From Actinoplanes sp. NBRC 103695 (GTDB lineage: Bacteria > Actinomycetota > Actinomycetes > Mycobacteriales > Micromonosporaceae), in NCBI RefSeq assembly GCF_030269485.1, contig NZ_BSTL01000026.1:62001-126000 (forward strand): a stretch of DNA of 64,000 bases, read 5' to 3'. Positions 1 through 64,000 of the stretch are shown piece by piece (position 1 is the stretch's first letter; the number at the start of each line of letters is the position of its first letter). Made by a program: the position numbers and the translations under genes. A model generated the notes under the pieces. It had not been told where the DNA came from, searched no databases, and worked only from the letters and a program-made list of their open reading frames with translations.

Positions 1-1260
1 GACGGCCAGACCGGCTCGCTGGCCGCCCTGGTGCGCCAGGCCGTCCTGTTCCATCGGCAGAACCCCGACCCCCGATCCGTCGCGTACGGGTGGGACGAGG
101 GCACCGCCCTGCGGCGGCTGGAGGCGGAGAACTGCCTCTACGCCCTGACCCGTTCGGCCGGGCTGATCCCGGGCATGACCGCGGACGCCCGCGTGCTCAC
201 CGGCAGCCGCTACTACGGGCCGCCGTACCACCCGGTGCACAACCACGGCCTGATGGCGAACCTGCAGCTGATCCGCGCCGGCGAGCTGCTGCGGCTGCCG
301 GCCTGGCGCCGTACCGCGATGAACCGGATCCTCACCGAGGCGCCGCTGGCCTTCTCCCGGCGCGGCTTCTCGCTGGAACAGTCCTCGATGTACCAGCTGA
401 CCAACGCCACCCTGTGGGATCAGGCCGCGGCCCGGCTGACCGGCTACCCGGCCGCGGCGGCGCGGATCCGGGCGACGGTGCGGAACGCGTACGGCATCTT
501 CAGCTTCATGACCGAGCCGGACGGGAAGATCTCGCAGATCGGCGACTCGGACGAGATCGCCGGGCGGCCACGGGACCTGAAAGGCAACCGGGCCGTGCGC
601 GACGACCAGGCGGGCTGGGTCATCGGGCGCTGGGGCTGGACCGACCGCGACGCGCCGCACTACACGATCCGCTACGGCCCGGCCCGCCGCGCGCACGGTC
701 ACGAGGACCGGGCCGGCGGCGTGACCTGGTCGACCCGCGGCGTGCGGGTGCTCGTCGGTCCGGGCCGGTTCAGCTACGACCGGAACAACCGGTTCTCGCT
801 CTACCAGACCCGGCCGGACGCCCAGAACGTCGCGGTTCCGGCGGGTGGTGCGGTGCGCGGCGGGACATCGGCGATCACGAGTACGTTCGCCGCGACCAGC
901 CACGTCTTCGTGGTGCGGGACACCGTGTACGGCAAGGTGCACACCCGCGGCGTCACGGTGAACGCGACGATCGCCCGGATGGTGGTGTCCGACTCGTTCC
1001 GCGGGGTGGGCCGCTGGCGACAGCACTGGCACCTGGACCCGGACTGGGTGCGGCTGCCCGGCGCCGCCCTGGCCTTCCGGCACCCGGCCGGGCGGCGGCT
1101 GACCGTCACCACGACCGGCCGGGTCACCGCCGTGCCGCGCGGCTCACCCGCCGGGCCGGCCGGCTGGCACTTCCCGCGGTTCCAGGTGCGCGAGGCCGCG
1201 TACCAGATCATGGTCGACAACGTCGGCGCCTGGACCACGACCACCTTCCGCGTAACCTAA
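1..1260 (+). CDS. Heparinase II/III-like polysaccharide lyase (3' part)
   Basis: The frame is open from base 1, so this is the C-terminal ~419 residues of a gene that starts outside the window. The first in-window GTG (base 31) is probably not the real start. The first half looks like the helical toroid of heparinase II/III-type lyases (YYGPPYHPVHNHGLMANLQL, then SMYQLTNATLW). The second half is beta-rich with the motif YGPARRAHGHEDRAG, typical of the C-terminal sheet domain that carries a catalytic or metal-binding histidine. Such enzymes cleave uronic-acid polysaccharides by beta-elimination, usually outside the cytoplasm; the substrate cannot be told from this part. It ends ATTTCCGCGTAACC-TAA-like at 1260, immediately against the convergent GNAT gene. 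A carbohydrate-associated protein without lyase activity is the main alternative. Confidence 0.6.
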   Translation, partial: DGQTGSLAALVRQAVLFHRQNPDPRSVAYGWDEGTALRRLEAENCLYALTRSAGLIPGMTADARVLTGSRYYGPPYHPVHNHGLMANLQLIRAGELLRLPAWRRTAMNRILTEAPLAFSRRGFSLEQSSMYQLTNATLWDQAAARLTGYPAAAARIRATVRNAYGIFSFMTEPDGKISQIGDSDEIAGRPRDLKGNRAVRDDQAGWVIGRWGWTDRDAPHYTIRYGPARRAHGHEDRAGGVTWSTRGVRVLVGPGRFSYDRNNRFSLYQTRPDAQNVAVPAGGAVRGGTSAITSTFAATSHVFVVRDTVYGKVHTRGVTVNATIARMVVSDSFRGVGRWRQHWHLDPDWVRLPGAALAFRHPAGRRLTVTTTGRVTAVPRGSPAGPAGWHFPRFQVREAAYQIMVDNVGAWTTTTFRVT

Positions 1261-1673
1261 GCCGGTTCCCAGAGCAGCATCTGGCGGTGCTGCCTGAACC
1301 CGTTACGCAGGTAGAAGTCGACCGCGCGGCGACCGGAGTGCACGGTCACGTGCACCAGCCCGCGGGTACGGGCCTCGGCCAGGATCGCGGCCATCAGCGC
1401 ACCGCCGACGCCGCGGCCGCGGTACTCCTCGCGGACCATCACCGACTGGACGTCGCCGTAGAGCCGGTGAGGCGACCCGTTACCGGGCACCCGCTCCGCG
1501 ACGTGCAGCCAGGCTGAGCCGACCACGGCGCCGCCGACCACGGCGACGAACGGCAGGTGCGTCGCCGCATGGGCGGCCACCCAGCCGGCGAACGCCGCCA
1601 GCTCGTCCGGTCCGAGCTCCCGCAGCTCCGCGAGCGCCGCGACATCCTCGACGCCGCCCCTCCGCACGATCAC
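1257..1673 (-). CDS. GNAT family N-acetyltransferase
   Basis: Small acetyl-CoA-dependent acyltransferase, ~138 residues from the GTG at 1673 (VIVRRGGVEDVAAL). The acetyl-CoA loop is visible as EYRGRGVGGALMAAILAEA, preceded by the beta-strand SVMVREE and followed by VTVHSGRRAVDFYLRNGF, which is the usual C-terminal GNAT pattern. An in-frame ATG at 1721 would add 16 residues that do not look like GNAT sequence and would run into the leader of the divergent sigma-factor gene, so the shorter start is preferred, although neither start has a clear Shine-Dalgarno. The acceptor substrate is not predictable. The stop overlaps the stop of the convergent lyase gene by four bases. Confidence 0.75.
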   Translation of the reverse strand: MIVRRGGVEDVAALAELRELGPDELAAFAGWVAAHAATHLPFVAVVGGAVVGSAWLHVAERVPGNGSPHRLYGDVQSVMVREEYRGRGVGGALMAAILAEARTRGLVHVTVHSGRRAVDFYLRNGFRQHRQMLLWEPA

Positions 1674-1752
1674 CCGGCGGAGTTTAGGCCAGTGATGAGT
1701 TGTCGGGGCCGCACCCGTCATACCTAGGACGGAACACGACGGGAAGGATGAC

Positions 1753-2748
1753 GTGATGACTGCGGATACGCGGCTGACGGAGCTGGGCGCGGTGGACGAG
1801 CCGGCGTTCTCGGGGCTGGCCGAGCGGCACCGGCGGGAACTGCACGTGCACTGCTACCGGATGCTCGGGTCGTTCGAGGACGCCGAGGACACCGTGCAGG
1901 AGACGTTCCTGCGTGCCTGGCGGCGGCGGGAGACCTTCGAGGGGCGGTCGACGTTCCGGGCCTGGCTGTACCGGATCGCCACCAACGCCTGCCTGGACCT
2001 GCTCGCCAAGGTCCGCCCGGAACCCGCGACCGGCGGCGAGGCGCTGTGGCTGCAGCCCTACCCGGACCGGCTGCTCGACGAGCTGCCCGCGGGCGGCGCG
2101 GACGAGCCGGAGACGGTCGCCGTCGCGCGGGAGACGATCGAGCTGGCGTACCTGACCGCGGTCCAGCACCTGGCGCCGCGCCCCCGGGCCGTGCTGATCC
2201 TGCGGGACGTGCTCGGGTGGCCGGCCAAGGACGTCGCCGAGCTCCTCGGGGACTCGGTCAACTCGGTGAACAGCGCGCTGCAACGGGCCCGCGCCGGCAT
2301 GCGGGAGCATCTGCCCGCCGAGCGGCAGGACTGGACCGGCGGCGAGGAGGATGCCGGGACGCGGGAGCTGGTGCGCCGCTACACCGACGCCAGCGTGGCC
2401 ACCGACATCGACGGGCTCGCGGCCCTGCTGCGGGAAGACGTCCGCTGCTCGATGCCGCCCACACCCGGGCTGCACGTCGGCCGCGACACGGTGGTCAACG
2501 ACTGGGTCGAGAGCGGCTTCGAGGGCATGCGGGAGATGCGCACCGTCCGGACCTCGGTGAACCGGCAGCCCGCCGTCGCCTTCTACCTCTGGCGGCAGGC
2601 CGAGGGCGCCTACCTGCCCCTGACGATCGACGTCCTGCGTATCACCGGCGGGGCGATCGCCGAGATCGTCACGTTCCACAACGACCAGTTCCCCCGGCTC
2701 GGTCTGCCGGAGAGCCTTCCCGCGGACAGCACGGGGCAGTCCCGGTGA
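1753..2748 (+). CDS. ECF-type RNA polymerase sigma factor with SnoaL-like C-terminal domain (SigG type)
   Basis: 331 residues, GTG start followed at once by ATG, with GGAAGG about 5 bases upstream. Region 2 is clear (HVHCYRMLGSFEDAEDTVQE, then TFRAWLYRIATNACLDLL) and region 4 follows (AVLILRDVLGWPAKDVAELL, SVNSALQRARAGM). After about residue 200 comes a SnoaL/NTF2-like domain (YTDASVATDIDGLAALLRED...). This is the architecture of the actinobacterial SigG/SigX5-like ECF families, in which the C-terminal domain is thought to replace a separate anti-sigma factor. No anti-sigma gene adjoins it, in keeping with that. The target genes are not visible. Confidence 0.85.
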   Translation: MMTADTRLTELGAVDEPAFSGLAERHRRELHVHCYRMLGSFEDAEDTVQETFLRAWRRRETFEGRSTFRAWLYRIATNACLDLLAKVRPEPATGGEALWLQPYPDRLLDELPAGGADEPETVAVARETIELAYLTAVQHLAPRPRAVLILRDVLGWPAKDVAELLGDSVNSVNSALQRARAGMREHLPAERQDWTGGEEDAGTRELVRRYTDASVATDIDGLAALLREDVRCSMPPTPGLHVGRDTVVNDWVESGFEGMREMRTVRTSVNRQPAVAFYLWRQAEGAYLPLTIDVLRITGGAIAEIVTFHNDQFPRLGLPESLPADSTGQSR

Positions 2749-2782
2749 CGATCCCCGCCCCGGAACGGAGCCGCCGGCAAGG

Positions 2783-3463
2783 TCAGGTCGTGCCGCCGCC
2801 CCACATCTCGACGACCGTCCCGGGCTTGCCGGAGGCGATCAGGTCGAGGACGACGGCGACGATGTCACCGGGCGGGATCAACGGACGGGTGGCCGCCTGC
2901 TCGGCCGGGCTGAGCCGGGACCACTCGTCGTGGGCGCGGGGCAGGCCGATCCAGTCCGGGACCACGCACACGACGCGGACGCCCGGCTCGGCGCCCATCG
3001 CAGTGGTGAAGCGGATCAGGCCGGCCTTCGCGGCGCCGTAGTCGGGGGCGGCGTACGGCTCCGCGCCGACAGCGGCCGAGGAGGCGATGTTGACGACCGC
3101 GCCGCCGCCCAGCGCCCGCATCGGGTCCAGGCACAGCCGGGTCAGGAGCATGGGAGAGGTCAGGTTCAGGGTCAGCGTGGACGCCCACGACGACGTCCAG
3201 CCGCCGGCATTGTTGACCAGGATGTGCGGGCCGCCGAGGTCCCGTGCCACGGCCACGACATGCTCGGCGGCGGCCGGGTCGCTCAGGTCCGCGGGCACGG
3301 AAAGCGCCGGGACGCCGTACCCCCGGATCTGCTCGGAGGTCTGGGAAGCCGCCGCCTCGTCGACGTCGGCGACCACGACACCATGTCCGGCGCCGGCCAG
3401 CCCGAGGGCGATCTCACGGCCCAGCCCGCCGCCGCCCCCGGTCACGATCGCGATGTTCGTCAT
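2783..3463 (-). CDS. Short-chain dehydrogenase/reductase
   Basis: 226-residue NAD(P)-dependent Rossmann oxidoreductase. It starts MTNIAIVTGGGGGLGREIAL, the TGxxxGxG dinucleotide loop, followed by VVVADVDE (an acidic residue after strand 2, which favours NAD), NNAGG, and the catalytic S/YxxxK region (VVNIASSAAVGAE...YGAAKAGL). The ATG at 3463 overlaps the TGA of the upstream ECF41 sigma gene in an ATGA and has GGGAGG just before it, so the two are translated from one message. ECF41 sigma genes are known to sit next to carboxymuconolactone decarboxylases, oxidoreductases or epimerases; this gene fills the oxidoreductase slot. Substrate unknown. Confidence 0.85.
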   Translation of the reverse strand: MTNIAIVTGGGGGLGREIALGLAGAGHGVVVADVDEAAASQTSEQIRGYGVPALSVPADLSDPAAAEHVVAVARDLGGPHILVNNAGGWTSSWASTLTLNLTSPMLLTRLCLDPMRALGGGAVVNIASSAAVGAEPYAAPDYGAAKAGLIRFTTAMGAEPGVRVVCVVPDWIGLPRAHDEWSRLSPAEQAATRPLIPPGDIVAVVLDLIASGKPGTVVEMWGGGTT

Positions 3464-4350
3464 GCACCTCCCCTACCCGTCAGCGGCGGCCCCGACGCCA
3501 GGTGGGACAGCTTCGCGGGATTGCGGACGTAGTAGAGGCCGGCGATCCGCCCGCCGGACACCCGGGCCGTCAGCACGCCGTCGAGTTCGCCGTCCAGGTG
3601 GACGACCAGCGCCGGGCCGCCGTTGACGATCCTGGTGTCGACGGTCAGGACGCCGGTCACCTTGCCGAGGCCGCCGGCCATGAAGCGGGCCACCCGGTCG
3701 GCGCCGGTCATCGGTCGCACGGCCGCCTGCCGGACGCCGCCACCGTCGGCCACCAGCACGACGTCGGGCGCCAGCACGTCCAGCAGACCCTGCAGGTCAC
3801 CGGTTCGCAGGGCCCGCTGGAACGACTCCAGCGCCGCCCGGGTCTCGCTCGCGGACACCCGCTCGCGCGGGCGGCGGGCGTCGACGTGCCGGCGGGCCCG
3901 GTGCGCGATCTGCCGGACCGCCGCCGGCGTCTTGCCGACCGCCTCGGCGATCTCGTCGTAGCCCACGTCGAACGCCTCGCGCAGCACGAACACGGCCCGC
4001 TCGGTGGGCGACAGCGTCTCCAGGACCAGCATCATCGCCATCGACAGGCTCTCGGCGAGCTCGACGTCCTCGGCCACGTCCGGCGTGGTCAGCAGAGGCT
4101 CCGGCAGCCACGGGCCGACGTACGCCTCCCGGCGGCGGGCCATCGTGCGCAGCCGGTTGAGCGCCAGCCGGGTGGTGATCCGGACCAGGTATGTGCGCCG
4201 GTCGCGGACCTGCTCCAGGTCCACGCAGGCCCAGCGCAGCCACGTCTCCTGCAGCACGTCCTCGGCGTCGGCGGCCGACCCGAGCATCTCGTACGCGACG
4301 GTGAAGAGCAGGTTGCGGTATCCGACGAAGGTGTCGGTGTGATCGAGCAT
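3460..4350 (-). CDS. ECF41-family sigma factor (SigJ-like) with SnoaL-like C-terminal regulatory domain
   Basis: 296 residues from the ATG at 4350 (MLDHTDTFVGYRNLLFTVAYEM). Region 2 (LGSAADAEDVLQETWLRW), the linker motif WLPEPLL that marks ECF41, and region 4 (LSPTERAVFVLREAFDVGYDEIAEAVGK) are in order. The C-terminal SnoaL-like domain carries variants of the ECF41 signature motifs: DGGGV (family DGGGK) near residue 213 and NPAKL (family NPDKL) near the end. In ECF41 proteins this domain both activates and restrains the sigma part. The frame runs further upstream, but that part lies antisense to the divergent CMD gene and does not look like sigma factor, so it is excluded. The context is classic: SDR downstream, carboxymuconolactone-decarboxylase-type gene divergent. 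Confidence 0.9.
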   Translation of the reverse strand: MLDHTDTFVGYRNLLFTVAYEMLGSAADAEDVLQETWLRWACVDLEQVRDRRTYLVRITTRLALNRLRTMARRREAYVGPWLPEPLLTTPDVAEDVELAESLSMAMMLVLETLSPTERAVFVLREAFDVGYDEIAEAVGKTPAAVRQIAHRARRHVDARRPRERVSASETRAALESFQRALRTGDLQGLLDVLAPDVVLVADGGGVRQAAVRPMTGADRVARFMAGGLGKVTGVLTVDTRIVNGGPALVVHLDGELDGVLTARVSGGRIAGLYYVRNPAKLSHLASGPPLTGRGGA

Positions 4351-4359
4351 GTCCCTCAA

Positions 4360-4386
4360 GACACCGCTCCCCCGGCTCGTGTGACA
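4360..4386 (-). promoter_or_regulatory. Candidate ECF41-type autoregulated promoter
   Basis: On the minus strand, TGTCACA (4386 to 4380) is followed after 16 bases by TGTC (4363 to 4360). ECF41 promoters are known to read TGTCACA-N16-CGTC, so this is one mismatch from consensus with exact spacing. Only nine bases separate it from the ATG of the ECF41 gene, so the transcript would be leaderless or nearly so. Confidence 0.6.
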
Positions 4387-4396
4387 GGGTCGGACG

Positions 4397-4933
4397 GTGG
4401 CACACATCGATCTGGGCGACGCGGCCGAGCCCGGCATCCGCGGACTGTTACGGTACCGGCCGCCGACCGGGCGGGCATTGATGCGGCTCGCGGACGCGTT
4501 GCTGCGCGGGGAGAGTTCGCTGACGCCCGGCGAGCGGGAGCTGATCGCGGCGTACGTGTCGGCCCTGAACGACTGCGTCTTCTGCCGGTTGTCGCACTCG
4601 GCGGCCGCCGCGGCGCAGCTGCCCGGCGGCCGTGCTCTGGTGGACGCGGTGCTCGACGATCCGGAGACCGCGCCGATCCCGGCGAGGACGCGGGCGTTGC
4701 TGCGCGTCGCGGCGGCGGCCCGGGAGGACGGCCACGCGGTCACCGCCGAGCTGGTGGCCGGCGCCCGGGCAGAGGGCGCCACCGACCTCGAGGTCCACGA
4801 CACGGTCCTGATCGCCGCGGCGTTCAGCATGTTCAACCGGTACGTCGACGGGCTGGGCACGGCCGCTCCGGACGACCCCGCCGCCTACCTGCCGGGCGCC
4901 GAGCGGATCGCCCGGCAGGGCTACTCCGGGTAG
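4397..4933 (+). CDS. Carboxymuconolactone decarboxylase/AhpD-like peroxidase-related protein
   Basis: 178 residues, GTG start (VAHIDLGDAAEPGIRGLL). The AhpD-fold signature is plain: LTPGERELIAAYVSALNDC followed by VFCRLSHSAAA, giving the CxxC pair (DCVFC) and the histidine three residues on that make up the disulfide/proton-relay site. Members reduce peroxides through a thiol pair or act as gamma-carboxymuconolactone decarboxylases. The CxxC-xxxH form and the overall pattern (ELVAGARAEGATDLEVHDTVLIAAAFSMFNR) fit the peroxidase-related uncharacterised subgroup. It is divergent from the ECF41 sigma gene, a conserved pairing, so it is the likely regulatory target. Confidence 0.85.
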   Translation: MAHIDLGDAAEPGIRGLLRYRPPTGRALMRLADALLRGESSLTPGERELIAAYVSALNDCVFCRLSHSAAAAAQLPGGRALVDAVLDDPETAPIPARTRALLRVAAAAREDGHAVTAELVAGARAEGATDLEVHDTVLIAAAFSMFNRYVDGLGTAAPDDPAAYLPGAERIARQGYSG

Positions 4934-4942
4934 GCGACGGGG

Positions 4943-5662
4943 ATGCGGCCGATGACGGGCGGGCTGGTGTGCGGCGGCATCACGGCGGCGACGATCGGCG
5001 GGGTGCTGGCCGCGCTGGACGACTACCAGGTGCGCGACTTCTCGGACATGGACCCGGTGATCGGGGTGGCGGGCGGGGCGTTCGCCGCGACGATCGCGGC
5101 CATGCTGATCCTGATCGTGCATCGGCGGCCGTCCGCGCACGCCGTCGTGCCGCTGCTGCTCGTGCCGCCGGTGCTGACGAGCCTGACGACCGGCCTGGAA
5201 CGCGACCGGCTGGAGGCGGCCGTGCTGTGGGGCGCGGTCGCGATGGCGGTGCAGCTGCTCGTGGCGACGCGGTGGTGGCGGCGGGCGGTCCCGGCCATCC
5301 TGCTCGTCTGCCTGGCCGGCGCCGGCGCGACGTGGGCCGTGCAGGAACATTGGCGGGCGCACGCGTTCGAGGCGCTGGGCGTGCCGCTCTACGTGCCCGA
5401 CGCGCCGGGGTACCGGCTGACCGGCGCGCACCCCGGGCGTTACTCGCTGATCGTGCGGCTGGAGGGCGCCGCCGGCGGTTTCGACGCGGTGGTGGAACGT
5501 GCCTGGCCGTCGTGCCCGGAGCGGGACCGCGCCCAGATCTGCCTGCCGGACGGGTATGCGATGACGCTGCACCCGGCCCAGGGCCAGGTCCGGGTGCGGA
5601 AGGCTGACGGGTCGGAACTCGCGCGCCTGCCCGGTTCGGTAACGCTCACCGAGGCCGACTGA
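4943..5662 (+). CDS. Multi-pass membrane protein of unknown function
   Basis: 239 residues. It begins nine bases after the CMD stop, so it is probably co-transcribed. Four hydrophobic segments are visible in the first ~130 residues (GGITAATIGGVLAAL; VIGVAGGAFAATIAAMLILIV; AVVPLLLVPPVLTSLTT; VPAILLVCLAGAGATWAV), with a WWRR turn between the third and fourth. A ~110-residue soluble tail follows (HAFEALGVPLYVPDAPGY..., ending GSVTLTEAD) with two cysteines that could pair outside the membrane. I do not recognise the family. Its 3' end overlaps the decayed amylase fragment on the other strand. Confidence 0.7.
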   Translation: MRPMTGGLVCGGITAATIGGVLAALDDYQVRDFSDMDPVIGVAGGAFAATIAAMLILIVHRRPSAHAVVPLLLVPPVLTSLTTGLERDRLEAAVLWGAVAMAVQLLVATRWWRRAVPAILLVCLAGAGATWAVQEHWRAHAFEALGVPLYVPDAPGYRLTGAHPGRYSLIVRLEGAAGGFDAVVERAWPSCPERDRAQICLPDGYAMTLHPAQGQVRVRKADGSELARLPGSVTLTEAD

Positions 5663-6027
5663 AGATGCCGTAACCGAAGCCGGCCGTCCGGGCCCGGCCC
5701 GTCGGCGGCCAGCTCCGCCCGGAACCACGGATGCTCGATCGAGGTGTGCCCGGCGACCAGGTCGAGCAGCACCCGGATGCCGCGCTCCCGGGCCTTGGCC
5801 ACCAGCTCGGCCATGTCGTCGTCGGTGCCGTACCGCGGCGCGACGGTCAGGTAGTCGGCCACGTCGTAGCCGGCGTCGGCGAACGGCGACGTGAAGCACG
5901 GGTTGAACCAGATCACGTCGACGCCGAGCGACGCGATGTCGTCCAGCCGGTCGATCACGCCCCGCAGGTCGCCGACCCCGTCACCGTTGGAGTCGGCGAA
6001 CGACTGCGGGTGGATCTCGTGCATCAC
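5650..6027 (-). pseudogene. GH13 alpha-amylase-family remnant
   Basis: Only about the first 115 residues of a GH13 enzyme remain: HEIHPQSFADSNGDGVGDLR, then LGVDVIWFNPCFTSPFADAGYDVADY and GIRVLLDLVAGHTSIEHPWF, which are the opening strands and first conserved region of the amylase barrel. The second catalytic region and everything after it are missing. Near 5690 the frame changes: another frame reads GYGIFSRPR and stops. Upstream, EWLADAV is still readable in frame inside the 3' end of the neighbouring oxidoreductase gene, so the N-terminus has been overrun too. A complete GH13 enzyme would be 500 or more residues. This is a degraded fragment, not a working enzyme. Confidence 0.75.
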
Positions 6028-6055
6028 CGCGTCGGCGAGCCACTCGCGGCCGACG

Positions 6056-7111
6056 CTAGGACGGCGCCCGGTCGGGGACGGTGCACGTGGTGGTGAGCTC
6101 GGTGACCTCGCCCGAGGTGAGGGCCAGCATCACCTCGAGGACGTGCAGGGCGACGTCGGCGCCGGTGCGGTGCGGCGTACCCGTCTCGACGGCCGACGCC
6201 AGATCGACCAGGCCGGTCCCGCGTCCGCCGGGGTTGTAGCCGGCGTTCCACGACACCTTCGCCCACTCGGGCGACGACCGGGTGAAGATCTCCACGTCGC
6301 CGTCGAAGCGGTTGGGGTCGGGCACCGAGAGCGAGCCGTCGGCGCCGTACACCTCGATGTGCGGCAGCCGGGCCGCCCACGTGTCGAAGCTGAACAGCAC
6401 CGTGGTGACCGCCCCGCCGGCGTGCTCCAGATAGCCCGTGGTGTGCGTGTCGATCGTGACCGGGAACCCGGCGCCCGCCTTCGGGCCGGAGCCGATCGTC
6501 CGCGTCGGGTGCGGGCGGACCGAGACGCCACTCACCCGCCGGATCGGGCCGAGCAGATGCACCAGCGTGGTCAGGTAGTACGGGCCCATGTCGAGCACCG
6601 GGCCGCCGCCGGGCTGGTAGTAGAACTCCGGGTCGGGATGCCAGCGCTCGTGGCCCGGCGTGGTCATGAACGCGGTCGCGGCGTGCGGGGCGCCGATCAC
6701 GCCGGAGTCGAGCACGGCCAGCGCGGTCTGGATGCCCGCACCCAGCACGGTGTCCGGCGCGCACGCCAGGCGCACCCCCGCCTCGTCGGCCGCCGTCAGC
6801 ATGGACCGGGCCTCGTCCATGGCCGGGGCGAGCGGCTTCTCGCCGTACACATGCTTGCCGCTCTTGATCGCCTGCAGCGCGACCGGCGCGTGACCGGCCG
6901 GCGTGGTCAGGTTGAGGACCACGTCGACGTCCGGCGACGCGCAGAGATCGGCCAGGTCCAGGACGCGTGCGCCGGGATGACGGTCGGCCAGGGCCGACGC
7001 CCGCGCGGGGTCCAGGTCGGCGACGGCGGTGACGGGCAGTTCCGGGTACGCGAGGAGCGTGTCGCTGTACTGGGCGCTGATCTTGCCGGCGCCGACGATG
7101 CCGACCCTCAT
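6056..7111 (-). CDS. Gfo/Idh/MocA-family NAD(P)-dependent oxidoreductase
   Basis: 351 residues from the ATG at 7111 (MRVGIVGAGKISAQYSDTLL). The N-terminal Rossmann fold has GxGxxx (GIVGAGKI), and the family hallmark EKP is present (GKHVYGEKPLAPAMDEA). The C-terminal GFO_IDH_MocA domain begins with DMGPYYLTTLVHLLGP. Members oxidise or reduce sugars, inositols and derivatives at a hydroxyl carbon. The start overlaps the stop of the upstream ThuA-like gene by ATGA, and this oxidoreductase-ThuA pairing is common in carbohydrate-use operons. The longer open frame upstream is antisense shadow and is excluded. Confidence 0.9.
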   Translation of the reverse strand: MRVGIVGAGKISAQYSDTLLAYPELPVTAVADLDPARASALADRHPGARVLDLADLCASPDVDVVLNLTTPAGHAPVALQAIKSGKHVYGEKPLAPAMDEARSMLTAADEAGVRLACAPDTVLGAGIQTALAVLDSGVIGAPHAATAFMTTPGHERWHPDPEFYYQPGGGPVLDMGPYYLTTLVHLLGPIRRVSGVSVRPHPTRTIGSGPKAGAGFPVTIDTHTTGYLEHAGGAVTTVLFSFDTWAARLPHIEVYGADGSLSVPDPNRFDGDVEIFTRSSPEWAKVSWNAGYNPGGRGTGLVDLASAVETGTPHRTGADVALHVLEVMLALTSGEVTELTTTCTVPDRAPS

Positions 7112-7794
7112 CGGGCCGCCCACAGCAGGCCGCGCTCGACGATCGTGCGGACGTTCTCGTCCTGGAGCACCTCGACCCGGTGACCGGGCGTGCAGACGAA
7201 GACCTTGCCCTCGCCCCACTGCCTGGTCCAGATCGCCGGCGCGGTGATCGGCCGCGTCCACTGGCCCCACGGCCGGACCGCGGTGGTCGTGGTGGCGAGC
7301 ACGTCGTTGTAGTCGTCGGTGAGCACCCAGTACTGCTCGGTGTGCAGGTCGAAGTCGTCCAGCCCGGCGGTGATCGGGTGTTCCCGATCGACCAGGTTGA
7401 TCCGGTGGTCGACGTAGTTGTCCGACATGTCCCCGGTGCGCTTGCCGGGCTCCTCCCGGGCGGCGTGGGTGGCGAACTGCCCGCCGACCAGTTGCAGGTA
7501 GTCGGAGCTGGCGCGGTAGGAGTCGCAGATACCCCCGTGCCAGCCCGCCAGGCCGGTGCCGGCCGACACCGCCGCGATCAGGCCCTGGACCTGGTCGCGT
7601 TCGATGGTCGACATGGTCATGGACTGCACCACGAGATCCACCGACGCCATGTACGAGGCCTCGGCGTAGACCGCCGGCGACTCTTCCACGCGTACGGAGA
7701 AATCATTGTCTTTGAGAAAGGGCAGGAACAACTCGGTGGCCTCGACGGGCTGATGCCCCTCCCAGCCGCCACGGACTACCAACGCTTGACGCAT
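7108..7794 (-). CDS. ThuA-like domain protein (trehalose-utilisation type)
   Basis: 228 residues, a class-I glutamine-amidotransferase-like fold: MRQALVVRGGWEGHQPVE at the N-terminus, DLVVQSMTMSTI, then GTGLAGWHGGICDSYRASSDY, which is the ThuA signature around WHGG. It ends with the conserved HRVEVLQDENVRTIVERGLLWAAR. ThuA proteins accompany trehalose and other disaccharide oxidation pathways; their exact reaction is not settled. It heads a two-gene operon with the Gfo/Idh/MocA oxidoreductase and starts ten bases after the stop of the upstream TrpB2 gene, so all three may be one transcript. Confidence 0.85.
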   Translation of the reverse strand: MRQALVVRGGWEGHQPVEATELFLPFLKDNDFSVRVEESPAVYAEASYMASVDLVVQSMTMSTIERDQVQGLIAAVSAGTGLAGWHGGICDSYRASSDYLQLVGGQFATHAAREEPGKRTGDMSDNYVDHRINLVDREHPITAGLDDFDLHTEQYWVLTDDYNDVLATTTTAVRPWGQWTRPITAPAIWTRQWGEGKVFVCTPGHRVEVLQDENVRTIVERGLLWAAR

Positions 7795-7803
7795 GCCCCA
7801 TTC

Positions 7804-9189
7804 CTACCTTCCGGCCGGAAGTTCCGGTAGCCCCGCGAAAGATGCGTCGAGTGCCGGTTGGGAAAGCTCGTGGTCGACCATCTCGCCTGCCAGGTAACGG
7901 CTGTAGGCCGGTAGGTCCAGGTGACCGTGGCCGCAGAGTGCGGTGAGGATCACCTTCTCCTCACCGGTCTCCTTGCACCTCAGCGCCTCCTCGACGCAGG
8001 CCGCGAGCGCGTGTGTGGGCTCCGGCGCGGGCACGATGCCCTCGGTGCGGGCGAACCGGATGCCCGCCTCGAAGCACTCCTTCTGCGTCTTGGCGACCGC
8101 CTCGATCAGCCCGAGCTCGTAGACGTGCGAGATGAGCGGGCTCATCCCGTGATAGCGCAGGCCACCGGCGTGGATCGGGTCGGGGATGAAGTCGTGGCCC
8201 AGGGTGTGCATCTTCATCAGCGGGGTCATCCCGGCCGTGTCGCCGAAGTCGTAGGCGTACCTGCCCCTGGTCAGCGACGGGCAGGCGGCCGGCTCCACCG
8301 CGCGGATCACCGGGCTCATCCGGCCGGCCAGCTTCTCCCGCAGGAACGGGAAGGCGAGCCCGCCGAAGTTCGAGCCGCCGCCGGTGCAGCCGACGATCAC
8401 GTCCGGGGTGTCGCCGGCCTTCGCGAGCTGCAGCAACGCCTCCTCCCCGATGATCGTCTGGTGCAGCAGCACGTGGTTGAGCACGCTGCCCAGCGCGTAG
8501 TTGGTGTCCGGCTGCTGGGCGGCCACCTCGACGGCCTCGCTGATCGCGATGCCCAGCGACCCGGGCGAGTCCGGGTGCTCTGCGAGGATCCGGCGGCCGG
8601 CCTCGGTCAGATCGGACGGCGACGGGTGGATGGTGCCGCCGAAAGTCTCGATCATCATCCGGCGGTACGGCTTCTGGTCGTACGAGGCACGCACCTGCCA
8701 CACCTCGCACTCCAGGCCGAACTGCGCCGCGGCGAAGGCCAGCGCGGTGCCCCACTGCCCGGCGCCGGTCTCGGTGGTGAGCCGGCGGATGCCCGCGGAG
8801 GCGTTGTAGTAGGCCTGCGGCACGGCCGTGTTCGGCTTGTGCGAGCCGGCCGGCGAGACGCCCTCGTACTTGTAGTAGATCCTCGCCGGGGTGCCGAGCG
8901 CCTTCTCCAGGCGGTGCGCGCGGTAGAGCGGGGACGGCCGCCACAGCCGGTACACGTCGAGGACCTCGGGCGGGATGTCGACGTACCGCTCCCGCGTGAC
9001 CTCCTGCTCGATCAGGGCCATCGGGAACAGCGGCGCCAGGTCGTCCGGCCCGATCGGCTGGAGCGTGCCCGGGTGCAGCACCGGCGGCGGGGGCGACGGC
9101 AGGTCGGCCACCAGGTTGTACCAGCGGCGCGGCATCTCCGACTCGTCGAGCAGGATCTTCGTGGCGGTCATGGTCCGATCATCGGGCAT
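7804..9189 (-). CDS. trpB: TrpB2-type tryptophan synthase beta chain
   Basis: 461 residues from the ATG at 9189, which has AGAAGG six bases upstream; a second ATG at 9171 ([10 protein letters not shown]) lacks a ribosome site. The PLP lysine lies in [11 protein letters not shown], the phosphate-binding glycine loop is [16 protein letters not shown], and the region [19 protein letters not shown] is the beta-subunit dehydration motif. The N-terminal extension ([13 protein letters not shown]...[11 protein letters not shown]) and length are those of TrpB2, which makes L-tryptophan from indole and serine without needing TrpA. No other trp gene lies in the window. It may salvage indole rather than serve the main pathway. 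Confidence 0.9.
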
Positions 9190-9347
9190 CCGGCACCTTC
9201 TGCTCATATACGACACGCTCTGGCCGATGAGCGGGCACCGCCGCACGCTGGACTCCGGCCTGGTCGCCCGCGCCGACGTGGCGATATGGCGATGTGGCGA
9301 TGTCCGAGTCGAAGAGAAACCGCACTCCGGCCCTCTAAGGTGTCCGC

Positions 9348-11321
9348 GTGGACATCGCGCGCCGCGGCGCCTACCGGCGTACCGCCTTCTTCGTGCTCGC
9401 CCTCGGCGCCCTGCTCGCGGCGGCCCGGCCCGGCATGCCCGGCTGGGTCGCCGTCGCCGTGTTCACCGTCTACATCGCCGTCGCCGCGGTGTGGATCGCC
9501 GGCCAGTACGCGCAGAGCCTCGCCGGCCGGCAGGAGGTGGTGCCCGCCTGGCTGTGGGCGCTGGCGCTGCTGGCCGCCGGCGGGCTGATCACCCTCTACT
9601 TCGTCCGCGGCTGGAGCGGCACGCTGCTCGGCGGCGCGTTCCTCGTCTATCTGCTGTTCGGCAGCGCGGTGGCGGCGTGGCGGCAACGCGAGGGTCTGCC
9701 CCGGCGGCTGGGCCTCGGCCTGGCGGTCATCGCCGTGCTGCTGACCACGGCCGGCGCGGCGCTGCTGTGGCTGACGTCGTGGCGGCTCGCCGCCGGGATC
9801 CTGCTCGGACTCGGCGTGCTGCTGTTCCTGCCGCTCGCCCTGACGATCGGCGCGTCGCAGGCCATGACCGTCCGTCGTGGCCACGGGCTGCTGCTCGGCG
9901 TGACCGGCCTGATCCTGCTCGGCGCCACCGGCTACGTGGCCGTCCGGGTCAGCCACTCCTACCTGGTCCTGTGGGTGCTCGGCGCGATCGTCGTGCTCGT
10001 CGTGGCCGTGGCGTCGGCCACCCAGGCGGACGTCGTGCTGGTGATGTCGCTGATCGCCGCGATGGGTGTGACACCCCGCCCCGCGGGCGAGCCCGACCAC
10101 CTGGCGGTGGAGGGCCGGCAACGGGTGCTGGTCGCGCTGGGTGATTCGTTCATGTCCGGCGAGGGGGCGGCGGTCTACTACGAGGGTACGGACGAAGCCG
10201 ACGCCGAGGACGGCAACCAGTGCCGCCGCTCCCCCACCGCCTGGCCCGTGCTCGCCTCGCGGAGTCCCGCATTCGACGGCCTCGACTTCCTGGCCTGTTC
10301 CGGCGCCCGCACCTGGAACGTCCTGCCGCAGCCGCCCGCTCCGGCGCCCGCCGACGTGACGCTCACCCGCAAGGGCGTGCCCGGCGCCGAGCCGTCCCGC
10401 TCGCCGGCGACCCAGCTGGACGCCTACCGGAAGCAGAGCGGTGTCACGCCCGCGATGGTGGTGCTGAGCGTCGGCGGCAACGACGCCGGCTTCGCCACGA
10501 TCGGCCAGATGTGCCTGGCGCCGGGGTACTGCAACGAGAAGGCCGACCTGTGGACGTCGTCGCTGCCCCAGGTCGAACGCAACCTCCGCGCCACCTACGT
10601 GGCCGTCGACGACACCTTCCCCGGCGTACCCGTCGCGGTCGTGCCCTATCCCGATCCGATCCAGCTGACCGAGGGCTGTAATCAGCTCGCCCTGTCCCGC
10701 CGCGAGAAGGAGTTCCTCCACGACTACGTCAACCAGCTCAACGGCGTGATCACGCGTACGGCGTCCGAGTTCGGCTTCCACGTCGTCGACGACATGCGGC
10801 GGTCGCTGGCCTCCGAACACCTCCAGCTCTGCGACCCCGCGAACGACGGCCGCCCCGGCTTGAACTTCGTGGAGCTGCGTTCCGTGCGGGGCGGCGCCGA
10901 GGACCGCTTCAATCCCGCGAACTGGTCACACAGCAGCCTGCACCCCAACGAACGCGGCCACGCGGCGATGTCCCGTACCTTCCAGACGTGGCTGGCCCGC
11001 CAGCCGTCGCCGGTGCCGCCCCGCCTGCCGGTGAGCGCCGGCTCCCGCGACCGCCAGGAGACCGCTCTGACCACGCAGGCCGCGATGACCTCCGGCCAGG
11101 CGCTGTCCGAGGCCCGGGCCGAGGCCCCGCTGTGCCAGCTCGCCGGCGTCGACGACCGGGGAACCTGCCGTCCACAGGGCACCGACTGGACGATGCGGCA
11201 GGTCGGCCGCATGCTCCTGGCCCAGTGGGGACTCCTGGCCGCCTTCGCGACGGTCCTGGGCGCCTGGCTGCTGTCGGTGGCCTTCTTCGCCTGGCGCCGC
11301 CGTTTGGCGGACTACAGCTAG
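9348..11321 (+). CDS. Membrane-anchored SGNH/GDSL hydrolase
   Basis: 657 residues, GTG start with AAGG about eight bases upstream. Roughly the first 240 residues are six to seven transmembrane helices ([34 protein letters not shown]; ... [17 protein letters not shown]). Then comes an SGNH esterase domain: block [19 protein letters not shown] (nucleophile Ser), block [19 protein letters not shown], block [13 protein letters not shown] (catalytic His). One more helix follows near residues 625-648 and ends in RRR. This puts the hydrolase domain on the extracytoplasmic side between membrane segments. Several cysteines (NQCRRS, LACSG, GYCNEK, QLCD) could form disulfides there. Substrate unknown; lipids or acylated cell-wall polymers are possible. 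It stands alone between two short intergenic gaps. Confidence 0.8.
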
Positions 11322-11376
11322 GCGACCTGTTCCAAGACGTCCGTCACGGCGCCGGTCACCTGCGGCGGTCCGGTCG

Positions 11377-11712
11377 TCAGCCCAGCCGCGCGTCGGTCTG
11401 CAGGTAGAAGGTCACCTCCGGATGCTGTGCGAGGTAGTAGAAGAACCACGAGATGACGATGGCAGTGGGTTCGATCGCGGTGATCAGGATCGTGGCGACC
11501 TCATCGGCGAGCTGCTGGTCGCTGTACCCCGGGCCGAGGGTGGACAGGAGGTCGTGACCGTCGCCGCCGCGGTGATGATGAGCGCTCACCACGCCGTCGA
11601 CGATGGACCGCAGGCGTTTCCGGACGTCGGTGTAGCGGCGGTTGTCCGCCGTGGGCAAGCGCTCCAGCAGGTCCGACGGCGACAACGTCCGCATGGCGAA
11701 GACCTTGAACAC
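11377..11712 (-). pseudogene. Cytochrome P450 remnant
   Basis: 111 residues that match only the middle of a P450: the H/I-helix region ...DLLSTLG...YSDQQLADEVATIL followed by ITAIEPTAIVISWFFYYLAQHPEV, where the oxygen-activation motif (usually AGxET) reads AIEPT. A P450 of ~400 residues should have ~200 residues before this and the ExxR and heme-cysteine motifs after it. Instead the frame stops 15 residues after HPEV. The upstream frame continues only briefly (FTLSATRIGETSPF) with no obvious P450 N-terminus. I read this as a deletion remnant. Confidence 0.7.
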
Positions 11713-11884
11713 GAACGGGGAGGTCTCACCGATCCGGGTCGCCGAGAGTGTGAAAGGGCAAATCCCGGTTCCCGCGGCGGTCAGCGCGCTCCCGCATTCG
11801 TGCCACCTCCGCCGGCCGTCGATCCATCCCGGGCGCGTTCTCGCGATGGTTGCCTGGTCCGTACAAGATCAGGAGGCAAAGACG

Positions 11885-12520
11885 ATGATCGACCGTCGCA
11901 TCCGGCTCGTGGTGATCGGCGCTCTCGGTGTGGGCCTCGCCCTGTCGCAGCAGGCCTGCGCCGGTTCACTACCCACCGAGGTGGCCGCCCCGGGACCGTC
12001 CGGCGTCGCGTCCTCGTCCATCCCCACCGAGCCCCCACTTGACGAAGACGCGGGGTCGGGCGGCTCTTCCGAGGACGGCGCCTGCCGCAACGACGACCTG
12101 GAGGTCACCGTGACGCTCCAGCCGTCCCGCGACGACGACGCCCACCGCGGCCTGGTCGCCGTGACCAACAAGGGCGATGAGCCGTGCCGCCTCGAGGGCC
12201 GCGCGTCGATCTCGCTGACCAACGCGGCCGGCGAGGCGGTGGACGTGCCCACGAAGGAGGTCCACGAGCCCGGCGCGGCCGTCCCGATCACGCTGAAGCC
12301 GGGGACGAGCGCCTTCCAGGGCATCAAGTGGACGTCGTGCGACAAGGGTTCGGCGACCTGCCCGGCCGGTAACGGGCTGCGCTTCAGCGTGCAGAGCTCG
12401 ACCGACGGCCCGGCGGCGGAGCTCGACGGCTTCCCCGCGCCGGAGAAGAGCAACCTCACCATGAAGTCGCTGCGGGTCGGCACGCTCCAGCCGATCGCTC
12501 AGGGCGTCGTCGCCTGGTAG
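11885..12520 (+). CDS. Putative DUF4232-type secreted lipoprotein
   Basis: 211 residues, ATG start with GGAGG nine bases upstream. Signal peptide MIDRRIRLVVIGALGVGLAL ends in the lipobox-like LSQQAC (Cys25), so the mature protein is probably a lipoprotein. A Ser/Pro/Glu-rich linker follows to about residue 65, then a ~140-residue beta-sandwich with two cysteine pairs (DGACRND / EPCRLEG; TSCDKGSATCPAG) in the pattern of DUF4232 proteins of actinomycetes, whose function is unknown. The 3' end overlaps the convergent TetR gene by 22 bases. Confidence 0.75.
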   Translation: MIDRRIRLVVIGALGVGLALSQQACAGSLPTEVAAPGPSGVASSSIPTEPPLDEDAGSGGSSEDGACRNDDLEVTVTLQPSRDDDAHRGLVAVTNKGDEPCRLEGRASISLTNAAGEAVDVPTKEVHEPGAAVPITLKPGTSAFQGIKWTSCDKGSATCPAGNGLRFSVQSSTDGPAAELDGFPAPEKSNLTMKSLRVGTLQPIAQGVVAW

Positions 12521-13083
12521 GCGGCGGGCATCATCGCGGCGAGGCGGGACATCGCCGCTTCGGTGATGGTGGCGAGGCCGGCGTCGTCGCCGGCCTCCAG
12601 CCACTCCCGGTACGCCGTTCGGAACACCTGGATCCCCACCTGGGCCGCGAGTTCCGCGACGGCCGGGTCGGCGCCACGCCGGTGGAGCGCGTCGGCGAAC
12701 CCGTCCGCCATCCGCTGCTGCTTGATCAGTTCACGCTCCAGCAGGGCCGGGTTCGAGGCGATCAGCGCGTCCCGACGGCGCTGGACGTCTCGTGAGCCCA
12801 GACCCTCCCAGTCGAACCCCGCCAAGGTCCGGGTAACCGCTCGGAGCGGCTCCGCGACGTCGGCCGTTTCGGCGACCTGCCGGACGAGCGCCGCGTACAG
12901 CAGTTCCGCGTCGGCGAACAGGATCTCCTGCTTGTCCGGGAAGTAGCGGAAGAAGGTCCGGGTGGTGACCCGGGCACGGTCCGCGATCTGCACGGCGCTG
13001 GTGTCCTCGAACCCCTGCTCGTCGAACAACTCCATGGCGGCCTGTTTCAGCCGGTCTTCGCTGCCGTGTTCCCACCGAGGCAT
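12499..13083 (-). CDS. TetR-family transcriptional regulator
   Basis: 194 residues. The N-terminal helix-turn-helix is typical: EDRLKQAAMELFDEQGFEDT, then SAVQIADRARVTTRTFFRYFPDKQEILFAD. The remaining ~140 residues form the helical ligand-binding and dimer domain and do not name a ligand. The gene is divergent from the SnoaL-like/dehydrogenase operon, and the 93-bp gap holds two palindromes centred 30 bp apart, so it very likely represses itself and that operon. The same double palindrome occurs before a cupin gene at 50.3 kb. Ligand unknown; the target genes suggest a reactive organic compound. Confidence 0.9.
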   Translation of the reverse strand: MPRWEHGSEDRLKQAAMELFDEQGFEDTSAVQIADRARVTTRTFFRYFPDKQEILFADAELLYAALVRQVAETADVAEPLRAVTRTLAGFDWEGLGSRDVQRRRDALIASNPALLERELIKQQRMADGFADALHRRGADPAVAELAAQVGIQVFRTAYREWLEAGDDAGLATITEAAMSRLAAMMPAAYQATTP

Positions 13084-13103
13084 GTGACCAGCGTATCAGC
13101 GAT

Positions 13104-13152
13104 GATGTCGCGCCGCGACATCGGTGCTATGGTGATGTCACGACGCGACATC
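13104..13152. promoter_or_regulatory. Double-palindrome TetR operator, site 1
   Basis: First palindrome GATGTCGCGCCGCGACATC (13104-13122) is perfect; the second GATGTCACGACGCGACATC (13134-13152) has one mismatch between arms. Their centres lie 30 bp apart, about three helical turns, with a possible -10 TATGGT (13128-13133) between them. It fills the gap between the TetR gene and the divergent SnoaL-like gene. Nearly the same 49-bp block is at 50261-50309. Confidence 0.8.
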
Positions 13153-13176
13153 ACCATCTCGGACAGGGGAAAGCCA

Positions 13177-13602
13177 ATGGAACTCTTGACTGCTGAGGAC
13201 CGCTACGCGATCAGCGAGACGTTGTCCTTGCTCGGACACCTCGTCGATGCCGGCGAGCTGGACCGGCTCGGGGAGGTGTTCACGGCGGACGCCGTCTACG
13301 ACCTCACCGATGCCGGGGTGGGCGCGATCGAGGGGCTCGACGCGATCCGCCAGGGCGCCCTGCGCCTCGGCGCACGCAATCCGGTCGCCCATCACGTGAC
13401 CAACGTCGTGGTCACCGGCGAGGACGACGACGGTGTGTCCGTCCGGTCGAAGGGCCTGATCCTGATGGCGGACGGCACGATCCAGAGCCTGACGCTGTAC
13501 GACACCGTGCGCCGCCACGACGGCGGCTGGCAGATCAGCCGGCACACCGTCAAGGGACAGCGCACCCCGATGAACGGAAACTTCTCCGGAGCCGCGCTGT
13601 GA
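13177..13602 (+). CDS. SnoaL/NTF2-like protein
   Basis: 141 residues from the ATG at 13177, with GGGGAAAG before it. An upstream in-frame ATG would place the operator palindromes inside the protein and is rejected. The sequence (ELLTAEDRYAISETLSLLGH, ELDRLGEVFTADAVYDLT, GLDAIRQGALRLG, HHVTNVVV, GLILMADGTIQSLTLYDTV, DGGWQISRHTVK) is a standard SnoaL-like cone fold, seen in small-molecule isomerases, hydratases and dehydratases. The catalytic residue cannot be named safely. Its stop overlaps the GTG of the dehydrogenase gene, so they are co-translated under the TetR operator. Confidence 0.8.
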   Translation: MELLTAEDRYAISETLSLLGHLVDAGELDRLGEVFTADAVYDLTDAGVGAIEGLDAIRQGALRLGARNPVAHHVTNVVVTGEDDDGVSVRSKGLILMADGTIQSLTLYDTVRRHDGGWQISRHTVKGQRTPMNGNFSGAAL

Positions 13603-14531
13603 GACGCGTCCAATATCACCGGTACGGCGGCCCCGAGGTCATGCGCCTGGAGAGTGTCGAGCCGCCACTGCCGGGCAGCGGCGAGGTTCTGGTCCGGGTG
13701 GTGGCGGCGGCCGCCAACGCGATGGACTGGAAGATCCGCAACGGCGAGATGCGCCTGCTGACCGGTCGCGGCTTCCCGCGGGGGATGGGCAACGACTTCG
13801 CGGGCGTCGTCGAGGCGGCCGGTGAAGGCGTAACCCGGCTGAGAGCCGGCGACGCGGTGCTCGGCGGAACGAGCATCAAGGGAGCGGGAGCGTTCGCCGA
13901 CCTGGTCATCGCCGAGGAGAAGGCCGTCGTCCGGAAGCCCGCGGACCTCTCCTACGAGCAGGCCGCCACGATCCCCGTCGTCGGGATCACCGCACTCCAG
14001 GCCCTGCGCGGCAAGGAGAAGCTGGGGCCGGGACACTCCGTCTTCATCAACGGCTGTCTCGGCGGAGTCGGCCGGGCCGCCGCCCAGATCGCCCTGACGT
14101 GCGGCGCCTCGGTCGCCGGGAGCTGCCGTACACCCGCCGCCGACGAGGCACGCGGGCTCGGCATCGCCCCGCTCGTCGGATTCGGGTTCGATCCGGCCGA
14201 GCTGGAGGGCCGGTTCGACATCGTCCTCGACACCGCCGGCACGCTGCCGAACAAGGCGGCGCGGGCTCTGCTGAAACCCGGCGGCCGCATCGTCGACATC
14301 GTCCCCGCTCCCCTGAAGCTGGCGAGGAGCGCCCTGCCGGGGCCCTATCAGGTTCTGTTCGGCCGGACCAGCACGACTGATCTCGACGAGGTGACGCGCA
14401 TCGCCGCCCGGGGAGAGTTGCGGATCCCGATCGCGCATACCGTGCCGCTCACCGATGCCATCCCGGCACTCACCGACCTCGAACATCGCCCCGGCCGCCG
14501 GGGCGGCAAGCTCCTCATCACCACGCGATGA
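13599..14531 (+). CDS. Zinc-independent quinone-oxidoreductase-like medium-chain dehydrogenase
   Basis: 310 residues, GTG start overlapping the previous stop. The MDR pattern is clear: RVQYHRYGGPEVMRLESVEPP, GSGEVLVRVVAAAANAMDWK, GNDFAGVVEAAGEGVTRLRAGD, and the NADPH-binding loop INGCLGGVGRAAAQIAL. The Cys and His zinc ligands of true alcohol dehydrogenases are absent, which places it with NADPH:quinone reductases and enone reductases. These reduce quinones or alpha,beta-unsaturated carbonyls in the cytoplasm. Paired with a SnoaL-like protein and under a TetR repressor, a detoxification role for a reactive carbonyl is plausible but inferred. Confidence 0.88.
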   Translation: MRRVQYHRYGGPEVMRLESVEPPLPGSGEVLVRVVAAAANAMDWKIRNGEMRLLTGRGFPRGMGNDFAGVVEAAGEGVTRLRAGDAVLGGTSIKGAGAFADLVIAEEKAVVRKPADLSYEQAATIPVVGITALQALRGKEKLGPGHSVFINGCLGGVGRAAAQIALTCGASVAGSCRTPAADEARGLGIAPLVGFGFDPAELEGRFDIVLDTAGTLPNKAARALLKPGGRIVDIVPAPLKLARSALPGPYQVLFGRTSTTDLDEVTRIAARGELRIPIAHTVPLTDAIPALTDLEHRPGRRGGKLLITTR

Positions 14532-14622
14532 CCGATCGCCGGATGGCGAACAAATCTGTTCGTGTCCGGCCTCACGACATTTCGCATTGCCCGGCGCCGA
14601 TGACATTTCTAGGGTTTCGCCC

Positions 14623-15318
14623 ATGACATTCGTATTGGTTCCCGGAGCTTGGCACGGCGCCTGGGTGTGGCACGGGGTGGCGCGGCGGCTCGTCGAGGCC
14701 GGGCTGCCGGCGTTGCCGCTGACCATGCCGGGCCTGGCCTTCGGCGACGATCCGCGCGGCGTACGCCTGACGGACGCGGTCGATCACCTCGTCGCCGAGA
14801 TCGAACGGCATGACCTGCGGGATGTCGTGCTGGTCGGGCACAGCTGGGGCGGCGGGCCGATCACGGCCGCCGCCCATCGCATTCCGGAACGCGTGGCGAA
14901 GGTCGTCTACTACAGCGCCTGGGTGCCGTTGCGCGGTGTTTCGATGAATGACGAACTCTCACCGGAGAATGCGGCCTACGTGCGCTCATTGGTCGATCAG
15001 GGCGGCACCGTTCCGCTGTATTTCGAGGCCGTTCAGCAATTGCTGATGCAGGACGAGCCGGAGGCCCTCCAGCGCGTCGCCTTCGACCTGATGACACCGC
15101 AGCCGGGCGCCTACATGCTGGAGGCGTTCGACGTCGGCCCGGTGACCGCGCTGGGCATCCCCGCCGCGTTCGTCCTGGCCGAGCGGGACAGGGCGCTCGC
15201 CCGCCCGGGCGAGGAGTTCGCCGCGCGGGTGGACACCAAGCCGATCATGGTGCCGGGCACGCACGAGTCACTGCTGACGCACCCCGCCGAGCTGGCCGAG
15301 GCGCTACTCGGCGCCTGA
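14623..15318 (+). CDS. Alpha/beta hydrolase
   Basis: 231 residues from the ATG at 14623 (MTFVLVPGAWHGAWVWHGV). The oxyanion motif is PGAWHGAW, the nucleophile elbow VLVGHSWGGGP (Ser), and near the C-terminus come the acid (VLAERDRAL) and the catalytic histidine (VPGTHESLLTHP). The AWHGAWxW opening is typical of the small esterase/salicylate-esterase-like subgroup. Substrate unknown. It lies 91 bases after the dehydrogenase gene and may share its transcript. Its end overlaps the convergent HxlR gene by 15 bases. Confidence 0.88.
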   Translation: MTFVLVPGAWHGAWVWHGVARRLVEAGLPALPLTMPGLAFGDDPRGVRLTDAVDHLVAEIERHDLRDVVLVGHSWGGGPITAAAHRIPERVAKVVYYSAWVPLRGVSMNDELSPENAAYVRSLVDQGGTVPLYFEAVQQLLMQDEPEALQRVAFDLMTPQPGAYMLEAFDVGPVTALGIPAAFVLAERDRALARPGEEFAARVDTKPIMVPGTHESLLTHPAELAEALLGA

Positions 15319-15648
15319 GTCGAAGGCCACCCGGCTGCCCACGATGTGTTCCTGGTGCGCGTCCGCCCACTCGACCAGCGGCGCCACCAGGGCATGCAGC
15401 GACCGCCCTGCGTCGGTCAGCCGGTAGACCTGGGCATCACGTAGGACGAGGCCGTCCCGGATGAGCTCGCGCAGGGTCAGCGACAGCATCCGCTCCGAGA
15501 TCCGGCTCCCCTGATGCAGTTCCGAATACCGCTGCGGACCCTTGGCCAGCACGGTCAGCAGCAGTCCGGTCCACTTGTTCCCGACGTGCCCGAGCACGTC
15601 CCGGCGCAGCGCGCATGTCTGCTCGACGGAAGCGATCATGCCGCCCAT
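15304..15648 (-). CDS. HxlR-family winged-helix regulator
   Basis: 114 residues. It shows the HxlR pattern: CALRRDVLGHVGNKWTGLLL, then GPQRYSELHQ...ISERMLSLTLRELIRDGLV and YRLTDAGRSLHALVAPLVEWA. The N-terminal Cys just before the first helix is the position used by aldehyde- and redox-sensing members of the family. It is convergent with the alpha/beta hydrolase gene, so it does not share a promoter with it; such regulators often act on a nearby redox gene. No operator was recognised. Confidence 0.9.
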   Translation of the reverse strand: MGGMIASVEQTCALRRDVLGHVGNKWTGLLLTVLAKGPQRYSELHQGSRISERMLSLTLRELIRDGLVLRDAQVYRLTDAGRSLHALVAPLVEWADAHQEHIVGSRVAFDSGAE

Positions 15649-15690
15649 TACACCGCAGCCGGGCCACCGCCCCGGTGAGGGGGCGGCGGT

Positions 15691-17106
15691 TCAGACGGCG
15701 GTGAACCCGATGCCCAGGAGGCTGGCCGCGGCCTTGTAGTCGGCCGCCCGGTGACCCAGCGACAACGACCAGTGATGGCCGACCCCGGAGGCGCTCCAGT
15801 CGTCGACCCATTCGCCGGGGTCGCGGCCGAACGACACCCGGCTGGTGGTGTTGCCGATGGCCAGCAGCGGGCCGGGGACGACCGTGCCCTCGGAGGCGAT
15901 GAAGCTGAGGCTGCCGTCGCGGTCCTGGCCGAGGCCGAGCAGGGTCACCGGCCCCTCGCGTACGTCGAACTCGACGCTCACGCCCCACCCGCGCTTGCCG
16001 TGGTAGACGCCGAGCCCGCGCAGCAGCGGGTCGCGGGCCGACACCGCCAGGTGGGCGGGCCCGTCGTGGCCCATCTCGACCACGTCGTCGGAGAAGTTCA
16101 GCGCCTGGATCTCGCAGAACGACCCGCCCGCCCCGATCACCTGGGTGGCGAGCTGAGCGACCGTGGTGCGCAGCTCGTACTCGCCGGTGGTGGGGATGCC
16201 GCGGGCGGTGAGCAGGGACGCGCCGAGGATCATGCCGGCGCCGAGCCGTTCGTGCTGCTCCCCGGCGAGGCCGCGGTGGTAGTAGGCGATCGAGTCGAGC
16301 GCGAAGTCGTCGACCAGCCGGTCCAGCCCGACCGACACCTGCGCGCCCCACGCGAAGTCGTCCTCCTGGACCGTGTCGTCCAGGGTGAAGATCGACCGGG
16401 CGAGCTCCATCCGCTCCTTGACGGCGGACGGTGAGACCGCGAGCACCCGTTCGCGCAGGTCGTCGAACTCCAGCACCTCGACGTGCGAGCCGAACGTGGC
16501 GGGCAGCAGGGTCAGGTCGGTGGAGACGTCGAGCATCCCGGGGTAGAGGTGGCCCATCAGGCCGTGCCGGGCGTGCCGCAGCGCCGCCCGCACGTGCGCG
16601 GCGCGGATCCACGTGCCGATGCGCTCCCACGCCGATTCCTGGCGCAGCCAGCCGGAGACCGAACGGAACGGGATGCCGGCGCGGCGGAACGTGTTGCCCA
16701 CCTCGGGAACGGGACACTGCCCGCAGTAGGCGAGCCAGGCGCCGGTGTCGAAGGACGCGTGGTCCATCTTCTCGGTCGGCTGCAGGTCGATGACGAGGAC
16801 GGGCGTGTTCGACCGCTGTGCGATCGGCAGGACCATCGAGGCGGTCAGGTACGTGCTCAGGAACAGCACGATCAGGTCGCAGTCGGCCTGCCGGAGTTTC
16901 TCGGCGGCGATCGCGCCCTCCTGGGCGTCGGAGATGAAGCCGGCGTCGGTCACCTCGGCGTCCATCTCGGCGAACCGCGAGGACACGTACCGGGCGGACT
17001 CCTGGAGCTGGGGCAGCAGGGCCGGGAACTGCGGCCAGTAGGTGCCGAGCCCGCCGGCGACGAGGCCGATCCGGGTCTTCCGGCGCTTCTTCGACGTCAG
17101 CTCCAC
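15691..17106 (-). CDS. L-arabinose/L-fucose-isomerase-like protein
   Basis: 471 residues, GTG start with GGAGGA three bases upstream, overlapping the end of lutC by ten bases. The fold is that of AraA-type isomerases: N-terminal IGLVAGGLGTYWPQFPALLP, middle LFLSTYLTASMVLPIAQR, and a C-terminal half with the expected metal ligands: Glu in TTGEYELRTT, Glu in GGSFCEIQALN, His in VEMGHDGPAH and His in GVGHHWSLSLGH. These enzymes interconvert aldose and ketose with Mn. It is the last gene of the rhamnose/lactate operon, although a distinct L-rhamnose isomerase is encoded in the rightward operon. It may therefore act on another sugar, such as L-fucose, L-arabinose or L-lyxose. The sequence does not settle which. 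Confidence 0.75.
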   Translation of the reverse strand: MELTSKKRRKTRIGLVAGGLGTYWPQFPALLPQLQESARYVSSRFAEMDAEVTDAGFISDAQEGAIAAEKLRQADCDLIVLFLSTYLTASMVLPIAQRSNTPVLVIDLQPTEKMDHASFDTGAWLAYCGQCPVPEVGNTFRRAGIPFRSVSGWLRQESAWERIGTWIRAAHVRAALRHARHGLMGHLYPGMLDVSTDLTLLPATFGSHVEVLEFDDLRERVLAVSPSAVKERMELARSIFTLDDTVQEDDFAWGAQVSVGLDRLVDDFALDSIAYYHRGLAGEQHERLGAGMILGASLLTARGIPTTGEYELRTTVAQLATQVIGAGGSFCEIQALNFSDDVVEMGHDGPAHLAVSARDPLLRGLGVYHGKRGWGVSVEFDVREGPVTLLGLGQDRDGSLSFIASEGTVVPGPLLAIGNTTSRVSFGRDPGEWVDDWSASGVGHHWSLSLGHRAADYKAAASLLGIGFTAV

Positions 17107-17690
17107 TGTTCCTCCAGGATGATCACGTGCAGGTTCCGGGGACCGTGCACCCCTTCGACGCGGTTCAACTCGATGTCGCTGGTGGCGGAGGGCCCGCTGA
17201 TCCAGGTGAGCGGCCGTCCGGGCACGAGCCGCGCGACCGCGTCCGGCACCCCCTCGACGATCTGCGCCGGCCGCAGCACGCAGATGTGCAGGTCGGGCAG
17301 CAGCGAGATGATCCGCCGCCCCTGGTCCGGCGAGCCGTCCAGCACGATCGTCCCGGTCTCCGCGATGGCGACGGCCGCCGCCGTGACGACGCCGTCCGCC
17401 GCGGCGATGCGATCGGCCGGGAGATCGCCGTCGACAAGCGGAGCAGTCGGCAGCCAGGACCGATCAATTCCCGGGGGTACGACCAGAGTCCCGCTCACGA
17501 TCCCGGCGACGGTCTCCGCCACCGCCGAGGACCGGTGCACGACCGCCTTGTAGTCGACCAGCCGCTCCACCAGCAGTTCCAGGGAACCCACGGCGCCGGA
17601 GGCCGGCCGGTAGTCCCGGGGAACGTCCACCGAGGAGGGCCCGGACAGGGCCGAGCGGATCCGTCCGAGCACCACATCCCGGGAGCTCAT
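17097..17690 (-). CDS. lutC: Lactate utilisation protein C
   Basis: 197 residues from the ATG at 17690, overlapping the lutB stop in an ATGA. It has the LUD (DUF162) fold: MSSRDVVLGRIRSALSG at the start, VTAAAVAIAETGTIVLDGSP in the middle and SGPSATSDIELNRVEGVHGP near the end, the signature of LutC/YkgG proteins. With LutA and LutB it forms the iron-sulfur complex that oxidises L-lactate to pyruvate. Here it follows rhaEW and rhaB in one operon, so its lactate should come from rhamnose-derived lactaldehyde. Confidence 0.93.
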   Translation of the reverse strand: MSSRDVVLGRIRSALSGPSSVDVPRDYRPASGAVGSLELLVERLVDYKAVVHRSSAVAETVAGIVSGTLVVPPGIDRSWLPTAPLVDGDLPADRIAAADGVVTAAAVAIAETGTIVLDGSPDQGRRIISLLPDLHICVLRPAQIVEGVPDAVARLVPGRPLTWISGPSATSDIELNRVEGVHGPRNLHVIILEEQWS

Positions 17691-19099
17691 CGGTCCTCCC
17701 ACCAGTCGCGGAACGTCTCGGCGGGCGGTTCGGGCAGGTCGCGCGAGGCGGTCCACCCGGACAGCGGCGGTGGCAACCGTTTCCCGGCGTACCTGCTCAG
17801 CTTGGCGGCGTGCTGTGCCGCCTCGTAGAGACGAGGATGGTCCATCGTGTACGCCGCGGCGGCCATCGCCACGCGCTCCGACCGCGGATGCGGCGCCTGG
17901 TTGCGCAGGTGCACCAGGATCGCCGGGATGTCGATGCGCACCGGGCAGGCGTCGAAGCAGGCGCCGCAGAGCGACGACGCGTACGGCAGCGAGGCGTTGT
18001 CCTCGACCCCGGTGAGCTGCGGGGACAGGATGGCGCCGATCGGGCCGGGATAGACCGACCCGTACGCGTGCCCGCCGGTCCGCTCGTACACCGGGCAGAC
18101 GTTGAGGCAGGCCGAGCACCGGATGCAGTGCAGCGCCTGGCGTCCCACCTCGTCGGCGAGGACTTTGGTGCGGCCGTTGTCGAGCAGCACGAGGTGGAAG
18201 TTCTGCGGCCCGTCGCCGGGGACGACACCGGTCCACATCGAGGTGTACGGGTTCATCCGCTCCCCGGTCGACGACCGCGGCAGCAGTTGCAGGAACACCT
18301 CGAGGTCGCGCCAGGTGGGCAGCACCTTCTCGATGCCCATCACGGTGATCAGGGTGTCCGGCAGGGTCAGGCACATCCGCCCGTTGCCCTCGGACTCGAC
18401 CACGGCGAGGGTGCCGGTCTCCGCGATCCCGAAGTTCGCCCCGGACACGGCCACCGACGTGCTCAGGAAGGTCTCCCGCAGGTAGCGCCGGGCGGCTGCG
18501 GCCAGCACCGGCGGGTCGTCGGTGAGCGCCGGGTCCACGCCGGGCATCTCGCGCAGGAAGATGTCCCGGATCTCGGTGCGGTTGCGGTGGATCGCCGGGA
18601 CCAGGATGTGGCTGGGCTGGTCCTTGCCGAGCTGCACGATCAGTTCGGCCAGGTCGGTCTCGACCGGCTGGATCCCGGCCTCCTCGAGGGCTTCGTTGAG
18701 CCCGATCTCCTGCGTGGCCATCGACTTGATCTTGATGACGCGCGGCGATCCGGTGGCGCGGACGAGGTCGGTGACGATCGTGTTGGCCTCGTTGGCGTCC
18801 GCCGCCCAGTGCACCACCCCGCCCGCGGCGGTGACACGCGACTCCAGCTCCTCGATGAGCTCGGGCAGCCGGGCCATGGTGTCGGCCTTGATCGCCGACC
18901 CGGCAAGGCGCAACTGCTCCCAGTCCGGCAGCTCGGCGATGACCCGCCCGGACTTCCCGCGGATCGTGGTGGTCGCGTGGTTGAGGTTGCGCCGCAGCTG
19001 ATCGTTCCCGAGGGCCTTCTTGGCGGCGGCCGGGAACGACTCGTCGCCGCGCAGGTGCCCCACGCCGCGCGGGGCGGGCATGCCCAGGAAAGTGGTCAT
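17687..19099 (-). CDS. lutB: Lactate utilisation iron-sulfur protein B
   Basis: 470 residues from the ATG at 19099. The N-terminal LUD domain (VIKIKSMATQEIGLNEALEEAGI, NFGIAETGTLAVVESEGNGR) is followed by two [4Fe-4S] motifs: CIRCSACLNVCPVYERTGGH and CGACFDACPVRIDI, both of CxxCxxCxxxCP type. The length and layout match LutB/YkgF, the electron-transfer subunit of L-lactate oxidation. It overlaps lutA upstream and lutC downstream by four bases each, so the three subunits are translationally coupled. Confidence 0.95.
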   Translation of the reverse strand: MTTFLGMPAPRGVGHLRGDESFPAAAKKALGNDQLRRNLNHATTTIRGKSGRVIAELPDWEQLRLAGSAIKADTMARLPELIEELESRVTAAGGVVHWAADANEANTIVTDLVRATGSPRVIKIKSMATQEIGLNEALEEAGIQPVETDLAELIVQLGKDQPSHILVPAIHRNRTEIRDIFLREMPGVDPALTDDPPVLAAAARRYLRETFLSTSVAVSGANFGIAETGTLAVVESEGNGRMCLTLPDTLITVMGIEKVLPTWRDLEVFLQLLPRSSTGERMNPYTSMWTGVVPGDGPQNFHLVLLDNGRTKVLADEVGRQALHCIRCSACLNVCPVYERTGGHAYGSVYPGPIGAILSPQLTGVEDNASLPYASSLCGACFDACPVRIDIPAILVHLRNQAPHPRSERVAMAAAAYTMDHPRLYEAAQHAAKLSRYAGKRLPPPLSGWTASRDLPEPPAETFRDWWEDR

Positions 19100-19824
19100 G
19101 AGGTCGCCGCCAGGATCTCGGCGAGGTGCAGGGTGCGCACCCCGGACTCGAGCCGCGACAGGCCGCCGCCGATGTGCATCAGGCAGGAGGCGTCGCCGGC
19201 CGTGCAGACGGATGCGCCGGTTTCGAGGACATGCCCCATCTTGTCGGCGAGCATCGCCGTCGACGTGTCCGCGTTCTTCAGCGCGAACGTCCCCCCGAAC
19301 CCGCAGCACTGCTCGGCGGCGGGCAGCTCGACCAGGTCGATGCCACGCACATTGCGCAGCAGCCGCAGCGGTTTGTCACCGACCCGCAGCACCCGCAGCG
19401 AGTGACACGTCGGGTGGTAGGTCACCCGGTGCGGGAAGTAGGCGCCGACGTCCTCGATCTTCAGGACATCGATCAAGAGCTCCGACAATTCGTACGTACG
19501 CTCGGCGACGGCCGTGGCCCGCAAGGCAAGTCGTTCGTCCCCGGCGGCGGAGGCCACCATGGCGTGCTGGTGGCGGACCGAGCCGACGCACGAGCCGGAC
19601 GGCGCGACGACCACGTCGTACGGCTGAAAGGTCTTGACGTGTCGTTGAATCAGCGGCAGAGCCTGCTGCTGGTAACCGGTGTTGATGTGCATCTGGCCGC
19701 AGCAGGTCTGGCCGGGCGGGAACACCACCTCGTGGCCGAGGCGTTCGAGCAGCAGCACGGTGGCCTTGGCCGCCTGCGGAAACATGGTGTCCGCCAGGCA
19801 GGTCACGAAGAGCGCGATGCGCAC
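19096..19824 (-). CDS. lutA: Lactate utilisation protein A
   Basis: 242 residues, GTG start at 19824 (VRIALFVTCLADTMFPQAA). Two cysteine-rich CCG domains are visible: GQTCCGQMHINTGY and, in the second half, YHPTCHSL... with AEQCCGFGGTFALKN. This is the LutA/YkgE subunit, related to the CCG subunit of glycolate oxidase and heterodisulfide reductase. It starts eight bases from the rhamnulokinase stop with GGGAG just ahead. Placement after rhaB and before lutB fits the route lactaldehyde to lactate to pyruvate. Confidence 0.95.
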   Translation of the reverse strand: MRIALFVTCLADTMFPQAAKATVLLLERLGHEVVFPPGQTCCGQMHINTGYQQQALPLIQRHVKTFQPYDVVVAPSGSCVGSVRHQHAMVASAAGDERLALRATAVAERTYELSELLIDVLKIEDVGAYFPHRVTYHPTCHSLRVLRVGDKPLRLLRNVRGIDLVELPAAEQCCGFGGTFALKNADTSTAMLADKMGHVLETGASVCTAGDASCLMHIGGGLSRLESGVRTLHLAEILAATS

Positions 19825-19831
19825 CTCTCCC

Positions 19832-21226
19832 TCACCCCCACAACCGGTTCTCCAACGTCTGCCAGCGGTCCTGGTCGCCGCGCGGCTCATAGCGCCGGAT
19901 CTGCTGAGTCTCCCGCAACACGGCCCGCAACGCCGGGAGGCCACCGTGCAGCACTCCGGCGGCGCGCGCCTGTACGAGCACGTTGCCCAGCGCGGTCGCC
20001 TCGACCGGCCCGGCGAGCACCGGCTTGCCGCACGCGTCCGCGGTCAGCTGGCACAGCAACTCGTTCCGGGCGCCGCCGCCGACGATGTGCACGACGTCGA
20101 CCCGGCGGCCGGAGAGTGCGGCGGCCTCCCGCACCGCACGCCGATGCGCGAGCGCGAGGCTGTCCAGGATGCAGCGCACGATGGCGCCCCTGGCAGAACG
20201 AACGTTCCTTCCCGCTGTGAACAATGCGTCGGCGATCCGGCCGGGCATGTCGCCGGGCGGCAGGAACACCGGCTGGTCCACGTCGATCACCCCGGCGAAC
20301 GGCTCGGCGTCCGCCGCCGCGGCCAGCAACCCGGCGAGATCCGAGTCGCCCCACTCGCGCTGGCACTCCTGCAGCAGCCAGAGCCCCATCACGTTGCGCA
20401 GGTAGCGGATCGTGCCGTCGACACCGCCCTCGTTGGTGAAGTTGGCCCGCCGGCTCTCCTCGGTGAGCACCGGCTCGTCGAGCTCCACGCCGACCAGGGA
20501 CCAGGTGCCGCACGAGATGTAGGCGAAGTTCGGGCCGTCGGCGGGCACCCCGGCGACGGCCGAGGCGGTGTCGTGCGAGCCGACCGCGTACACCGGCGTG
20601 CCCTCGAACGACCCGATCACCGACCCCGGCTCGCGCAGCGGCGGCAGCAGCCCCGCGGCCAGGCCCAGCTCGTCGATCAGCCCGGTGGCCCACATGCCCG
20701 TGCGCACGTCGAGGAGCTGGGTGGTGGAGGCGTTGGTGAGTTCGGCGCCGACCTCACCCGTCATCCAGTACGCGATCAGGTCCGGGATGAGCAGCATCCG
20801 GTGGGCGAGCGGGGCCAGCGGCTCGGCCAGCAGCTGATAGACGGTGTTGAACGGCAGCTTCTGCAGCCCGGTCAACGCGTAGAGCTTGTCCTCCCCGATG
20901 GGCAGCGTCATGCCGTCGGTGCGCGCGTCGCGGTAGTGGACCGGGTTGCCGAGCAGCCGCCCGGCCTCGTCGATCAGCCCGTAGTCGACCGCCCAGCTGT
21001 CGATGCCGATGCCGTCCACCGGCCCCGCGGCGCGCAGGCCGTCCAGCACTCCGCGGTAGAGCCCGAGCACGTCCCAGTGCAGCGTGTCCCGCACCTTCAC
21101 AGGCTCGTTCGGGAACCGGTGCGCCTCGGTCAGCACGAGTTTTTGAGAAGAGACGTCGCCGACCATGACGCGTCCCGAGGACGCGCCGAGGTCGACGGCG
21201 GCGAACCTCATCGCAAGCCGAGTCAT
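19832..21226 (-). CDS. rhaB: L-rhamnulokinase
   Basis: 464-residue FGGY-family sugar kinase that phosphorylates L-rhamnulose at O1 with ATP. The N-terminal phosphate loop is AVDLGASSGRVMVGD; DGIGIDSWAVDYGLID and the substrate strand VHYRDARTDGM are as in RhaB. The C-terminal FGGY domain has VVHIVGGGARNELLCQLTADACG. Start at 21226 because that ATG overlaps the rhaEW stop (ATGA); a second ATG at 21211 (MRFAAVD) is possible. Inside the coding sequence, near 20196-20225, lies a 12-bp palindrome plus a CTGTGAACA block that recurs in an unrelated gene at 35.5 kb (see findings). Confidence 0.93.
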   Translation of the reverse strand: MTRLAMRFAAVDLGASSGRVMVGDVSSQKLVLTEAHRFPNEPVKVRDTLHWDVLGLYRGVLDGLRAAGPVDGIGIDSWAVDYGLIDEAGRLLGNPVHYRDARTDGMTLPIGEDKLYALTGLQKLPFNTVYQLLAEPLAPLAHRMLLIPDLIAYWMTGEVGAELTNASTTQLLDVRTGMWATGLIDELGLAAGLLPPLREPGSVIGSFEGTPVYAVGSHDTASAVAGVPADGPNFAYISCGTWSLVGVELDEPVLTEESRRANFTNEGGVDGTIRYLRNVMGLWLLQECQREWGDSDLAGLLAAAADAEPFAGVIDVDQPVFLPPGDMPGRIADALFTAGRNVRSARGAIVRCILDSLALAHRRAVREAAALSGRRVDVVHIVGGGARNELLCQLTADACGKPVLAGPVEATALGNVLVQARAAGVLHGGLPALRAVLRETQQIRRYEPRGDQDRWQTLENRLWG

Positions 21227-23241
21227 CTCAAGAAGGCCGCTGCGACGCCGGCGTCGACCGGGATATGAAGGCCAGTGGTGTGCGACAGGTCCCCGGCGGT
21301 CAGCACGAAGACAGCGTTGGCCACATGCTCGGGCAGCACCTCGCGCTTGAGCAGGGTGCGCTGCGCGTAGTAGGCGCCCAGTTCCTCCTCGGGCACGCCG
21401 TAGACCGCCGCACGCTTGGCGCCCCAGCCGCCGGCGAAGATGCCGGAGCCGCGGACCACGCCGTCCGGGTTGATGCCGTTCACCCGGACACCATGCGCCC
21501 CGAGCTCGGCGGCCAGCAACCGGACCTGGTGCGCCTGGTCGGCCTTGGTGGCGCCGTACGCCACGTTGTTGGGCCCGGCGAACAGCGAGTTCTTGCTGGA
21601 GATGTAGACGATGTCGCCGCCCATGCCCTGGGCCACCAGCACCCGGGCGGCCTCCCGGGACACCAGGAACGAGCCCTTGGCCATCACGTCGTGCTGCAGG
21701 TCCCAGTCGGCCTCGGTGGTCTCCAGCAGCGGCTTGGAGATGGACAGCCCGGCGTTGTTGACGACCAGGTCGACGCCGCCGAACGCCAGCACCGCCTCCC
21801 GCAGCGCCGCCGCGACCGCCTCGCCCGAGGTGACGTCGGCGGTGACCGCGACCGCCTTGTCGGTGCCGCCGATCTCCTTCGCGACCGCGGCGGCCGTGTC
21901 GGCGTCCCGGTCGGCGACGACCACGCAGGCGCCCTCGGCGGCCAGCCGCAGCGCGATCGCCCGGCCGATGCCGGACCCGCCGCCGGTGACGAACGCGACG
22001 CGGGTGGCCAGCGGAGCCGGCTTGGGCATCCGCCGCAGCTTCGCTTCTTCGAGGGCCCAGTACTCGATGCGGAACTTCTCCGACTCGTCGATCGGGGCGT
22101 ACGTGGAGATCGCGGTGGCGCCGGCCATCACGTTGATCGCGTTGACGTAGAACTCGCCGGCCACCCGGGCGGTCTGCTTGTCGGCGCCGAAGGAGAACAT
22201 GCCGACGCCCGGCACCAGCACGATGGCAGGGTCGGCGCCGCGGATGGCGGGACTGTCCGGCGTGGCGTACCGGTCGTAGTAGGCCTGGTAGTCCTCGCGG
22301 TAGGCGGTGTGCAGCTCGCGCAGCCGGGCCTCGACCTCGTCCAGCGGCGCGTCCGGCGCGGTGTCCAGCACCAGCGGCTTGACCTTGGTCCGCAGGAAGT
22401 GGTCGGGGCAGGAGGTGCCCTTCCCGGCCAGCGCCGGCATCCCCTCGCGGCCCACGAAGTCGAGCACCACGCCGGTGTCGGTGTAGTGGCCGACCTGCGG
22501 GCGGTCCGTCGAGGCGAGGCCGCGGATCAGCGGGAAAAGGGCGGCCGCGCGTTCTCTTCTTCCTGGCAGCGGAGGATGCACCAGCGCGCCGAAGGGGTCC
22601 GGGCGGCCGTTGGCGGCGATCCACGCCGCGGCGGTGTCGATCATGAAGCGCGAGTTCGCCTCGCACTCGTCACTCGTGGCGCCCCACGCGGTGATGCCGT
22701 GGCCGCCGAGGATGACGCCGACGGCCTGCGGGTTGGCGCGCTGCACGGCGGCGATGTCCAGGCCGAGCTGGAAGCCGGGCCGGCGCCAGGGCACCCAGAG
22801 CACCCGGTCGCCGAAGATCTCCTTGGTCAGCTGCGGGCCGTCGGCGGCGGTGGCCAGCGCGATGCCCGCGTCGGGATGCAGGTGGTCCACGTGCGGGACG
22901 TCGACCAGGCCGTGCATGGCGGTGTCGATGGACGGCGCCGCGCCGCCCCGGCCGTGCAGGCAGTAGTCGAAGGCCGCCACCATCTCGTCCTCGCGGTCGA
23001 TGCCCGGGTAGACCTCGGGCAGCGCGCGCAGGCGGTCGAGGCGGAGGGCGGCCAGGCCCTTCGCGGTCAGCGTGCCCAGATCGCCGCCGGAGCCCTTGAC
23101 CCAGAGCAGCTCGACCGGGCCGCCGGTGACCGGATCGGTCTCCGAGCCCTTGGCCGAGGTGTTGCCGCCGGCGTAGTTCGTGGTCTTCGGGTCCGCCCCC
23201 AACCTGTTGCTGCGGGCCAGCAGATCGTCGACGACGGTCAT
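21223..23241 (-). CDS. Bifunctional rhamnulose-1-phosphate aldolase / lactaldehyde dehydrogenase (RhaEW type)
   Basis: 672 residues. The N-terminal ~400 are a class-II aldolase/adducin domain (TNYAGGNTSAKG, then the zinc site HVDHLHPDAGIA) that splits L-rhamnulose-1-phosphate into dihydroxyacetone phosphate and L-lactaldehyde. The C-terminal ~240 are an SDR domain with TGGGSGIGRAIAL, NNAGLS and the catalytic YISSKNS...YGATKAD, which oxidises the lactaldehyde to L-lactate with NAD. The fusion is the known RhaEW type. The start at 23241 has GGGG upstream; a further ATG at 23268 lies inside the LacI operator and is rejected. First gene of the leftward operon. Confidence 0.95.
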   Translation of the reverse strand: MTVVDDLLARSNRLGADPKTTNYAGGNTSAKGSETDPVTGGPVELLWVKGSGGDLGTLTAKGLAALRLDRLRALPEVYPGIDREDEMVAAFDYCLHGRGGAAPSIDTAMHGLVDVPHVDHLHPDAGIALATAADGPQLTKEIFGDRVLWVPWRRPGFQLGLDIAAVQRANPQAVGVILGGHGITAWGATSDECEANSRFMIDTAAAWIAANGRPDPFGALVHPPLPGRRERAAALFPLIRGLASTDRPQVGHYTDTGVVLDFVGREGMPALAGKGTSCPDHFLRTKVKPLVLDTAPDAPLDEVEARLRELHTAYREDYQAYYDRYATPDSPAIRGADPAIVLVPGVGMFSFGADKQTARVAGEFYVNAINVMAGATAISTYAPIDESEKFRIEYWALEEAKLRRMPKPAPLATRVAFVTGGGSGIGRAIALRLAAEGACVVVADRDADTAAAVAKEIGGTDKAVAVTADVTSGEAVAAALREAVLAFGGVDLVVNNAGLSISKPLLETTEADWDLQHDVMAKGSFLVSREAARVLVAQGMGGDIVYISSKNSLFAGPNNVAYGATKADQAHQVRLLAAELGAHGVRVNGINPDGVVRGSGIFAGGWGAKRAAVYGVPEEELGAYYAQRTLLKREVLPEHVANAVFVLTAGDLSHTTGLHIPVDAGVAAAFLR

Positions 23242-23255
23242 CGATACCCCATCCG

Positions 23256-23267
23256 TGAAACGTTTCA
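23256..23267. promoter_or_regulatory. LacI-type operator before rhaEW
   Basis: TGAAACGTTTCA is a perfect 12-bp palindrome, 15 bases before the rhaEW start and 13 bases past the -10. Its twin, with one mismatch, is at 24437-24448 before the transporter operon. The LacI gene lies between the two. Confidence 0.85.
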
Positions 23268-23280
23268 TGATGTTGCGCTC

Positions 23281-23310
23281 ACGTTACGGGCGACGACAGG
23301 GACCGGTCAA
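23281..23310 (-). promoter_or_regulatory. Promoter of the leftward rhamnose operon
   Basis: On the minus strand TTGACC (23310 to 23305), an 18-base spacer and TAACGT (23286 to 23281). The LacI operator lies just downstream, where a bound repressor would block initiation. Confidence 0.65.
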
Positions 23311-23319
23311 GGCCCGATT

Positions 23320-24339
23320 TCAGTGCACGGCGGTCGACGCGCGCGCTATCAACTCGGGGGTGAAGATGGCCTGCTCGTGGACGTGCGCCGGGTTGGTCGC
23401 CTCGTCCAGGACCAGGTGCGCGGCGGCCCGGCCGAGCTCCTGCCGCGGCTGCCGCACCGAGGTCAGCGGCACCGCCGCGGCGGCCGCGAACTCGATGTCG
23501 TCGAAACCCACGATGGCCAGGTCCTCCGGCACCCGGCGGCCGGAGCCGATGGCCTGCTGGAGCAGCCCCAGCGCGACCAGGTCGTTGGCGCAGAACGCGG
23601 CGGTCGGGCGGCGGCGGACGGGCAGGCCGGCCAGCCTCTCCCCCGCCTCGCGGCCGTCCGCCACGGTGAGCGCGTCGGTCGGCAGGAACACCAGGTCCTC
23701 GGGCGGCAGACCGTTGTCGGCCCACACCTCACGGGCGCCCTGGAGACGCTCGCGCACCTGGCCGAGGGTGTCCGGCCCACCGGCGAAGGCGACCCGGGTG
23801 TGGCCGTTCTCGATCAGGTGCTCCACGGCGATCCGGCCGCCGTACACGTCGTCGACCGCGACCGAACAGAAACCGCTGTCGCGCACCCGGTCGACCACGA
23901 CCACCGGGATGCCGCGCCGGCTGACCTCGCCGAGGAAGGCCGAGTCGGGGTCCACCGGGGTGATCAGGATGCCCTGCACGCGCTGCTGGAGCAGCCGGTC
24001 GAGGTGCATCTCCTCACGCGAGGCGCGGCCGTTGCTGTTGCAGATGAACAAGGAGAGCTCGGCGTCCTCGGCGGCGAGCTCGATGCCCTGCGCGACGTCA
24101 TGGAAGAACGGGTTGCTGCCGTCCAGCATCACGTAGGCCAGGGTGCGACTGGTGCCGGCGCGCAGCTGGCGGGCCGACTCGTTGCGCACGAACCCCAGGT
24201 CGGCCATCGCCCGCTCGACCCGCTCGCGGGTCGCCGTCGCCACCATCTCGGGCCGGTTCATCACGTTGGACACCGTCCCGAGGGACACGCCCGCTGCGGC
24301 CGCCACGTCCTTCACCGAGGGTGCCTTGCCTACGACCAC
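23320..24339 (-). CDS. LacI-family regulator of the rhamnose operons
   Basis: 339 residues, GTG start. The N-terminal HTH and hinge are textbook LacI: PSVKDVAAAAGVSLGTVSNV, MNRPEMVATATRERVERAMADLGFVRNESARQLRAG. The periplasmic-binding-like domain follows (LAYVMLDGSNPFFHDVAQGI, GIPVVVVDRV, FCANDLVALGLLQQA, VGFDDIEFA), with the full effector cleft. It sits between two divergent operons, each with a TGAAAC(G/A)TTTCA palindrome at its promoter, so it is the evident local repressor. The effector is probably L-rhamnose or L-rhamnulose, inferred from context. Confidence 0.92.
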   Translation of the reverse strand: MVVGKAPSVKDVAAAAGVSLGTVSNVMNRPEMVATATRERVERAMADLGFVRNESARQLRAGTSRTLAYVMLDGSNPFFHDVAQGIELAAEDAELSLFICNSNGRASREEMHLDRLLQQRVQGILITPVDPDSAFLGEVSRRGIPVVVVDRVRDSGFCSVAVDDVYGGRIAVEHLIENGHTRVAFAGGPDTLGQVRERLQGAREVWADNGLPPEDLVFLPTDALTVADGREAGERLAGLPVRRRPTAAFCANDLVALGLLQQAIGSGRRVPEDLAIVGFDDIEFAAAAAVPLTSVRQPRQELGRAAAHLVLDEATNPAHVHEQAIFTPELIARASTAVH

Positions 24340-24391
24340 CTGTTGCTACCTCGAACTTCCTCTGCGTTTCACACAAGTTACGGGTTCGTTC

Positions 24392-24421
24392 TTGACACGT
24401 GTGATGGGGGCCACCTACGTT
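24392..24421 (+). promoter_or_regulatory. Promoter of the rightward rhamnose transport operon
   Basis: TTGACA (24392-24397), 18-base spacer and TACGTT (24416-24421). This is the same layout as the leftward promoter and the operator again follows within 16 bases. Confidence 0.65.
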
Positions 24422-24436
24422 CGACCCTACGCCGAC

Positions 24437-24448
24437 TGAAACATTTCA
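24437..24448. promoter_or_regulatory. LacI-type operator before the transport operon
   Basis: TGAAACATTTCA, one mismatch from the perfect palindrome at 23256-23267. It lies between the -10 and the GGAGG ribosome site at 24461-24465 of the ATPase gene. Confidence 0.85.
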
Positions 24449-24470
24449 ACAACTACCTCCGGAGGTGTCT

Positions 24471-25979
24471 GTGACGGCTACCCAGGCCGTGCTGGACGTC
24501 CTCGACGTCAGCAAGTCCTTCGGGGCTGTCGCGGCTGTTCAGGGCGTCAGTTTCCCCCTGTACGCGGGAGAGGTCCACGCGCTGGTCGGCGAGAACGGCG
24601 CCGGCAAGTCCACCATCGTCAAGATGCTGGCCGGCGTGCACCGGCCGGACACCGGGCAGCTCGTGGTGACCGGGGCTCCGGTCGACTTCGCCGGGCCGGG
24701 TGACGCCAAGGCGGCCGGCATCGCGGTGATCTACCAGGAGCCCACGCTCTTCCCCGACCTGTCCGTGGCCGAGAACATCGCGATGGGCAACCAGCCGCTG
24801 ACCCGGCTGCGCCAGATCGACCGCAAGGCCATGCACGCCGCCGCGGCCAAGCTCTTCCAGCGGCTGGGCGTGCAGCTCGACCCGACCCGTCCGGCACGCG
24901 GCCTGAGCATCGCCGACCAGCAGATCGTCGAGATCGCCAAGGCGCTGTCCAGCGAGGCCCGGATCCTGGTGATGGACGAGCCGACCGCGGCGCTCTCCGG
25001 CGTCGAGGTGGAGCGCCTGTTCGCGGTGGTCCGGTCGCTGCGCGAGGAGGGCGCGGCGATCCTGTTCATCTCGCACCGCTTCGAGGAGATCACCCGGCTC
25101 TGCCAGCGGGTGACCATCATGCGCGACGGCAAGCACGTGTGCACCGATCTCGTCGCCGACCTCACCGTCGACGACATGATCCGCCGGATGGTCGGCCGCG
25201 ACCTGAGCGCGCTCTTCCCCAAGCAGGACGTGCCGGCCGGCGACGTGGTGCTCGAGGTCGAGGGCCTGTCCCGCGAGGGCGTCTTCAAGGACGTCTCCTT
25301 CTCCGTACGCGCGGGCGAGATCGTCGCGCTCGCCGGTCTGGTCGGCGCCGGCCGTTCCGAGGTGATGCAGGCCGTGTTCGGCGTGGACCCGTACGACTCG
25401 GGCAGCGTCCGGTTCCTCGGCCGGCGGCTCAAGGCCGGCTCGCCCCGCGCCGCGATGGCCGCCGGCATGGCGCTGGTCCCCGAGGACCGCCGCCAGCAAG
25501 GCCTGGTGATGGAGCTGTCGATCGAGCGCAACGTGACGCTGCCACGGTCCCGCAAGCTCGCCCGGCTGGGGCTGCTGCTGGGCACGGCCGAGCGCGACGA
25601 GGCGTACACCTGGACCCGGAAACTGCAGACCAAGCTGGGCCGTCTCACCGACCCGGTGGGCACCCTCTCCGGCGGCAACCAGCAGAAGGTCGTCCTGGCC
25701 AAATGGCTGTCCACCGCGCCGAAGCTGCTGATCGTCGACGAGCCGACCCGCGGCATCGACGTCGGCACCAAGGCCGAGGTGCACCGGCTGATGTCGCAAC
25801 TGGCCGCCGACGGGATGGCCGTCGTGATGGTCTCGTCCGAACTTCCCGAGGTGCTCGGCATGGCCGACCGCGTGGTGGTGCTCCGCGAGGGGCACGTGGC
25901 CGCCGAGCTGACCCGGGCCGAAGCCACCGAGGAGTCAGTCATGTACGCGGCCATGGGTCAGCAGGTGGCCGCGTCATGA
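24471..25979 (+). CDS. Sugar ABC importer ATPase (two nucleotide-binding domains)
   Basis: 502 residues, a duplicated ATPase of the monosaccharide (RbsA/MglA/RhaT-like) class. First domain: Walker [16 protein letters not shown], signature-like [16 protein letters not shown], Walker [13 protein letters not shown]. Second domain: degenerate A loop [18 protein letters not shown], signature [17 protein letters not shown], Walker [13 protein letters not shown]. An in-frame GTG six bases earlier lies in the ribosome site GGAGG, so GTG 24471 is chosen. It is first in the operon with two permeases, a binding protein, RhaM and RhaI, so L-rhamnose is the likely cargo. Confidence 0.93.
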
Positions 25980-26037
25980 GGGAACGAAGCGAGTTCATGA
26001 TCGCTGGTTCTCGCTCATCCAACGCGGAGGGGCGGAA

Positions 26038-27045
26038 ATGACCACGATGACCGTCAAGGCGCCGGCGATCGGGTCCTTCTTCAAGGCCCGCGAGCTCGGC
26101 ATCGTGCTCGCGCTGGTCGCGCTGGTCGGGTACACCGCGATCGGCAACCCGCGCTTCCTGTCCGGGCAGAGCATCCGCGACATCCTGCTGAACACGGCCA
26201 TCCTCGCGGTGATGGCGGCCGGCCAGGCGGTCGTGGTGATCACCCGGAACATCGACCTCTCGGTCGGCTCGGTGCTCGGCCTGAGCGCGTTCGCCGTGGC
26301 GACGATGATGAGCGCCAACCCGGACCTGCCGATGATCGTGGCGCTGCTGGCCGGCCTCGCGGTCGGCGCGGTCTGCGGCCTGCTCAACGGCGTGCTGGTC
26401 CGGTACGGCCGGGTGCCCGCCCTGGTGGTCACGCTGGGCACGCTGTACATCTACCGCGGCCTCGCCTACTCCTGGGCCGGCGGCTCGCAGGTCAACGCCG
26501 ACGAGCTGCCCCGGCACTTCCTCAGCTTCGCCAACGACTCGCTGCTGGGCATCCCCTGGCTGGTGCTGATCGCGATCGTCGTGGTCGGCGGCGTCTCGCT
26601 GATGATGCGCAACTACCGGGTCGGCCGCGAGCTCTACGCGATGGGCTCCAGCCCGCCCGCCGCCGAACTGGCCGGCATCAAGGTGGCCCGCAACCTGCTG
26701 GGCGCGTTCCTGCTCAGCGGCGCGCTGGCCGGCCTGGCCGGGGTGCTGTTCGCGGCCCGCTTCGGCACGGTCGACGCGGCCGCCGGCACCGGCTACGAGC
26801 TGAACGTGGTGGCCGCGGTCGTGGTCGGCGGGGTGGCCGTCTTCGGCGGATCCGGCTCGGTCTGGGGCGCCGGACTGGGCGCGCTGCTGCTGACCGTGAT
26901 CGGCAGCGCCCTGGCCGTGCTGGACATCAACCAGTTCTGGCAGCAGGCGATCGTCGGCGCCCTGATCGTCCTGGCCATCGGCGCCGACCGCCTGGTCGCG
27001 GTCCGCCTGGCCCGCTCGCTCCGGAAGAGGGACTCCCATGTCTGA
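26038..27045 (+). CDS. Sugar ABC importer permease 1
   Basis: 335-residue RbsC-type permease with about nine hydrophobic segments (LGIVLALVALVGYTAI; TAILAVMAAGQAVVVI; ...). It contains the family stretch VVVITRNIDLSVGSVLGLSA and the C-terminal AAVVVGGVAVFGGSGSVWGA. The 58-bp gap before it contains a small inverted repeat GAAC-N7-GTTC (25983-25997), and the start has a GGAGGGG site. It should pair with permease 2 as a heterodimer. Confidence 0.9.
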   Translation: MTTMTVKAPAIGSFFKARELGIVLALVALVGYTAIGNPRFLSGQSIRDILLNTAILAVMAAGQAVVVITRNIDLSVGSVLGLSAFAVATMMSANPDLPMIVALLAGLAVGAVCGLLNGVLVRYGRVPALVVTLGTLYIYRGLAYSWAGGSQVNADELPRHFLSFANDSLLGIPWLVLIAIVVVGGVSLMMRNYRVGRELYAMGSSPPAAELAGIKVARNLLGAFLLSGALAGLAGVLFAARFGTVDAAAGTGYELNVVAAVVVGGVAVFGGSGSVWGAGLGALLLTVIGSALAVLDINQFWQQAIVGALIVLAIGADRLVAVRLARSLRKRDSHV

Positions 27046-28039
27046 GCTGCGCAGGCCCGGATCGAGGCGGGCACTGGGTTGGGACTCCATCATCGTCGCG
27101 CTGACGGTGGTCGTCCTGATCATCGCCTCCTTCGCCGTGGAGAACTTCGGCACCAGCCGGAACTTCACCTTCCTGGCCCTCGACCTGCTCCCGATCGCGC
27201 TGGTCGCCCTGCCGATGACGTTCATCATCGTGACCGGCGAGATCGACCTGTCGGTGGCCAGCACGCTGGGCTTCACCAGCGCGCTGATGGGCACGTTCTG
27301 GACACACGGCCTGAGCATCGAGACGATCATCCCGCTCTGCGTGGTGATCGGCGCGATCCTCGGCGCGGTGAACGGCTTCCTGGTCACCGGCCTAGGCCTG
27401 CCGTCGCTCGCGGTCACCATCGGCACGCTGGCGTTCTACCGCGGCCTGGCCCTGGTGGTGCTCGGCGACGGCGCGGTGGCCGACTTCCCGGCCGCCTACA
27501 CCGGCTGGGTCACCGGGAACATCGGTGGCGGCTCGATCCCGAACGTACTCATCCTGCTCGTGATCCTGGCCCTGATCTTCGGCGTCATCCTGCACGCCAC
27601 GCCGTTCGGCCGCTCGCTCTACGCTATCGGCGCGAACGCCCAGGCCGCGCACTTCTCCGGCATCCGGGTGGCCAGGACCAAATTCTGGCTGTACGTGGTC
27701 AGCGGCGCCGTGGCCGGCCTCGTCGGGGTGCTGTGGACGTTGCGGTACTCCAGTGCCCGTGCCGACAACGGCGCCGGGCTGGAACTCGCGGTCGTCGCGG
27801 CCGTCCTGCTCGGCGGCGTCTCCATCTTCGGCGGCAAGGGCACGCTGCCCGGCGTCCTGGCCGGCGTGGTGCTGCTCGCCGCCCTGCAGAACGCGCTGCG
27901 CCTGGAGGACGTCTCCGGCCAGGCGCTCAACATCGTCACCGGTGTCCTGCTGGTGGCCTCGGTCCTCCTGCCCAACATCATCACCTCGATCCGCACCACC
28001 TGGCAGCGGCGTCGTCTCCGATCCGCCGCCGCTCACTGA
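27038..28039 (+). CDS. Sugar ABC importer permease 2
   Basis: 333-residue RbsC-type permease whose start overlaps permease 1 by eight bases. It has the matching motifs FIIVTGEIDLSVASTLGFTS and VAAVLLGGVSIFGGKGTLPG, and about eight to ten membrane segments. Two distinct permeases with one fused double ATPase is the arrangement described for the Rhizobium RhaSTPQ rhamnose importer. Confidence 0.9.
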   Translation: MSELRRPGSRRALGWDSIIVALTVVVLIIASFAVENFGTSRNFTFLALDLLPIALVALPMTFIIVTGEIDLSVASTLGFTSALMGTFWTHGLSIETIIPLCVVIGAILGAVNGFLVTGLGLPSLAVTIGTLAFYRGLALVVLGDGAVADFPAAYTGWVTGNIGGGSIPNVLILLVILALIFGVILHATPFGRSLYAIGANAQAAHFSGIRVARTKFWLYVVSGAVAGLVGVLWTLRYSSARADNGAGLELAVVAAVLLGGVSIFGGKGTLPGVLAGVVLLAALQNALRLEDVSGQALNIVTGVLLVASVLLPNIITSIRTTWQRRRLRSAAAH

Positions 28040-28070
28040 GAACGAATCCCCTCCAGTCAGGAGCTTGAAG

Positions 28071-29150
28071 ATGAGCAACTCCACACGCCGCCGCGTCCTC
28101 GCCGCGGCCGCGGCCTCGGTCGCGCTGTTCAGCGCCGCCGCCTGTAGCGGCGGCACCACGCGGGACAACCAGGGCGACGCCGGCGCCGCGCCGTCGAGCG
28201 GCGCCAGCGCCGACCCGAACGCGAAGCTGAAGGAGGGCATCAAGATGGCCTTCCTGCCCAAGCAGCTGAACAACCCGTACTCCGACGTGGAGACCAGCGG
28301 CGGCAAGGTCGCCATCGACGAGCTCAAGGGCGAGTACAAGCTGGTCGGCCCGAACGACGCCAGCGCCTCCTCGCAGGTCAGCTACATCAACACGCTGATC
28401 CAGCAGCAGCAGGACGTGATCGCGATCGCGGCCAACGACCCGAACGCGGTCTGCCCGTCGCTGAAGCAGGCCAAGGCGGCCGGCATCAACATCGTCGGCT
28501 TCGACTCGGACGCCGCCAAGGAGTGCCGCGACGTCTTCATCAACCAGGCCACCACCCAGGGCATCGGCGAGAGCCTGGTGAAGATGGCCAACGAGCTGGC
28601 CGGCGGCGAGGGCGAGATCGCCATCCTGTCCGCCACGCCGAACGCCACGAACCAGAACGCCTGGATCGACGTCATGAAGACCGAGCTGGCCAAGCCGGAG
28701 AACAGCAAGCTCAAGCTGGTCAAGACCGCGTACGGCAACGACGACGACCAGAAGTCGTTCCAGGAGGCCCAGGGCCTGTTGCAGTCGTACCCGAACCTCA
28801 AGGTGATCGTCTCGCCGACCACGGTGGGCATCGCCGCGGCGAGCCGCTACGTGAGCAGCTCCAGCTTCAAGGGCAAGGTCCAGGTCACCGGCCTCGGACT
28901 GCCGAACCAGATGCGCCAGTACGTGAAGGACGGCACCGTCAAGAAGTTCGCCCTGTGGAACCCGGCGGACATCGGTTACCTGGCCGCGTTCGCGGGTGTC
29001 GCTCTCGCCTCCGGCCAGATCACCGGCGCCGAGGGTGAGAAGTTCAAGGCCGGTAAGCTCGGTGACTACACGATCGGCAAGGACGGCGAGATCGTGCTCG
29101 GCCCGCCGACCGAGTTCACTCCCGAGAACATCGACCAGTTCAAGTTCTGA
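28071..29150 (+). CDS. Sugar ABC importer substrate-binding lipoprotein (rhamnose)
   Basis: 359 residues, ATG 28071 with GGAG upstream. A signal peptide with twin-Arg-like start (MSNSTRRRVLAAAAASVALF) ends in the lipobox SAAAC, so the mature protein is membrane-tethered. The type-I sugar-binding fold follows: IKMAFLPKQLNNPYSDVETS, YINTLIQQQQDVIAIAANDP, GINIVGFDSDA, EIAILSATPNATNQNAWIDV. The NNPYSDV opening and the CRDVFINQATTQGIG stretch fit RhaS-type proteins. It is placed directly before rhaM and rhaI. Confidence 0.92.
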   Translation: MSNSTRRRVLAAAAASVALFSAAACSGGTTRDNQGDAGAAPSSGASADPNAKLKEGIKMAFLPKQLNNPYSDVETSGGKVAIDELKGEYKLVGPNDASASSQVSYINTLIQQQQDVIAIAANDPNAVCPSLKQAKAAGINIVGFDSDAAKECRDVFINQATTQGIGESLVKMANELAGGEGEIAILSATPNATNQNAWIDVMKTELAKPENSKLKLVKTAYGNDDDQKSFQEAQGLLQSYPNLKVIVSPTTVGIAAASRYVSSSSFKGKVQVTGLGLPNQMRQYVKDGTVKKFALWNPADIGYLAAFAGVALASGQITGAEGEKFKAGKLGDYTIGKDGEIVLGPPTEFTPENIDQFKF

Positions 29151-29165
29151 GTCCCGTTCACCGCG

Positions 29166-29480
29166 ATGCCACGATACTGCTTCGAACTCCGGGTCCGCCC
29201 CGAGCGGATGGCGGAGTACGTGGAGCGGCACCAGGCCGTGTGGCCCGAGATGCAGGACGCACTTCGGGCCACCGGCTGGCGCAACTACTCGCTCTTCCTC
29301 CGCGACGACGGGCTGCTGATCGGCTACGTCGAGGCGGACGATCTCGGGGCGTCCCAGGCGGCGATGGAGGCGCTGGACGTCAACACCCGCTGGCAGGCCG
29401 AGATGGCGGAGTTCTTCGACGGCACCACGCCGGCGGAGGGCTTTCCGCTGCTCACAGAAGTCTTTCATTTGGAGTTGTGA
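29166..29480 (+). CDS. rhaM: L-rhamnose mutarotase
   Basis: 104-residue ferredoxin-like protein that interconverts the alpha and beta anomers of L-rhamnose. Recognised from RPERMAEYVERHQAVWPEMQ (catalytic His), WRNYSLFLRDDGLLIGYVEA and TRWQAEMAEFF. Normal length for RhaM/RhaU. Its stop overlaps the rhaI start by one base (TGATG), so translation is coupled. Confidence 0.95.
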   Translation: MPRYCFELRVRPERMAEYVERHQAVWPEMQDALRATGWRNYSLFLRDDGLLIGYVEADDLGASQAAMEALDVNTRWQAEMAEFFDGTTPAEGFPLLTEVFHLEL

Positions 29481-30637
29481 TGACCGACGTCAAACGCGCT
29501 CTCGCCGCACAGCGCATCGAGACCCCGTCCTGGGCCTTCGGCAACTCGGGCACCCGCTTCAAGGTGTTCGCCCAGGCCGGCGTGCCCCGCTCCCCGGAGG
29601 AGAAGATCGCGGACGCGGCGGTCGTGCACAGGTTCACGGGTGTCGCACCGACGGTCGCCCTGCACATCCCGTGGGACAAGGTGGACGACTACGCGGCGCT
29701 GTCCGCGTACGCGCAGGAGCAGGGTGTCGAGCTCGGCGCCATCAACACCAACGTCTTCCAGGACGACGACTACAAGCTGGGCTCGGTCACCAACCCCGAC
29801 CCGGGCATCCGCCGCAAGGCCACCGACCACCTGCTCGAGGCCGTGGACATCATGGACGCCACCGGCTCGCGGGACCTGAAGCTGTGGTTCTCCGACGGCA
29901 TCAACTACCCCGGCCAGGACGACCTGCGCAACCGGCAGGACCGGCTGCACGCGGCGCTGCGCGAGGCGTACGACCGGCTCACCGGCGACCAGCGCATCCT
30001 GCTGGAGTACAAGCTGTTCGAGCCGGCCTTCTACGCCACCGACGTCCCCGACTGGGGCACGTCGTACGCGCACTGCATCGAGCTCGGCGAACGGGCCACC
30101 GTCTGCATCGACACCGGCCACCACGCGCCCGGCACGAACATCGAGTTCATCGTCGCGTTCCTGCTCCGCCAGGGAAAGCTCGGCGCCTTCGACTTCAACA
30201 GCCGGTTCTACGCCGACGACGACCTGATGGCCGGCGCCGCCGACCCGTTCCAGCTGTTCCGCATCATGTACGAGATCGTCCGCGGCGGCGCGCTCGACCC
30301 GGCGTACGGCATCAATTTCATGCTCGACCAGTGCCACAACATCGAGGCGAAGATCCCGGCGATCATCCGTTCGGTGATGAACATCCAGGAGGCCACCGCC
30401 AAGGCCCTGCTGATCGACCGGGACGCGCTGACCAAGGCACAGAACGACGGCGACGTGCTCGAGGCGAACGCGGTGCTGATGGACGCCTACAACACCGACG
30501 TGCGGCCGCTCCTCGGCGAGGTCCGCGCCGACGCCGGGCTCGACCCGAATCCGGTCGCCGCCTACAAGCGCAGCGGCTACCAGGAGAAGATCGTCGCCGA
30601 GCGCGTCGGCGGCGAGCAGGCCGGCTGGGGCGCCTGA
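29480..30637 (+). CDS. rhaI: L-rhamnose isomerase (Pseudomonas stutzeri/RhaI class)
   Basis: 385-residue TIM-barrel metal-dependent isomerase converting L-rhamnose to L-rhamnulose. Diagnostic strings are SWAFGNSGTRFKVFAQAGVP, HIPWDKVDDY, GAINTNVFQDDDYKLGSVTN, LKLWFSDGINYPGQDD and the metal-site strands ILLEYKLFEPAFYATD (Glu), VCIDTGHHAPGTNIE (Asp, His) and FNSRFYADDDLMAG (Asp). This class differs from the E. coli RhaA class and is the usual actinobacterial form. It is the last gene of the rightward operon; 34 bases separate its stop from the convergent chemoreceptor stop. Confidence 0.95.
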   Translation: MTDVKRALAAQRIETPSWAFGNSGTRFKVFAQAGVPRSPEEKIADAAVVHRFTGVAPTVALHIPWDKVDDYAALSAYAQEQGVELGAINTNVFQDDDYKLGSVTNPDPGIRRKATDHLLEAVDIMDATGSRDLKLWFSDGINYPGQDDLRNRQDRLHAALREAYDRLTGDQRILLEYKLFEPAFYATDVPDWGTSYAHCIELGERATVCIDTGHHAPGTNIEFIVAFLLRQGKLGAFDFNSRFYADDDLMAGAADPFQLFRIMYEIVRGGALDPAYGINFMLDQCHNIEAKIPAIIRSVMNIQEATAKALLIDRDALTKAQNDGDVLEANAVLMDAYNTDVRPLLGEVRADAGLDPNPVAAYKRSGYQEKIVAERVGGEQAGWGA

Positions 30638-30671
30638 CCCGGCTCCTGGGTGATAAGTGCCCGGCCGAGGC

Positions 30672-31964
30672 CTAGCCGGACGTCCGCGCGTTGGCGGTGA
30701 GGCGGTCCAGGGCGGCGAGGACATCGTTGCCCGCCGCCGACGCGGTGGACAGCTGCCGGGTGATCTCGGCCAGCACGGCGGCCTGCTCCTCCACCGACGC
30801 GGCGATGGCCACCTGAACCTCGTTGATCTCGGCGACGGCCGAGGTGGTGGAGGCGAAACCGGACGCCGCCGCCTCGGTCTGGCCGGTGATCGCGTCGATG
30901 ACCGCGGTCACCTTGCTCGCCGAGTCCGCGGTCTCGTTCGCCAGCTGCTTGACCTCGCTGGCCACGACGGCGAAGCCCTTGCCCAGTTCGCCGGCCCGGG
31001 CCGCCTCGATGGTGGCGTTCAGCGACAGCAGGTTGGTCTGTCCGGCCAGCTGGGCGATGAACGCGTTGACCTCGGCGATCTCGCCCACCGAGGACTGCAG
31101 GCCGACCATCCGCTCGGTGGCGCCGGCGGCGACCTCGCGCCCGGACTGACCGATCCCGGCAGCGTGGTTGGAACGTTCAGCGATGTCCCGGACGGCCGCG
31201 GACATCTGCGACAACTCCCGGTCCACCGCGGCGACCGCGTCGATGGCCTGGCGCGCGCCGGTGGCGACCTGCGCGGCGTCCTGGGCGATCCGGGCCGCGT
31301 CCTCGACCGCCTTGGCCGCCCGCACCCGCTCGGCGTCCATCTCGCGCCGCTTCGCCGCCTGGTCGAGGTCGTCGAGCTCGTGGCGGGCCCGCTCGGCCTC
31401 CGCGGTCTGGTTCTCGGCCTCCCGCTCCACCTGCTCGGCGAAGTGCCAGAAGAACAGGATCCCGACGATCTCCAGGATCAGGGCGGAGGCGTGGATGGCG
31501 ACCATGCCGAGCGCGTCCCGGTGGCTGGTGTGCATGCCGAAGGCGTGCTCGGGGCTGACCAGGCCGACCACCGCGTGGTGCACGACCACGACGAGGACCG
31601 AGGCGATCAGCGGCGCCCACGACTGGTAGAGGGCGACCAGGATCAGGATGGCGTAGAGGTGCAGGTGCGCGTCGACCCGGCCGCCGGACAGCTCGATCAG
31701 CACGAACGTCGACCCGATCAGCCCGAGAGCGGCCAGGCCCGCGCGCACCGGCGGGGACGTGGCCATGGTCGCGCCGAAGGCCACCAGGGCGACGACGAGG
31801 GGCAACGCGAGCGCCTCCCAGGCCGGTTGCGGGCCGAACAGGCCGACCGCCAGCAGGAAGGGCACATGCAGCCAGAGCACCCGGGACACCACGCGGTGCC
31901 GGGCGACCCAGGACTCGGGGGACAGCCGTGCGCCGCGGGGCAGACGCTGAGCGAGGGTCGTCAC
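30672..31964 (-). CDS. Methyl-accepting chemotaxis protein
   Basis: 430 residues, GTG start. The N-terminal ~190 residues are about six membrane helices ([64 protein letters not shown]; ...), with no periplasmic ligand domain. A long coiled coil follows ([28 protein letters not shown]), then the conserved signalling hairpin [20 protein letters not shown]...[14 protein letters not shown]. The receptor probably senses a membrane or internal signal and signals to CheA/CheW. It is divergent from the ABC/decarboxylase operon, with a 108-bp gap, and could sense the same compound; this is only positional inference. Confidence 0.9.
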
Positions 31965-32039
31965 ACAATGAAGAATCGGCCACCGTAGGCCCGCCCTGAG
32001 AAATTTCGGGTACCTGTTCGACGGAGATCGAAGGGCTTG

Positions 32040-32055
32040 TGTGCGATGCCGCACA
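32040..32055. promoter_or_regulatory. Inverted repeat upstream of the ABC/decarboxylase operon
   Basis: TGTGCG-ATGC-CGCACA, a perfect 6-bp inverted repeat, 17 bases before the binding-protein ATG. A second short repeat TTCGA-N6-TCGAA lies at 32017-32032. They could be operators; no regulator gene adjoins. Confidence 0.35.
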
Positions 32056-32072
32056 GGTATTGACTTGTTCCT

Positions 32073-33044
32073 ATGCGATGGAACCGGGTCACCGCGGCCG
32101 TCGGCGCCTTTCTCCTGCTGTCGATCACCGCTTGCGGAAATAACCGGACCGAGGGCGGGAACGGGCTGGAGAAGAAGTCGATCACCGTTGCCGCGCTGCC
32201 GCTGCTCGACGTCGTCGCGCTGCATATCGCGCAGGAACGGAAACTGTTCGAGGCCGAGGGTCTCGACGTGACGATCGAGCCTGTCGCGCAGAGTCTGGCG
32301 GCCCTGCCCGCGCTCAAGAACGGCCAGATCGACGTGATCGCCGGCGGCAATTACGTGACCTTTCTGCAGGCACATCAGAAGGCCACGATGAAACTGCGCG
32401 TGCTGGCCCCGGCCGCCGCCGTCGCGCCGAAATTCCTGCAGCTCGTGGTGCTTCCCGATGCGCCGATCACCACGGCGGCCGACCTTTCCGGCAAGACCGT
32501 CGCGGTGAACATCCTGAACAACATCCAGTCGTTGACCTTCGCCGAGCTGCTCAAGGCGGACAACGTCGATCCGGCGAGCGTGAAATACCGCGCCGTGCAG
32601 TTCCCGCTGATGGACAAGGCGCTGGCCAACCGGGACGTGGACGCGGTGCTGACCGCCGAGCCGTTCGGCACCGTGATCACCGGCAGGCTGCCCGCCCGGA
32701 TGGCCCTGGACGCGGGGACGGGCCCGGTCGCAGGCCTGCCGATCAGCGGCTACCTGTCGACCGACGAGTGGACCACGAAGAACCCGAAGTCCGCGGCCGC
32801 CTTCCAACGGGCGATCATGAAGGGCCAGGCGCTGGCCACCGGCGACCGCTCGCTGGTCGAGCGGCTGCTGCCCGGATACGCCAAGGTCGACGCGGCCACC
32901 GCCAGGAGCGCGCAGTTGCCCGGCTACCCCACCGCGAACGACGTCGCGGGGATCCAGCGCCTCGCCGACCTGATGACCGCGCAACGCCTGCTTCCCGGGC
33001 CGATCGACGTCAAGACCGTGATGTTCACCCCGCCGGCCGCATGA
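32073..33044 (+). CDS. ABC importer substrate-binding lipoprotein (SsuA/NMT1 type)
   Basis: 323 residues. Signal peptide [17 protein letters not shown] and lipobox SITAC give a lipoprotein. The NMT1/ThiY/SsuA-like fold follows: [73 protein letters not shown] and [19 protein letters not shown]. This class binds sulfonates, thiamine precursors, aromatic or aliphatic acids and similar. It leads an operon with two permeases, a ThDP decarboxylase and an ATPase. The stop overlaps a 14-codon mini-ORF (33041-33085). Confidence 0.88.
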
Positions 33045-33085
33045 TCACTCACTCCGCCAGGCCGCCACGCGGGCCGGTCGCATGA
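33041..33085 (+). other. 14-codon mini-ORF from a duplicated permease start
   Basis: Reads [14 protein letters not shown] and stops. It resembles the first 14 residues of the next gene, MITRSGRLLRGLAG, and the DNA shows a ~41-bp imperfect tandem repeat (33041 and 33082). It overlaps the preceding stop and the next start by ATGA at both ends, so ribosomes could pass through it. Whether it is translated is unknown. Confidence 0.5.
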
Positions 33086-33846
33086 TCACCCGCTCCGGCC
33101 GGCTGCTCCGCGGGCTGGCCGGGGTGGCGGCCGCGATCGCGCTCAGCGAGCTGCTCGCCGCGACCGGCGCGATCCCCCGCGAGTTCCTGCCGCCCGCCTC
33201 GGCCGTGCTGGCCCGGGCGGCCCGGCTGCCCGCCGAGCCGGACTTCCTCACCGACCTGGCCACCACGCTGACCGCCTGGGCCGTCGGGCTCGCCCTGGCC
33301 GTGGCGATCGGCGTGACGCTCGGCCTGCTGCTCGGCGGCGTCCCGGCGATCGGCGCCGCACTGCGACCGGTGCTCGAGTTCCTCCGGCCGATCCCGTCGG
33401 TGGCGCTGATCCCGCTGGTCAGCCTGATCCTCGGCGCCGGGATGACGACCGAGGTCACGCTGATCGTCTACGCCGCGGTGTGGCCGGTGCTGTTCAACAC
33501 GATCTACGGGCTGGGCGAGGTGGATCCGGCGCCGAAGGACACGCTGCGGGTCTTCGCCTTCGGGCGGGCCCAGGTGATGTGGCGGGTGTCGCTGCCCGCC
33601 GCCGCGCCGTTCATCGCCACCGGCGTCCGCCTGGCCGCGGCGGTCGGGCTGATCCTGGCGGTCGGCAGCGAGATCCTCGCCGGGTTCGGCGACGGGCTGG
33701 GCGTGTTCATCGCGCAAGCCCAGCAGGCGGTGGCCGGAACCCTGGACGTGCTGGCCGGCACGGTGTGGGCGGGCACGATCGGCCTGCTGGTGAACGCGGC
33801 GCTGGCCGGTGGCGAGCGACGCCTCTTCGGGTGGCACGCGCGATGA
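33082..33846 (+). CDS. ABC importer permease (SsuC/TauC type) 1
   Basis: 254-residue BPD-type inner-membrane permease. It has six or so hydrophobic segments and the EAA-type loop: DPAPKDTLRVFAFGRAQVMWRVSLPAAAPFIATGVRLA, plus LRPIPSVALIPLVSLILGAG, which is typical of nitrate/sulfonate/taurine-class importers. It overlaps the next permease by ATGA. The two permeases differ from each other, so the channel is a heterodimer. Confidence 0.9.
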   Translation: MITRSGRLLRGLAGVAAAIALSELLAATGAIPREFLPPASAVLARAARLPAEPDFLTDLATTLTAWAVGLALAVAIGVTLGLLLGGVPAIGAALRPVLEFLRPIPSVALIPLVSLILGAGMTTEVTLIVYAAVWPVLFNTIYGLGEVDPAPKDTLRVFAFGRAQVMWRVSLPAAAPFIATGVRLAAAVGLILAVGSEILAGFGDGLGVFIAQAQQAVAGTLDVLAGTVWAGTIGLLVNAALAGGERRLFGWHAR

Positions 33847-34592
33847 AGTGGGTGGCGTCCCTGCTGATCGTGGCCGCTTGGGAGGCCGCCGCCCGGCGTA
33901 CCCGGGATGTGTTCTTTCCACCGCCCTCGGCGATCGTCTCGCGGATGCACGAGCTGTGGTTCAGCGGACCTCACGTGCTGACCACCGGCGCGACGGAGAA
34001 CCTGCTGCCCAGCCTGGGCCGGATGGCCGCGGGCCTGGCCCTCGCCGCCCTGGCCGGGGTCGGGCTCGGGCTCGCGCTGGGCCGTTCCGTTCGCACCATG
34101 GCCTACCTGGACCCGCTGCTCCAGTTCGCCCGGGCCATCCCGCCGCCCACCCTGGTGCCGGTCTTCATCGTGCTGATGCACCTGGGCTCGCCCATGCAGA
34201 TCGCGTCGATCGCGGCCGGCGCGGTCTGGCCGATCCTGCTCAACACCGCCGACGGCGCCCGCTCGGTGGATCCGGTGCAGATCGCCACCGCGCGGGTGTT
34301 CCGGGTCGGCGCCGCCGCCCGGCTGGGCCGGATCATCCTGCCCTCGGCGCTGCCCAAGATCTTCGCCGGGCTGCGGCTGAGCCTGTCGCTGGCGCTGATC
34401 CTGATGGTCTTCTCCGAGCTGCTGCCGGGCACCGCGAACGGGATCGGGTTCCAGCTCACCGACGCGCAGAGCCGGTCCGACCTGCCCACGGTGTGGTCGG
34501 CGATCGTGCTGCTCGGCGTGCTCGGCTACCTGCTCAACACGCTGCTGCTCGTGGTGCAACGCCGCGCGCTGCGACGGCATCGGAGGTCTTGA
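33843..34592 (+). CDS. ABC importer permease (SsuC/TauC type) 2
   Basis: 249 residues with the same family pattern: FFPPPSAIVSRM near the N-terminus, FARAIPPPTLVPVFIVLMHLGS, and the coupling loop DPVQIATARVFRVGAAARLGRIILPSALPKIFAGLRLS. Five to six membrane helices. The next gene, the ThDP decarboxylase, starts on the base after its stop codon. Confidence 0.9.
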   Translation: MKWVASLLIVAAWEAAARRTRDVFFPPPSAIVSRMHELWFSGPHVLTTGATENLLPSLGRMAAGLALAALAGVGLGLALGRSVRTMAYLDPLLQFARAIPPPTLVPVFIVLMHLGSPMQIASIAAGAVWPILLNTADGARSVDPVQIATARVFRVGAAARLGRIILPSALPKIFAGLRLSLSLALILMVFSELLPGTANGIGFQLTDAQSRSDLPTVWSAIVLLGVLGYLLNTLLLVVQRRALRRHRRS

Positions 34593-36176
34593 ATGGACGT
34601 ACGCGACGGTGTCTTCGAATTCCTTCGCCGGCAGGGCGTCGACACGATCTTCGGCAACCCCGGGTCGACCGAGATCCGGATGCTGCGGGACTTCCCGGTG
34701 GATTTCACGTACGTGCTGGCGCTGCAGGAGTCGATCGCGGTGGCGGCCGCGGCCGGACACGCCATCGGCAGCGGGGTCGCCGGGGTGGTTCAGCTGCACT
34801 CGGCCGGCGGCGTGGGGCACGGGCTGGGCGCGGTTTTCAACGCGTACCGCGACCGGGTGCCTCTGCTCGTGATCGCCGGGCAGCAGACCCGGGCGATGCT
34901 GACTACCCGGCCGTTCCTGTCCGCCGACGAGCCGGCCACGTTCCCCCGGCCGTACGTGAAGCTGGCCGTGCAGCCCGACCGGGCCGAAGATGTGCCGGTC
35001 GCGGTGGCCGAGGCGTACCGGACGGCGATGACCCCGCCCCGCGGTCCGGTCTTCGTCTCGGTGCCGGAGGACGACTGGGACCGGCCCGCCGACCTGGTGC
35101 ACGACCGCCACCTGCACACCGACTACACCGCGAGCCCGGCCGCGCTGGCCGACGTGGCGGCGGCTCTGAACGGGGCCCGCCGACCGGCGATGGTGATCGG
35201 CGCCGGCGTGGACGAGGACGACGCCCAGGAACTCGCGGTCGAGCTGGCCGAACGGGTCACCGCCGCGGTCTGGCTCACGCCCCTCTCCGCGCGGTCCGGC
35301 TTCCCCGAGGACCACCGGCTGTTCCAGGGCTTCCTGCCGCCGGTCCGCGACCAGATCACCCGGGCGCTGGACGGCCACGACGTGGTGCTGGCCGTGGGCG
35401 GGCCGATCTTCAAGTACCACGTGCACACCGACGGCCCGGTAGTGCCGCCCGCGGCGCGGCTCTTCACACTGGACTGCGACCCGGCGCAGGCGGCCTGGGC
35501 GCCCGATGGAACGAACGTTCTCTCCACTGTGAACAGCGGACTGAGCTCCCTGCTGGACCTGGTGGAGAAGCGCCTCCGGGCCGAGCCGCCACCCCGGCCC
35601 CGCCCCGAGCCGGCGCCCCGCCGCGACCCGATCGCTCCGGAACTGGCCATCGACACGCTGCGGGCACTGGTCCCCTCGGACGCCGTGGTGGTCGAGGAGA
35701 TCCCGAGCCACCGCGAGGCGTTCCATGCCCGCTTCCCGATCACCCGGCCGGGCGGCTTCCTGACCACCGGCAGCGGCGCGCTCGGCTGGGGGCTGCCGCT
35801 CGCGGTCGGCCGGGCGCTCGCCGGGGACCGCGACGAACGGGTGGTCTGCGTGGTCGGCGACGGTTCCAGCATGTACTCGATCCAGGCACTGTGGACGGCG
35901 GCGCGGCACCGGGCGCCGGTCACGTTCGTGGTGCTCAACAACCGGGGGTACGAGGCGGTGAAGCAGCTGGGCCGCCGGCTGGGCACCAGCGAGCTGGTCG
36001 GCACCGACCTCCCGCACATCGACTTCGTCCAGGTCGCGGCCGGTCTGGGCTGCCCCGGGGCGCGGGTGGCCGATGCCGCCTCGCTCGCCCGCGAGCTGAA
36101 CACCGCGCTGGCCGCCGAGGGCCCGTACCTGCTGGAGATCCCGGTCATCGAGGGCACCGCGTCGGCCTATGCTTGA
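34593..36176 (+). CDS. Benzoylformate-decarboxylase-like ThDP enzyme
   Basis: 527 residues, full ThDP-decarboxylase layout. N-terminal pyrimidine-binding domain with FGNPGSTEIRML and the cofactor-activating Glu in VLALQESIAVAAAAGHA; VQLHSAGGVGHGLGAVFNA carries the His/Ser region seen in MdlC. The middle domain has GGPIFKYHVHTDGP, where a catalytic His of benzoylformate decarboxylase is expected. The C-terminal pyrophosphate domain carries VVGDGSSMYSIQALWTAA...VVLNN, the GDG-NN magnesium/ThDP motif. BFDs convert phenylglyoxylate to benzaldehyde and CO2. Other 2-oxo-acid decarboxylases remain possible. Embedded in an ABC importer operon and overlapping the ATPase gene by eight bases. Confidence 0.82.
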   Translation: MDVRDGVFEFLRRQGVDTIFGNPGSTEIRMLRDFPVDFTYVLALQESIAVAAAAGHAIGSGVAGVVQLHSAGGVGHGLGAVFNAYRDRVPLLVIAGQQTRAMLTTRPFLSADEPATFPRPYVKLAVQPDRAEDVPVAVAEAYRTAMTPPRGPVFVSVPEDDWDRPADLVHDRHLHTDYTASPAALADVAAALNGARRPAMVIGAGVDEDDAQELAVELAERVTAAVWLTPLSARSGFPEDHRLFQGFLPPVRDQITRALDGHDVVLAVGGPIFKYHVHTDGPVVPPAARLFTLDCDPAQAAWAPDGTNVLSTVNSGLSSLLDLVEKRLRAEPPPRPRPEPAPRRDPIAPELAIDTLRALVPSDAVVVEEIPSHREAFHARFPITRPGGFLTTGSGALGWGLPLAVGRALAGDRDERVVCVVGDGSSMYSIQALWTAARHRAPVTFVVLNNRGYEAVKQLGRRLGTSELVGTDLPHIDFVQVAAGLGCPGARVADAASLARELNTALAAEGPYLLEIPVIEGTASAYA

Positions 36177-36891
36177 GATCAAGGGCTTCGGTCATGCGTA
36201 CGACGGGCACACCGTCCTGCACGACGTGCACCTGAGCGTGGCCGACGGCGAGCTCGTCAGCATCGTCGGCCCGTCCGGCTGCGGCAAGTCCACGCTGCTG
36301 CGCTGCGTCGCCGGGCTGATCCCGCCCGATCGGGGCACGATCCACGCCGACGGGGTGCCGGACAGCGTGGCGATCGTGCTACAGGAATACGGGCGCTCGC
36401 TGCTGCCGTGGTTGACCGTACTCGAGAATGTGGTCCTGCCTCTGCGCAAGGCGACCGATCGCCGCGCGCTCGCCCTCGACGCCCTCGAGCAGGTCGGTCT
36501 GGCGGACGCCGCGCGCAAGCACCCGTGGCAGCTCTCCGGCGGCATGCAGCAGCGGGTGTCGATCGCCCGGGCCCTCGCCTACCGGCCCCGCCTGCTGCTG
36601 ATGGACGAGCCGTTCGGGTCGGTGGACGCGCAGACCCGCGAGGACCTGGAGGATCTGCTGCTCGAGGTGCGCGGCGACGCCATGACGATCCTGTTCGTCA
36701 CGCACGACATCGACGAGAGCGTCTACGTCGGCGACCGCGTGGTGGTGCTCGGCGGCTCCCCCGCGACCGTGCTGGCCGACCTGCCGGTGCGCCTCGGCCC
36801 CGGCCGCGACCAGATCACCACCCGCGAGCAGCCCGAGTTCGTCAAGCTGCGCGCGGAGGTGGGCCGCCTGGTCCGCAACCGTTCCCAGTAG
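36169..36891 (+). CDS. ABC importer ATPase (SsuB/TauB type)
   Basis: 240 residues. Walker A VGPSGCGKSTLLRCVAGL, Q-loop IVLQEYGRSLLPWLTV, signature QLSGGMQQRVSIARAL, Walker B LLLMDEPFGSVD and switch His in FVTHDIDESV. This is the nitrate/sulfonate-class ATPase expected for the two preceding permeases. It ends the operon. Confidence 0.92.
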   Translation: MLEIKGFGHAYDGHTVLHDVHLSVADGELVSIVGPSGCGKSTLLRCVAGLIPPDRGTIHADGVPDSVAIVLQEYGRSLLPWLTVLENVVLPLRKATDRRALALDALEQVGLADAARKHPWQLSGGMQQRVSIARALAYRPRLLLMDEPFGSVDAQTREDLEDLLLEVRGDAMTILFVTHDIDESVYVGDRVVVLGGSPATVLADLPVRLGPGRDQITTREQPEFVKLRAEVGRLVRNRSQ

Positions 36892-36920
36892 CGCCCCCGC
36901 CGAGTCTCCCGGGCGACCGC

Positions 36921-37152
36921 TCACCCTCGTTGCCGCCGCTCCCGCCCGGCGCGGGGTCGAGCCAGGGCTGCCAGGCGCCCGGGTGCCCACTCACCCTCGC
37001 TGCCGCCGCTCGCCCCCGGCGCGGGACCGAACCAGGGCCGCCACGCGCCCGGGTGCCCACTCACCCTCGCTGCCGCCGCTCCCGCCCGGCGCGGGACCGA
37101 ACCAGGGCCGCCACGCGCCCGGGTGCCCACTCACCCTCGCTGCCGCCGCTCG
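36921..37152. repeat. 70-bp tandem repeat, 3.3 copies
   Basis: Units start at 36921, 36991 and 37061 with a partial fourth at 37131. Each begins TCACCCTCG(C/T)TGCCGCCGCT and ends CGCCCGGGTGCCCAC. Units 2 and 3 are almost identical, unit 1 more diverged. Confidence 0.9.
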
Positions 37153-37386
37153 CGGCCGTGGCCGGGCGCGGCCGGTGGTAGGAGCAGGCGCAAGTGGTGG
37201 GACCAGGCAACAGTGGTGGGACAGAGCGGCATTCGGCCCGAAATACCGCGCTGAGCTACCACGGTCCGCGAGAGTGGGAGGCAGGAGCGGTCGTGGTGGG
37301 CCGGATAGCGCCCGGTCCTACCACCGACCGCGACGATGGTCGGCCAGGGCGTTCGTGGCGGGACGTCCAGGACCGAGACCGCCTTC

Positions 37387-37443
37387 GGCTACCACCGTCG
37401 GACCGGGCTACCACCGTCGAACCCGGCTACCACCGTCGAGCGG
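37387..37443. repeat. 19-bp direct repeat, three copies
   Basis: GGCTACCACCGTCG plus five variable bases, starting at 37387, 37406 and 37425. Related CTACCAC(C)G words occur at about 37255 and 37316, and their complement GTGGTGGGAC at about 37195 and 37213. Confidence 0.8.
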
Positions 37444-37489
37444 GCATCCCCGGCCGCCTGGCACACCCGGCGCGAAGAGTCTTTGACGG

Positions 37490-37945
37490 TCAGGCGTAGA
37501 AGCGCTGGATGCTCTGGGCCACGCACACCGGCTTGGGCGAGCCCTCCGCCTCCACGGTGAAGTCGAAGACCGCCTGGACGCCGCCGTCGACCGGCTCGAC
37601 GCTGACCACGGTGCCGCGCATCCGGATCCGCGAGCCGACCCGCACCGGCGCCGGGAAACGCACCCGGTTGAGGCCGTAGTTGATGCCCATCGCAATGCCC
37701 TTGACCTGCAGCAACTGCGCGAAGAGCGGGATCACCAGGGACAACGTGAGGAAGCCGTGCGCGATCGTGCCCTGGAACGGCCCGGCCGCGGCCCGCTCGG
37801 CGTCCAGGTGGATCCACTGGTGGTCGCCGGTGGCGTCGGCGAAGGTGTTCACCCGCTCCTGGTCGACTGCCATCCACTCGGTGGCGCCCAGGTCTTTGCC
37901 CGCGAGCGCGCTCACCTCGTCGAGGCCGTTGGCGACGATGGTCAT
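37490..37945 (-). CDS. MaoC-family (R)-specific enoyl-CoA hydratase
   Basis: 151-residue single hot-dog protein. The hydratase-2 motif is clear: VNTFADATGDHQWIHLDAERAA with the catalytic Asp and His, then FQGTIAHGFLTLSLVIPLF. These enzymes hydrate trans-2-enoyl-CoA to (R)-3-hydroxyacyl-CoA. The sequence NYGLNRVRFPAPVRVGSRIR is typical of the stand-alone actinobacterial MaoC proteins. It follows the DinB-fold gene by 22 bases and should be in its operon. Confidence 0.9.
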   Translation of the reverse strand: MTIVANGLDEVSALAGKDLGATEWMAVDQERVNTFADATGDHQWIHLDAERAAAGPFQGTIAHGFLTLSLVIPLFAQLLQVKGIAMGINYGLNRVRFPAPVRVGSRIRMRGTVVSVEPVDGGVQAVFDFTVEAEGSPKPVCVAQSIQRFYA

Positions 37946-37967
37946 GCTGTCGTCCCTTCGATAGTCC

Positions 37968-38645
37968 CTACAACCAGCCGGGCAGCTCCGGCCGCGCGCC
38001 GTGCAGGTCGTCGCCGGCCGTACGTCCGGTCAGCCAGGCGGCGACCGCGGCGGGCGTTCCGGACACCGTCGGTGACCCGTCACCAACGGTCCAGGTGTGC
38101 TCCCCCGCCTCGATCCGGACCGACGGGCCCGTCATGGACCCGGTCACGTCGCCGATCAGCTCGACGAGGAAGTCCGCGGGGAAGTTGCCGAACGTGATCC
38201 CGGTGCCCAGGTCGGCCTGGTGCACCCAGACCTCGCGGGACCGCATCCAGAGCACCTCGGCGCCCCGGATCAGCCGGCCCTGCCGGGTGCGGACCTCGCC
38301 CTGCCACGCCTCGGCCGGCATCTCCGCCACCCGCTTGGCGAACCGCTCGGCGGACCGCAGCAGGTCGGCGCGCAGCTCGGCGGCGGGCAGTTTCGCGCCG
38401 CGCTCGATGTCGCCGTCCCGCTGCTCCGGGCCGGAGTACATCGGGGTCTCCACCCCGGTGCGCGCCCACTCGAGCAGGTTGATCAGGGCGTCGGCGTTGC
38501 GGGCCAGGTGCGCCACCACGTGCGCCCGGGTCCAACCCGGCAGGGCCGAGGGTTCCCGGAGCTGCTCGTCTGTCAGCCCTGCGACGGCCGCCAGGAACAG
38601 TGCTGTGCCCTCCCGGGCCCATTCCTCACTCCATGCGCGAGACAC
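37968..38645 (-). CDS. Maleylpyruvate-isomerase-family (DinB-fold) protein, mycothiol-dependent type
   Basis: 225 residues. N-terminal DinB-like four-helix metal domain: GLTDEQLREPSALPGWTRAHVVAHLARNADAL, with later candidate ligands in EVLWMRSREVWVHQADLGTG, giving the His/Glu/His set. A small C-terminal domain (SVRIEAGEHTWTVGDG...AAVAAWLTGR) is the SCP2-like MDMPI tail. Family members use mycothiol for isomerisation or thiol transfer, which fits an actinomycete. Substrate not predictable. Divergent from an epoxide-hydrolase-like gene 35 bases away. Confidence 0.85.
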   Translation of the reverse strand: MSRAWSEEWAREGTALFLAAVAGLTDEQLREPSALPGWTRAHVVAHLARNADALINLLEWARTGVETPMYSGPEQRDGDIERGAKLPAAELRADLLRSAERFAKRVAEMPAEAWQGEVRTRQGRLIRGAEVLWMRSREVWVHQADLGTGITFGNFPADFLVELIGDVTGSMTGPSVRIEAGEHTWTVGDGSPTVSGTPAAVAAWLTGRTAGDDLHGARPELPGWL

Positions 38646-38680
38646 ACCGGGATTCTACGGGCCGACCTATTGTTGGCCGA

Positions 38681-39559
38681 GTGAAGATCGTCTCCACCGA
38701 GGTGCTGGACATCGCCTACCTCGAGACCGGGTCACCCGACGGGGCGCCGGTCGTGCTGCTGCACGGCTTCCCGTACGACGTCCGCGGCTACGCCGGGGTC
38801 GCGCCGCCCGGCGCCCGCGTCATCGTGCCCTTTCTGCGTGGCTTCGGCCCGACGCGGTTCCGGTCGCCGGACACGATGCGCTCCGGCCAGCAGGCGGCGC
38901 TCGGCCACGACCTGCTCCAGCTGCTCGACGCGCTCGGCATCGCCCGGGCGGTCGTCGGCGGCTATGACTGGGGCGGCCGGGCGGCCTGCGTCGTGGCGGC
39001 CCTGCACCCCGAGCGCGTGACCGGCCTGGTCACCGTGGGCGGCTACAACATCCAGGACATCGCCGCCTCGGCCGCCGAGCCCGAGTCGCCCGCCCGGGAG
39101 AAGGCGAAGTGGTACCAGCACTACTTCCGGTCCGAGCTCGGCCGGCGCGGCCTGGAGCAGCACCGGGAGGAGCTGTGCCGCACGCTGTGGCGGGACTGGT
39201 CGCCGACCTGGGAGCGGGTGGACGAGGAGTTCGCGAGGACCGCGCCCAGCCTGCACAACCCGGACTTCGTCGACGTGGTCGTCCACTCCTACCGGCATCG
39301 GTACGGCGACGTGCCGGGCGACCCGCGCTACGCCGGGATGGAGGAGCGGCTGGCCCGGCGCCCTCCGATCACGGTCCCGGCCGTCTCCCTCGCACCGGAC
39401 TCCGACGGCTTCGTCGTCAACACCCCCGACGACGGGCGGGAACAGTTCACCGGCCCGTTCCGCGGTCACGTGCTGACGTCGGTCGGGCACAACCCGCCCC
39501 AGGAACAGCCGGCGTCCTTCGAGGCCGCGATCAGCTCCTTGCTGTCCGGGGGGATCTGA
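38681..39559 (+). CDS. Alpha/beta hydrolase with Asp nucleophile (epoxide-hydrolase-like)
   Basis: 292 residues, GTG start at 38681. VVLLHGFPYDVRGYAGV is the HGxP oxyanion motif; the nucleophile elbow reads VVGGYDWGGRAACVVAAL, with Asp in place of Ser, as in epoxide hydrolases and haloalkane dehalogenases. The catalytic His is in LTSVGHNPPQEQP. The cap region contains the tyrosine-rich KWYQHYFRSELGRRG, and epoxide hydrolases use cap tyrosines to activate the epoxide. Epoxide hydrolase is therefore preferred, but not proven. Confidence 0.85.
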   Translation: MKIVSTEVLDIAYLETGSPDGAPVVLLHGFPYDVRGYAGVAPPGARVIVPFLRGFGPTRFRSPDTMRSGQQAALGHDLLQLLDALGIARAVVGGYDWGGRAACVVAALHPERVTGLVTVGGYNIQDIAASAAEPESPAREKAKWYQHYFRSELGRRGLEQHREELCRTLWRDWSPTWERVDEEFARTAPSLHNPDFVDVVVHSYRHRYGDVPGDPRYAGMEERLARRPPITVPAVSLAPDSDGFVVNTPDDGREQFTGPFRGHVLTSVGHNPPQEQPASFEAAISSLLSGGI

Positions 39560-39672
39560 CGAGAAAAGTGGGCATAACGGCCCGCAGCGGAGACAATGTT
39601 TCGGCGTGGTTCACAACTCGTGGCCGATCGACATCGGTTGACGGTCAACGGCTCTTGGCGGAGGGTTCCGGG

Positions 39673-41043
39673 GTGGACGACAACTGGCCACAGGCGGGGA
39701 CACTGCTCTCCCAGCGATATCGGCTGGCGGAGCGGCTGGCCACCGGCGGCATGGCGGAGATCTGGCGTGCGGACGACGAGCTGCTCGGCCGGGCCGTCGC
39801 GCTCAAGCTGCCCACCCCGCGTGCCGCCGAGATGCTGCATCAGGCGTGGACCGAGGCGCGCACCACCGCCCGGCTCTCGCATCCGCACATCGCGGCCGTG
39901 CACGACTACGGCGAGTCGCCCCGGCCGGACGGATCCCTGGCCCCGTTCGTGGTGATGGAGCTGCTGGACGGCGAGTCGCTGGCCGCACGGCTCACCGGCG
40001 GGCCGCTGCCCTGGACGGAGGCGGCCCGGATCGGCGTGCAGGTGGCGTCTGCGCTGGCCGCCGCCCATGCGCACAGCGTCGTGCACCGTGACATCAAGCC
40101 GGGCAACGTGATGCTCACGCCGACCGGGACGAAGATCCTGGACTTCGGGATCAGCGCGGTGACGGGGGCGCCGGACGACGACGAGACCGGCGCGACGTTC
40201 GGAACGCCGGCGTACGTGGCGCCGGAACGACTGGACGGCCGTCCGGCGGAACCGGCCACCGACGTCTACGCGCTCGGCGCCGTGCTGGTCGAGATGATCA
40301 CGGGCGAGCCGCCGTACCCGGTGGACACCTGGGAGGAACTCGCCGCCGCGCGCGCCGCCGGCCCGGGCGAGCTGCCGGACGACGTGCCCGGGGATCTCCG
40401 CGACCTGGTCCAGCGCTGCCTCACCGACGACCCGGCCAAGCGGCCGCCGGCCGACGAGGTCCGCGACAGCCTGACCGCTCTGGTCCGCGACGTCGAACCG
40501 GCCCCACCGCCGGAGCGTGGCCCGTTCGCGGCCGGGCGGGCGCCGGCGCACACGGTGCCGATCGTCCGGCCGGCCGGACGGTCCGCGGGCCGCATCGCCG
40601 TGGTGGTGGCGCTGCTCGCCGCGGCCGGCGTCGCCGTGGTGATCGGCTCCTGGTCGAACCCGGGGGACGACGACCGCGCGGAACCGGCGCCCGCGCCGCC
40701 GGCCACCGCGACGGCCTCGCCCGAGCCGGCCGTGACGTTCACGGTCACCGTGGAGCCCTCGGACAGCCCGCCGCCCGCGGTTGCGTCGAAGGGCCTGAAC
40801 GCCGCGGTGCGCGACGTGACCGCGGCGGTCGAGGAGGGCCGTTCGGCCGGACGGATCCGCGAGGACGTGGCCGTCGACCTGCTCAATCTGCTCCAGCAGC
40901 TGAACGACGCGCCGTCCGCCGAGGTCCCCGGCCGGGTCGACGCGCTCCGGCAGAAGATCCGCCAGCGCATCGGCGAGAACGGCCTGGACGCGGCCCAGGC
41001 CGACGTCCTCCAGGCCCGCCTCGACGAGGTCAAGGACGCCTGA
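39673..41043 (+). CDS. Hanks-type serine/threonine protein kinase, membrane-anchored
   Basis: 456 residues from the GTG at 39673, with GGAGG nine bases upstream; the frame runs on further upstream but overlaps the hydrolase gene. Kinase domain residues ~15-275: glycine loop ERLATGGMAEIWRA, ATP lysine in AVALKLP, catalytic HRDIKPGNVML, DFG in ILDFGIS and APE in YVAPERLD. A juxtamembrane proline-rich stretch leads to one helix (RIAVVVALLAAAGVAVVIG). The outer part is a threonine/proline linker and a ~85-residue helical domain (LNAAVRDVTAAVEEGRS...DVLQARLDEVKDA). There are no PASTA repeats. Confidence 0.93.
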   Translation: MDDNWPQAGTLLSQRYRLAERLATGGMAEIWRADDELLGRAVALKLPTPRAAEMLHQAWTEARTTARLSHPHIAAVHDYGESPRPDGSLAPFVVMELLDGESLAARLTGGPLPWTEAARIGVQVASALAAAHAHSVVHRDIKPGNVMLTPTGTKILDFGISAVTGAPDDDETGATFGTPAYVAPERLDGRPAEPATDVYALGAVLVEMITGEPPYPVDTWEELAAARAAGPGELPDDVPGDLRDLVQRCLTDDPAKRPPADEVRDSLTALVRDVEPAPPPERGPFAAGRAPAHTVPIVRPAGRSAGRIAVVVALLAAAGVAVVIGSWSNPGDDDRAEPAPAPPATATASPEPAVTFTVTVEPSDSPPPAVASKGLNAAVRDVTAAVEEGRSAGRIREDVAVDLLNLLQQLNDAPSAEVPGRVDALRQKIRQRIGENGLDAAQADVLQARLDEVKDA

Positions 41044-41051
41044 GCCCAGGT

Positions 41052-42065
41052 TCAGGCTGAGCCGCGGGGCACCAGCCGGGTGCTGAGAACCACCTGCTGC
41101 GGGTCCGGGTCGGAACCGTCGATCTTGGCGAGCAGGAGCCGGACCATCTCCTCGCCCATCTCCTCGATCGGCTGGTGCACGCTGGTCAGGCCGGGATCGG
41201 TGTGCCCGGCGATGGCCGAGTCGTCGAAGCCGATCATCGCCACGTCGGCGGGCACCCGCAGACCACGCTCGCGGAGCACGCGCATGGCGCCGGCGGCCAT
41301 CAGGTCGGAGGCGGCGAAGACGGCGTCCAGGTCGGGGTGGCGTTCCAGCAGCAGTCGCATGGCCGCCTCGCCGCTCTCCTCGCTGAAGTCGCCGATCGCC
41401 ACCACGCCGGGGCCGAGCACGTCGCGGTAGCCGGCCAGCCGTGCCACGCCGGGGGCCATGTCCTGCGGGCCGGCGATCGCGGCGATCCGGCGGCGGCCGC
41501 GCACCCGCAGGTACTCGATCGCGGCCCGGGCGCCGCCGCGGTTGTCCGCGTCGACGAAGGTCTGGCTGCCGACCGGGCCGGTGGGGCGTCCGGCGCGGAC
41601 CGTGGCGACGCCGCGCTCCTCCAGCTTGGCGGGCAGCGCGTCGTCGCCGTGCAGGGACAGCAGCAGGGCGCCGTCCACGTGCTGGCGGGTGAGGAAGCCC
41701 TCGACCCGGTGCCGTTCCTCCGGCGACTGGGCGATCATCAGCAGCAGCTGGAGGTTGCGGCCGACCAGCGCGGAGGAGATGGACTGCACGATGCGGCCGA
41801 AGAAGGGCTCGGCGAAGAACCGCCGGCCGGACTCGAAGATAACCAGCGCGATCGAGTCGGTACGCTGGGTGACCAGCGTCCGGGCGGCGCGGTTCGGCAC
41901 GTACCCCAGCTCCGCGATAGCGCTCTCCACGGCGCGGCGGGCGGCCGCGCTGACCTTGTCCGAGCCGTTCACGACCCGGGAGACCGTGCCCCGGCCCACG
42001 CCCGCGTGGCTGGCGACCTGGTCCAGTGTCGGCCGCCCCGAGGCGCGGCTGCGTTCCGTCGTCAT
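41052..42065 (-). CDS. LacI-family repressor, CelR/CebR-like
   Basis: 337 residues. HTH: RPTLDQVASHAGVGRGTVSR, VVNGSDKVSAAARRAVESAIAELGYVPNRAARTLV. Effector domain: SIALVIFESGRRFFAEPFFGRIVQ, LLLSLHGDDALPAKLEERG, FAASDLMAAGAMRVLRE, IGFDDSAIAGHTDPGLTSVHQP. It resembles CelR of Thermobifida and CebR of Streptomyces, which bind TGGGAGCGCTCCCA and are released by cellobiose. Four such boxes lie in this window before cellulase genes (45556, 45687, 59808, 59898). It lies directly downstream of the LPMO gene, separated by a strong hairpin. Confidence 0.88.
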   Translation of the reverse strand: MTTERSRASGRPTLDQVASHAGVGRGTVSRVVNGSDKVSAAARRAVESAIAELGYVPNRAARTLVTQRTDSIALVIFESGRRFFAEPFFGRIVQSISSALVGRNLQLLLMIAQSPEERHRVEGFLTRQHVDGALLLSLHGDDALPAKLEERGVATVRAGRPTGPVGSQTFVDADNRGGARAAIEYLRVRGRRRIAAIAGPQDMAPGVARLAGYRDVLGPGVVAIGDFSEESGEAAMRLLLERHPDLDAVFAASDLMAAGAMRVLRERGLRVPADVAMIGFDDSAIAGHTDPGLTSVHQPIEEMGEEMVRLLLAKIDGSDPDPQQVVLSTRLVPRGSA

Positions 42066-42080
42066 GCTCCCCCGCCTGCC

Positions 42081-42124
42081 CTACCCGGTGGTTGTAGCTG
42101 CACAAGCTACAACCACCCGGGTAG
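42081..42124 (-). terminator. Long hairpin after the LPMO gene
   Basis: Arms 42081-42099 and 42105-42124 pair over 19 bp with one bulged base and a 5-base loop. It begins nine bases after the LPMO stop and ends 16 bases before the CelR-like start. There is no U-run. It may terminate LPMO transcripts or act on the repressor leader. Confidence 0.65.
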
Positions 42125-42132
42125 GGAATGGA

Positions 42133-43203
42133 TCACGCGGGCATGCACATCAGTTCGTTGAGCGCCGCCGGGGCGGTGCCGTTCGCGAGGAAACCGATCG
42201 TTGCCGTGCCTCTGGCGGCCAAGGAGCCGTTCCAGGTCTCGTTGGTGATGGTGACCAGTGAGCCGGCCGAGGTCTGGCGCCCGTTCCAGGCCTGGGTCAC
42301 GGTCTGCGTGCCGGGCCAGGTCCAGTGCACCATCCAGCCGTTCAGCGCGGAGTCGCCGGCTCGTACCGTGATCTGGCCCTGGAAACCGCCGCCCCACGAG
42401 CTGGTGACCGCGTACGCGGCGTCGCACGAACCCGACGGGGGCTCGCCCGGCTCGGTCGGGTCCTCGCCGCCGGGCGGGGGCAGGGTGCTGTCGCCGACGC
42501 CGGTCACCTCGCCGTTACCGCCGTCGAAGACGACGTCCGAGCAGCCGTAGAAGGTCTCCTGGCTGTCCGAGCGAGACCACACCGAGTAGATCAGGTGCCG
42601 CCCGGTCTTGCCGCTGGGCAGCATCGCGTTCCACGAGTAGCGGCCCTCCGCGGTGCCCGGCCCGCCGGTCGACGACGGGTTGACCACCTGCGAGAAGGGC
42701 GTGGACTCCAGGTCGCTCCAGGCCAGCGGGCGGGTCGGGCTCCACGAGTCCTTGGTGATGTAGAGCGAGAACGTGCCCGGGTGCTTGGCCCAGTTGTTGT
42801 AGTCGAAGCGCATGCTCGCGCCGGAGGTCAGGTGGGTGACCGGCCAGTCGGTGCGGGCCAGGTTGAAGCCGGTGAAGTTGTAGGGGCCGCCGGTACCGCC
42901 GCTGCACGGCTGACCGTCCGGGATGAAGCCGCTGGTCCGGCCGCCGCCGTCGGAGCGCAGCACGGCGAACCAGTTGTACAGCGACGTGGCGCCGCTCTGC
43001 GCGACCGCGGCCGCGCAGGCGGGGTTCTTGGGATTGATCGCGCCGGTCGAGTCGAGGCCGTCCAGCCAGCAGAGGTACGTGCGGCTGCCCGGCGCCATCA
43101 TCGCGCCGTGCGCCTCGGCGGGTTGGGAGGTCAGGGCGACCAGCCCGGTCGTGGCGGCGAGCACGGCCGCCGCCGCGAACGAGACCCAGCGTCCTCGTTT
43201 CAT
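42133..43203 (-). CDS. Secreted lytic polysaccharide monooxygenase, AA10 with CBM2
   Basis: 356 residues. Signal peptide 1-31 (ends QPAEA), so mature His32 is the N-terminal copper ligand (HGAMMAPGSRTYLCW). The second histidine-brace ligand is His141 in WAKHPGTFSLYITKDSW. The rest of the AA10 core is present (GFIPDGQPCSGG, RPLAWSDLE, GRHLIYSVWSRSDSQETFYG). A Pro/Glu/Gly linker near 238-256 leads to a C-terminal CBM2 (CDAAYAVTSSWGGGFQGQIT ... NGWMVHWTWPG). It cleaves crystalline cellulose or chitin oxidatively outside the cell; the CBM2 and neighbours favour cellulose. GGAGG precedes the start. It lies 109 bases after the GH74 stop, with a hairpin between. Confidence 0.95.
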   Translation of the reverse strand: MKRGRWVSFAAAAVLAATTGLVALTSQPAEAHGAMMAPGSRTYLCWLDGLDSTGAINPKNPACAAAVAQSGATSLYNWFAVLRSDGGGRTSGFIPDGQPCSGGTGGPYNFTGFNLARTDWPVTHLTSGASMRFDYNNWAKHPGTFSLYITKDSWSPTRPLAWSDLESTPFSQVVNPSSTGGPGTAEGRYSWNAMLPSGKTGRHLIYSVWSRSDSQETFYGCSDVVFDGGNGEVTGVGDSTLPPPGGEDPTEPGEPPSGSCDAAYAVTSSWGGGFQGQITVRAGDSALNGWMVHWTWPGTQTVTQAWNGRQTSAGSLVTITNETWNGSLAARGTATIGFLANGTAPAALNELMCMPA

Positions 43204-43272
43204 ATGAGTCCTCCGTAGAAAGGAAAATCTGGCTCTGCCTTCAGTCCGGTCAGGGGTGGTGGGGGCGAGGGA

Positions 43273-43306
43273 GGCGGACGGGACCCGGTGGAAGGTCCCG
43301 CCCGCC
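43273..43306 (-). terminator. Hairpin after GH74
   Basis: On the minus strand GGCGGGCGGGACC (43306 to 43294) pairs with GGTCCCGTCCGCC (43285 to 43273), one G-U pair, 8-base loop. It starts six bases past the GH74 stop. Without a U-run it may be leaky and allow read-through into the LPMO gene. Confidence 0.6.
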
Positions 43307-43312
43307 CCCGCT

Positions 43313-45529
43313 TCAGGAGCCGGCCCGGTCGGCGTAGAGGATGCCGCGGCCGTTGGTGCCGAGGTACACGCGCCCGTAGACGCGCGGGTCGCCGGCCAGC
43401 GCCTCGCCGGCGTTGCCGTACTGGTGCTGGTCGTCGCTGATCCGGACCCAGCTCACGCCGGCGTTGTCGGAGCGGAAGACCCCGTCAAGACCAACGGCGA
43501 AGACGCTGGGGTACGCCGACCCGGGCGCCGCCTTGCCGAAGGCGACGTTGACCGCCCCGGCTACCCCGGCCACCGGCGTGAAGGTGTTGCCATAATCGGT
43601 CGATCGGGAAAGATCGTTCGTTCCACCGGCGAGCCACACCTCGCCTGCCTTGCCGGGTACCGTCCGCAGCTTCTGGGCGTCCACTGTGGCCCGTCCGGTG
43701 AAGGTGGCGCCTCCGTCCGTGCTCACGTAGAGCCGGCCGGCGGCGTACCCGTAGAAGGTCCTGGGGTTGACCCGATCCGCCTCGACTTTGGCGCCGGCGG
43801 GCAGTCCCGACGAAGGGCTCCACGAACCGCCGCGTGAGGTGGACCAGTGCACCTCGGCGCCGGCCGGGGCCCAGACGATCGAGGAGGCGTCGGCGGCGAT
43901 GGCGATGGTGCCGCCGCCGGTGACCCCGGCCGGTTCCTGGCCCGCGTACCAGTTGCGGCCGCCGTCGTTGGAGATGCCGACGTTCGAGCCGTCGCCGTTG
44001 CCGGCCCGGACGAACACCGACGGGTTGAGCTCGGCGAAGTCGATGCTGGTGTTGCTGCCGAGGCTGGGCTGGTCGTGGAAGCTCGGCGGCACGGCCGTGA
44101 GGTCGGAGTGGTAGAAGCCGCCGATGTCGCCGAGCGCGCTGACCAGCGGGGCGCCGGTGGGCGGGCTGGCCAGGTCGAGCACCGCGGTCTCCTCCAGCCC
44201 GCGCGCCTGCGGCCGGATCGTGAACGTGGTGTTGCGGTCCCAGTTGGTCAGCTCGGTGGTCCCGTAGACGGTGGCGCCGGTGCCGTAGAGCATCCGGTTC
44301 GAGTCGAACGGGTCGATCTCCACGGACTCGTTCATCCAGCCGAGCTTCGGCGTGGTCTCGGGTGGCTGCGGGTTGGTGTTGAAGTCCAGCCACGGGTTCG
44401 CCGAAATGTCCATGGTGTAGCGCTTGGTCATGCTCGGATAGCTGGTGTAGTCCCAGATCCGCGACCAGGTGGCGCCGTTGTCGGTGCTGCGGAAGAAGAC
44501 CGCGTCCGGCCACCAGGAGATCTGCGAGGCGACGATCAGCGTTCCGGGCTTCTGCCGGTCGAGGGTCAGGCCGGAGTAGCCGAAGTAGGTGTCGGCCAGA
44601 CCGACCGGGCTGACGTCGGTCCACACGCCGGTCTGCGTGTCGAACCGCCAGACCTGGCCCTTGCCGCCGTCGTACGGGCCGCCGGTGTCGCTGGTCGCGA
44701 TGTAGAGGTGGTGGCCGGCCGGGTCCACCACGCCCTTGTGGGCCAGGTACCCGGTGGGCTGCCCGGGGATGCGCGCCCAGGTCGTGCCGCCGTCGCTCGA
44801 GCGGTAGACCGGGTTGGCCTTGTCCGCCACGCCGACGAAGATGTCGCGCGTCGTCTCGTCGAACGTCACCCAGGTCAGGCCCTGGTTCTGGCTGAGGTAC
44901 CCGTTCGCGTCGGAGGGGTCCTGCACGTAGTTGCCGGCGTTCGGGAAGGCGGTGACCCGGGCCCAGGTGACGCCGTAGTCCTTGCTGCGCCACAGGCCGT
45001 TGCCACCCTCGGCGGCGTAGTAGACGGTCTTGTTGTCGCGCGGGTCCACGGCCAGCCGCTCGCCCATCCCCCGGCCGGGCATGTTGCCGCCGTTCTTGAA
45101 CGGGAGCGTGGTGACCTGCCAGGTGGCGCCGCGATTGCTCGAGCGCAGGATGGCGCCGCTGTTCGGATCCCAGCTGTTGGTGTACATGCCGACGGCGGCG
45201 TACACCCGGTCGGGGTCGACCGGATCGCTGGCGATGCTGACCACGCCGTTGTAGCCCCAGTTCCGCTGGCCGACCCAGTCGAGAAGCGGGATCCAGCGGC
45301 CGCCGGCCTGATCCCAGCGGTAGGCTCCGCCGATGTCCGTGCGGGCGTAGATCAGGTTGCGTTCGCGGCGGTTGAAGACGATGCCGGGCACGAAGCCGCC
45401 ACCGTCGATCCGCACGTTCTTCCATGAGTAGGTCTCTGCGGCTCGACCAGGCGCGGCAGCCTGAGCGGGAACAGCTGTTCCGGCTAGCAGCAGAGCTGCG
45501 GCGAGCACGGTGAAGCCACGGCGGGGCAA
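43313..45529 (-). CDS. Secreted GH74 xyloglucanase
   Basis: 738 residues from a TTG at 45529 with GGAGGGAG six bases upstream; no ATG or GTG suits the signal peptide. Signal peptide MPRRGFTVLAAALLLAGTAVPAQA. The two seven-bladed propellers are built from BNR-like repeats (ILRSSNRGATWQV, LWRSKDYGVTWARV, VYRSSDGGTTWARI, FFRSTDNGATWSRI, LYVSTDGGATFTG, VFRSDNAGVSWVRI). Catalytic Asp positions are expected in YARTDIGGAYRWDQ and in ALGDIGGFYHSDL. GH74 enzymes cut the beta-1,4-glucan backbone of xyloglucan. No CBM is attached, unlike most secreted enzymes here. It is divergent from the GH5 gene across two CelR-type boxes. Confidence 0.95.
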   Translation of the reverse strand: MPRRGFTVLAAALLLAGTAVPAQAAAPGRAAETYSWKNVRIDGGGFVPGIVFNRRERNLIYARTDIGGAYRWDQAGGRWIPLLDWVGQRNWGYNGVVSIASDPVDPDRVYAAVGMYTNSWDPNSGAILRSSNRGATWQVTTLPFKNGGNMPGRGMGERLAVDPRDNKTVYYAAEGGNGLWRSKDYGVTWARVTAFPNAGNYVQDPSDANGYLSQNQGLTWVTFDETTRDIFVGVADKANPVYRSSDGGTTWARIPGQPTGYLAHKGVVDPAGHHLYIATSDTGGPYDGGKGQVWRFDTQTGVWTDVSPVGLADTYFGYSGLTLDRQKPGTLIVASQISWWPDAVFFRSTDNGATWSRIWDYTSYPSMTKRYTMDISANPWLDFNTNPQPPETTPKLGWMNESVEIDPFDSNRMLYGTGATVYGTTELTNWDRNTTFTIRPQARGLEETAVLDLASPPTGAPLVSALGDIGGFYHSDLTAVPPSFHDQPSLGSNTSIDFAELNPSVFVRAGNGDGSNVGISNDGGRNWYAGQEPAGVTGGGTIAIAADASSIVWAPAGAEVHWSTSRGGSWSPSSGLPAGAKVEADRVNPRTFYGYAAGRLYVSTDGGATFTGRATVDAQKLRTVPGKAGEVWLAGGTNDLSRSTDYGNTFTPVAGVAGAVNVAFGKAAPGSAYPSVFAVGLDGVFRSDNAGVSWVRISDDQHQYGNAGEALAGDPRVYGRVYLGTNGRGILYADRAGS

Positions 45530-45555
45530 GGGGGTCTCCCTCCGGACGGGGGATG

Positions 45556-45569
45556 TGGGAGCGCTCCCA
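45556..45569. promoter_or_regulatory. CelR-type box before GH74
   Basis: TGGGAGCGCTCCCA, the exact consensus reported for CelR/CebR. It lies 27 bases from the GH74 start and just downstream of its candidate promoter. Confidence 0.88.
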
Positions 45570-45571
45570 CC

Positions 45572-45600
45572 ACCATCGACCGCCGTCACTTCCCTGTCAA
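45572..45600 (-). promoter_or_regulatory. Candidate GH74 promoter
   Basis: On the minus strand TTGACA (45600 to 45595), 17-base spacer and GATGGT (45577 to 45572). The -10 is weak; the adjacent CelR box would overlap the start of transcription. Confidence 0.45.
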
Positions 45601-45638
45601 GTGCCGGAAACAAATGCCGCACTTTTACTGCAACAGGT

Positions 45639-45668
45639 TTGACACATGTCGATGCCTGTCGGTAGACA
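45639..45668 (+). promoter_or_regulatory. Candidate GH5-GH6 operon promoter
   Basis: TTGACA (45639-45644), 18-base spacer and TAGACA (45663-45668). The second CelR-type box follows 18 bases later. Confidence 0.5.
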
Positions 45669-45686
45669 GATGACCGTCCGTCGATG

Positions 45687-45700
45687 TGGGAGCGCTCCCG
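45687..45700. promoter_or_regulatory. CelR-type box before GH5
   Basis: TGGGAGCGCTCCCG, one mismatch at the last position. It lies 18 bases before the mannanase start and overlaps the leader of the rightward operon. Confidence 0.85.
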
Positions 45701-45718
45701 ATCATCGATGGAGGACAC

Positions 45719-47037
45719 ATGCTCCGCATCCTCACCGCGACCCTGCTCGCGGCGGCTCACCTCGTCGCACCGCCGCCGGCCGCGCCCACGCCTTCAGCGG
45801 GCGGAACCATGGCGGCCACCGGGATCCACGTGAGCGGCACGCGCATCCTCGAGTCCACCGGCGACGCGTTCGTCTTCCGCGGCGTCAACCACGCGCACAC
45901 CTGGTACCAGTCGCAGACCACGGCGCTCGCTGACATCAAGTCGCTCGGCGCCAACTCCGCCCGGGTGGTACTCGCCAGCGGCAAGCGGTGGACCAGGAAC
46001 GACACCGCGGACGTCGCGGCGGTCGTCGCCGAGTGCAAGCGGGTCAGGCTGATCTGCGTCCTCGAGGTTCACGACACCACCGGGTACGGCGAGGAGCCGG
46101 CCGCCGCGACCCTGGACGAGGCGGTCACGTACTGGATCAGCGTCAAGTCGGCACTGGACGGCCAGGAGCCGTACGTGGTGCTGAACATCGGCAACGAACC
46201 GTACGGGAACACCGGCGCCTCGGCCTGGACCGCCGCGACCACCTCGGCCGTCCAGCGCCTGCGCTCTTCCGGGTTCGGTCACGCGATCATGGTGGACGCG
46301 CCGAACTGGGGCCAGGACTGGCAGTTCGTCATGCGGGACAACGCGGCCTCGGTCTTCGCCGCCGACCCGCAGAAGAACACCATCTTCTCGATCCACATGT
46401 ACGGCGTCTTCGACACGGCCGCCGAGATCACCGACTCATCGGCCGGTTCCAATCGGCGAACCTGCCGCTGGTGATCGGCGAGTTCGGCAACATGCACTCC
46501 GACGGCGACCCGGACGAGGACACCGTCCTGGCCACCGCGCAGTCCCGGGGCATCGGATATCTCGGCTGGTCGTGGAGCGGCAACGGGGGCGGCGTCGAGT
46601 ACCTGGACATGGTCACGAACTTCGACAAGAACGCGCTGACCACCTGGGGCGCCCGGATCTTCGACGGCGCCAACGGCATCAAGGCCACCGCGAAACAGGC
46701 AGCCGTGTACGGCGGGAGCGAACCTCCCCCTGAGCCCTCCCTCGGTTGCACCGCCTCCTATGCCGCGACGGGCGACTGGGGCAACGGCTTCCAGGGCGCG
46801 GTGACCGTCAAAGCCGGCAGCGGCGCGATCTCCGGCTGGACCGTGGCCTGGACCTGGCCCGACGGGCAGCGCTTCACCAACAGCTGGAACGCCGTCGTCT
46901 CCGGCACCGACGCGATCACCGCCAGGAACGCGGCCTACAACGGCGCGCTCCCGGCCGGCGGCACCACCACCTGGGGATTCACCGCAAGCCGGGGCAGCGC
47001 CAACCGCGCGCCCACACCGACCTGCACCGCTTCCTGA
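45719..47037 (+). pseudogene. GH5 (subfamily 8-like) beta-mannanase with CBM2, frameshifted
   Basis: Signal peptide MLRILTATLLAAAHLVAPPP, then a GH5 barrel like Streptomyces mannanases: GIHVSGTRILE, VFRGVNHAHTWYQSQTTALA, acid/base Glu in LNIGNEPYGNTGAS, and IFSIHMYGVFDTAAEITD. At 46436-46438 one base is missing. The first frame then reads SSAGSNRRTCRW and stops at 46474, while the next frame continues the barrel (IGRFQSANLPLVIGEFGN, with the nucleophile Glu) into a C-terminal CBM2 (CTASYAATGDWGNGFQGAVT) and stops at 47037. As read, the product lacks its nucleophile and CBM. The rest is well preserved, so a sequencing error or a very recent mutation is likely. Confidence 0.8.
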
Positions 47038-47067
47038 TCCGTCCCACCACAGTAAGGAGCACCACGC

Positions 47068-48792
47068 ATGCACCTCCCACGAGTGGTAGCCGCCGCGGCG
47101 ACCGCCGTTCTGGCCACCGGCGTCGGCCTGGTCGCCGCCAACGAGGCCAGCGCCGCAGCCGGCTGCCGGGTCGTCTACACCGTCAACCAGTGGAGCACCG
47201 GCTTCACCGGCAGCGTCGCCCTGACCAACCTGGGCGACCCGATCACCAACGGCTGGCGGCTGGAGTGGAACTTCGCCGGCAACCAGCGCATCACCCAGGG
47301 CTGGAGCGGCACCTTTGCCCAGAGCGGGCAGCACGTCACGGTGACCAACCCGTCCTGGGGCGCGTCGCTGCCGACCAACGGGTCGGTGAACCTCGGCTTC
47401 AACGCCGACTACTCCGGCACCAACGCCACGCCGGCGTCGTTCACGCTCAACGGCACGGTGTGCACCGGATCCGCCGGGCCGACCGACCCGGGCCCGTCGC
47501 CGTCCGACCCGGGCCCGTCGCCGTCTGACCCGGGCCCGCCGCCCACGGGCAACAAGGTCGACAACCCGTACTCCGGGGTGCAGGGCTACCGCAACCCGGA
47601 GTGGCAGGCCAAGGCCAACGCCGAGCCGGGCGGCAGCCGGGTCTCCAACAACCCGACCGCGGTCTGGCTGGACCGGATCGCGGCCATCGAGGGCACCGAC
47701 GGCTCCAGCTCCAACGGCTCGATGGGTGTCCGCGACCACCTCGACCAGGCGCTCGCGCAGGGCGCCGGCTACATCCAGTTCGTCATCTACAACCTGCCCG
47801 GCCGGGACTGCTCGGCGCTGGCGTCCAACGGTGAGCTGGGCGTCAACGACCTGCCCCGGTACAAGGCCGAGTACATCGACCCGATCGCCGCGATCCAGGC
47901 CGACTCCAAGTACGCGAGCCTGCGCATCATCAACATCATCGAGATCGACTCGCTGCCCAACCTGACCACCAACACCAACGTGGCCACCTGCGCCACGATG
48001 AAGGCCAACGGCGGCTATGTGCAGGGCGTCGGGTACGCATTGAACAAGCTGGGCGCGCTGGGCAACACCTACAACTACGTGGACGCCGCGCACCACGGCT
48101 GGATCGGCTGGGACTCGAACTTCAACCCGACCGCACAGGTCATGCTGGAGGCCGCGCGGGCGTCCGGCAGCGTGAACAACGTGCACGGCTTCATCACCAA
48201 CACGGCCAACTACTCGGCGCTCACCGAGCCGTACTTCACCATCAGCTCGTCGGTGAACGGCACCTCGGTGCGGCAGTCGAAGTGGGTGGACTGGAACCAG
48301 TACGTCGATGAGCAGTCGTTCGCCCAGGCCTTCCGCACCCACCTGGTGTCGATCGGCTTCAACTCGGGCATCGGCATGCTGATCGACACCTCCCGCAACG
48401 GCTGGGGCGGCTCGGCTCGTCCCACCGGTCCCAGCACGGCCACGACGGTCGACGCGTTCGTCAACGGTTCCCGCATCGACCGCCGGATCCACCCCGGCAA
48501 CTGGTGCAACCAGTCCGGCGCCGGCCTCGGCGAGCGGCCGCGGTCCGCACCGGCGAGCGGCATCGACGCGTACGTCTGGGTGAAGCCCCCGGGCGAGTCG
48601 GACGGATCGAGCACGCTGATCCCCAACGACGAGGGCAAGGGCTTCGACCGGATGTGCGACCCGACCTACACCGGTAACGAGCGCAACGGCAACAACCTGA
48701 CCGGCGCGCTGTCCGGCGCACCGATCTCCGGGGCCTGGTTCTCCGCTCAGTTCCGCGAGCTGATGGCGAACGCGTACCCGCCGCTGTCCTGA
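47068..48792 (+). CDS. Secreted GH6 cellobiohydrolase with N-terminal CBM2
   Basis: 574 residues. Signal peptide ends near NEASAAA. CBM2 ~31-130 (CRVVYTVNQWSTGFTGSVAL, NGWRLEWNFAGNQRITQGWS), then a PSPSDPGPSPSDPGPPPT linker, then GH6 from ~157 (NPYSGVQGYRNPEWQAKANA). GH6 signatures include QFVIYNLPGRDCSAL, the catalytic-Asp strand INIIEIDSLPNLTTN, NVHGFITNTANY, and WVDWNQYVDEQSFAQAF. The long C-terminal loops (SGIDAYVWVKPPGESDG) are those of bacterial exocellulases, which release cellobiose from non-reducing ends. It starts 30 bases after the GH5 stop and would share the CelR-controlled transcript. Confidence 0.95.
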   Translation: MHLPRVVAAAATAVLATGVGLVAANEASAAAGCRVVYTVNQWSTGFTGSVALTNLGDPITNGWRLEWNFAGNQRITQGWSGTFAQSGQHVTVTNPSWGASLPTNGSVNLGFNADYSGTNATPASFTLNGTVCTGSAGPTDPGPSPSDPGPSPSDPGPPPTGNKVDNPYSGVQGYRNPEWQAKANAEPGGSRVSNNPTAVWLDRIAAIEGTDGSSSNGSMGVRDHLDQALAQGAGYIQFVIYNLPGRDCSALASNGELGVNDLPRYKAEYIDPIAAIQADSKYASLRIINIIEIDSLPNLTTNTNVATCATMKANGGYVQGVGYALNKLGALGNTYNYVDAAHHGWIGWDSNFNPTAQVMLEAARASGSVNNVHGFITNTANYSALTEPYFTISSSVNGTSVRQSKWVDWNQYVDEQSFAQAFRTHLVSIGFNSGIGMLIDTSRNGWGGSARPTGPSTATTVDAFVNGSRIDRRIHPGNWCNQSGAGLGERPRSAPASGIDAYVWVKPPGESDGSSTLIPNDEGKGFDRMCDPTYTGNERNGNNLTGALSGAPISGAWFSAQFRELMANAYPPLS

Positions 48793-48800
48793 CTCCATCC

Positions 48801-48835
48801 GAGGCCCGGGACCGACCCCTTCGGTCCCGGGCCTC
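48801..48835 (+). terminator. Terminator-like hairpin after GH6
   Basis: A perfect 15-bp stem (GAGGCCCGGGACCGA with its complement) and 5-base loop, eight bases after the GH6 stop, followed by CTCCTCC. It would end or reduce transcription before the AA10-fusion gene. Confidence 0.8.
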
Positions 48836-48855
48836 TCCTCCTCCGGAGGCTTCTC

Positions 48856-50262
48856 ATGCTTCTTCGTCGAACACTCGCGGCCGTGCTGCTTGCGGTCACC
48901 TTCGTGATGGTGGTGCCGTCCTCGGCAGGCGCCCACGGCAGTGTGGCCGGCCCGGTCTCCCGCAACTACGGCTGCTGGCAGCGCTGGGGCAGCGACTGGC
49001 CGGCGCCCGAGATGGCCACCCAGGACCCGATGTGTCACCAGGCCTGGCAGGCCGACCCGAACGCGATGTGGAACTGGAACGGTCTCTACCGCGAGGGCGT
49101 GGCCGGCAACCACCAGGGCGCCATCCCCGACGGCCAGTTGTGCAGCGCCGGCCGCACGGGCGACGGCCGGTACGACACGATGGACGCGGTCGGCGACCGG
49201 CAGGCCGGCCACGCGGACCAGTCGTACCACGTCTGCAGCGACATCTCGTTCGGCGGCACCTCGGCAGCGCCCACCACGCCCCCGCCGACCACTCCCCCGC
49301 CCACGTCCCCGCCGCCCGCCGCCGACGGCTCGTGCACGGCCACCTACACGGTCACGTCGACCTGGCAGGGCGCCTTCCAGGCCGCGGTGACCGTGACGGC
49401 CGGGTCCTCGCCGATCACCGGCTGGACCACCCGGCTCGCCTATCCCGGGACGCAGGCCGTGCAGCAGTCCTGGAACGCGACCGTGACCGCGTCCGGGGCC
49501 GTCGTCTCGGCCACCAACGCGTCCTACAACGGCTCGCTCAACGCGGGCGCGAGCGCGACCTTCGGCTTCATCGGCACCGGCACGAGCACCACACCCACGG
49601 TCACCTGTACGGCCGCCGGCTCGTCCGGCGGCGGCGGTGGCTCGGCCGTCAAGATCATGCCGCTGGGTGACTCGATCACCGGGTCGCCCGGATGCTGGCG
49701 CGCCTCGCTGCACAACAACCTGGTCGCCGCCGGGCATGAGGTCGACATGGTCGGCACCCTGGCCGGTCAGGGCTGCGGCGTCGCGTACGACGGCGACAAC
49801 GAGGGCCACGGCGGTTTCCTGGCCGTCACCATCGCCTCCGGCACCCAGCTGCCACCTTGGCTGGCCGCCACCGACCCGGACGTCGTGCTGATGCACCTCG
49901 GCACCAACGACGTGTGGAGCAACCGCTCGCCGACCGAGATCCTGGCCGCCTTCAGCACGCTGCTGCGTCAGATGCGCGCCCAGAACCCGTCCACGGTGCT
50001 GCTGGTCGCCAAGATCATCCCGATGAACCCGTCCAACTGCGCCGAATGCGGCGCCCGGGCGGCGGGCCTGAACAACGCGATCCCGGCGTGGGCGGCGCAG
50101 AACTCCACCGCGGCGTCGCCGGTGCGGGTCGTCGACCAGTGGACCGGCTTCGACACCGCCACCGACACCTACGACGGCGTCCACCCCAACGACGCCGGCA
50201 ACGCCAAGATCTCCGCCAAGTGGCTCGCGGCCCTGGAGACAGTCCTCCCCCGACGCGGGTGA
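48856..50262 (+). CDS. Secreted AA10(internally deleted)-CBM2-SGNH esterase fusion
   Basis: 468 residues, GGAGG before the ATG. Signal peptide 1-26, mature N-terminus His27 (HGSVAGPVSRNYGCWQRWGS), as in LPMOs, with PNAMWNWNGLYREGVAGNHQ and AIPDGQLCSAGR. After TMDAVGD (to 114) it jumps to the LPMO C-terminal end RQAGHADQSYHVCSDISFGG, so ~70-90 residues, including the second copper His, are missing in frame. A Thr/Pro linker leads to CBM2 (~155-253). An SGNH domain (~262-468) has IMPLGDSITGSPGCWRASLH, VLMHLGTNDVWSN and YDGVHPNDAGN, the CE3-like set for deacetylating polysaccharides. The LPMO part is probably inactive; the esterase and CBM look whole. Confidence 0.82.
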   Translation: MLLRRTLAAVLLAVTFVMVVPSSAGAHGSVAGPVSRNYGCWQRWGSDWPAPEMATQDPMCHQAWQADPNAMWNWNGLYREGVAGNHQGAIPDGQLCSAGRTGDGRYDTMDAVGDRQAGHADQSYHVCSDISFGGTSAAPTTPPPTTPPPTSPPPAADGSCTATYTVTSTWQGAFQAAVTVTAGSSPITGWTTRLAYPGTQAVQQSWNATVTASGAVVSATNASYNGSLNAGASATFGFIGTGTSTTPTVTCTAAGSSGGGGGSAVKIMPLGDSITGSPGCWRASLHNNLVAAGHEVDMVGTLAGQGCGVAYDGDNEGHGGFLAVTIASGTQLPPWLAATDPDVVLMHLGTNDVWSNRSPTEILAAFSTLLRQMRAQNPSTVLLVAKIIPMNPSNCAECGARAAGLNNAIPAWAAQNSTAASPVRVVDQWTGFDTATDTYDGVHPNDAGNAKISAKWLAALETVLPRRG

Positions 50263-50309
50263 TGTCGCGCCGCGACATCGATGGTACGGTTATGTCACGG
50301 CGCGACATC
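50261..50309. promoter_or_regulatory. Double-palindrome TetR operator, site 2
   Basis: GATGTCGCGCCGCGACATC (50261-50279), identical to the first palindrome at 13104, then TATGTCACGGCGCGACATC (50291-50309). The centre spacing is again 30 bp, with TACGGT between. It lies 34 bases before the cupin start. Confidence 0.8.
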
Positions 50310-50343
50310 ACCGTTGCGTACACCCCATCAGGGAGGCTTCTCC

Positions 50344-50808
50344 ATGGCTCTGGTCACGATCGTCCGCCCCGGCGAAGGCGAGCTCATCACCGCCAACGGG
50401 CCGTCTCAGATCCGCATCCTCGAGGACGGCAGCAACACCGAGCATCGCCTGGGGATCGGCGAGATCACCCTTCAGCCGCACACCCCCGGCCCGATCCAGC
50501 ACCGGCACGCCCAGCACGACGAAGGCTTCTACGTGCTGTCCGGCACCGTGCGATTCACCGTGGGCCAGGACGACTACGACGCCGGCCCCGGCACCTGGGT
50601 CATCGTCCCGCCGGGTGCGCCGCACACCTTCGCCAATCCCGGCGACGACCCGGCGGTCATGCTCTCCACCTTCACGCCCGACCTGTACGTGCAGTACTTC
50701 CGCGACCTCAAGAAGATGGTCGAGTCCGGCCAGCCGATGACGGCCGCGACCATGACGCCGCTCTGGCAGCGGTACGCCACCGAGATCTCCTCCGAGTACC
50801 GGTCCTGA
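50344..50808 (+). CDS. Cupin-domain protein
   Basis: 154 residues, GGAGG upstream. Cupin motif 1 is HRHAQHDEGFYVLSGTVRF (metal ligands His, His, Glu) and motif 2 PGTWVIVPPGAPHTFANPG (His), so one complete metal site. A helical C-terminal tail (QYFRDLKKMVESGQ...) follows. The similar quercetin-2,3-dioxygenase-like cupins act on small aromatic or enol compounds, but no substrate can be assigned. The operator before it is nearly the same as that of the TetR gene at 12.5-13.1 kb, so the two loci are probably co-regulated. Confidence 0.85.
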   Translation: MALVTIVRPGEGELITANGPSQIRILEDGSNTEHRLGIGEITLQPHTPGPIQHRHAQHDEGFYVLSGTVRFTVGQDDYDAGPGTWVIVPPGAPHTFANPGDDPAVMLSTFTPDLYVQYFRDLKKMVESGQPMTAATMTPLWQRYATEISSEYRS

Positions 50809-50840
50809 AAGCGGTGGCGCAGGCCTGACAGGATCGCTGC

Positions 50841-51500
50841 GTGCGATGGCTGAGACGGCGAGTGGCGATTCCGGCGGCCGCGCTTCTGGTGCTGGCCGCC
50901 GGGCCCTGGGTGTGGACCGAGCTCGGCGCCCGCGGCCACGAGCACGATGAGGCCGGGGCGCCGGCCGCCCCGGTGACGATCGTGCTGGGCACCGGGGTCG
51001 AACCGGACGGGCGGCCCTCGCCGCGGCTGGCCGGGCGGCTGCAGACCGCGGCGGAGCTGGTGCGCAGCGGGCGGACCCGGGTGGTTCTGGTGTCCGGGGA
51101 CGGCAGCGGCGAGTCGGGGGACGAGACCGGCACGATGACCGCGTACCTGGTGAATCTGGGTGTTGATCCGCGTCTGATCGTGGCCGACCCGCACGGGCTG
51201 GACACCTATGACAGCTGCGTGCGGGCGCGGGACGTCTACGGCATCGACCGCGCCCTGGTCGTCACCCAGGAATACCACCTCTCTCGTGCGGTGACGCTCT
51301 GCCGCGGCGAGGGCGTGGCGGCCGAGGGAGTCGCCGCTCGCTGCCCGGGCTGCGGCACCGCGTTCCTCGCGGGCAAGGCGGGACGGGACTTCTTCGCCAG
51401 CATGAAAGCCGCGTGGGACAGCGTCCGCGGCCGGGCGCCGGCGGTCACCTCACCGCCCGACCCGGCCGTCGCCGAGGCACTCAAGGTCAATGCCGGGTGA
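50841..51500 (+). CDS. SanA/YdcF-like DUF218 membrane protein
   Basis: 219 residues, GTG start. One N-terminal helix (AIPAAALLVLAAGPWVWTEL) anchors an extracytoplasmic DUF218 domain: IVLGTGVEPDGRPSPRLAGR, VVLVSGDGSGESGDETGTMTAYL, ADPHGLDTYDSCVRARDVYG and ALVVTQEYHLSRAVTLC. SanA relatives affect envelope permeability and vancomycin tolerance; YdcF binds SAM. The reaction is unknown. A C-terminal cysteine cluster (RCPGCGTAF) is unusual. Overlaps the convergent zinc-ribbon gene by 14 bases. Confidence 0.85.
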   Translation: MRWLRRRVAIPAAALLVLAAGPWVWTELGARGHEHDEAGAPAAPVTIVLGTGVEPDGRPSPRLAGRLQTAAELVRSGRTRVVLVSGDGSGESGDETGTMTAYLVNLGVDPRLIVADPHGLDTYDSCVRARDVYGIDRALVVTQEYHLSRAVTLCRGEGVAAEGVAARCPGCGTAFLAGKAGRDFFASMKAAWDSVRGRAPAVTSPPDPAVAEALKVNAG

Positions 51501-52026
51501 CGATGAACCTGGACGAGTCGACGCGGTTGACGGCCGCGCACGCGGGACATCGGACCGCCGTCACCCGCTGGTAGCCGACCCCGTCGATCCAGGTGCGGGC
51601 GCAGCCGCCGCACGCGACCTCGACCAGGAAGTTGTCCTGGATGCCCTGCGCCGCCGCCTCCAGGTTGACGGTGCCGTTGATCAGCGCCTCGATGACGCCG
51701 GAGCACGTGGCCGAGCCGGCGTCGCGCTGCCAGGGACGCAGGTTCTCCAGGTAGAGCGTGAGGTGGTCGGCGCCCCACACCCCGTCGGGCGTCTCCACGA
51801 CGACGTAGTAGAACTCCCGGGTGATCGGCTCCGCCCGCAGGTAGGCCTTGGCGCGCTCCGGGTCGTCGCCGCGGAGCACGACGTACGTGTTCGCGCCCTG
51901 CTCGTGGGTGCCGACGTAGGTCAGGCCCGCCTCGCGCAACCGCCCCTCCCACGCCTGCATCGCCTCGTCGGACGCGAACACCATGTACCGCGAGGGCTTC
52001 TTCCGCCGGAAAAGACTCCATGCCAT
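51487..52026 (-). CDS. Uncharacterised protein with C-terminal zinc ribbon
   Basis: 179 residues. Lys/Arg-rich N-terminus (MAWSLFRRKKPSRYMVFASD), an alpha/beta region (VVLRGDDPERAKAYLRAEPI, EFYYVVVETPDGVWGADHLT, TLYLENLRPWQRD), then a four-cysteine ribbon: VACGGCARTWIDGVGYQRVT and VRCPACAAVNRVDSS, i.e. two CxxC pairs about 20 residues apart. I do not recognise the family. Divergent from the thioesterase gene. Confidence 0.7.
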   Translation of the reverse strand: MAWSLFRRKKPSRYMVFASDEAMQAWEGRLREAGLTYVGTHEQGANTYVVLRGDDPERAKAYLRAEPITREFYYVVVETPDGVWGADHLTLYLENLRPWQRDAGSATCSGVIEALINGTVNLEAAAQGIQDNFLVEVACGGCARTWIDGVGYQRVTAVRCPACAAVNRVDSSRFIVTRH

Positions 52027-52161
52027 CCACGCAGGATCGCAGTCACATCGCTACGGACAGCAACCCTGGCAGCAATGGGTCACATTCCCGACCCGCCGTT
52101 GAGCCCGCGGGCCTTCGCTGCGTCTGTAGGTTTGCCCGGTCACCACTGAAGAGGGAACAAC

Positions 52162-52593
52162 ATGGAAGCTCCGGTCATGTACGGCACGATCGAGCACCCG
52201 ATCGTGCACTTCGACGACCTGGACAGCATGGGCATGGTCTACGGCTCGCACCACTTCACCCTGGTCGACCGGGCTTCCGCCGACTTCTGGGGCAGACACG
52301 GCATCCAGCCGAGCCATCCCGACGCCCTGCACGTGCTGCGGGAGCAGTCGATCACCTATCTCGCCCCGATCCGCGACATCGGGCCGCTGCGGGTCCGCCT
52401 GTGGATCGAGCGCATCGGGCGCACGAGCTGCACGTACGGCTTCGAGATCCGCTCCGGCAACGGCCGCATCCTGCACGCCGAGGGTCGCCGCACCACGGTC
52501 CGGGTCAGCGTGGCCACCGGCCGCCCGGCGCCCTGGACCGCCCAGGCCCGCGAGGGCGCCAAGGAGATCCTGAAGCCGGGAGCTTCCAGCTAG
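52162..52593 (+). CDS. Hot-dog acyl-CoA thioesterase (4HBT type)
   Basis: 143 residues, GAGGG eight bases upstream. The 4-hydroxybenzoyl-CoA-thioesterase pattern is visible: HPIVHFDDLDSMGMVYGSHHFTLVDRASADFW with the catalytic Asp, then YLAPIRDIGPLRVRLWIERI and TCTYGFEIRSGNGRILHAEG-like strands. Hydrolyses an acyl-CoA; substrate unknown. Its stop codon lies five bases from the left arm of the 151-bp inverted repeat. Confidence 0.85.
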   Translation: MEAPVMYGTIEHPIVHFDDLDSMGMVYGSHHFTLVDRASADFWGRHGIQPSHPDALHVLREQSITYLAPIRDIGPLRVRLWIERIGRTSCTYGFEIRSGNGRILHAEGRRTTVRVSVATGRPAPWTAQAREGAKEILKPGASS

Positions 52594-52595
52594 GT

Positions 52596-52746
52596 GGTTT
52601 TCCAACCCGGGCGAGCGCGCGGCGAGGCCCAGAGTGTCGCTGACGTCGGCCGCGAAGCGCCCTCATACCGGTTGTATGTGGGTGTTTCGCGGCCGACGTC
52701 AGGCGCGCTCTGGGCCACGCCCCGCGCCTGGTCAGGGTTGGAAACC
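52596..52746. repeat. 151-bp imperfect inverted repeat
   Basis: Arms of ~68 bp (starting GGTTTTCCAACCC and ending GGGTTGGAAACC) pair almost along their length, with a perfect block GACGTCGGCCGCGAA and GGCCCAGAG. The centre is CATAC-CGGTT-GTATG at 52664-52678. It lies between convergent genes and includes the last codons of the Fn3 protein gene. It may be a bidirectional terminator or a MITE-like element. Confidence 0.85.
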
Positions 52747-55700
52747 CGACCGAGATCCAGCTGGCCGGCGACCCGCGTAGACGACCAGGCCGACACCGAT
52801 GGCGGTGATCAGGCCGGACCAGATGGCGAGGGCCAGCACCGGCGCTCCGGTGACGGGCAGTTGCCCGCCGGCGCCGGGGGACGCGGCTTCGACCGTGACC
52901 AGCATGCGGATCATGTGCACGGCTCCGGAGCTGTCGACGCCGGCTGCGACGAGGTTGTGCGAGCCCGGCGTCAGGGAGCTGGGAACGGTGATCTCTTTGG
53001 TGAAGTCGCCGTCGGCGTCGGTGACGGCGGTGCCGAGCACGACACTCTCACTGTAGAAGATGATCGATACGCTCGAGTAGGGCGCGAAGCCGGTGCCGAC
53101 GACGGTGATCCGCTGACCGGGGTCGACCTGGGACAGCTGACCCTCGGTGGTGGTGAGGGTGGTGGGTGCGCTGGTGGGGGCCTCGGCCGGCACCGTGGGT
53201 GAGGTGGCGGTGATCGGCTCCGACGCCACCGACTCGGCCGAGTCTCCGGACGGGCTGTGCGCGACGACGGTGTAGGTGTAGGAGACACCGGCGATGGCGC
53301 CGATGACGCAGGAGGTCGCCGTGATCGCCTCGGTGGTGCAGGTGGCGGGACCGGGGTGGGCGTAGACGGTGTATCCGGTGACCGTGCTCGTCGGCGACTG
53401 CGTCCAGGTGACCGTGGCGGACGATGTTCCGACGGTGGCGGTCGGCCCGGCCACCTTCGCCGGCAGCGTGGTCACGGCCTCGGCCGTGGTCGGGTCGCCG
53501 GATCCCACGGTGTTGAGCGCGCGTACAGCGACCTGATAGTCCGTGCCGGGCGTCAGTCCGGTGACCGTTCCCGTGAGCGGCGAACCGCTGGGGCTGAACG
53601 CGACCCAGTTCACGCCGCCGTCGGTCGAGATCTCGTAGCCCGTGATCGGTGATCCGCCGGTGGCCGGTGCGATGAACGACACGGTGATCGAGGTTGCGGT
53701 GGCGGCGGTGGTCACCGCGTCCGGAACGCCCGGGGTCGTGCTCGGGATGATCGGGTCGGTGGCGTTCGATTCGCCGGAGTCGCCCGCACTGTTGGTGGCG
53801 TGCACCGTGAACGTGTACGCGGTGCCGTTGGTCAGGCCGGTCACTGTGCACGGCGATTCGGCACAGTCGGCGGTGATGCCGCCGGGCGCCGAGGTCACCG
53901 TGTACGAGGTGATGGTGGCTCCGCCGTCGCTCGACGGCGGCTGGAACGACACCTCCGCCTGTCCGGCGCCGCGGACAGCCGTCAGCGCGAAGGGTGTCCC
54001 CGGTGTGGTGGCCGGGGTGACCGCCTCGGCGGCGGACGCGGTACCGGGGCCGACGGCGTTCAGGGCACGGACCCGGACCGGGTAGGAGATGCCGTTGGTC
54101 AGGCCGGTGATGGTCGCCGTCACAGGTGCCGTGCCGCTCACGGTCAGCGAGTGCCAGGTGCTGCCGTCGGTGCTGTATTCGTATCCGGTGATCGCCTCGC
54201 CACCGGTGTTGCCCGGGGCGGTGAAGGACAGCGAGGCGGAGGAGTCGCCACCGGTCACCGTCACCGACGCCGGTGCGGCCGCGACCGTGGCCGGGGTGAC
54301 CGGGCTCGACGCGGCCGACGCGGCCGAGCTGCCGACCGGGTTGGTGGCGCGCACGGTGAACGTGTACGCCGTGCCGTTGGCCAGTCCGGTGACCGTGCAC
54401 GGGCTGGAGGCGCAGGTGGCGCTCAATCCGCCCGGCGCGGAGCTGACCGTGTACGACGTGATCGCCGTTCCGCCGTCGCTCGACGGTGCGGTGAACGACA
54501 CCGACGCGGAGGCGTTGCCGCGTGTCGCCGACACACCGGTGGGGGCGCCGGGGACGGTGGCCGGGGTGACCGAGCGGGTGATCGACGCGACGCCGTCGCC
54601 CTTTCCGTTCACCGCCCGCACTCGCACCGCGTACGTCGTGCCGTTGGTCAGCCCGGTCACCGTGCCGGTGACCGTGCCGCCGGAGGTGGTCGTCGGCAGC
54701 GTCGACCACGTGCTGCCACCGTTGGTGGAGACCAGGTATCCGGTGATCGGCGACCCTTGATCGGCGGGGGCCGTGAAGGCCACCGTGATCTGTTCGTCGC
54801 CGGGAGTGGCGCTGACCACGGGAGCGTTCGGGACGTCGGCCGGCGTGACCGCGGTGGAGGCCGCGGAGGCGGGCGAGTCACCGATCGCGTTGGTGGCGCG
54901 CACGGTGAACGTGTACGCCGTGCCGTTCGTCAGCCCGGACACCGTGCAGGGGCTGCTCGCGCAGGTGCCGGTCAACCCGCCCGGGCTAGACGTGGCGGTA
55001 TATCCGGTGATCGCCGATCCACCGTCGCCGGCCGGCGCGTCGAACGACACGTCGGCCTGTCCCGCGCCGGCGACCGCCGCCACATGAGTGGGCGCACCGG
55101 GCACCGACGCGGGCGTCACCGCAGAGGACGCGATCGACTCGGCCGACGGACCGACGGCGTTGGTGGCGTGCACGGTGAACGTGTACGCCGTCCCGTTGGT
55201 CAGCCCCGTCACCGTGCACGGACTGGCAGCGCAGGCGCCGGTCAACCCGCCGGGGCTCGAGGTCACCGTGTACCCCGTGACGGCGGTGCCGCCGTTGTCC
55301 GCCGAGGCGGTGAACGACACGGTGGCGACCGTGTCACCCGGGGCGGCGGAGACGCCGGTGGGCGCGGCCGGCGCTCCCAGCGGTGTCACCGCGGCGGTCG
55401 GCGCGGATTCGGGCGAGTCGTCGATCGCGTTGGTGGCGTGCACGGTGAACGTGTACGCCGTCCCGTTGGTCAGCCCCGTCACCACACACGGGCTGCCCGG
55501 GCACGTCGCCGTATGCCCACCCGGACTGGAGGTCACCGTGTAACTGGTGATCGACGATCCGCCGTCACTGGCCGGCGCGTTGAACCACACCGACGCCTGT
55601 CCCGCCCCCGCGACGGCCGACGTGTCGGTCGGAGCGCCCGGCGGCGTGGCCGGCGTGACGGGCGTGGACGCCGACGACTCGGTCGAGTCACCATTGGCGT

Positions 55701-56835
55701 TGGTGGCGTGCACGGTGAACGTGTACGCCGTCCCGTTGGTCAGCCCCGTCACCACACACGGGCTGCCCGGGCACGTCGCCGTATGCCCACCCGGACTGGA
55801 GGTCACCGTGTAGCTCGTGATCGACGATCCGCCGTCACTGGCCGGCGCGCTGAACGACACCGACGCCTGCTGGTCGTCCGCGGCCGCCGAGACACCCGTC
55901 GGCGCGCCGGGTACCGCCACACCGTTGAACGTCAAGACGACCGATCCGACGGCGCCGTCCGACGCCACCAGACCCGGCAGCTGGACACCGCCGGTGCCGG
56001 GCTTGACGCTGATCGATGCCGAATCGAGATAGTTCGACGCGAGCGATGAACCGCCGCCGCCACCGGCCACGTTCGAGCTGAGGATGCTGCCCCTGCTTCC
56101 GCCGCCGCCACCACCGCCGCCGTAGCCGCCGGCGCCGCCACCGCCGGTGGCGCCGCCGGGCACCGCCCCGCCGTTCCCGCCCACGGCCACGGTCAGCGCG
56201 GTCGGGTTGTCACTACCGCCGGCAGTGCCCGGGGCATAGTTGCCGGTGCCGCCGGCGCCACCGGTGGCTCCGGTCCCGGCGCCGCCCGGGCCGGAGACTG
56301 TCTGGGCGTTGTCACTGTTGCCCGGCGATCCCGCGTTGCCGCCGTCGCCGTTGTACGCCCCGCCGCCGCCACCGCCCGCGATGGCCAGCTTGGCCAGCAG
56401 CTCGTGCGAGCCGTCGAGCGCGAAGACGGCGGAGCCCTTGCCCCCGGAGCTCGTACCGTGGTTGTCGCCTGATCCGGCGGTCCCGACGATGACGTACAGA
56501 TACGCCGTGCCGTTCGGCAGCGATGCGGTCCCGGTCACCTCAGCGGCGTGACCACCGATGTGCTGGCGCGCCGGGTAGCCGGCGCCGCCGCCGCCACCGA
56601 TGACGTCGAGGTCGACCGTGGTGGTGCCGACCGGCACTGCCAGCGAGTAGTTGCCGGCCTCGGTGCAGGAGACGGTGCTGCGCGGCGCGGGCGCCGAGCC
56701 GTCCGTGCAGGGTGACGTCGTCGCCCAGGCCGGCGCGGCCGATGCCAGCGACATCCCTCCTCCGGCGAGCACGCCGCACGTGAGTACCGCCGCCGCTCGA
56801 CGCAGCCATGAAACCAGATTCCGCCGCACACTCAT
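52732..56835 (-). CDS. LPXTG-anchored surface protein, glycine-rich with ten Fn3 repeats
   Basis: 1367 residues. Signal peptide to about residue 38 (APAWA). Residues ~75-300 form a glycine-rich domain (VIGGGGGAGYPA, IAGGGGGGAYNGDGG, GGYGGGGGGGGSRG). From ~305 ten Fn3 repeats of ~90 residues follow, most with the string SPCTVTGLTNGTAYTFTVHA, which carries a Cys pair (CxxSPC). Then come an Ig-like module (QRITVVGTGFAPYSSVSIIF) and the sortase signal LPVTG at 1326-1330, a hydrophobic helix and RRPAGSRSG. It is probably cell-wall linked and long enough to reach out to substrate or neighbours. Adjacent to cellulases, but a role in wall binding is only inference. Confidence 0.88.
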   Translation of the reverse strand: MSVRRNLVSWLRRAAAVLTCGVLAGGGMSLASAAPAWATTSPCTDGSAPAPRSTVSCTEAGNYSLAVPVGTTTVDLDVIGGGGGAGYPARQHIGGHAAEVTGTASLPNGTAYLYVIVGTAGSGDNHGTSSGGKGSAVFALDGSHELLAKLAIAGGGGGGAYNGDGGNAGSPGNSDNAQTVSGPGGAGTGATGGAGGTGNYAPGTAGGSDNPTALTVAVGGNGGAVPGGATGGGGAGGYGGGGGGGGSRGSILSSNVAGGGGGSSLASNYLDSASISVKPGTGGVQLPGLVASDGAVGSVVLTFNGVAVPGAPTGVSAAADDQQASVSFSAPASDGGSSITSYTVTSSPGGHTATCPGSPCVVTGLTNGTAYTFTVHATNANGDSTESSASTPVTPATPPGAPTDTSAVAGAGQASVWFNAPASDGGSSITSYTVTSSPGGHTATCPGSPCVVTGLTNGTAYTFTVHATNAIDDSPESAPTAAVTPLGAPAAPTGVSAAPGDTVATVSFTASADNGGTAVTGYTVTSSPGGLTGACAASPCTVTGLTNGTAYTFTVHATNAVGPSAESIASSAVTPASVPGAPTHVAAVAGAGQADVSFDAPAGDGGSAITGYTATSSPGGLTGTCASSPCTVSGLTNGTAYTFTVRATNAIGDSPASAASTAVTPADVPNAPVVSATPGDEQITVAFTAPADQGSPITGYLVSTNGGSTWSTLPTTTSGGTVTGTVTGLTNGTTYAVRVRAVNGKGDGVASITRSVTPATVPGAPTGVSATRGNASASVSFTAPSSDGGTAITSYTVSSAPGGLSATCASSPCTVTGLANGTAYTFTVRATNPVGSSAASAASSPVTPATVAAAPASVTVTGGDSSASLSFTAPGNTGGEAITGYEYSTDGSTWHSLTVSGTAPVTATITGLTNGISYPVRVRALNAVGPGTASAAEAVTPATTPGTPFALTAVRGAGQAEVSFQPPSSDGGATITSYTVTSAPGGITADCAESPCTVTGLTNGTAYTFTVHATNSAGDSGESNATDPIIPSTTPGVPDAVTTAATATSITVSFIAPATGGSPITGYEISTDGGVNWVAFSPSGSPLTGTVTGLTPGTDYQVAVRALNTVGSGDPTTAEAVTTLPAKVAGPTATVGTSSATVTWTQSPTSTVTGYTVYAHPGPATCTTEAITATSCVIGAIAGVSYTYTVVAHSPSGDSAESVASEPITATSPTVPAEAPTSAPTTLTTTEGQLSQVDPGQRITVVGTGFAPYSSVSIIFYSESVVLGTAVTDADGDFTKEITVPSSLTPGSHNLVAAGVDSSGAVHMIRMLVTVEAASPGAGGQLPVTGAPVLALAIWSGLITAIGVGLVVYAGRRPAGSRSGFQP

Positions 56836-57059
56836 CCGAAACGATCCTTACCGGGCACCGGACGCAGACATAAAGCCACGGTTTGGTGGCCCCGGAATCA
56901 CCCTAGGGCAAATAACGACCTAAAGCGGGCGAATCATTACTTATGCCATGTTCATGGACGGCAAGCTACGCCGGTCCTTCATGGCGGCCAGCACCTCGTC
57001 GGCGACGTGCGCGACCAGCTCAGGTCTTTGATGGCGTGTGACAAAAGTGCCGTGGGTCG
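56836..57059. other. Leader region of the Fn3 protein gene
   Basis: About 220 bases, less GC-rich than its surroundings near 56890-56950. It should hold the promoter of the Fn3 protein gene, but I cannot pick a convincing -35/-10. Part of it (56941-57054) is an old coding remnant listed separately. Confidence 0.4.
56941..57054 (-). pseudogene. Short regulator-like coding remnant
   Basis: Read on the minus strand it gives HGTFVTRHQRPELVAHVADE followed by VLAAMKDRRSLPSMNMA and stop. GTFV followed by a helix is the end of a GntR-type winged helix, so it may be the tail of a lost regulator. There is no start codon or N-terminal part. Assignment is weak. Confidence 0.25.
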
Positions 57060-57091
57060 GCCGGGGCCGGCCACGATGGACCGGCCCCGGC
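57060..57091 (-). terminator. Terminator-like hairpin after GH48
   Basis: A perfect 11-bp stem GCCGGGGCCGG (57060-57070 with 57081-57091), 10-base loop, five bases past the GH48 stop. Confidence 0.75.
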
Positions 57092-57095
57092 TCTC

Positions 57096-59729
57096 TCAGC
57101 CGTTCGGGAACAGGCGGCCGTAGTCGGCGTACGCCATGGCGACGTCGGCCTGCGCCCAGAAGCGGTGATAGGTGAACGTCGGCGCGGCGCCGCCGTTCAG
57201 GTACGCCTGGACCTTCGGCCAGTCCGGGTCGTTGCGGTAGAAGGAGCGGATGTCCAGGAAACTGGCGCCGGGCCGGATCGCGTCACCGTTGGGCATCGTG
57301 CCGGACCAGCCCTGCGGCAGGTAGAGGCCCTGACCGGTGGAGGCGTTGTAGGTGTCGTCGAAGCGGGCGAAGTCGGCCCGCGTCTCCGGCACCCCGACAC
57401 CCTTGGCGTCGGCGTTCGCGTTCAGCGCGTCGATCAGACCCTTGGCCGCGGTCTTCGCCGCGGCGTTGCCGGACTTCGCGGCATACCAGATCAGCGTACG
57501 GGCGTACGCCGCCGCGACTCCGACGTCGTTGCCGCGCTCGGTGACCGTGACGTGCAGGCCGTTGTTCGCCACGGGGCTGGACGGGTTCCACGTGGCCGGC
57601 GCGCCCGACCAGGCGAGCGTCGACGGGATCGAGAACGTGGCCCCGCTGTCCACCGTGGTGTTCGCCAGCGCCCACGGCACCCACTTGTCCAGCAGCGCCT
57701 TGGCCTGCGCGTTGCCGGTCTGGTGATAGAGCTCCGCGATGCGCTGCATGGACCACACCTGCATGCCGAACCAGGTGTTGCTGCCCGGGTCGGCGTAGAC
57801 CGGGTTCTCGACGTACGGCATGCCGTAGAAGGTCGGCGTCCCGGACGGCGGCTGGCCGTACGCGCCGTCCCAGCTGTTGGTCGCCCCGCCGGCGATGCCA
57901 CCCTCGGACGACTGCAGCCAGGTGTAGAACTCGAGCTGCCGGGCCATGGACTTGGTCCAGTCCGCGGAGGCCGTGCCACTCTTCATGGCCGACGTCAGCT
58001 CCGGGGTGTTCGTCAGCGCCCAGGCCGCGAACGGGTTCTGGTAGCCGAAGTGCGCGTGGCTGGAGCCGATCCGCCACGACCAGCCGGCCGCCGGGTCGGT
58101 CGCCCCGCCCCACGCGTAGTACCAGGACATCAGGTAGTGCGCCGAGTCCTTGCCGCTGCCCGCCGCGCAGGCGGACGGACCGACGCAGTTGCCGATCTTC
58201 TTGAAGTACTTGTCGAACATCGCGTACCGCAGGTAGTCCCCCATCTTGCCGGCCTTGGTCACCGTCGGCGACACCTCGGACAGCTTGCCCTGCTCCTTGG
58301 CCCAGGTCAGCGCCCAGTAGGCGGCCTGCACCGCGCGGGCGTCCGCGTCCGGCGCGTTGGTGTACTTCCACTGCTTCGCCGGAGCCCCGCTGTCCTTGAT
58401 CGAGATGTCCAGGAAGCCGTTCGGGCCGCCGTGCGCGAACGTCTCACAGGACGGCTGCGGCACGGTTTCCCACACCGACTCCTGCGGGCCCCGCTGGAAG
58501 GTGTTGATGTACGCCGGCTTGGTGGTCTCGTCGCCGCACCGGCCGAAGCCGTACGTGTTGTCGACGTCGAGCAGCCAGTGCATGCCGTAGATGTCACCGG
58601 TGCCGTAGGCGGACTGCAGCTCGGAGCGCAGCGGGTCCTGCCCGACCGGCACGCTCGCCTGCAGTGCCGACGGGTACTGGTCGGGACGGTTGTACTCGGC
58701 CGCGTACTGCGGTGTCCCGGCGACGCCGGCGGTCGGCTGGTCGGCATGGCTGGGGATGATGTACTGCTCCATCGTGGTCCAGGCCCGGGTGAACGGCGAC
58801 CAGTCCTGTGTGACGCGGCCGTACTGCGCCTCCAGCCAGAGCCAGAAGCTGAACGCCTCGGACGTGGTCTCGTGGCCGTGGTCCGGCGCCTCCACGATCA
58901 GCGTCTCGATCGCGTGGTAGGGCACGCCCTGCGCACTGAAATACCCGGAGCTCTTGATCTTGCGGTACTGCTCCAGGAACCGCGCGGTGTACGCGTTGTC
59001 GCTGGACGGCAGGTCGTCGTCGATCTCGGTGACCGGCACCGCCAGGGACGGGTAGCCGGAGGCGGTCGCCGTGACGGTCGCGCTGCCGCTGGTGGTGTCG
59101 GTGTCGGCGGCCGCCGAGACGGTGACCTGGACGCCGGTGTTCCAGTTCGACGGCGTCAGGGTGGCTGAGGTGGGCGAGACGGAGACGTCCGCGTCTCCGG
59201 ACCGAGCCAGGGTCACGGGTACGTTCGCAGCCGGCGCCGCCGCCAGGGTGAGCGTGAACGCGCTGCTCCCGGCCTCCGGAACGCTGACCGCTGACGGGGT
59301 GGCGACCAGCGCCGCCGCGGGCACGTTCCCGGCACACGTCGTGCCGTTGAGGGTGAACGCCGTCGGCTTCGGGTTGCTGCCGGTGTGCGTGCCGTTGAAG
59401 CCGAAGCTGACCGAGCCGCCGGACGGCACCGAGCCGTTCCAGCCGGCGTTGACCGCGGACACCTGGCTGCCGGTCTGCGTGACGGTCGCGGACCATGCCT
59501 GGGTGACGCGCTGCCCGCTGTCCGGGAAGGTCCAGCCCAGGTTCCAGGAGGTGAGCGGGTCGCCGAGGTTGCGCAGCGTGACGGTGCCGGTGAAGCCGGT
59601 GTTCCAGTCGTTGGTGGTGTAGTCGACCTCGCAGGCGGTGGCGGCGTACGCGGGCGCGCTCACCGCCGCGGTGGTGACGAGGACGGTGGCGACCAGGGCC
59701 GCACGCCATCGTTTCAGGACAGGTTGCAT
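57096..59729 (-). CDS. Secreted GH48 reducing-end cellobiohydrolase with CBM2
   Basis: 877 residues from the ATG at 59729 with GGAG upstream. Signal peptide to ~29 (APAYA). CBM2 ~32-133 ([20 protein letters not shown]). A Calx-beta/Ig-like module ~140-240 ([20 protein letters not shown]). GH48 from ~245: [40 protein letters not shown] with the catalytic Glu, [34 protein letters not shown], and the C-terminal [20 protein letters not shown]. Processive cellulase that usually works with GH6 and GH9 enzymes. Two CelR-type boxes lie upstream, and a hairpin follows the stop. Confidence 0.96.
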
Positions 59730-59807
59730 GGTGGTGGACTCCTCGCAACGGGTCGTACTTGACGGTTGCGTCGGTCCGGCTCCCCGAGCGATATCGACAC
59801 TCTTCCA

Positions 59808-59821
59808 TGGGAGCGTTCCCA
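59808..59821. promoter_or_regulatory. CelR-type box, proximal to GH48
   Basis: TGGGAGCGTTCCCA, one mismatch from consensus, 79 bases before the GH48 start. Confidence 0.85.
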
Positions 59822-59893
59822 CGGCAACACCCCGGAGTTGCGCCATCTGCCCCTGAGCTTGGCCGGAGTGGCGTTGTTCGATAGGCTGTCGAG

Positions 59894-59915
59894 CATATGG
59901 GAGCGCTCCCATATG
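59894..59915. promoter_or_regulatory. CelR-type box, distal to GH48
   Basis: A perfect 22-bp palindrome: the consensus TGGGAGCGCTCCCA (59898-59911) flanked on each side by CATA/TATG. It is the strongest copy in the window, 169 bases before the GH48 start and 77 bases past the proximal box. Confidence 0.88.
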
Positions 59916-60031
59916 TATCGGGCGGGCCTCACCAAAGTGCTACACCCGAGCTTCGATCACGCGGCCGGCTCCCGCGTGGTCACAGCACGGGGGACGGGGA
60001 TCGCCATCCCTGTCCCCCAACGTTGTTCTCC

Positions 60032-60311
60032 TCAGGCAGCCGTCGGGTGATAGGTCGCCACGATCACGCCGTTCTTGAACACCTTCGTGTCCACCAGCTC
60101 GAACGTCGCCGCCACGTCCCCGCAGCGCCGAGGTCACCGACGGCCCGCCGACCAGCACCGGGTGGATCCAGAACCTCACCTCGTCGACCAGACCGGCCTT
60201 CACCAGGCCCGCCTGCTCGGCCGCCTCCTCGGAGAAGAACGGCATGGTCCACATCGGGTTGTCGATGACGCCGTCGAGGGTGACGTAGGTCGAGTTGATC
60301 AGCTTGCGCAT
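60032..60311 (-). pseudogene. RibD-C/dihydrofolate-reductase-like remnant
   Basis: Begins MRKLINSTYVTLDGVIDNPM, the usual start of small RibD_C reductases, goes on WTMPFFSEEAAEQ, then jumps to the family C-terminal part (GLVDEVRFWIHPVLVGG). About 100-120 residues between are absent. Near 60130 the frame shifts: the rest of the family pattern (FELVDTKVFKNGVIVATYHP) is read in another frame to the TGA at 60032. Both the deletion and the shift make a working enzyme unlikely. Confidence 0.75.
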
Positions 60312-60616
60312 CGGAATCTCCTGGTGGATCGCGTTCGACGATCTTAGGAAAACCACCGCGAAGGCTGGCTAGAGTTCGTGTGCGGGGTGCGTCCGGTCGC
60401 ACCCATGCCGGGCCCCCGTTCGAGTTCAGTCGATGACGATGCAGATGGGGCGGCTACAGGTGCGAGGCGGACCGTCATCGTCGTGCTGGTGGGGCCGGGC
60501 ATGTTCTCCGGTGTGACCCGCCTCGACGACGCGGACAGGCAGGACGGTGCCATCGCCGGGTCGGTGGCTCTGCTCAGGATGCGGGTTGCCGGGTCTTCGC
60601 CACGCCCGTGGTTGCG
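60312..60616. other. Intergenic region before the first glycosyltransferase
   Basis: About 300 bases with no convincing gene. An open frame at 60378-60620 on the plus strand lacks any recognisable family and a ribosome site. No clear promoter or hairpin was found. Confidence 0.4.
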
Positions 60617-61915
60617 ATGACCGGCGAGGTGCTGCCCGCCACGGTGCTCGACCTGGACCTGGCGGACCCGCTGCCGGCCGTCGCCGGGGTAGGACCGGAC
60701 GGGCGCCGGGTGTTGCAGGCCTGGGTGCTGGTACGGCTGTTCACCGAGCCGTTGGGGACCGTGCTGACCGACGTGGCGGAGCAGGGTTTGCGGCCGGCCG
60801 ACCTGGCGGCCGCCATCACCGCCGAACTCGGCACCGCTCTGGCGCCCCGGCTCGCCGAGCTGTCGCTGAGCACACTGCCGATCGACGGCATCACGCCGGC
60901 GACCGAGCCGGAGTTCTTGGCCCGGCGTCGCGAGGTGCTGGCCGCCGCCCCGCCGATCACCGTGGTGGTCTGCACTCGCGAGCGGCCCGGCGCGCTGGCC
61001 CGCTGCCTGGACAGCCTGCTCGCCCAGGCGTACCCCGACTTCCGGATCCTGGTCGTCGACAACGCCCCGGTCACCGACGCGACCGCCGAGGTGGTCGGCT
61101 CCGCGGCCCGCCGCGGGCCGGTGGAATACCTGCTCGAGCCCCGCGCGGGCCTGTCTTTCGCCCGCAACGCGGCAGTGGCGGCGGCGCCGGGCGAGACCCT
61201 GGCCTGGATCGACGACGACGAGTACGCCGACGTGCACTGGCTGGCCGAGGTGGCCCGCGCGCTGGCCGAGCACCCGGCGGCCGACGTGGTCTCCGGCGTG
61301 ATCGTGCCGGCCGAGCTGGAGACCCGGGCGCAGCTGTGGTTCGAGCAGTTCGGCGGGCACAGCAAGGGCCGTGGCTTCCGGCCCGACGTGTTCGGCCCGG
61401 CGACCGCGCACCTGCAGAGCCCGCTGTACCCGCTGCCGCCGTTCGGCACCGGCGCGAACATGACCTTCCGGGCCGGCGTCATCGAGCGCATCGGCGGCTG
61501 GGACACCGCGCTGGGCGCCGGCACCCCGGCGATGGGCTCCGAGGACACCTTGGCCTTCACCCAGGTCCTGATCGGCGGCGGCACGATCGTGTACCAGCCG
61601 ACCGCCGTCACCCACCACTACCACCGGCGCGACCTCGAGGGCCTGCACAAGCAGATGGTGGGCTACGGCGCCGGGCTGACCGCCGCCTACACCAGCCTGC
61701 TGCTCAAGCGGCCCGGCCTGCTCTGGCCGCTGCTCAAGCTGGCCCCGGGCGCGCTGCGCGACCTGACCAGCAAGGACAGCCTGCGCGTCGCCACGCTGCG
61801 CGACGACTTCCCCCGCGAACTGCTGACCGCCAACCGTAAGGGCATGCTGGCAGGGCCGGGCGCCTATTTCAGGGGCAGGCGAGCGGCCGCTGCGAAGCGC
61901 CGTAATGGTCGGTGA
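60617..61915 (+). CDS. Family-2 glycosyltransferase
   Basis: 432 residues from the ATG at 60617; a GTG three codons earlier is also possible, neither with a clear ribosome site. After a ~115-residue N-terminal region comes a GT-A fold: ITVVVCTRERPGALARCLDS, FRILVVDNAPVTDATAEVV, GLSFARNAAVAAAPGETLAW and the metal motif IDDDEYADVHWL. Acceptor-site strings are PPFGTGANMTFRAGVIERIG and GSEDTLAF (the ED pair). The C-terminal part is basic and amphipathic (GLHKQMVGYGAGLTAAYTSL). It transfers a sugar from a nucleotide donor, probably to a surface glycan. Convergent with the next two glycosyltransferases. Confidence 0.88.
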   Translation: MTGEVLPATVLDLDLADPLPAVAGVGPDGRRVLQAWVLVRLFTEPLGTVLTDVAEQGLRPADLAAAITAELGTALAPRLAELSLSTLPIDGITPATEPEFLARRREVLAAAPPITVVVCTRERPGALARCLDSLLAQAYPDFRILVVDNAPVTDATAEVVGSAARRGPVEYLLEPRAGLSFARNAAVAAAPGETLAWIDDDEYADVHWLAEVARALAEHPAADVVSGVIVPAELETRAQLWFEQFGGHSKGRGFRPDVFGPATAHLQSPLYPLPPFGTGANMTFRAGVIERIGGWDTALGAGTPAMGSEDTLAFTQVLIGGGTIVYQPTAVTHHYHRRDLEGLHKQMVGYGAGLTAAYTSLLLKRPGLLWPLLKLAPGALRDLTSKDSLRVATLRDDFPRELLTANRKGMLAGPGAYFRGRRAAAAKRRNGR

Positions 61916-61925
61916 GTGAACCGGC

Positions 61926-62906
61926 TCAACTCGGGAGCGGTGGAGGCGGGTGCTGTCGTGGCCATTTATCGCCGAGTACCTCGGCGGCGCCTCCAGCGGC
62001 GGCCGCCGCCACCGCGACGATGATCGTCGCGGCGCGGACAGCGTGGGTTCTACGGGCGTCCTGTCCGGCGTCGGGCGGGCGCAGGGCTCCGTGCAGGTCA
62101 CGTAGCAGGGCTCGGGGCAGAGTGCGGGTCAGGTAGGAACGCTCGGCACGGAGGCTGTTGGATCCGTGCAGCAGCCGGGCCATCTGCACCTTGCCGCGTC
62201 CCTCGGCATAGCAGCGGCGCAGCAGGAACCGGAACGTCGCGCGTTCGGCCGGTACGTGGTGGTCCACGACGGCCTTCGGCACGTACATCCACCGGCCGCC
62301 GGAGGCACTCATGCGCAGGCAGAGGTCGGTGTCCTCGGGGCGGTTCCGACCGCCGATCTTGCCGAATCCCTCGCGGAAGCCGTGGACCTCGGTGAAGACG
62401 TCGCGTCGCACGGCCATGCTGGCCGACCACACGTTGCGCACGTATGCGGTGTCGGCAGGCATCCCGATGTACGACGCGCCTACCGCCCATAGCAGTTCGT
62501 CCGGCATCCACCGAGGCTGGGACCGGTGCCACGCGGCCGCGATGGCACCGCCGGTGCCGACCACCGACGGGTCGTCGAAGGGTGCCACCAGCTGGGCCAG
62601 CCATTGCGGGCCGGCGTTGATGTCCCCGTCCAGGAAAGCGATCAGTGGCGTGGTGGTGTGCCATGCGCCGGTGTTACGGGTGCCGGAGGCTCCGCGTTGG
62701 AAGCCGTTCTCCAGCACGGTGACCCCGGACAGATGGCGCAGCGCCCGGTCGTACAGCCGCGGGTTGTGGTCGACGACCACGACCACCTCGGCCGGGGCGG
62801 GCCGCTGCGCGAGCGCCGACGCGACCGTACCGACCAGCGCATCCCAGCCGCGCTCAGTGTGGCAGGGGATGACGATGCTGACCCGAGCGGCGTCTACACG
62901 CGTCAT
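61926..62906 (-). CDS. Family-2 glycosyltransferase with C-terminal membrane helix
   Basis: 326 residues, start overlapping the upstream gene by ATGA. SIVIPCHTERGWDALVGTVA, EVVVVVDHNPRLYDRALRHL, GASGTRNTGAWHTTTPLIAF and the metal motif LDGDINAGPQW give the GT-A core; the acceptor region has GGRNRPEDTDLCLRM. A helix near the end (AATIIVAVAAAAAGGAAEVL) could tether it. Close to mycofactocin/galactan-type GT2 proteins in pattern, but the product cannot be named. Confidence 0.88.
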   Translation of the reverse strand: MTRVDAARVSIVIPCHTERGWDALVGTVASALAQRPAPAEVVVVVDHNPRLYDRALRHLSGVTVLENGFQRGASGTRNTGAWHTTTPLIAFLDGDINAGPQWLAQLVAPFDDPSVVGTGGAIAAAWHRSQPRWMPDELLWAVGASYIGMPADTAYVRNVWSASMAVRRDVFTEVHGFREGFGKIGGRNRPEDTDLCLRMSASGGRWMYVPKAVVDHHVPAERATFRFLLRRCYAEGRGKVQMARLLHGSNSLRAERSYLTRTLPRALLRDLHGALRPPDAGQDARRTHAVRAATIIVAVAAAAAGGAAEVLGDKWPRQHPPPPLPS

Positions 62907-63904
62907 CGGCGAACCTCGGTCTGATCCGCGCCCACGGTGGTGCCATCGACGACCGGGGGCGTACCCGCCGGCGTGGTCTGCGACTCGGCGGTCAGCAACG
63001 CGTCCACGGTTCCGCACCAGTTGCCGCCGGGAACGGTGAGCACCGGGACGGTCTTGATGCGCTCGGTGGCCCCGCCGGCACGCGTGGCGGTCTTGGCCGC
63101 CGCGCGGCGCTGCGCGGCGCGGCGTCGGAACTCACTGACGATGGTACGGAGGACCCGGGCGCCGTCGCGAAAGGTGTTGAGGTTGCTGGTGCCGTGGATG
63201 CGGAGGTGTTCGATGCTGGAGACCTCCTTGACCCGCATGCCGCTGGCGGCGACCCGGATGTTGATCAGGGTCTCGATTTCGAAGCCGTCGCCCCACAGCT
63301 TGCGTCCGTCGGCCGCGCGCGGCAGTTCGGTAGGCGGAAGGTCCATGACCGGCACCACCCGGCGCCAGAACGCGTTGTAGCCGTAACACAGATCGGTGAA
63401 CTTGGTGCCGAACAAGCTGTTGACCACGAGGTTGAGGCCCTCGTTACCGGCCCGTCGCAGCGGCGTGATGTCGTGGCTGTGGCCGCCTTCGCCGAAGCGG
63501 GATCCCTTGGCGAACTCGGCACCGTCGGTGAGCGCGCTGATGAAGCGGTGGATCTCGGCCGGGTCGGTGGATCCGTCCGCGTCGATCATCGCGATGGCAT
63601 CACCGGTGCAGGCGGCGAAGCCGGTGGCCAGTGCGTTGCCTTTGCCGGTGCGGGTCTGCCGCACCACGACGACGTCAGGCCGCAGTCGCTGGGCGACCTC
63701 GACGGTCCCGTCGGTGGAGCCACCGTCGACCAGGACGACCTGGTGCAGGCCGGCCGGCAGCGCCTCGAAGACGTGCGGCAGGTTCAGTGCCTCGTTGAGC
63801 GCGGGGATGACGACGCTCACGTCCGGTGCCCGTCGCGGGGCACCCGGCGAGTTCCTACGGCGGCCCTGCGTCATGCGCGGAGTACTACGGCGGTCCTGCG
63901 TCAT
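62903..63904 (-). CDS. Family-2 glycosyltransferase (dolichyl-phosphate-mannose-synthase-like)
   Basis: 333 residues from the ATG at 63904, which has AAGGG eight bases upstream. The N-terminus has two copies of a ten-codon repeat (MTQDRRSTPR, MTQGRRRNSP), so a second start at 63874 is possible. GT-A core: VSVVIPALNEALNLPHVFEA, VVLVDGGSTDGTVEVAQRLR, GKGNALATGFAACTGDAIAM and the DxD-type IDADGSTDPAEIHRF, followed by KGSRFGEGGHSHD and DLCYGYNAFWRRV. Upstream lies a 10-bp inverted repeat (63944-63975). It probably feeds a polysaccharide or lipid-linked sugar pathway with its two neighbours. Confidence 0.88.
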   Translation of the reverse strand: MTQDRRSTPRMTQGRRRNSPGAPRRAPDVSVVIPALNEALNLPHVFEALPAGLHQVVLVDGGSTDGTVEVAQRLRPDVVVVRQTRTGKGNALATGFAACTGDAIAMIDADGSTDPAEIHRFISALTDGAEFAKGSRFGEGGHSHDITPLRRAGNEGLNLVVNSLFGTKFTDLCYGYNAFWRRVVPVMDLPPTELPRAADGRKLWGDGFEIETLINIRVAASGMRVKEVSSIEHLRIHGTSNLNTFRDGARVLRTIVSEFRRRAAQRRAAAKTATRAGGATERIKTVPVLTVPGGNWCGTVDALLTAESQTTPAGTPPVVDGTTVGADQTEVRR

Positions 63905-63943
63905 GTCGGAGCCCTTCGTCGTGGTGCGCCGCGGGATGGGCAA

Positions 63944-63975
63944 GGGATGCTGTCCCAGGCAATCGACAGCATCCC
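63944..63975. promoter_or_regulatory. Inverted repeat upstream of the leftward glycosyltransferases
   Basis: GGGATGCTGT-N12-ACAGCATCCC, a perfect 10-bp inverted repeat 40 bases before the start. It could be an operator or a leader hairpin. Confidence 0.45.
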
Positions 63976-64000
63976 CCGCCGGCTGAACGACGAACCGGGA

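Follow-up and report, generated by a model that had tools for sequence, protein, structure and literature searches.

LPMOs are described as having an Ig/FnIII-like beta-sandwich fold of 7-9 strands (PMC7828015), and the second-sphere motif of the AA10 enzyme MaAA10B is given as His216-Gln219-Tyr221 (PMC11137697). For SGNH esterases of family CE3, the block I motif is reported to be GXSXT (PMC9487903). The gene described here, referred to as the fusion, carries parts of both kinds of enzyme. For its esterase part, the best solved relatives by sequence are TcAE206 (5B5S) and CtCes3-1 (2VPT), with E values of 1.5e-28 and 8.8e-16; both share the GXSXT, Asn and Asp/His blocks with the fusion, but neither has an AA10 remnant. 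For its N-terminal part, MaAA10B (MaLPMO10B, 5OPF) and the AA10-CBM2 proteins of congeners have the same signal peptide, N-terminal His, four Cys, linker and CBM2 type, whereas the fusion is without 87-88 residues, the second brace His and most of the strands, and gains a C-terminal esterase. 5OPF is also the PDB relative of the intact AA10 domain of Actinoplanes sp. RD1. The CBM2-SGNH esterases of congeners have an SGNH domain up to 72% identical to that of the fusion, with the same catalytic motifs, but in place of their N-terminal parts the fusion has the CBM2 and signal peptide of an AA10 gene together with the AA10 remnant; its locus differs from that in the four congeners compared, and the operator-like site of the congener genes was not found at the fusion. 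LPMO relatives without a full histidine brace, such as the unusual AA9 of Frandsen 2019, reportedly keep the fold, whereas in the fusion the predicted fold itself is broken by a deletion. At the level of titles and the opening lines of abstracts, no AA10-esterase fusion with a deleted head was found in the literature, which is short of proof that none is in print.

Domain order of the fusion gene

The fusion lies in a window of 64,000 nucleotides from Actinoplanes sp. NBRC 103695, and is quite probably a chimaera private to its lineage, in which the part that works is an acetyl esterase anchored to cellulose and the LPMO head is dead, serving at most as a leader or spacer. Its features are as follows.

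48801..48835, + strand: terminator-like stem-loop with a 15-bp stem and no T run, between the GH6 stop and the fusion
48845..48855, + strand: ribosome-binding sequence GGAGGCTTCTC, with GGAGG 6 bases 5' of the ATG
48856-50262, + strand: fusion ORF, 468 codons, no internal stop
48856..48933, + strand: predicted signal peptide, residues 1-26, with the cut before His27 read from sequence
48934..49254, + strand: AA10 (LPMO) remnant, residues 27-133, from Pfam, alignment and AlphaFold2
49198..49206, + strand: deletion junction CGGCAGGCC; in its place intact genes carry two TGGnAGGCC-like stretches, far apart
49333..49620, + strand: CBM2, residues 160-255, of the AA10-gene and not the esterase-gene type, from Pfam and CBM2 comparison
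49621..49647, + strand: Gly/Ser-rich linker, residues 256-264, the second junction, from comparison of C-termini
49648..50259, + strand: CE3-like SGNH esterase domain, residues 265-468, from Pfam and alignment to CE3 structures

The preliminary description of this locus had reported an intact frame in which an AA10 head is joined to a CBM2 and a CE3-like esterase, and both the open frame of 468 codons and the order of Pfam domains agree with it. Third-position GC across the ORF is 0.94, and the signal-like N-terminus ends at the same position as in intact homologues when the sequences are compared. The LPMO_10 match scores 68.2 bits (cut-off 23) over residues 27-125 and covers only positions 1-87 of the 183-position profile, as opposed to the full 1-183 in genes of three relatives and in the second LPMO of the window. 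The CBM_2 match (PF00553) reaches 82.6 bits (cut-off 24) over profile positions 1-98 of 101, and two GDSL-lipase models match the esterase part at 67.7 and 42.7 bits. NCBIfam profiles gave two partial matches, both far under cut-off, and Rfam gave no match between 45000 and 52000. The LPMO_10 score is a warning for annotation, being well above the cut-off in a protein that has apparently lost both the active site and the fold of AA10.

The esterase domain has its catalytic residues, Ser273, Asn351, Asp440 and His443, as counted from the structure alignment. Block I is present as GDSIT with Ser273, block III as GTND with the oxyanion-hole Asn351, and block V as DGVH with Asp440 and His443 three residues apart; all three motifs align with those of the CE3 structures 5b5s/5b5l and 2vpt. 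If the protein acts at all, it would do the same job as the CBM2-SGNH esterases of congeners, which its own genome otherwise seems to be without.

The deletion in the AA10 head

The head was aligned with 107 intact AA10 domains, of which 28 come from congeners and 79 from the 80 loci of a separate search; some organisms are represented twice (RD1, for example, as L020 and L124). The remaining locus, L194, was left out by the parsing motif and was parsed separately as full length, as are all 108 parsed AA10 domains of relatives; the 108 domains given to the alignment exclude a broken AA10 gene (L048, see below) and weaker, paralogous AA10 rows. The intact domains are 185-199 residues long (n=107), and the fusion head is 106 residues plus one glycine. 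Up to DAVGD, at residue 114, the fusion aligns continuously, and the residues that come next are RQAGHADQSYHVCSD, at a place where intact genes read GDWKAT and, further on, TIWQASH.

The distance between the Trp codons across the gap is 88 residues (264 nt) in both of the relatives nearest over the head; among the 107 intact domains it is 87 residues in 68, 88 in 29, 79 in six, 91 in three and 93 in one. This spacing of 87-88 residues gives a deletion of about 261-264 bp, rather than the approximately 240 bp that had been estimated earlier. The position near nt 49198 proposed at that time was correct, with the junction codon at nt 49198-49200 reading CGG where the parental codon is TGG. At the two ends of the gap the DNA reads TGGAAGGCC and TGGCAGGCC in RD1, and TGGAAGGCG and TGGAAGGCC in Symbioplanes lichenis; at least 9 of 12 bases are identical between the gap-end stretches in 56 of the 107 intact genes. 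A slip between TGGnAGGCC stretches, followed by a change of TGG to CGG, would be the simplest account of the deletion. A frameshift as the cause of the AA10 gap was ruled out by the open frame.

The His in HGADY, at position 108 in the RD1 domain, falls in the deleted part. It is conserved in at least 90% of rows, and we take it to be the second ligand of the copper histidine brace; by alignment the fusion is without it. His27 falls in the same column as His1 of the 107 intact domains, so that the fusion has the N-terminal His if cleavage occurs as supposed. The preliminary reading of the head, in which the N-terminal copper His and the C-terminal end remain, the core is skipped from about residue 114 and the second brace ligand is lost, is borne out by the alignment. 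In addition to His1, the remnant keeps four Cys, the second-sphere motif H-x-x-Q-x-Y (residues 119, 122 and 124 by alignment) and CSDISF at its C-terminal end. Two histidines are new to the fusion in the head alignment, at residue 61 (from Trp/Tyr) and residue 125 (from Tyr).

Structure prediction had been proposed as a check on the head, and its fold collapses in the model. With an identical set of 38 rows, AlphaFold2 gave the fusion head a pLDDT of 48.5 and a pTM of 0.37, with helices only and zero strands, versus a pLDDT of 94.4, a pTM of 0.91 and eight strands for the intact RD1 domain used as control. Of these eight strands, four lie wholly and a fifth mostly within the deleted stretch, and the beta-sandwich of AA10 is absent from the predicted fusion head. 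Although 67 of the 107 head residues have a pLDDT below 50, a model of such low confidence does not prove disorder, and residues 11-40 of the head reach about 70.

The sequence of the remnant has changed little. At 51 positions that are at least 95% conserved in the head, two are changed in the fusion; among the 107 intact domains none is changed in 75, one in 21, two in ten and six in one. Head dN/dS against 15 congeners is 0.23-0.47 (median 0.31), slightly higher than, and overlapping with, that of intact pairs (median 0.26, 5-95% range 0.09-0.41). The ratio of head to esterase distance has a median of 0.74 for the fusion and 1.03 for intact pairs (5-95% range 0.54-1.43, from 15 genomes with both genes). 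As the intact range includes 0.74, decay of the head is no faster than that of the esterase joined to it. In a head tree of 93 distinct rows, the fusion included, and 87 shared columns, where the fusion has no firm position and the bootstrap had not settled, the end branch of the fusion is 0.27 versus a median of 0.026, and two intact rows have longer ones. The conserved positions, the dN/dS, the distance ratio and the branch all cover the time before and after the deletion together. To judge from these comparisons, the head is better preserved than would be expected of a long-dead domain, which fits a recent deletion and also fits constraint on the remnant; the most straightforward interpretation is that the deletion is recent and that the lineage as a whole stands far from its relatives.

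Origin of the parts and their distribution

In congeners, AA10-CBM2 and CBM2-SGNH are two separate genes (checked with Pfam for three AA10 genes and a single esterase gene), and in the four congeners compared these parental genes are at loci other than the GH6 cluster. In a 60-genome search, 28 of 35 other congeners have an AA10 at least 65% identical to the fusion head; of the remainder, G005, G021 and G022 have only a distant one, G023, G029 and G030 have none, and that of G012 is broken. Matches to the fusion below 1e-60 occur in 61 of 66 other congeners, and always include the esterase part among the matches listed. The best AA10-gene copy of the CBM2 is 64.6% identical to that of the fusion, and the best esterase-gene copy 45.5%. 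Among the best 60 CBM2 ORFs, 59 are with AA10 and the remaining one is the fusion, with the next esterase-type copy at rank 98 of 195; this ranking is weighted by the loci fetched, which hold far more AA10 than esterase genes, but the identities are unaffected. An origin of the CBM2 from the esterase gene was rejected because AA10-type copies are closer by both identity and rank. Since the CBM2 is of the AA10-gene type, the second junction falls 3' of it, in the Gly-rich stretch.

The genome of the fusion has no close copy of either parent elsewhere in its draft assembly of 180 contigs. The next best matches are 51-53% identical over part of the head and at most 44% for the esterase, and five other AA10 genes are over the Pfam cut-off, three of them strongly. 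A parental copy may have been lost in an assembly gap. Of five flank proteins of RD1, the two from the esterase locus were found apart from one another in this genome, at C1:103199 and C26:21658 (72% each), the one to the left of AA10 has no match there, and the remaining two match at 63% or less; with matches so scattered, weak or absent, the vacated parental sites cannot be named.

For the assembly of these parts, we infer the following mechanism and order of events. The C-terminal end of an AA10-CBM2 gene would have been joined to that part of a CBM2-SGNH esterase gene which encodes the catalytic domain, with loss of the AA10 stop, and the fused gene placed directly downstream of the GH6 cellulase in a cellulase cluster. 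A separate in-frame deletion of 87-88 codons, probably by slippage or recombination between the two TGGnAGGCC stretches, would have removed most of the AA10 beta-sandwich along with the second copper ligand. The protein, if made, would be exported by the signal peptide of the AA10 gene, its CBM2 would bind cellulose, and its CE3-like Ser-His-Asp domain may remove acetyl groups, whereas the AA10 remnant would perform no redox chemistry and may be an unfolded or partly helical leader that is possibly trimmed off. The locus is a clear single case in which two genes for secreted proteins of cellulose degradation have been fused at a linker and one catalytic domain has been lost, by a probable short-repeat deletion that left the AA10-gene signal peptide and CBM2 in frame.

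The junction was found in no other genome among the matches listed from searches of 60 genomes, of 67 genomes of the genus, and of 101 genomes of the family from a larger group (82 with a match), the own genome being included in each. As the match lists are ordered best first, a true sharer of the junction should rank high. All 80 loci of the AA10 search are full length, including L194 and L153, which first seemed to span the junction; L153 is intact on readout. Among the loci scanned for ORFs of at least 150 codons, with three duplicate fusion copies left out, the fusion is the only ORF with both AA10 and SGNH. A tblastn search of plasmids gave no record covering 80% of the query, and viral contigs held no relative of the fusion. 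A family of its own for the short head was rejected, with no sharer among the matches listed (60, 67 and 101 genomes; 80 loci). The preliminary description had wavered between a dead LPMO head and a new oxidase-esterase architecture with altered metal binding, and had suggested looking for relatives with the same junction. None was seen among the matches listed in genus and family, which, together with the collapse of the predicted fold, favours the dead head; the new architecture finds no support here, and altered metal chemistry of the AA10 head is unsupported. The fusion looks like a one-off evolutionary accident, and not a new kind of enzyme.

Several AA10 loci of relatives differ in other ways. 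RD1 and Symbioplanes lichenis, the nearest to the fusion head by identity, share an AA10 locus that G009 and G035 do not, and their AA10 ORFs (L085 and L089) are too short for a CBM2 (Pfam on L085 only). In G012, a congener AA10-CBM2 gene (L048, G012:C20:234657-235286) is broken by stops or frame changes, or by sequencing error, and this LPMO may have been lost repeatedly within the genus.

Genomic setting and alternative explanations

The fusion starts 63 nt after GH6 in its own genome. Six GH6 loci were fetched from relatives chosen by their GH6, and no gene matching the fusion was found beside GH6 among the genes called there. In five of the six (RD1, G005, G016, G017 and Symbioplanes lichenis) GH6 is near a GH74-like gene and a second LPMO, with a GH5 gene in between in G016, G017 and Symbioplanes lichenis; this cluster was not seen at the GH6 of the sixth relative, G068. 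GH74-like is our own label, as Pfam shows only Sortilin/BNR repeats for the gene in the window.

The stem-loop between GH6 and the fusion folds at -41.6 kcal/mol (z -6.3) and ends 20 nt before the start codon. GC-rich stem-loops were also found 3' of GH6 in six of six relatives folded, without a shuffle control, that of Symbioplanes lichenis being shorter and interrupted. At 29 of 29 congener loci, the 1200 nt before the serine motif of the esterase hold an operator-like TGGGAGCGCTCCCA with at most 2 mismatches, a palindrome that is probably the CebR/CelR cellulose operator. No such site was found within 1200 nt upstream of the serine motif of the fusion, and the nearest in the window is at 45687, before GH5. 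A TGGGAGCGCTCCCA-like site is within 600 nt upstream in one of 28 AA10 loci. A start 20 nt behind a hairpin, and no esterase operator, make expression doubtful. The open frame still speaks for the earlier statement that the protein is probably made, but the upstream hairpin and the missing operator weaken it.

The sequence before the start is an exact 11-base direct repeat, with GGAGGCTTCTC at 48845-48855 and again at 50332-50342, before the fusion and before the next gene. It may be an insertion scar, but it was spotted only in hindsight and spans two ribosome sites. The GH5-CBM2 cellulase gene upstream (45686-47037, +) has a single-base frameshift near 46436, either real decay or a sequencing error, and the copies of two relatives are open.

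The state of the head could also mean that the remnant has been kept on purpose, as a short helical module derived from AA10 (its L2 region), aiding secretion, spacing or cellulose binding of the esterase. Its conserved residues are mostly retained, its dN/dS and relative distance show no clear increase over those of intact genes or of the esterase domain, residues 11-40 are modelled at a pLDDT of about 70, and catalysis-free roles of LPMO domains have a precedent in CWR-1 of Neurospora, described as acting in allorecognition without a need for PMO activity (PMC9550227). However, a recent deletion accounts for the same conservation, the 67 of 107 residues with a pLDDT below 50 sit poorly with a module, and the short head is shared by none among the matches listed, with every one of the 80 loci full length, and a purposely kept module is judged unlikely. 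Contained in that judgement, and extremely improbable, is a bolder form, in which His1, His-x-x-Q-x-Y and the new His 61 and 125 would make up a different copper site or a cellulose-contact patch, and the 107-residue remnant and the esterase would jointly act on cellulose-bound acetylated polysaccharide.

Instead of a chimaera with a working esterase, the whole gene could be a relic, silent or fading, that sits behind the GH6 terminator with neither promoter nor operator and is hardly transcribed. The strong hairpin 20 nt before the start, with its counterparts 3' of GH6 in all six relatives folded, the absence of the TGGGAGCGCTCCCA-like operator found at all 29 congener esterase loci, and the frameshift in the neighbouring GH5 gene are what such a relic would show. 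But 468 codons are open with a GC3 of 0.94, the esterase catalytic residues and a GGAGG ribosome site are in place, the hairpin is without a T run and may allow read-through, and the loci of the AA10 parent are mostly without the operator too (1/28 has one), and a relic seems unlikely. That same single-base frameshift, and the draft state of the assembly (180 contigs), could be taken as a sign that the deletion or the fusion is an artefact of assembly or sequencing and absent from the organism. The near-repeat of about 9-10 bases is, by our reasoning, too short to collapse ordinary assembly graphs, however, and one contig contains both junctions; the deletion is in frame, its junction codon is CGG and not the parental TGG, and the genome is without another CBM2 copy this close, all of which makes an artefact very unlikely.

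Operator-like sequences occur elsewhere in the window. Palindromes like TGGGAGCGCTCCCA are found at 45556, 45687, 59808 and 59898 (two exact, two with one mismatch), four sites versus 0.59 expected, with one of 100 shuffles reaching four; they lie near the GH74-like/GH5 and GH48 genes, and a LacI-type gene lies at 41052-42065. Two near-identical palindromes around ATGTCGCGCCGCGACAT occupy 50258-50309, just before a cupin gene, and are operator-like.
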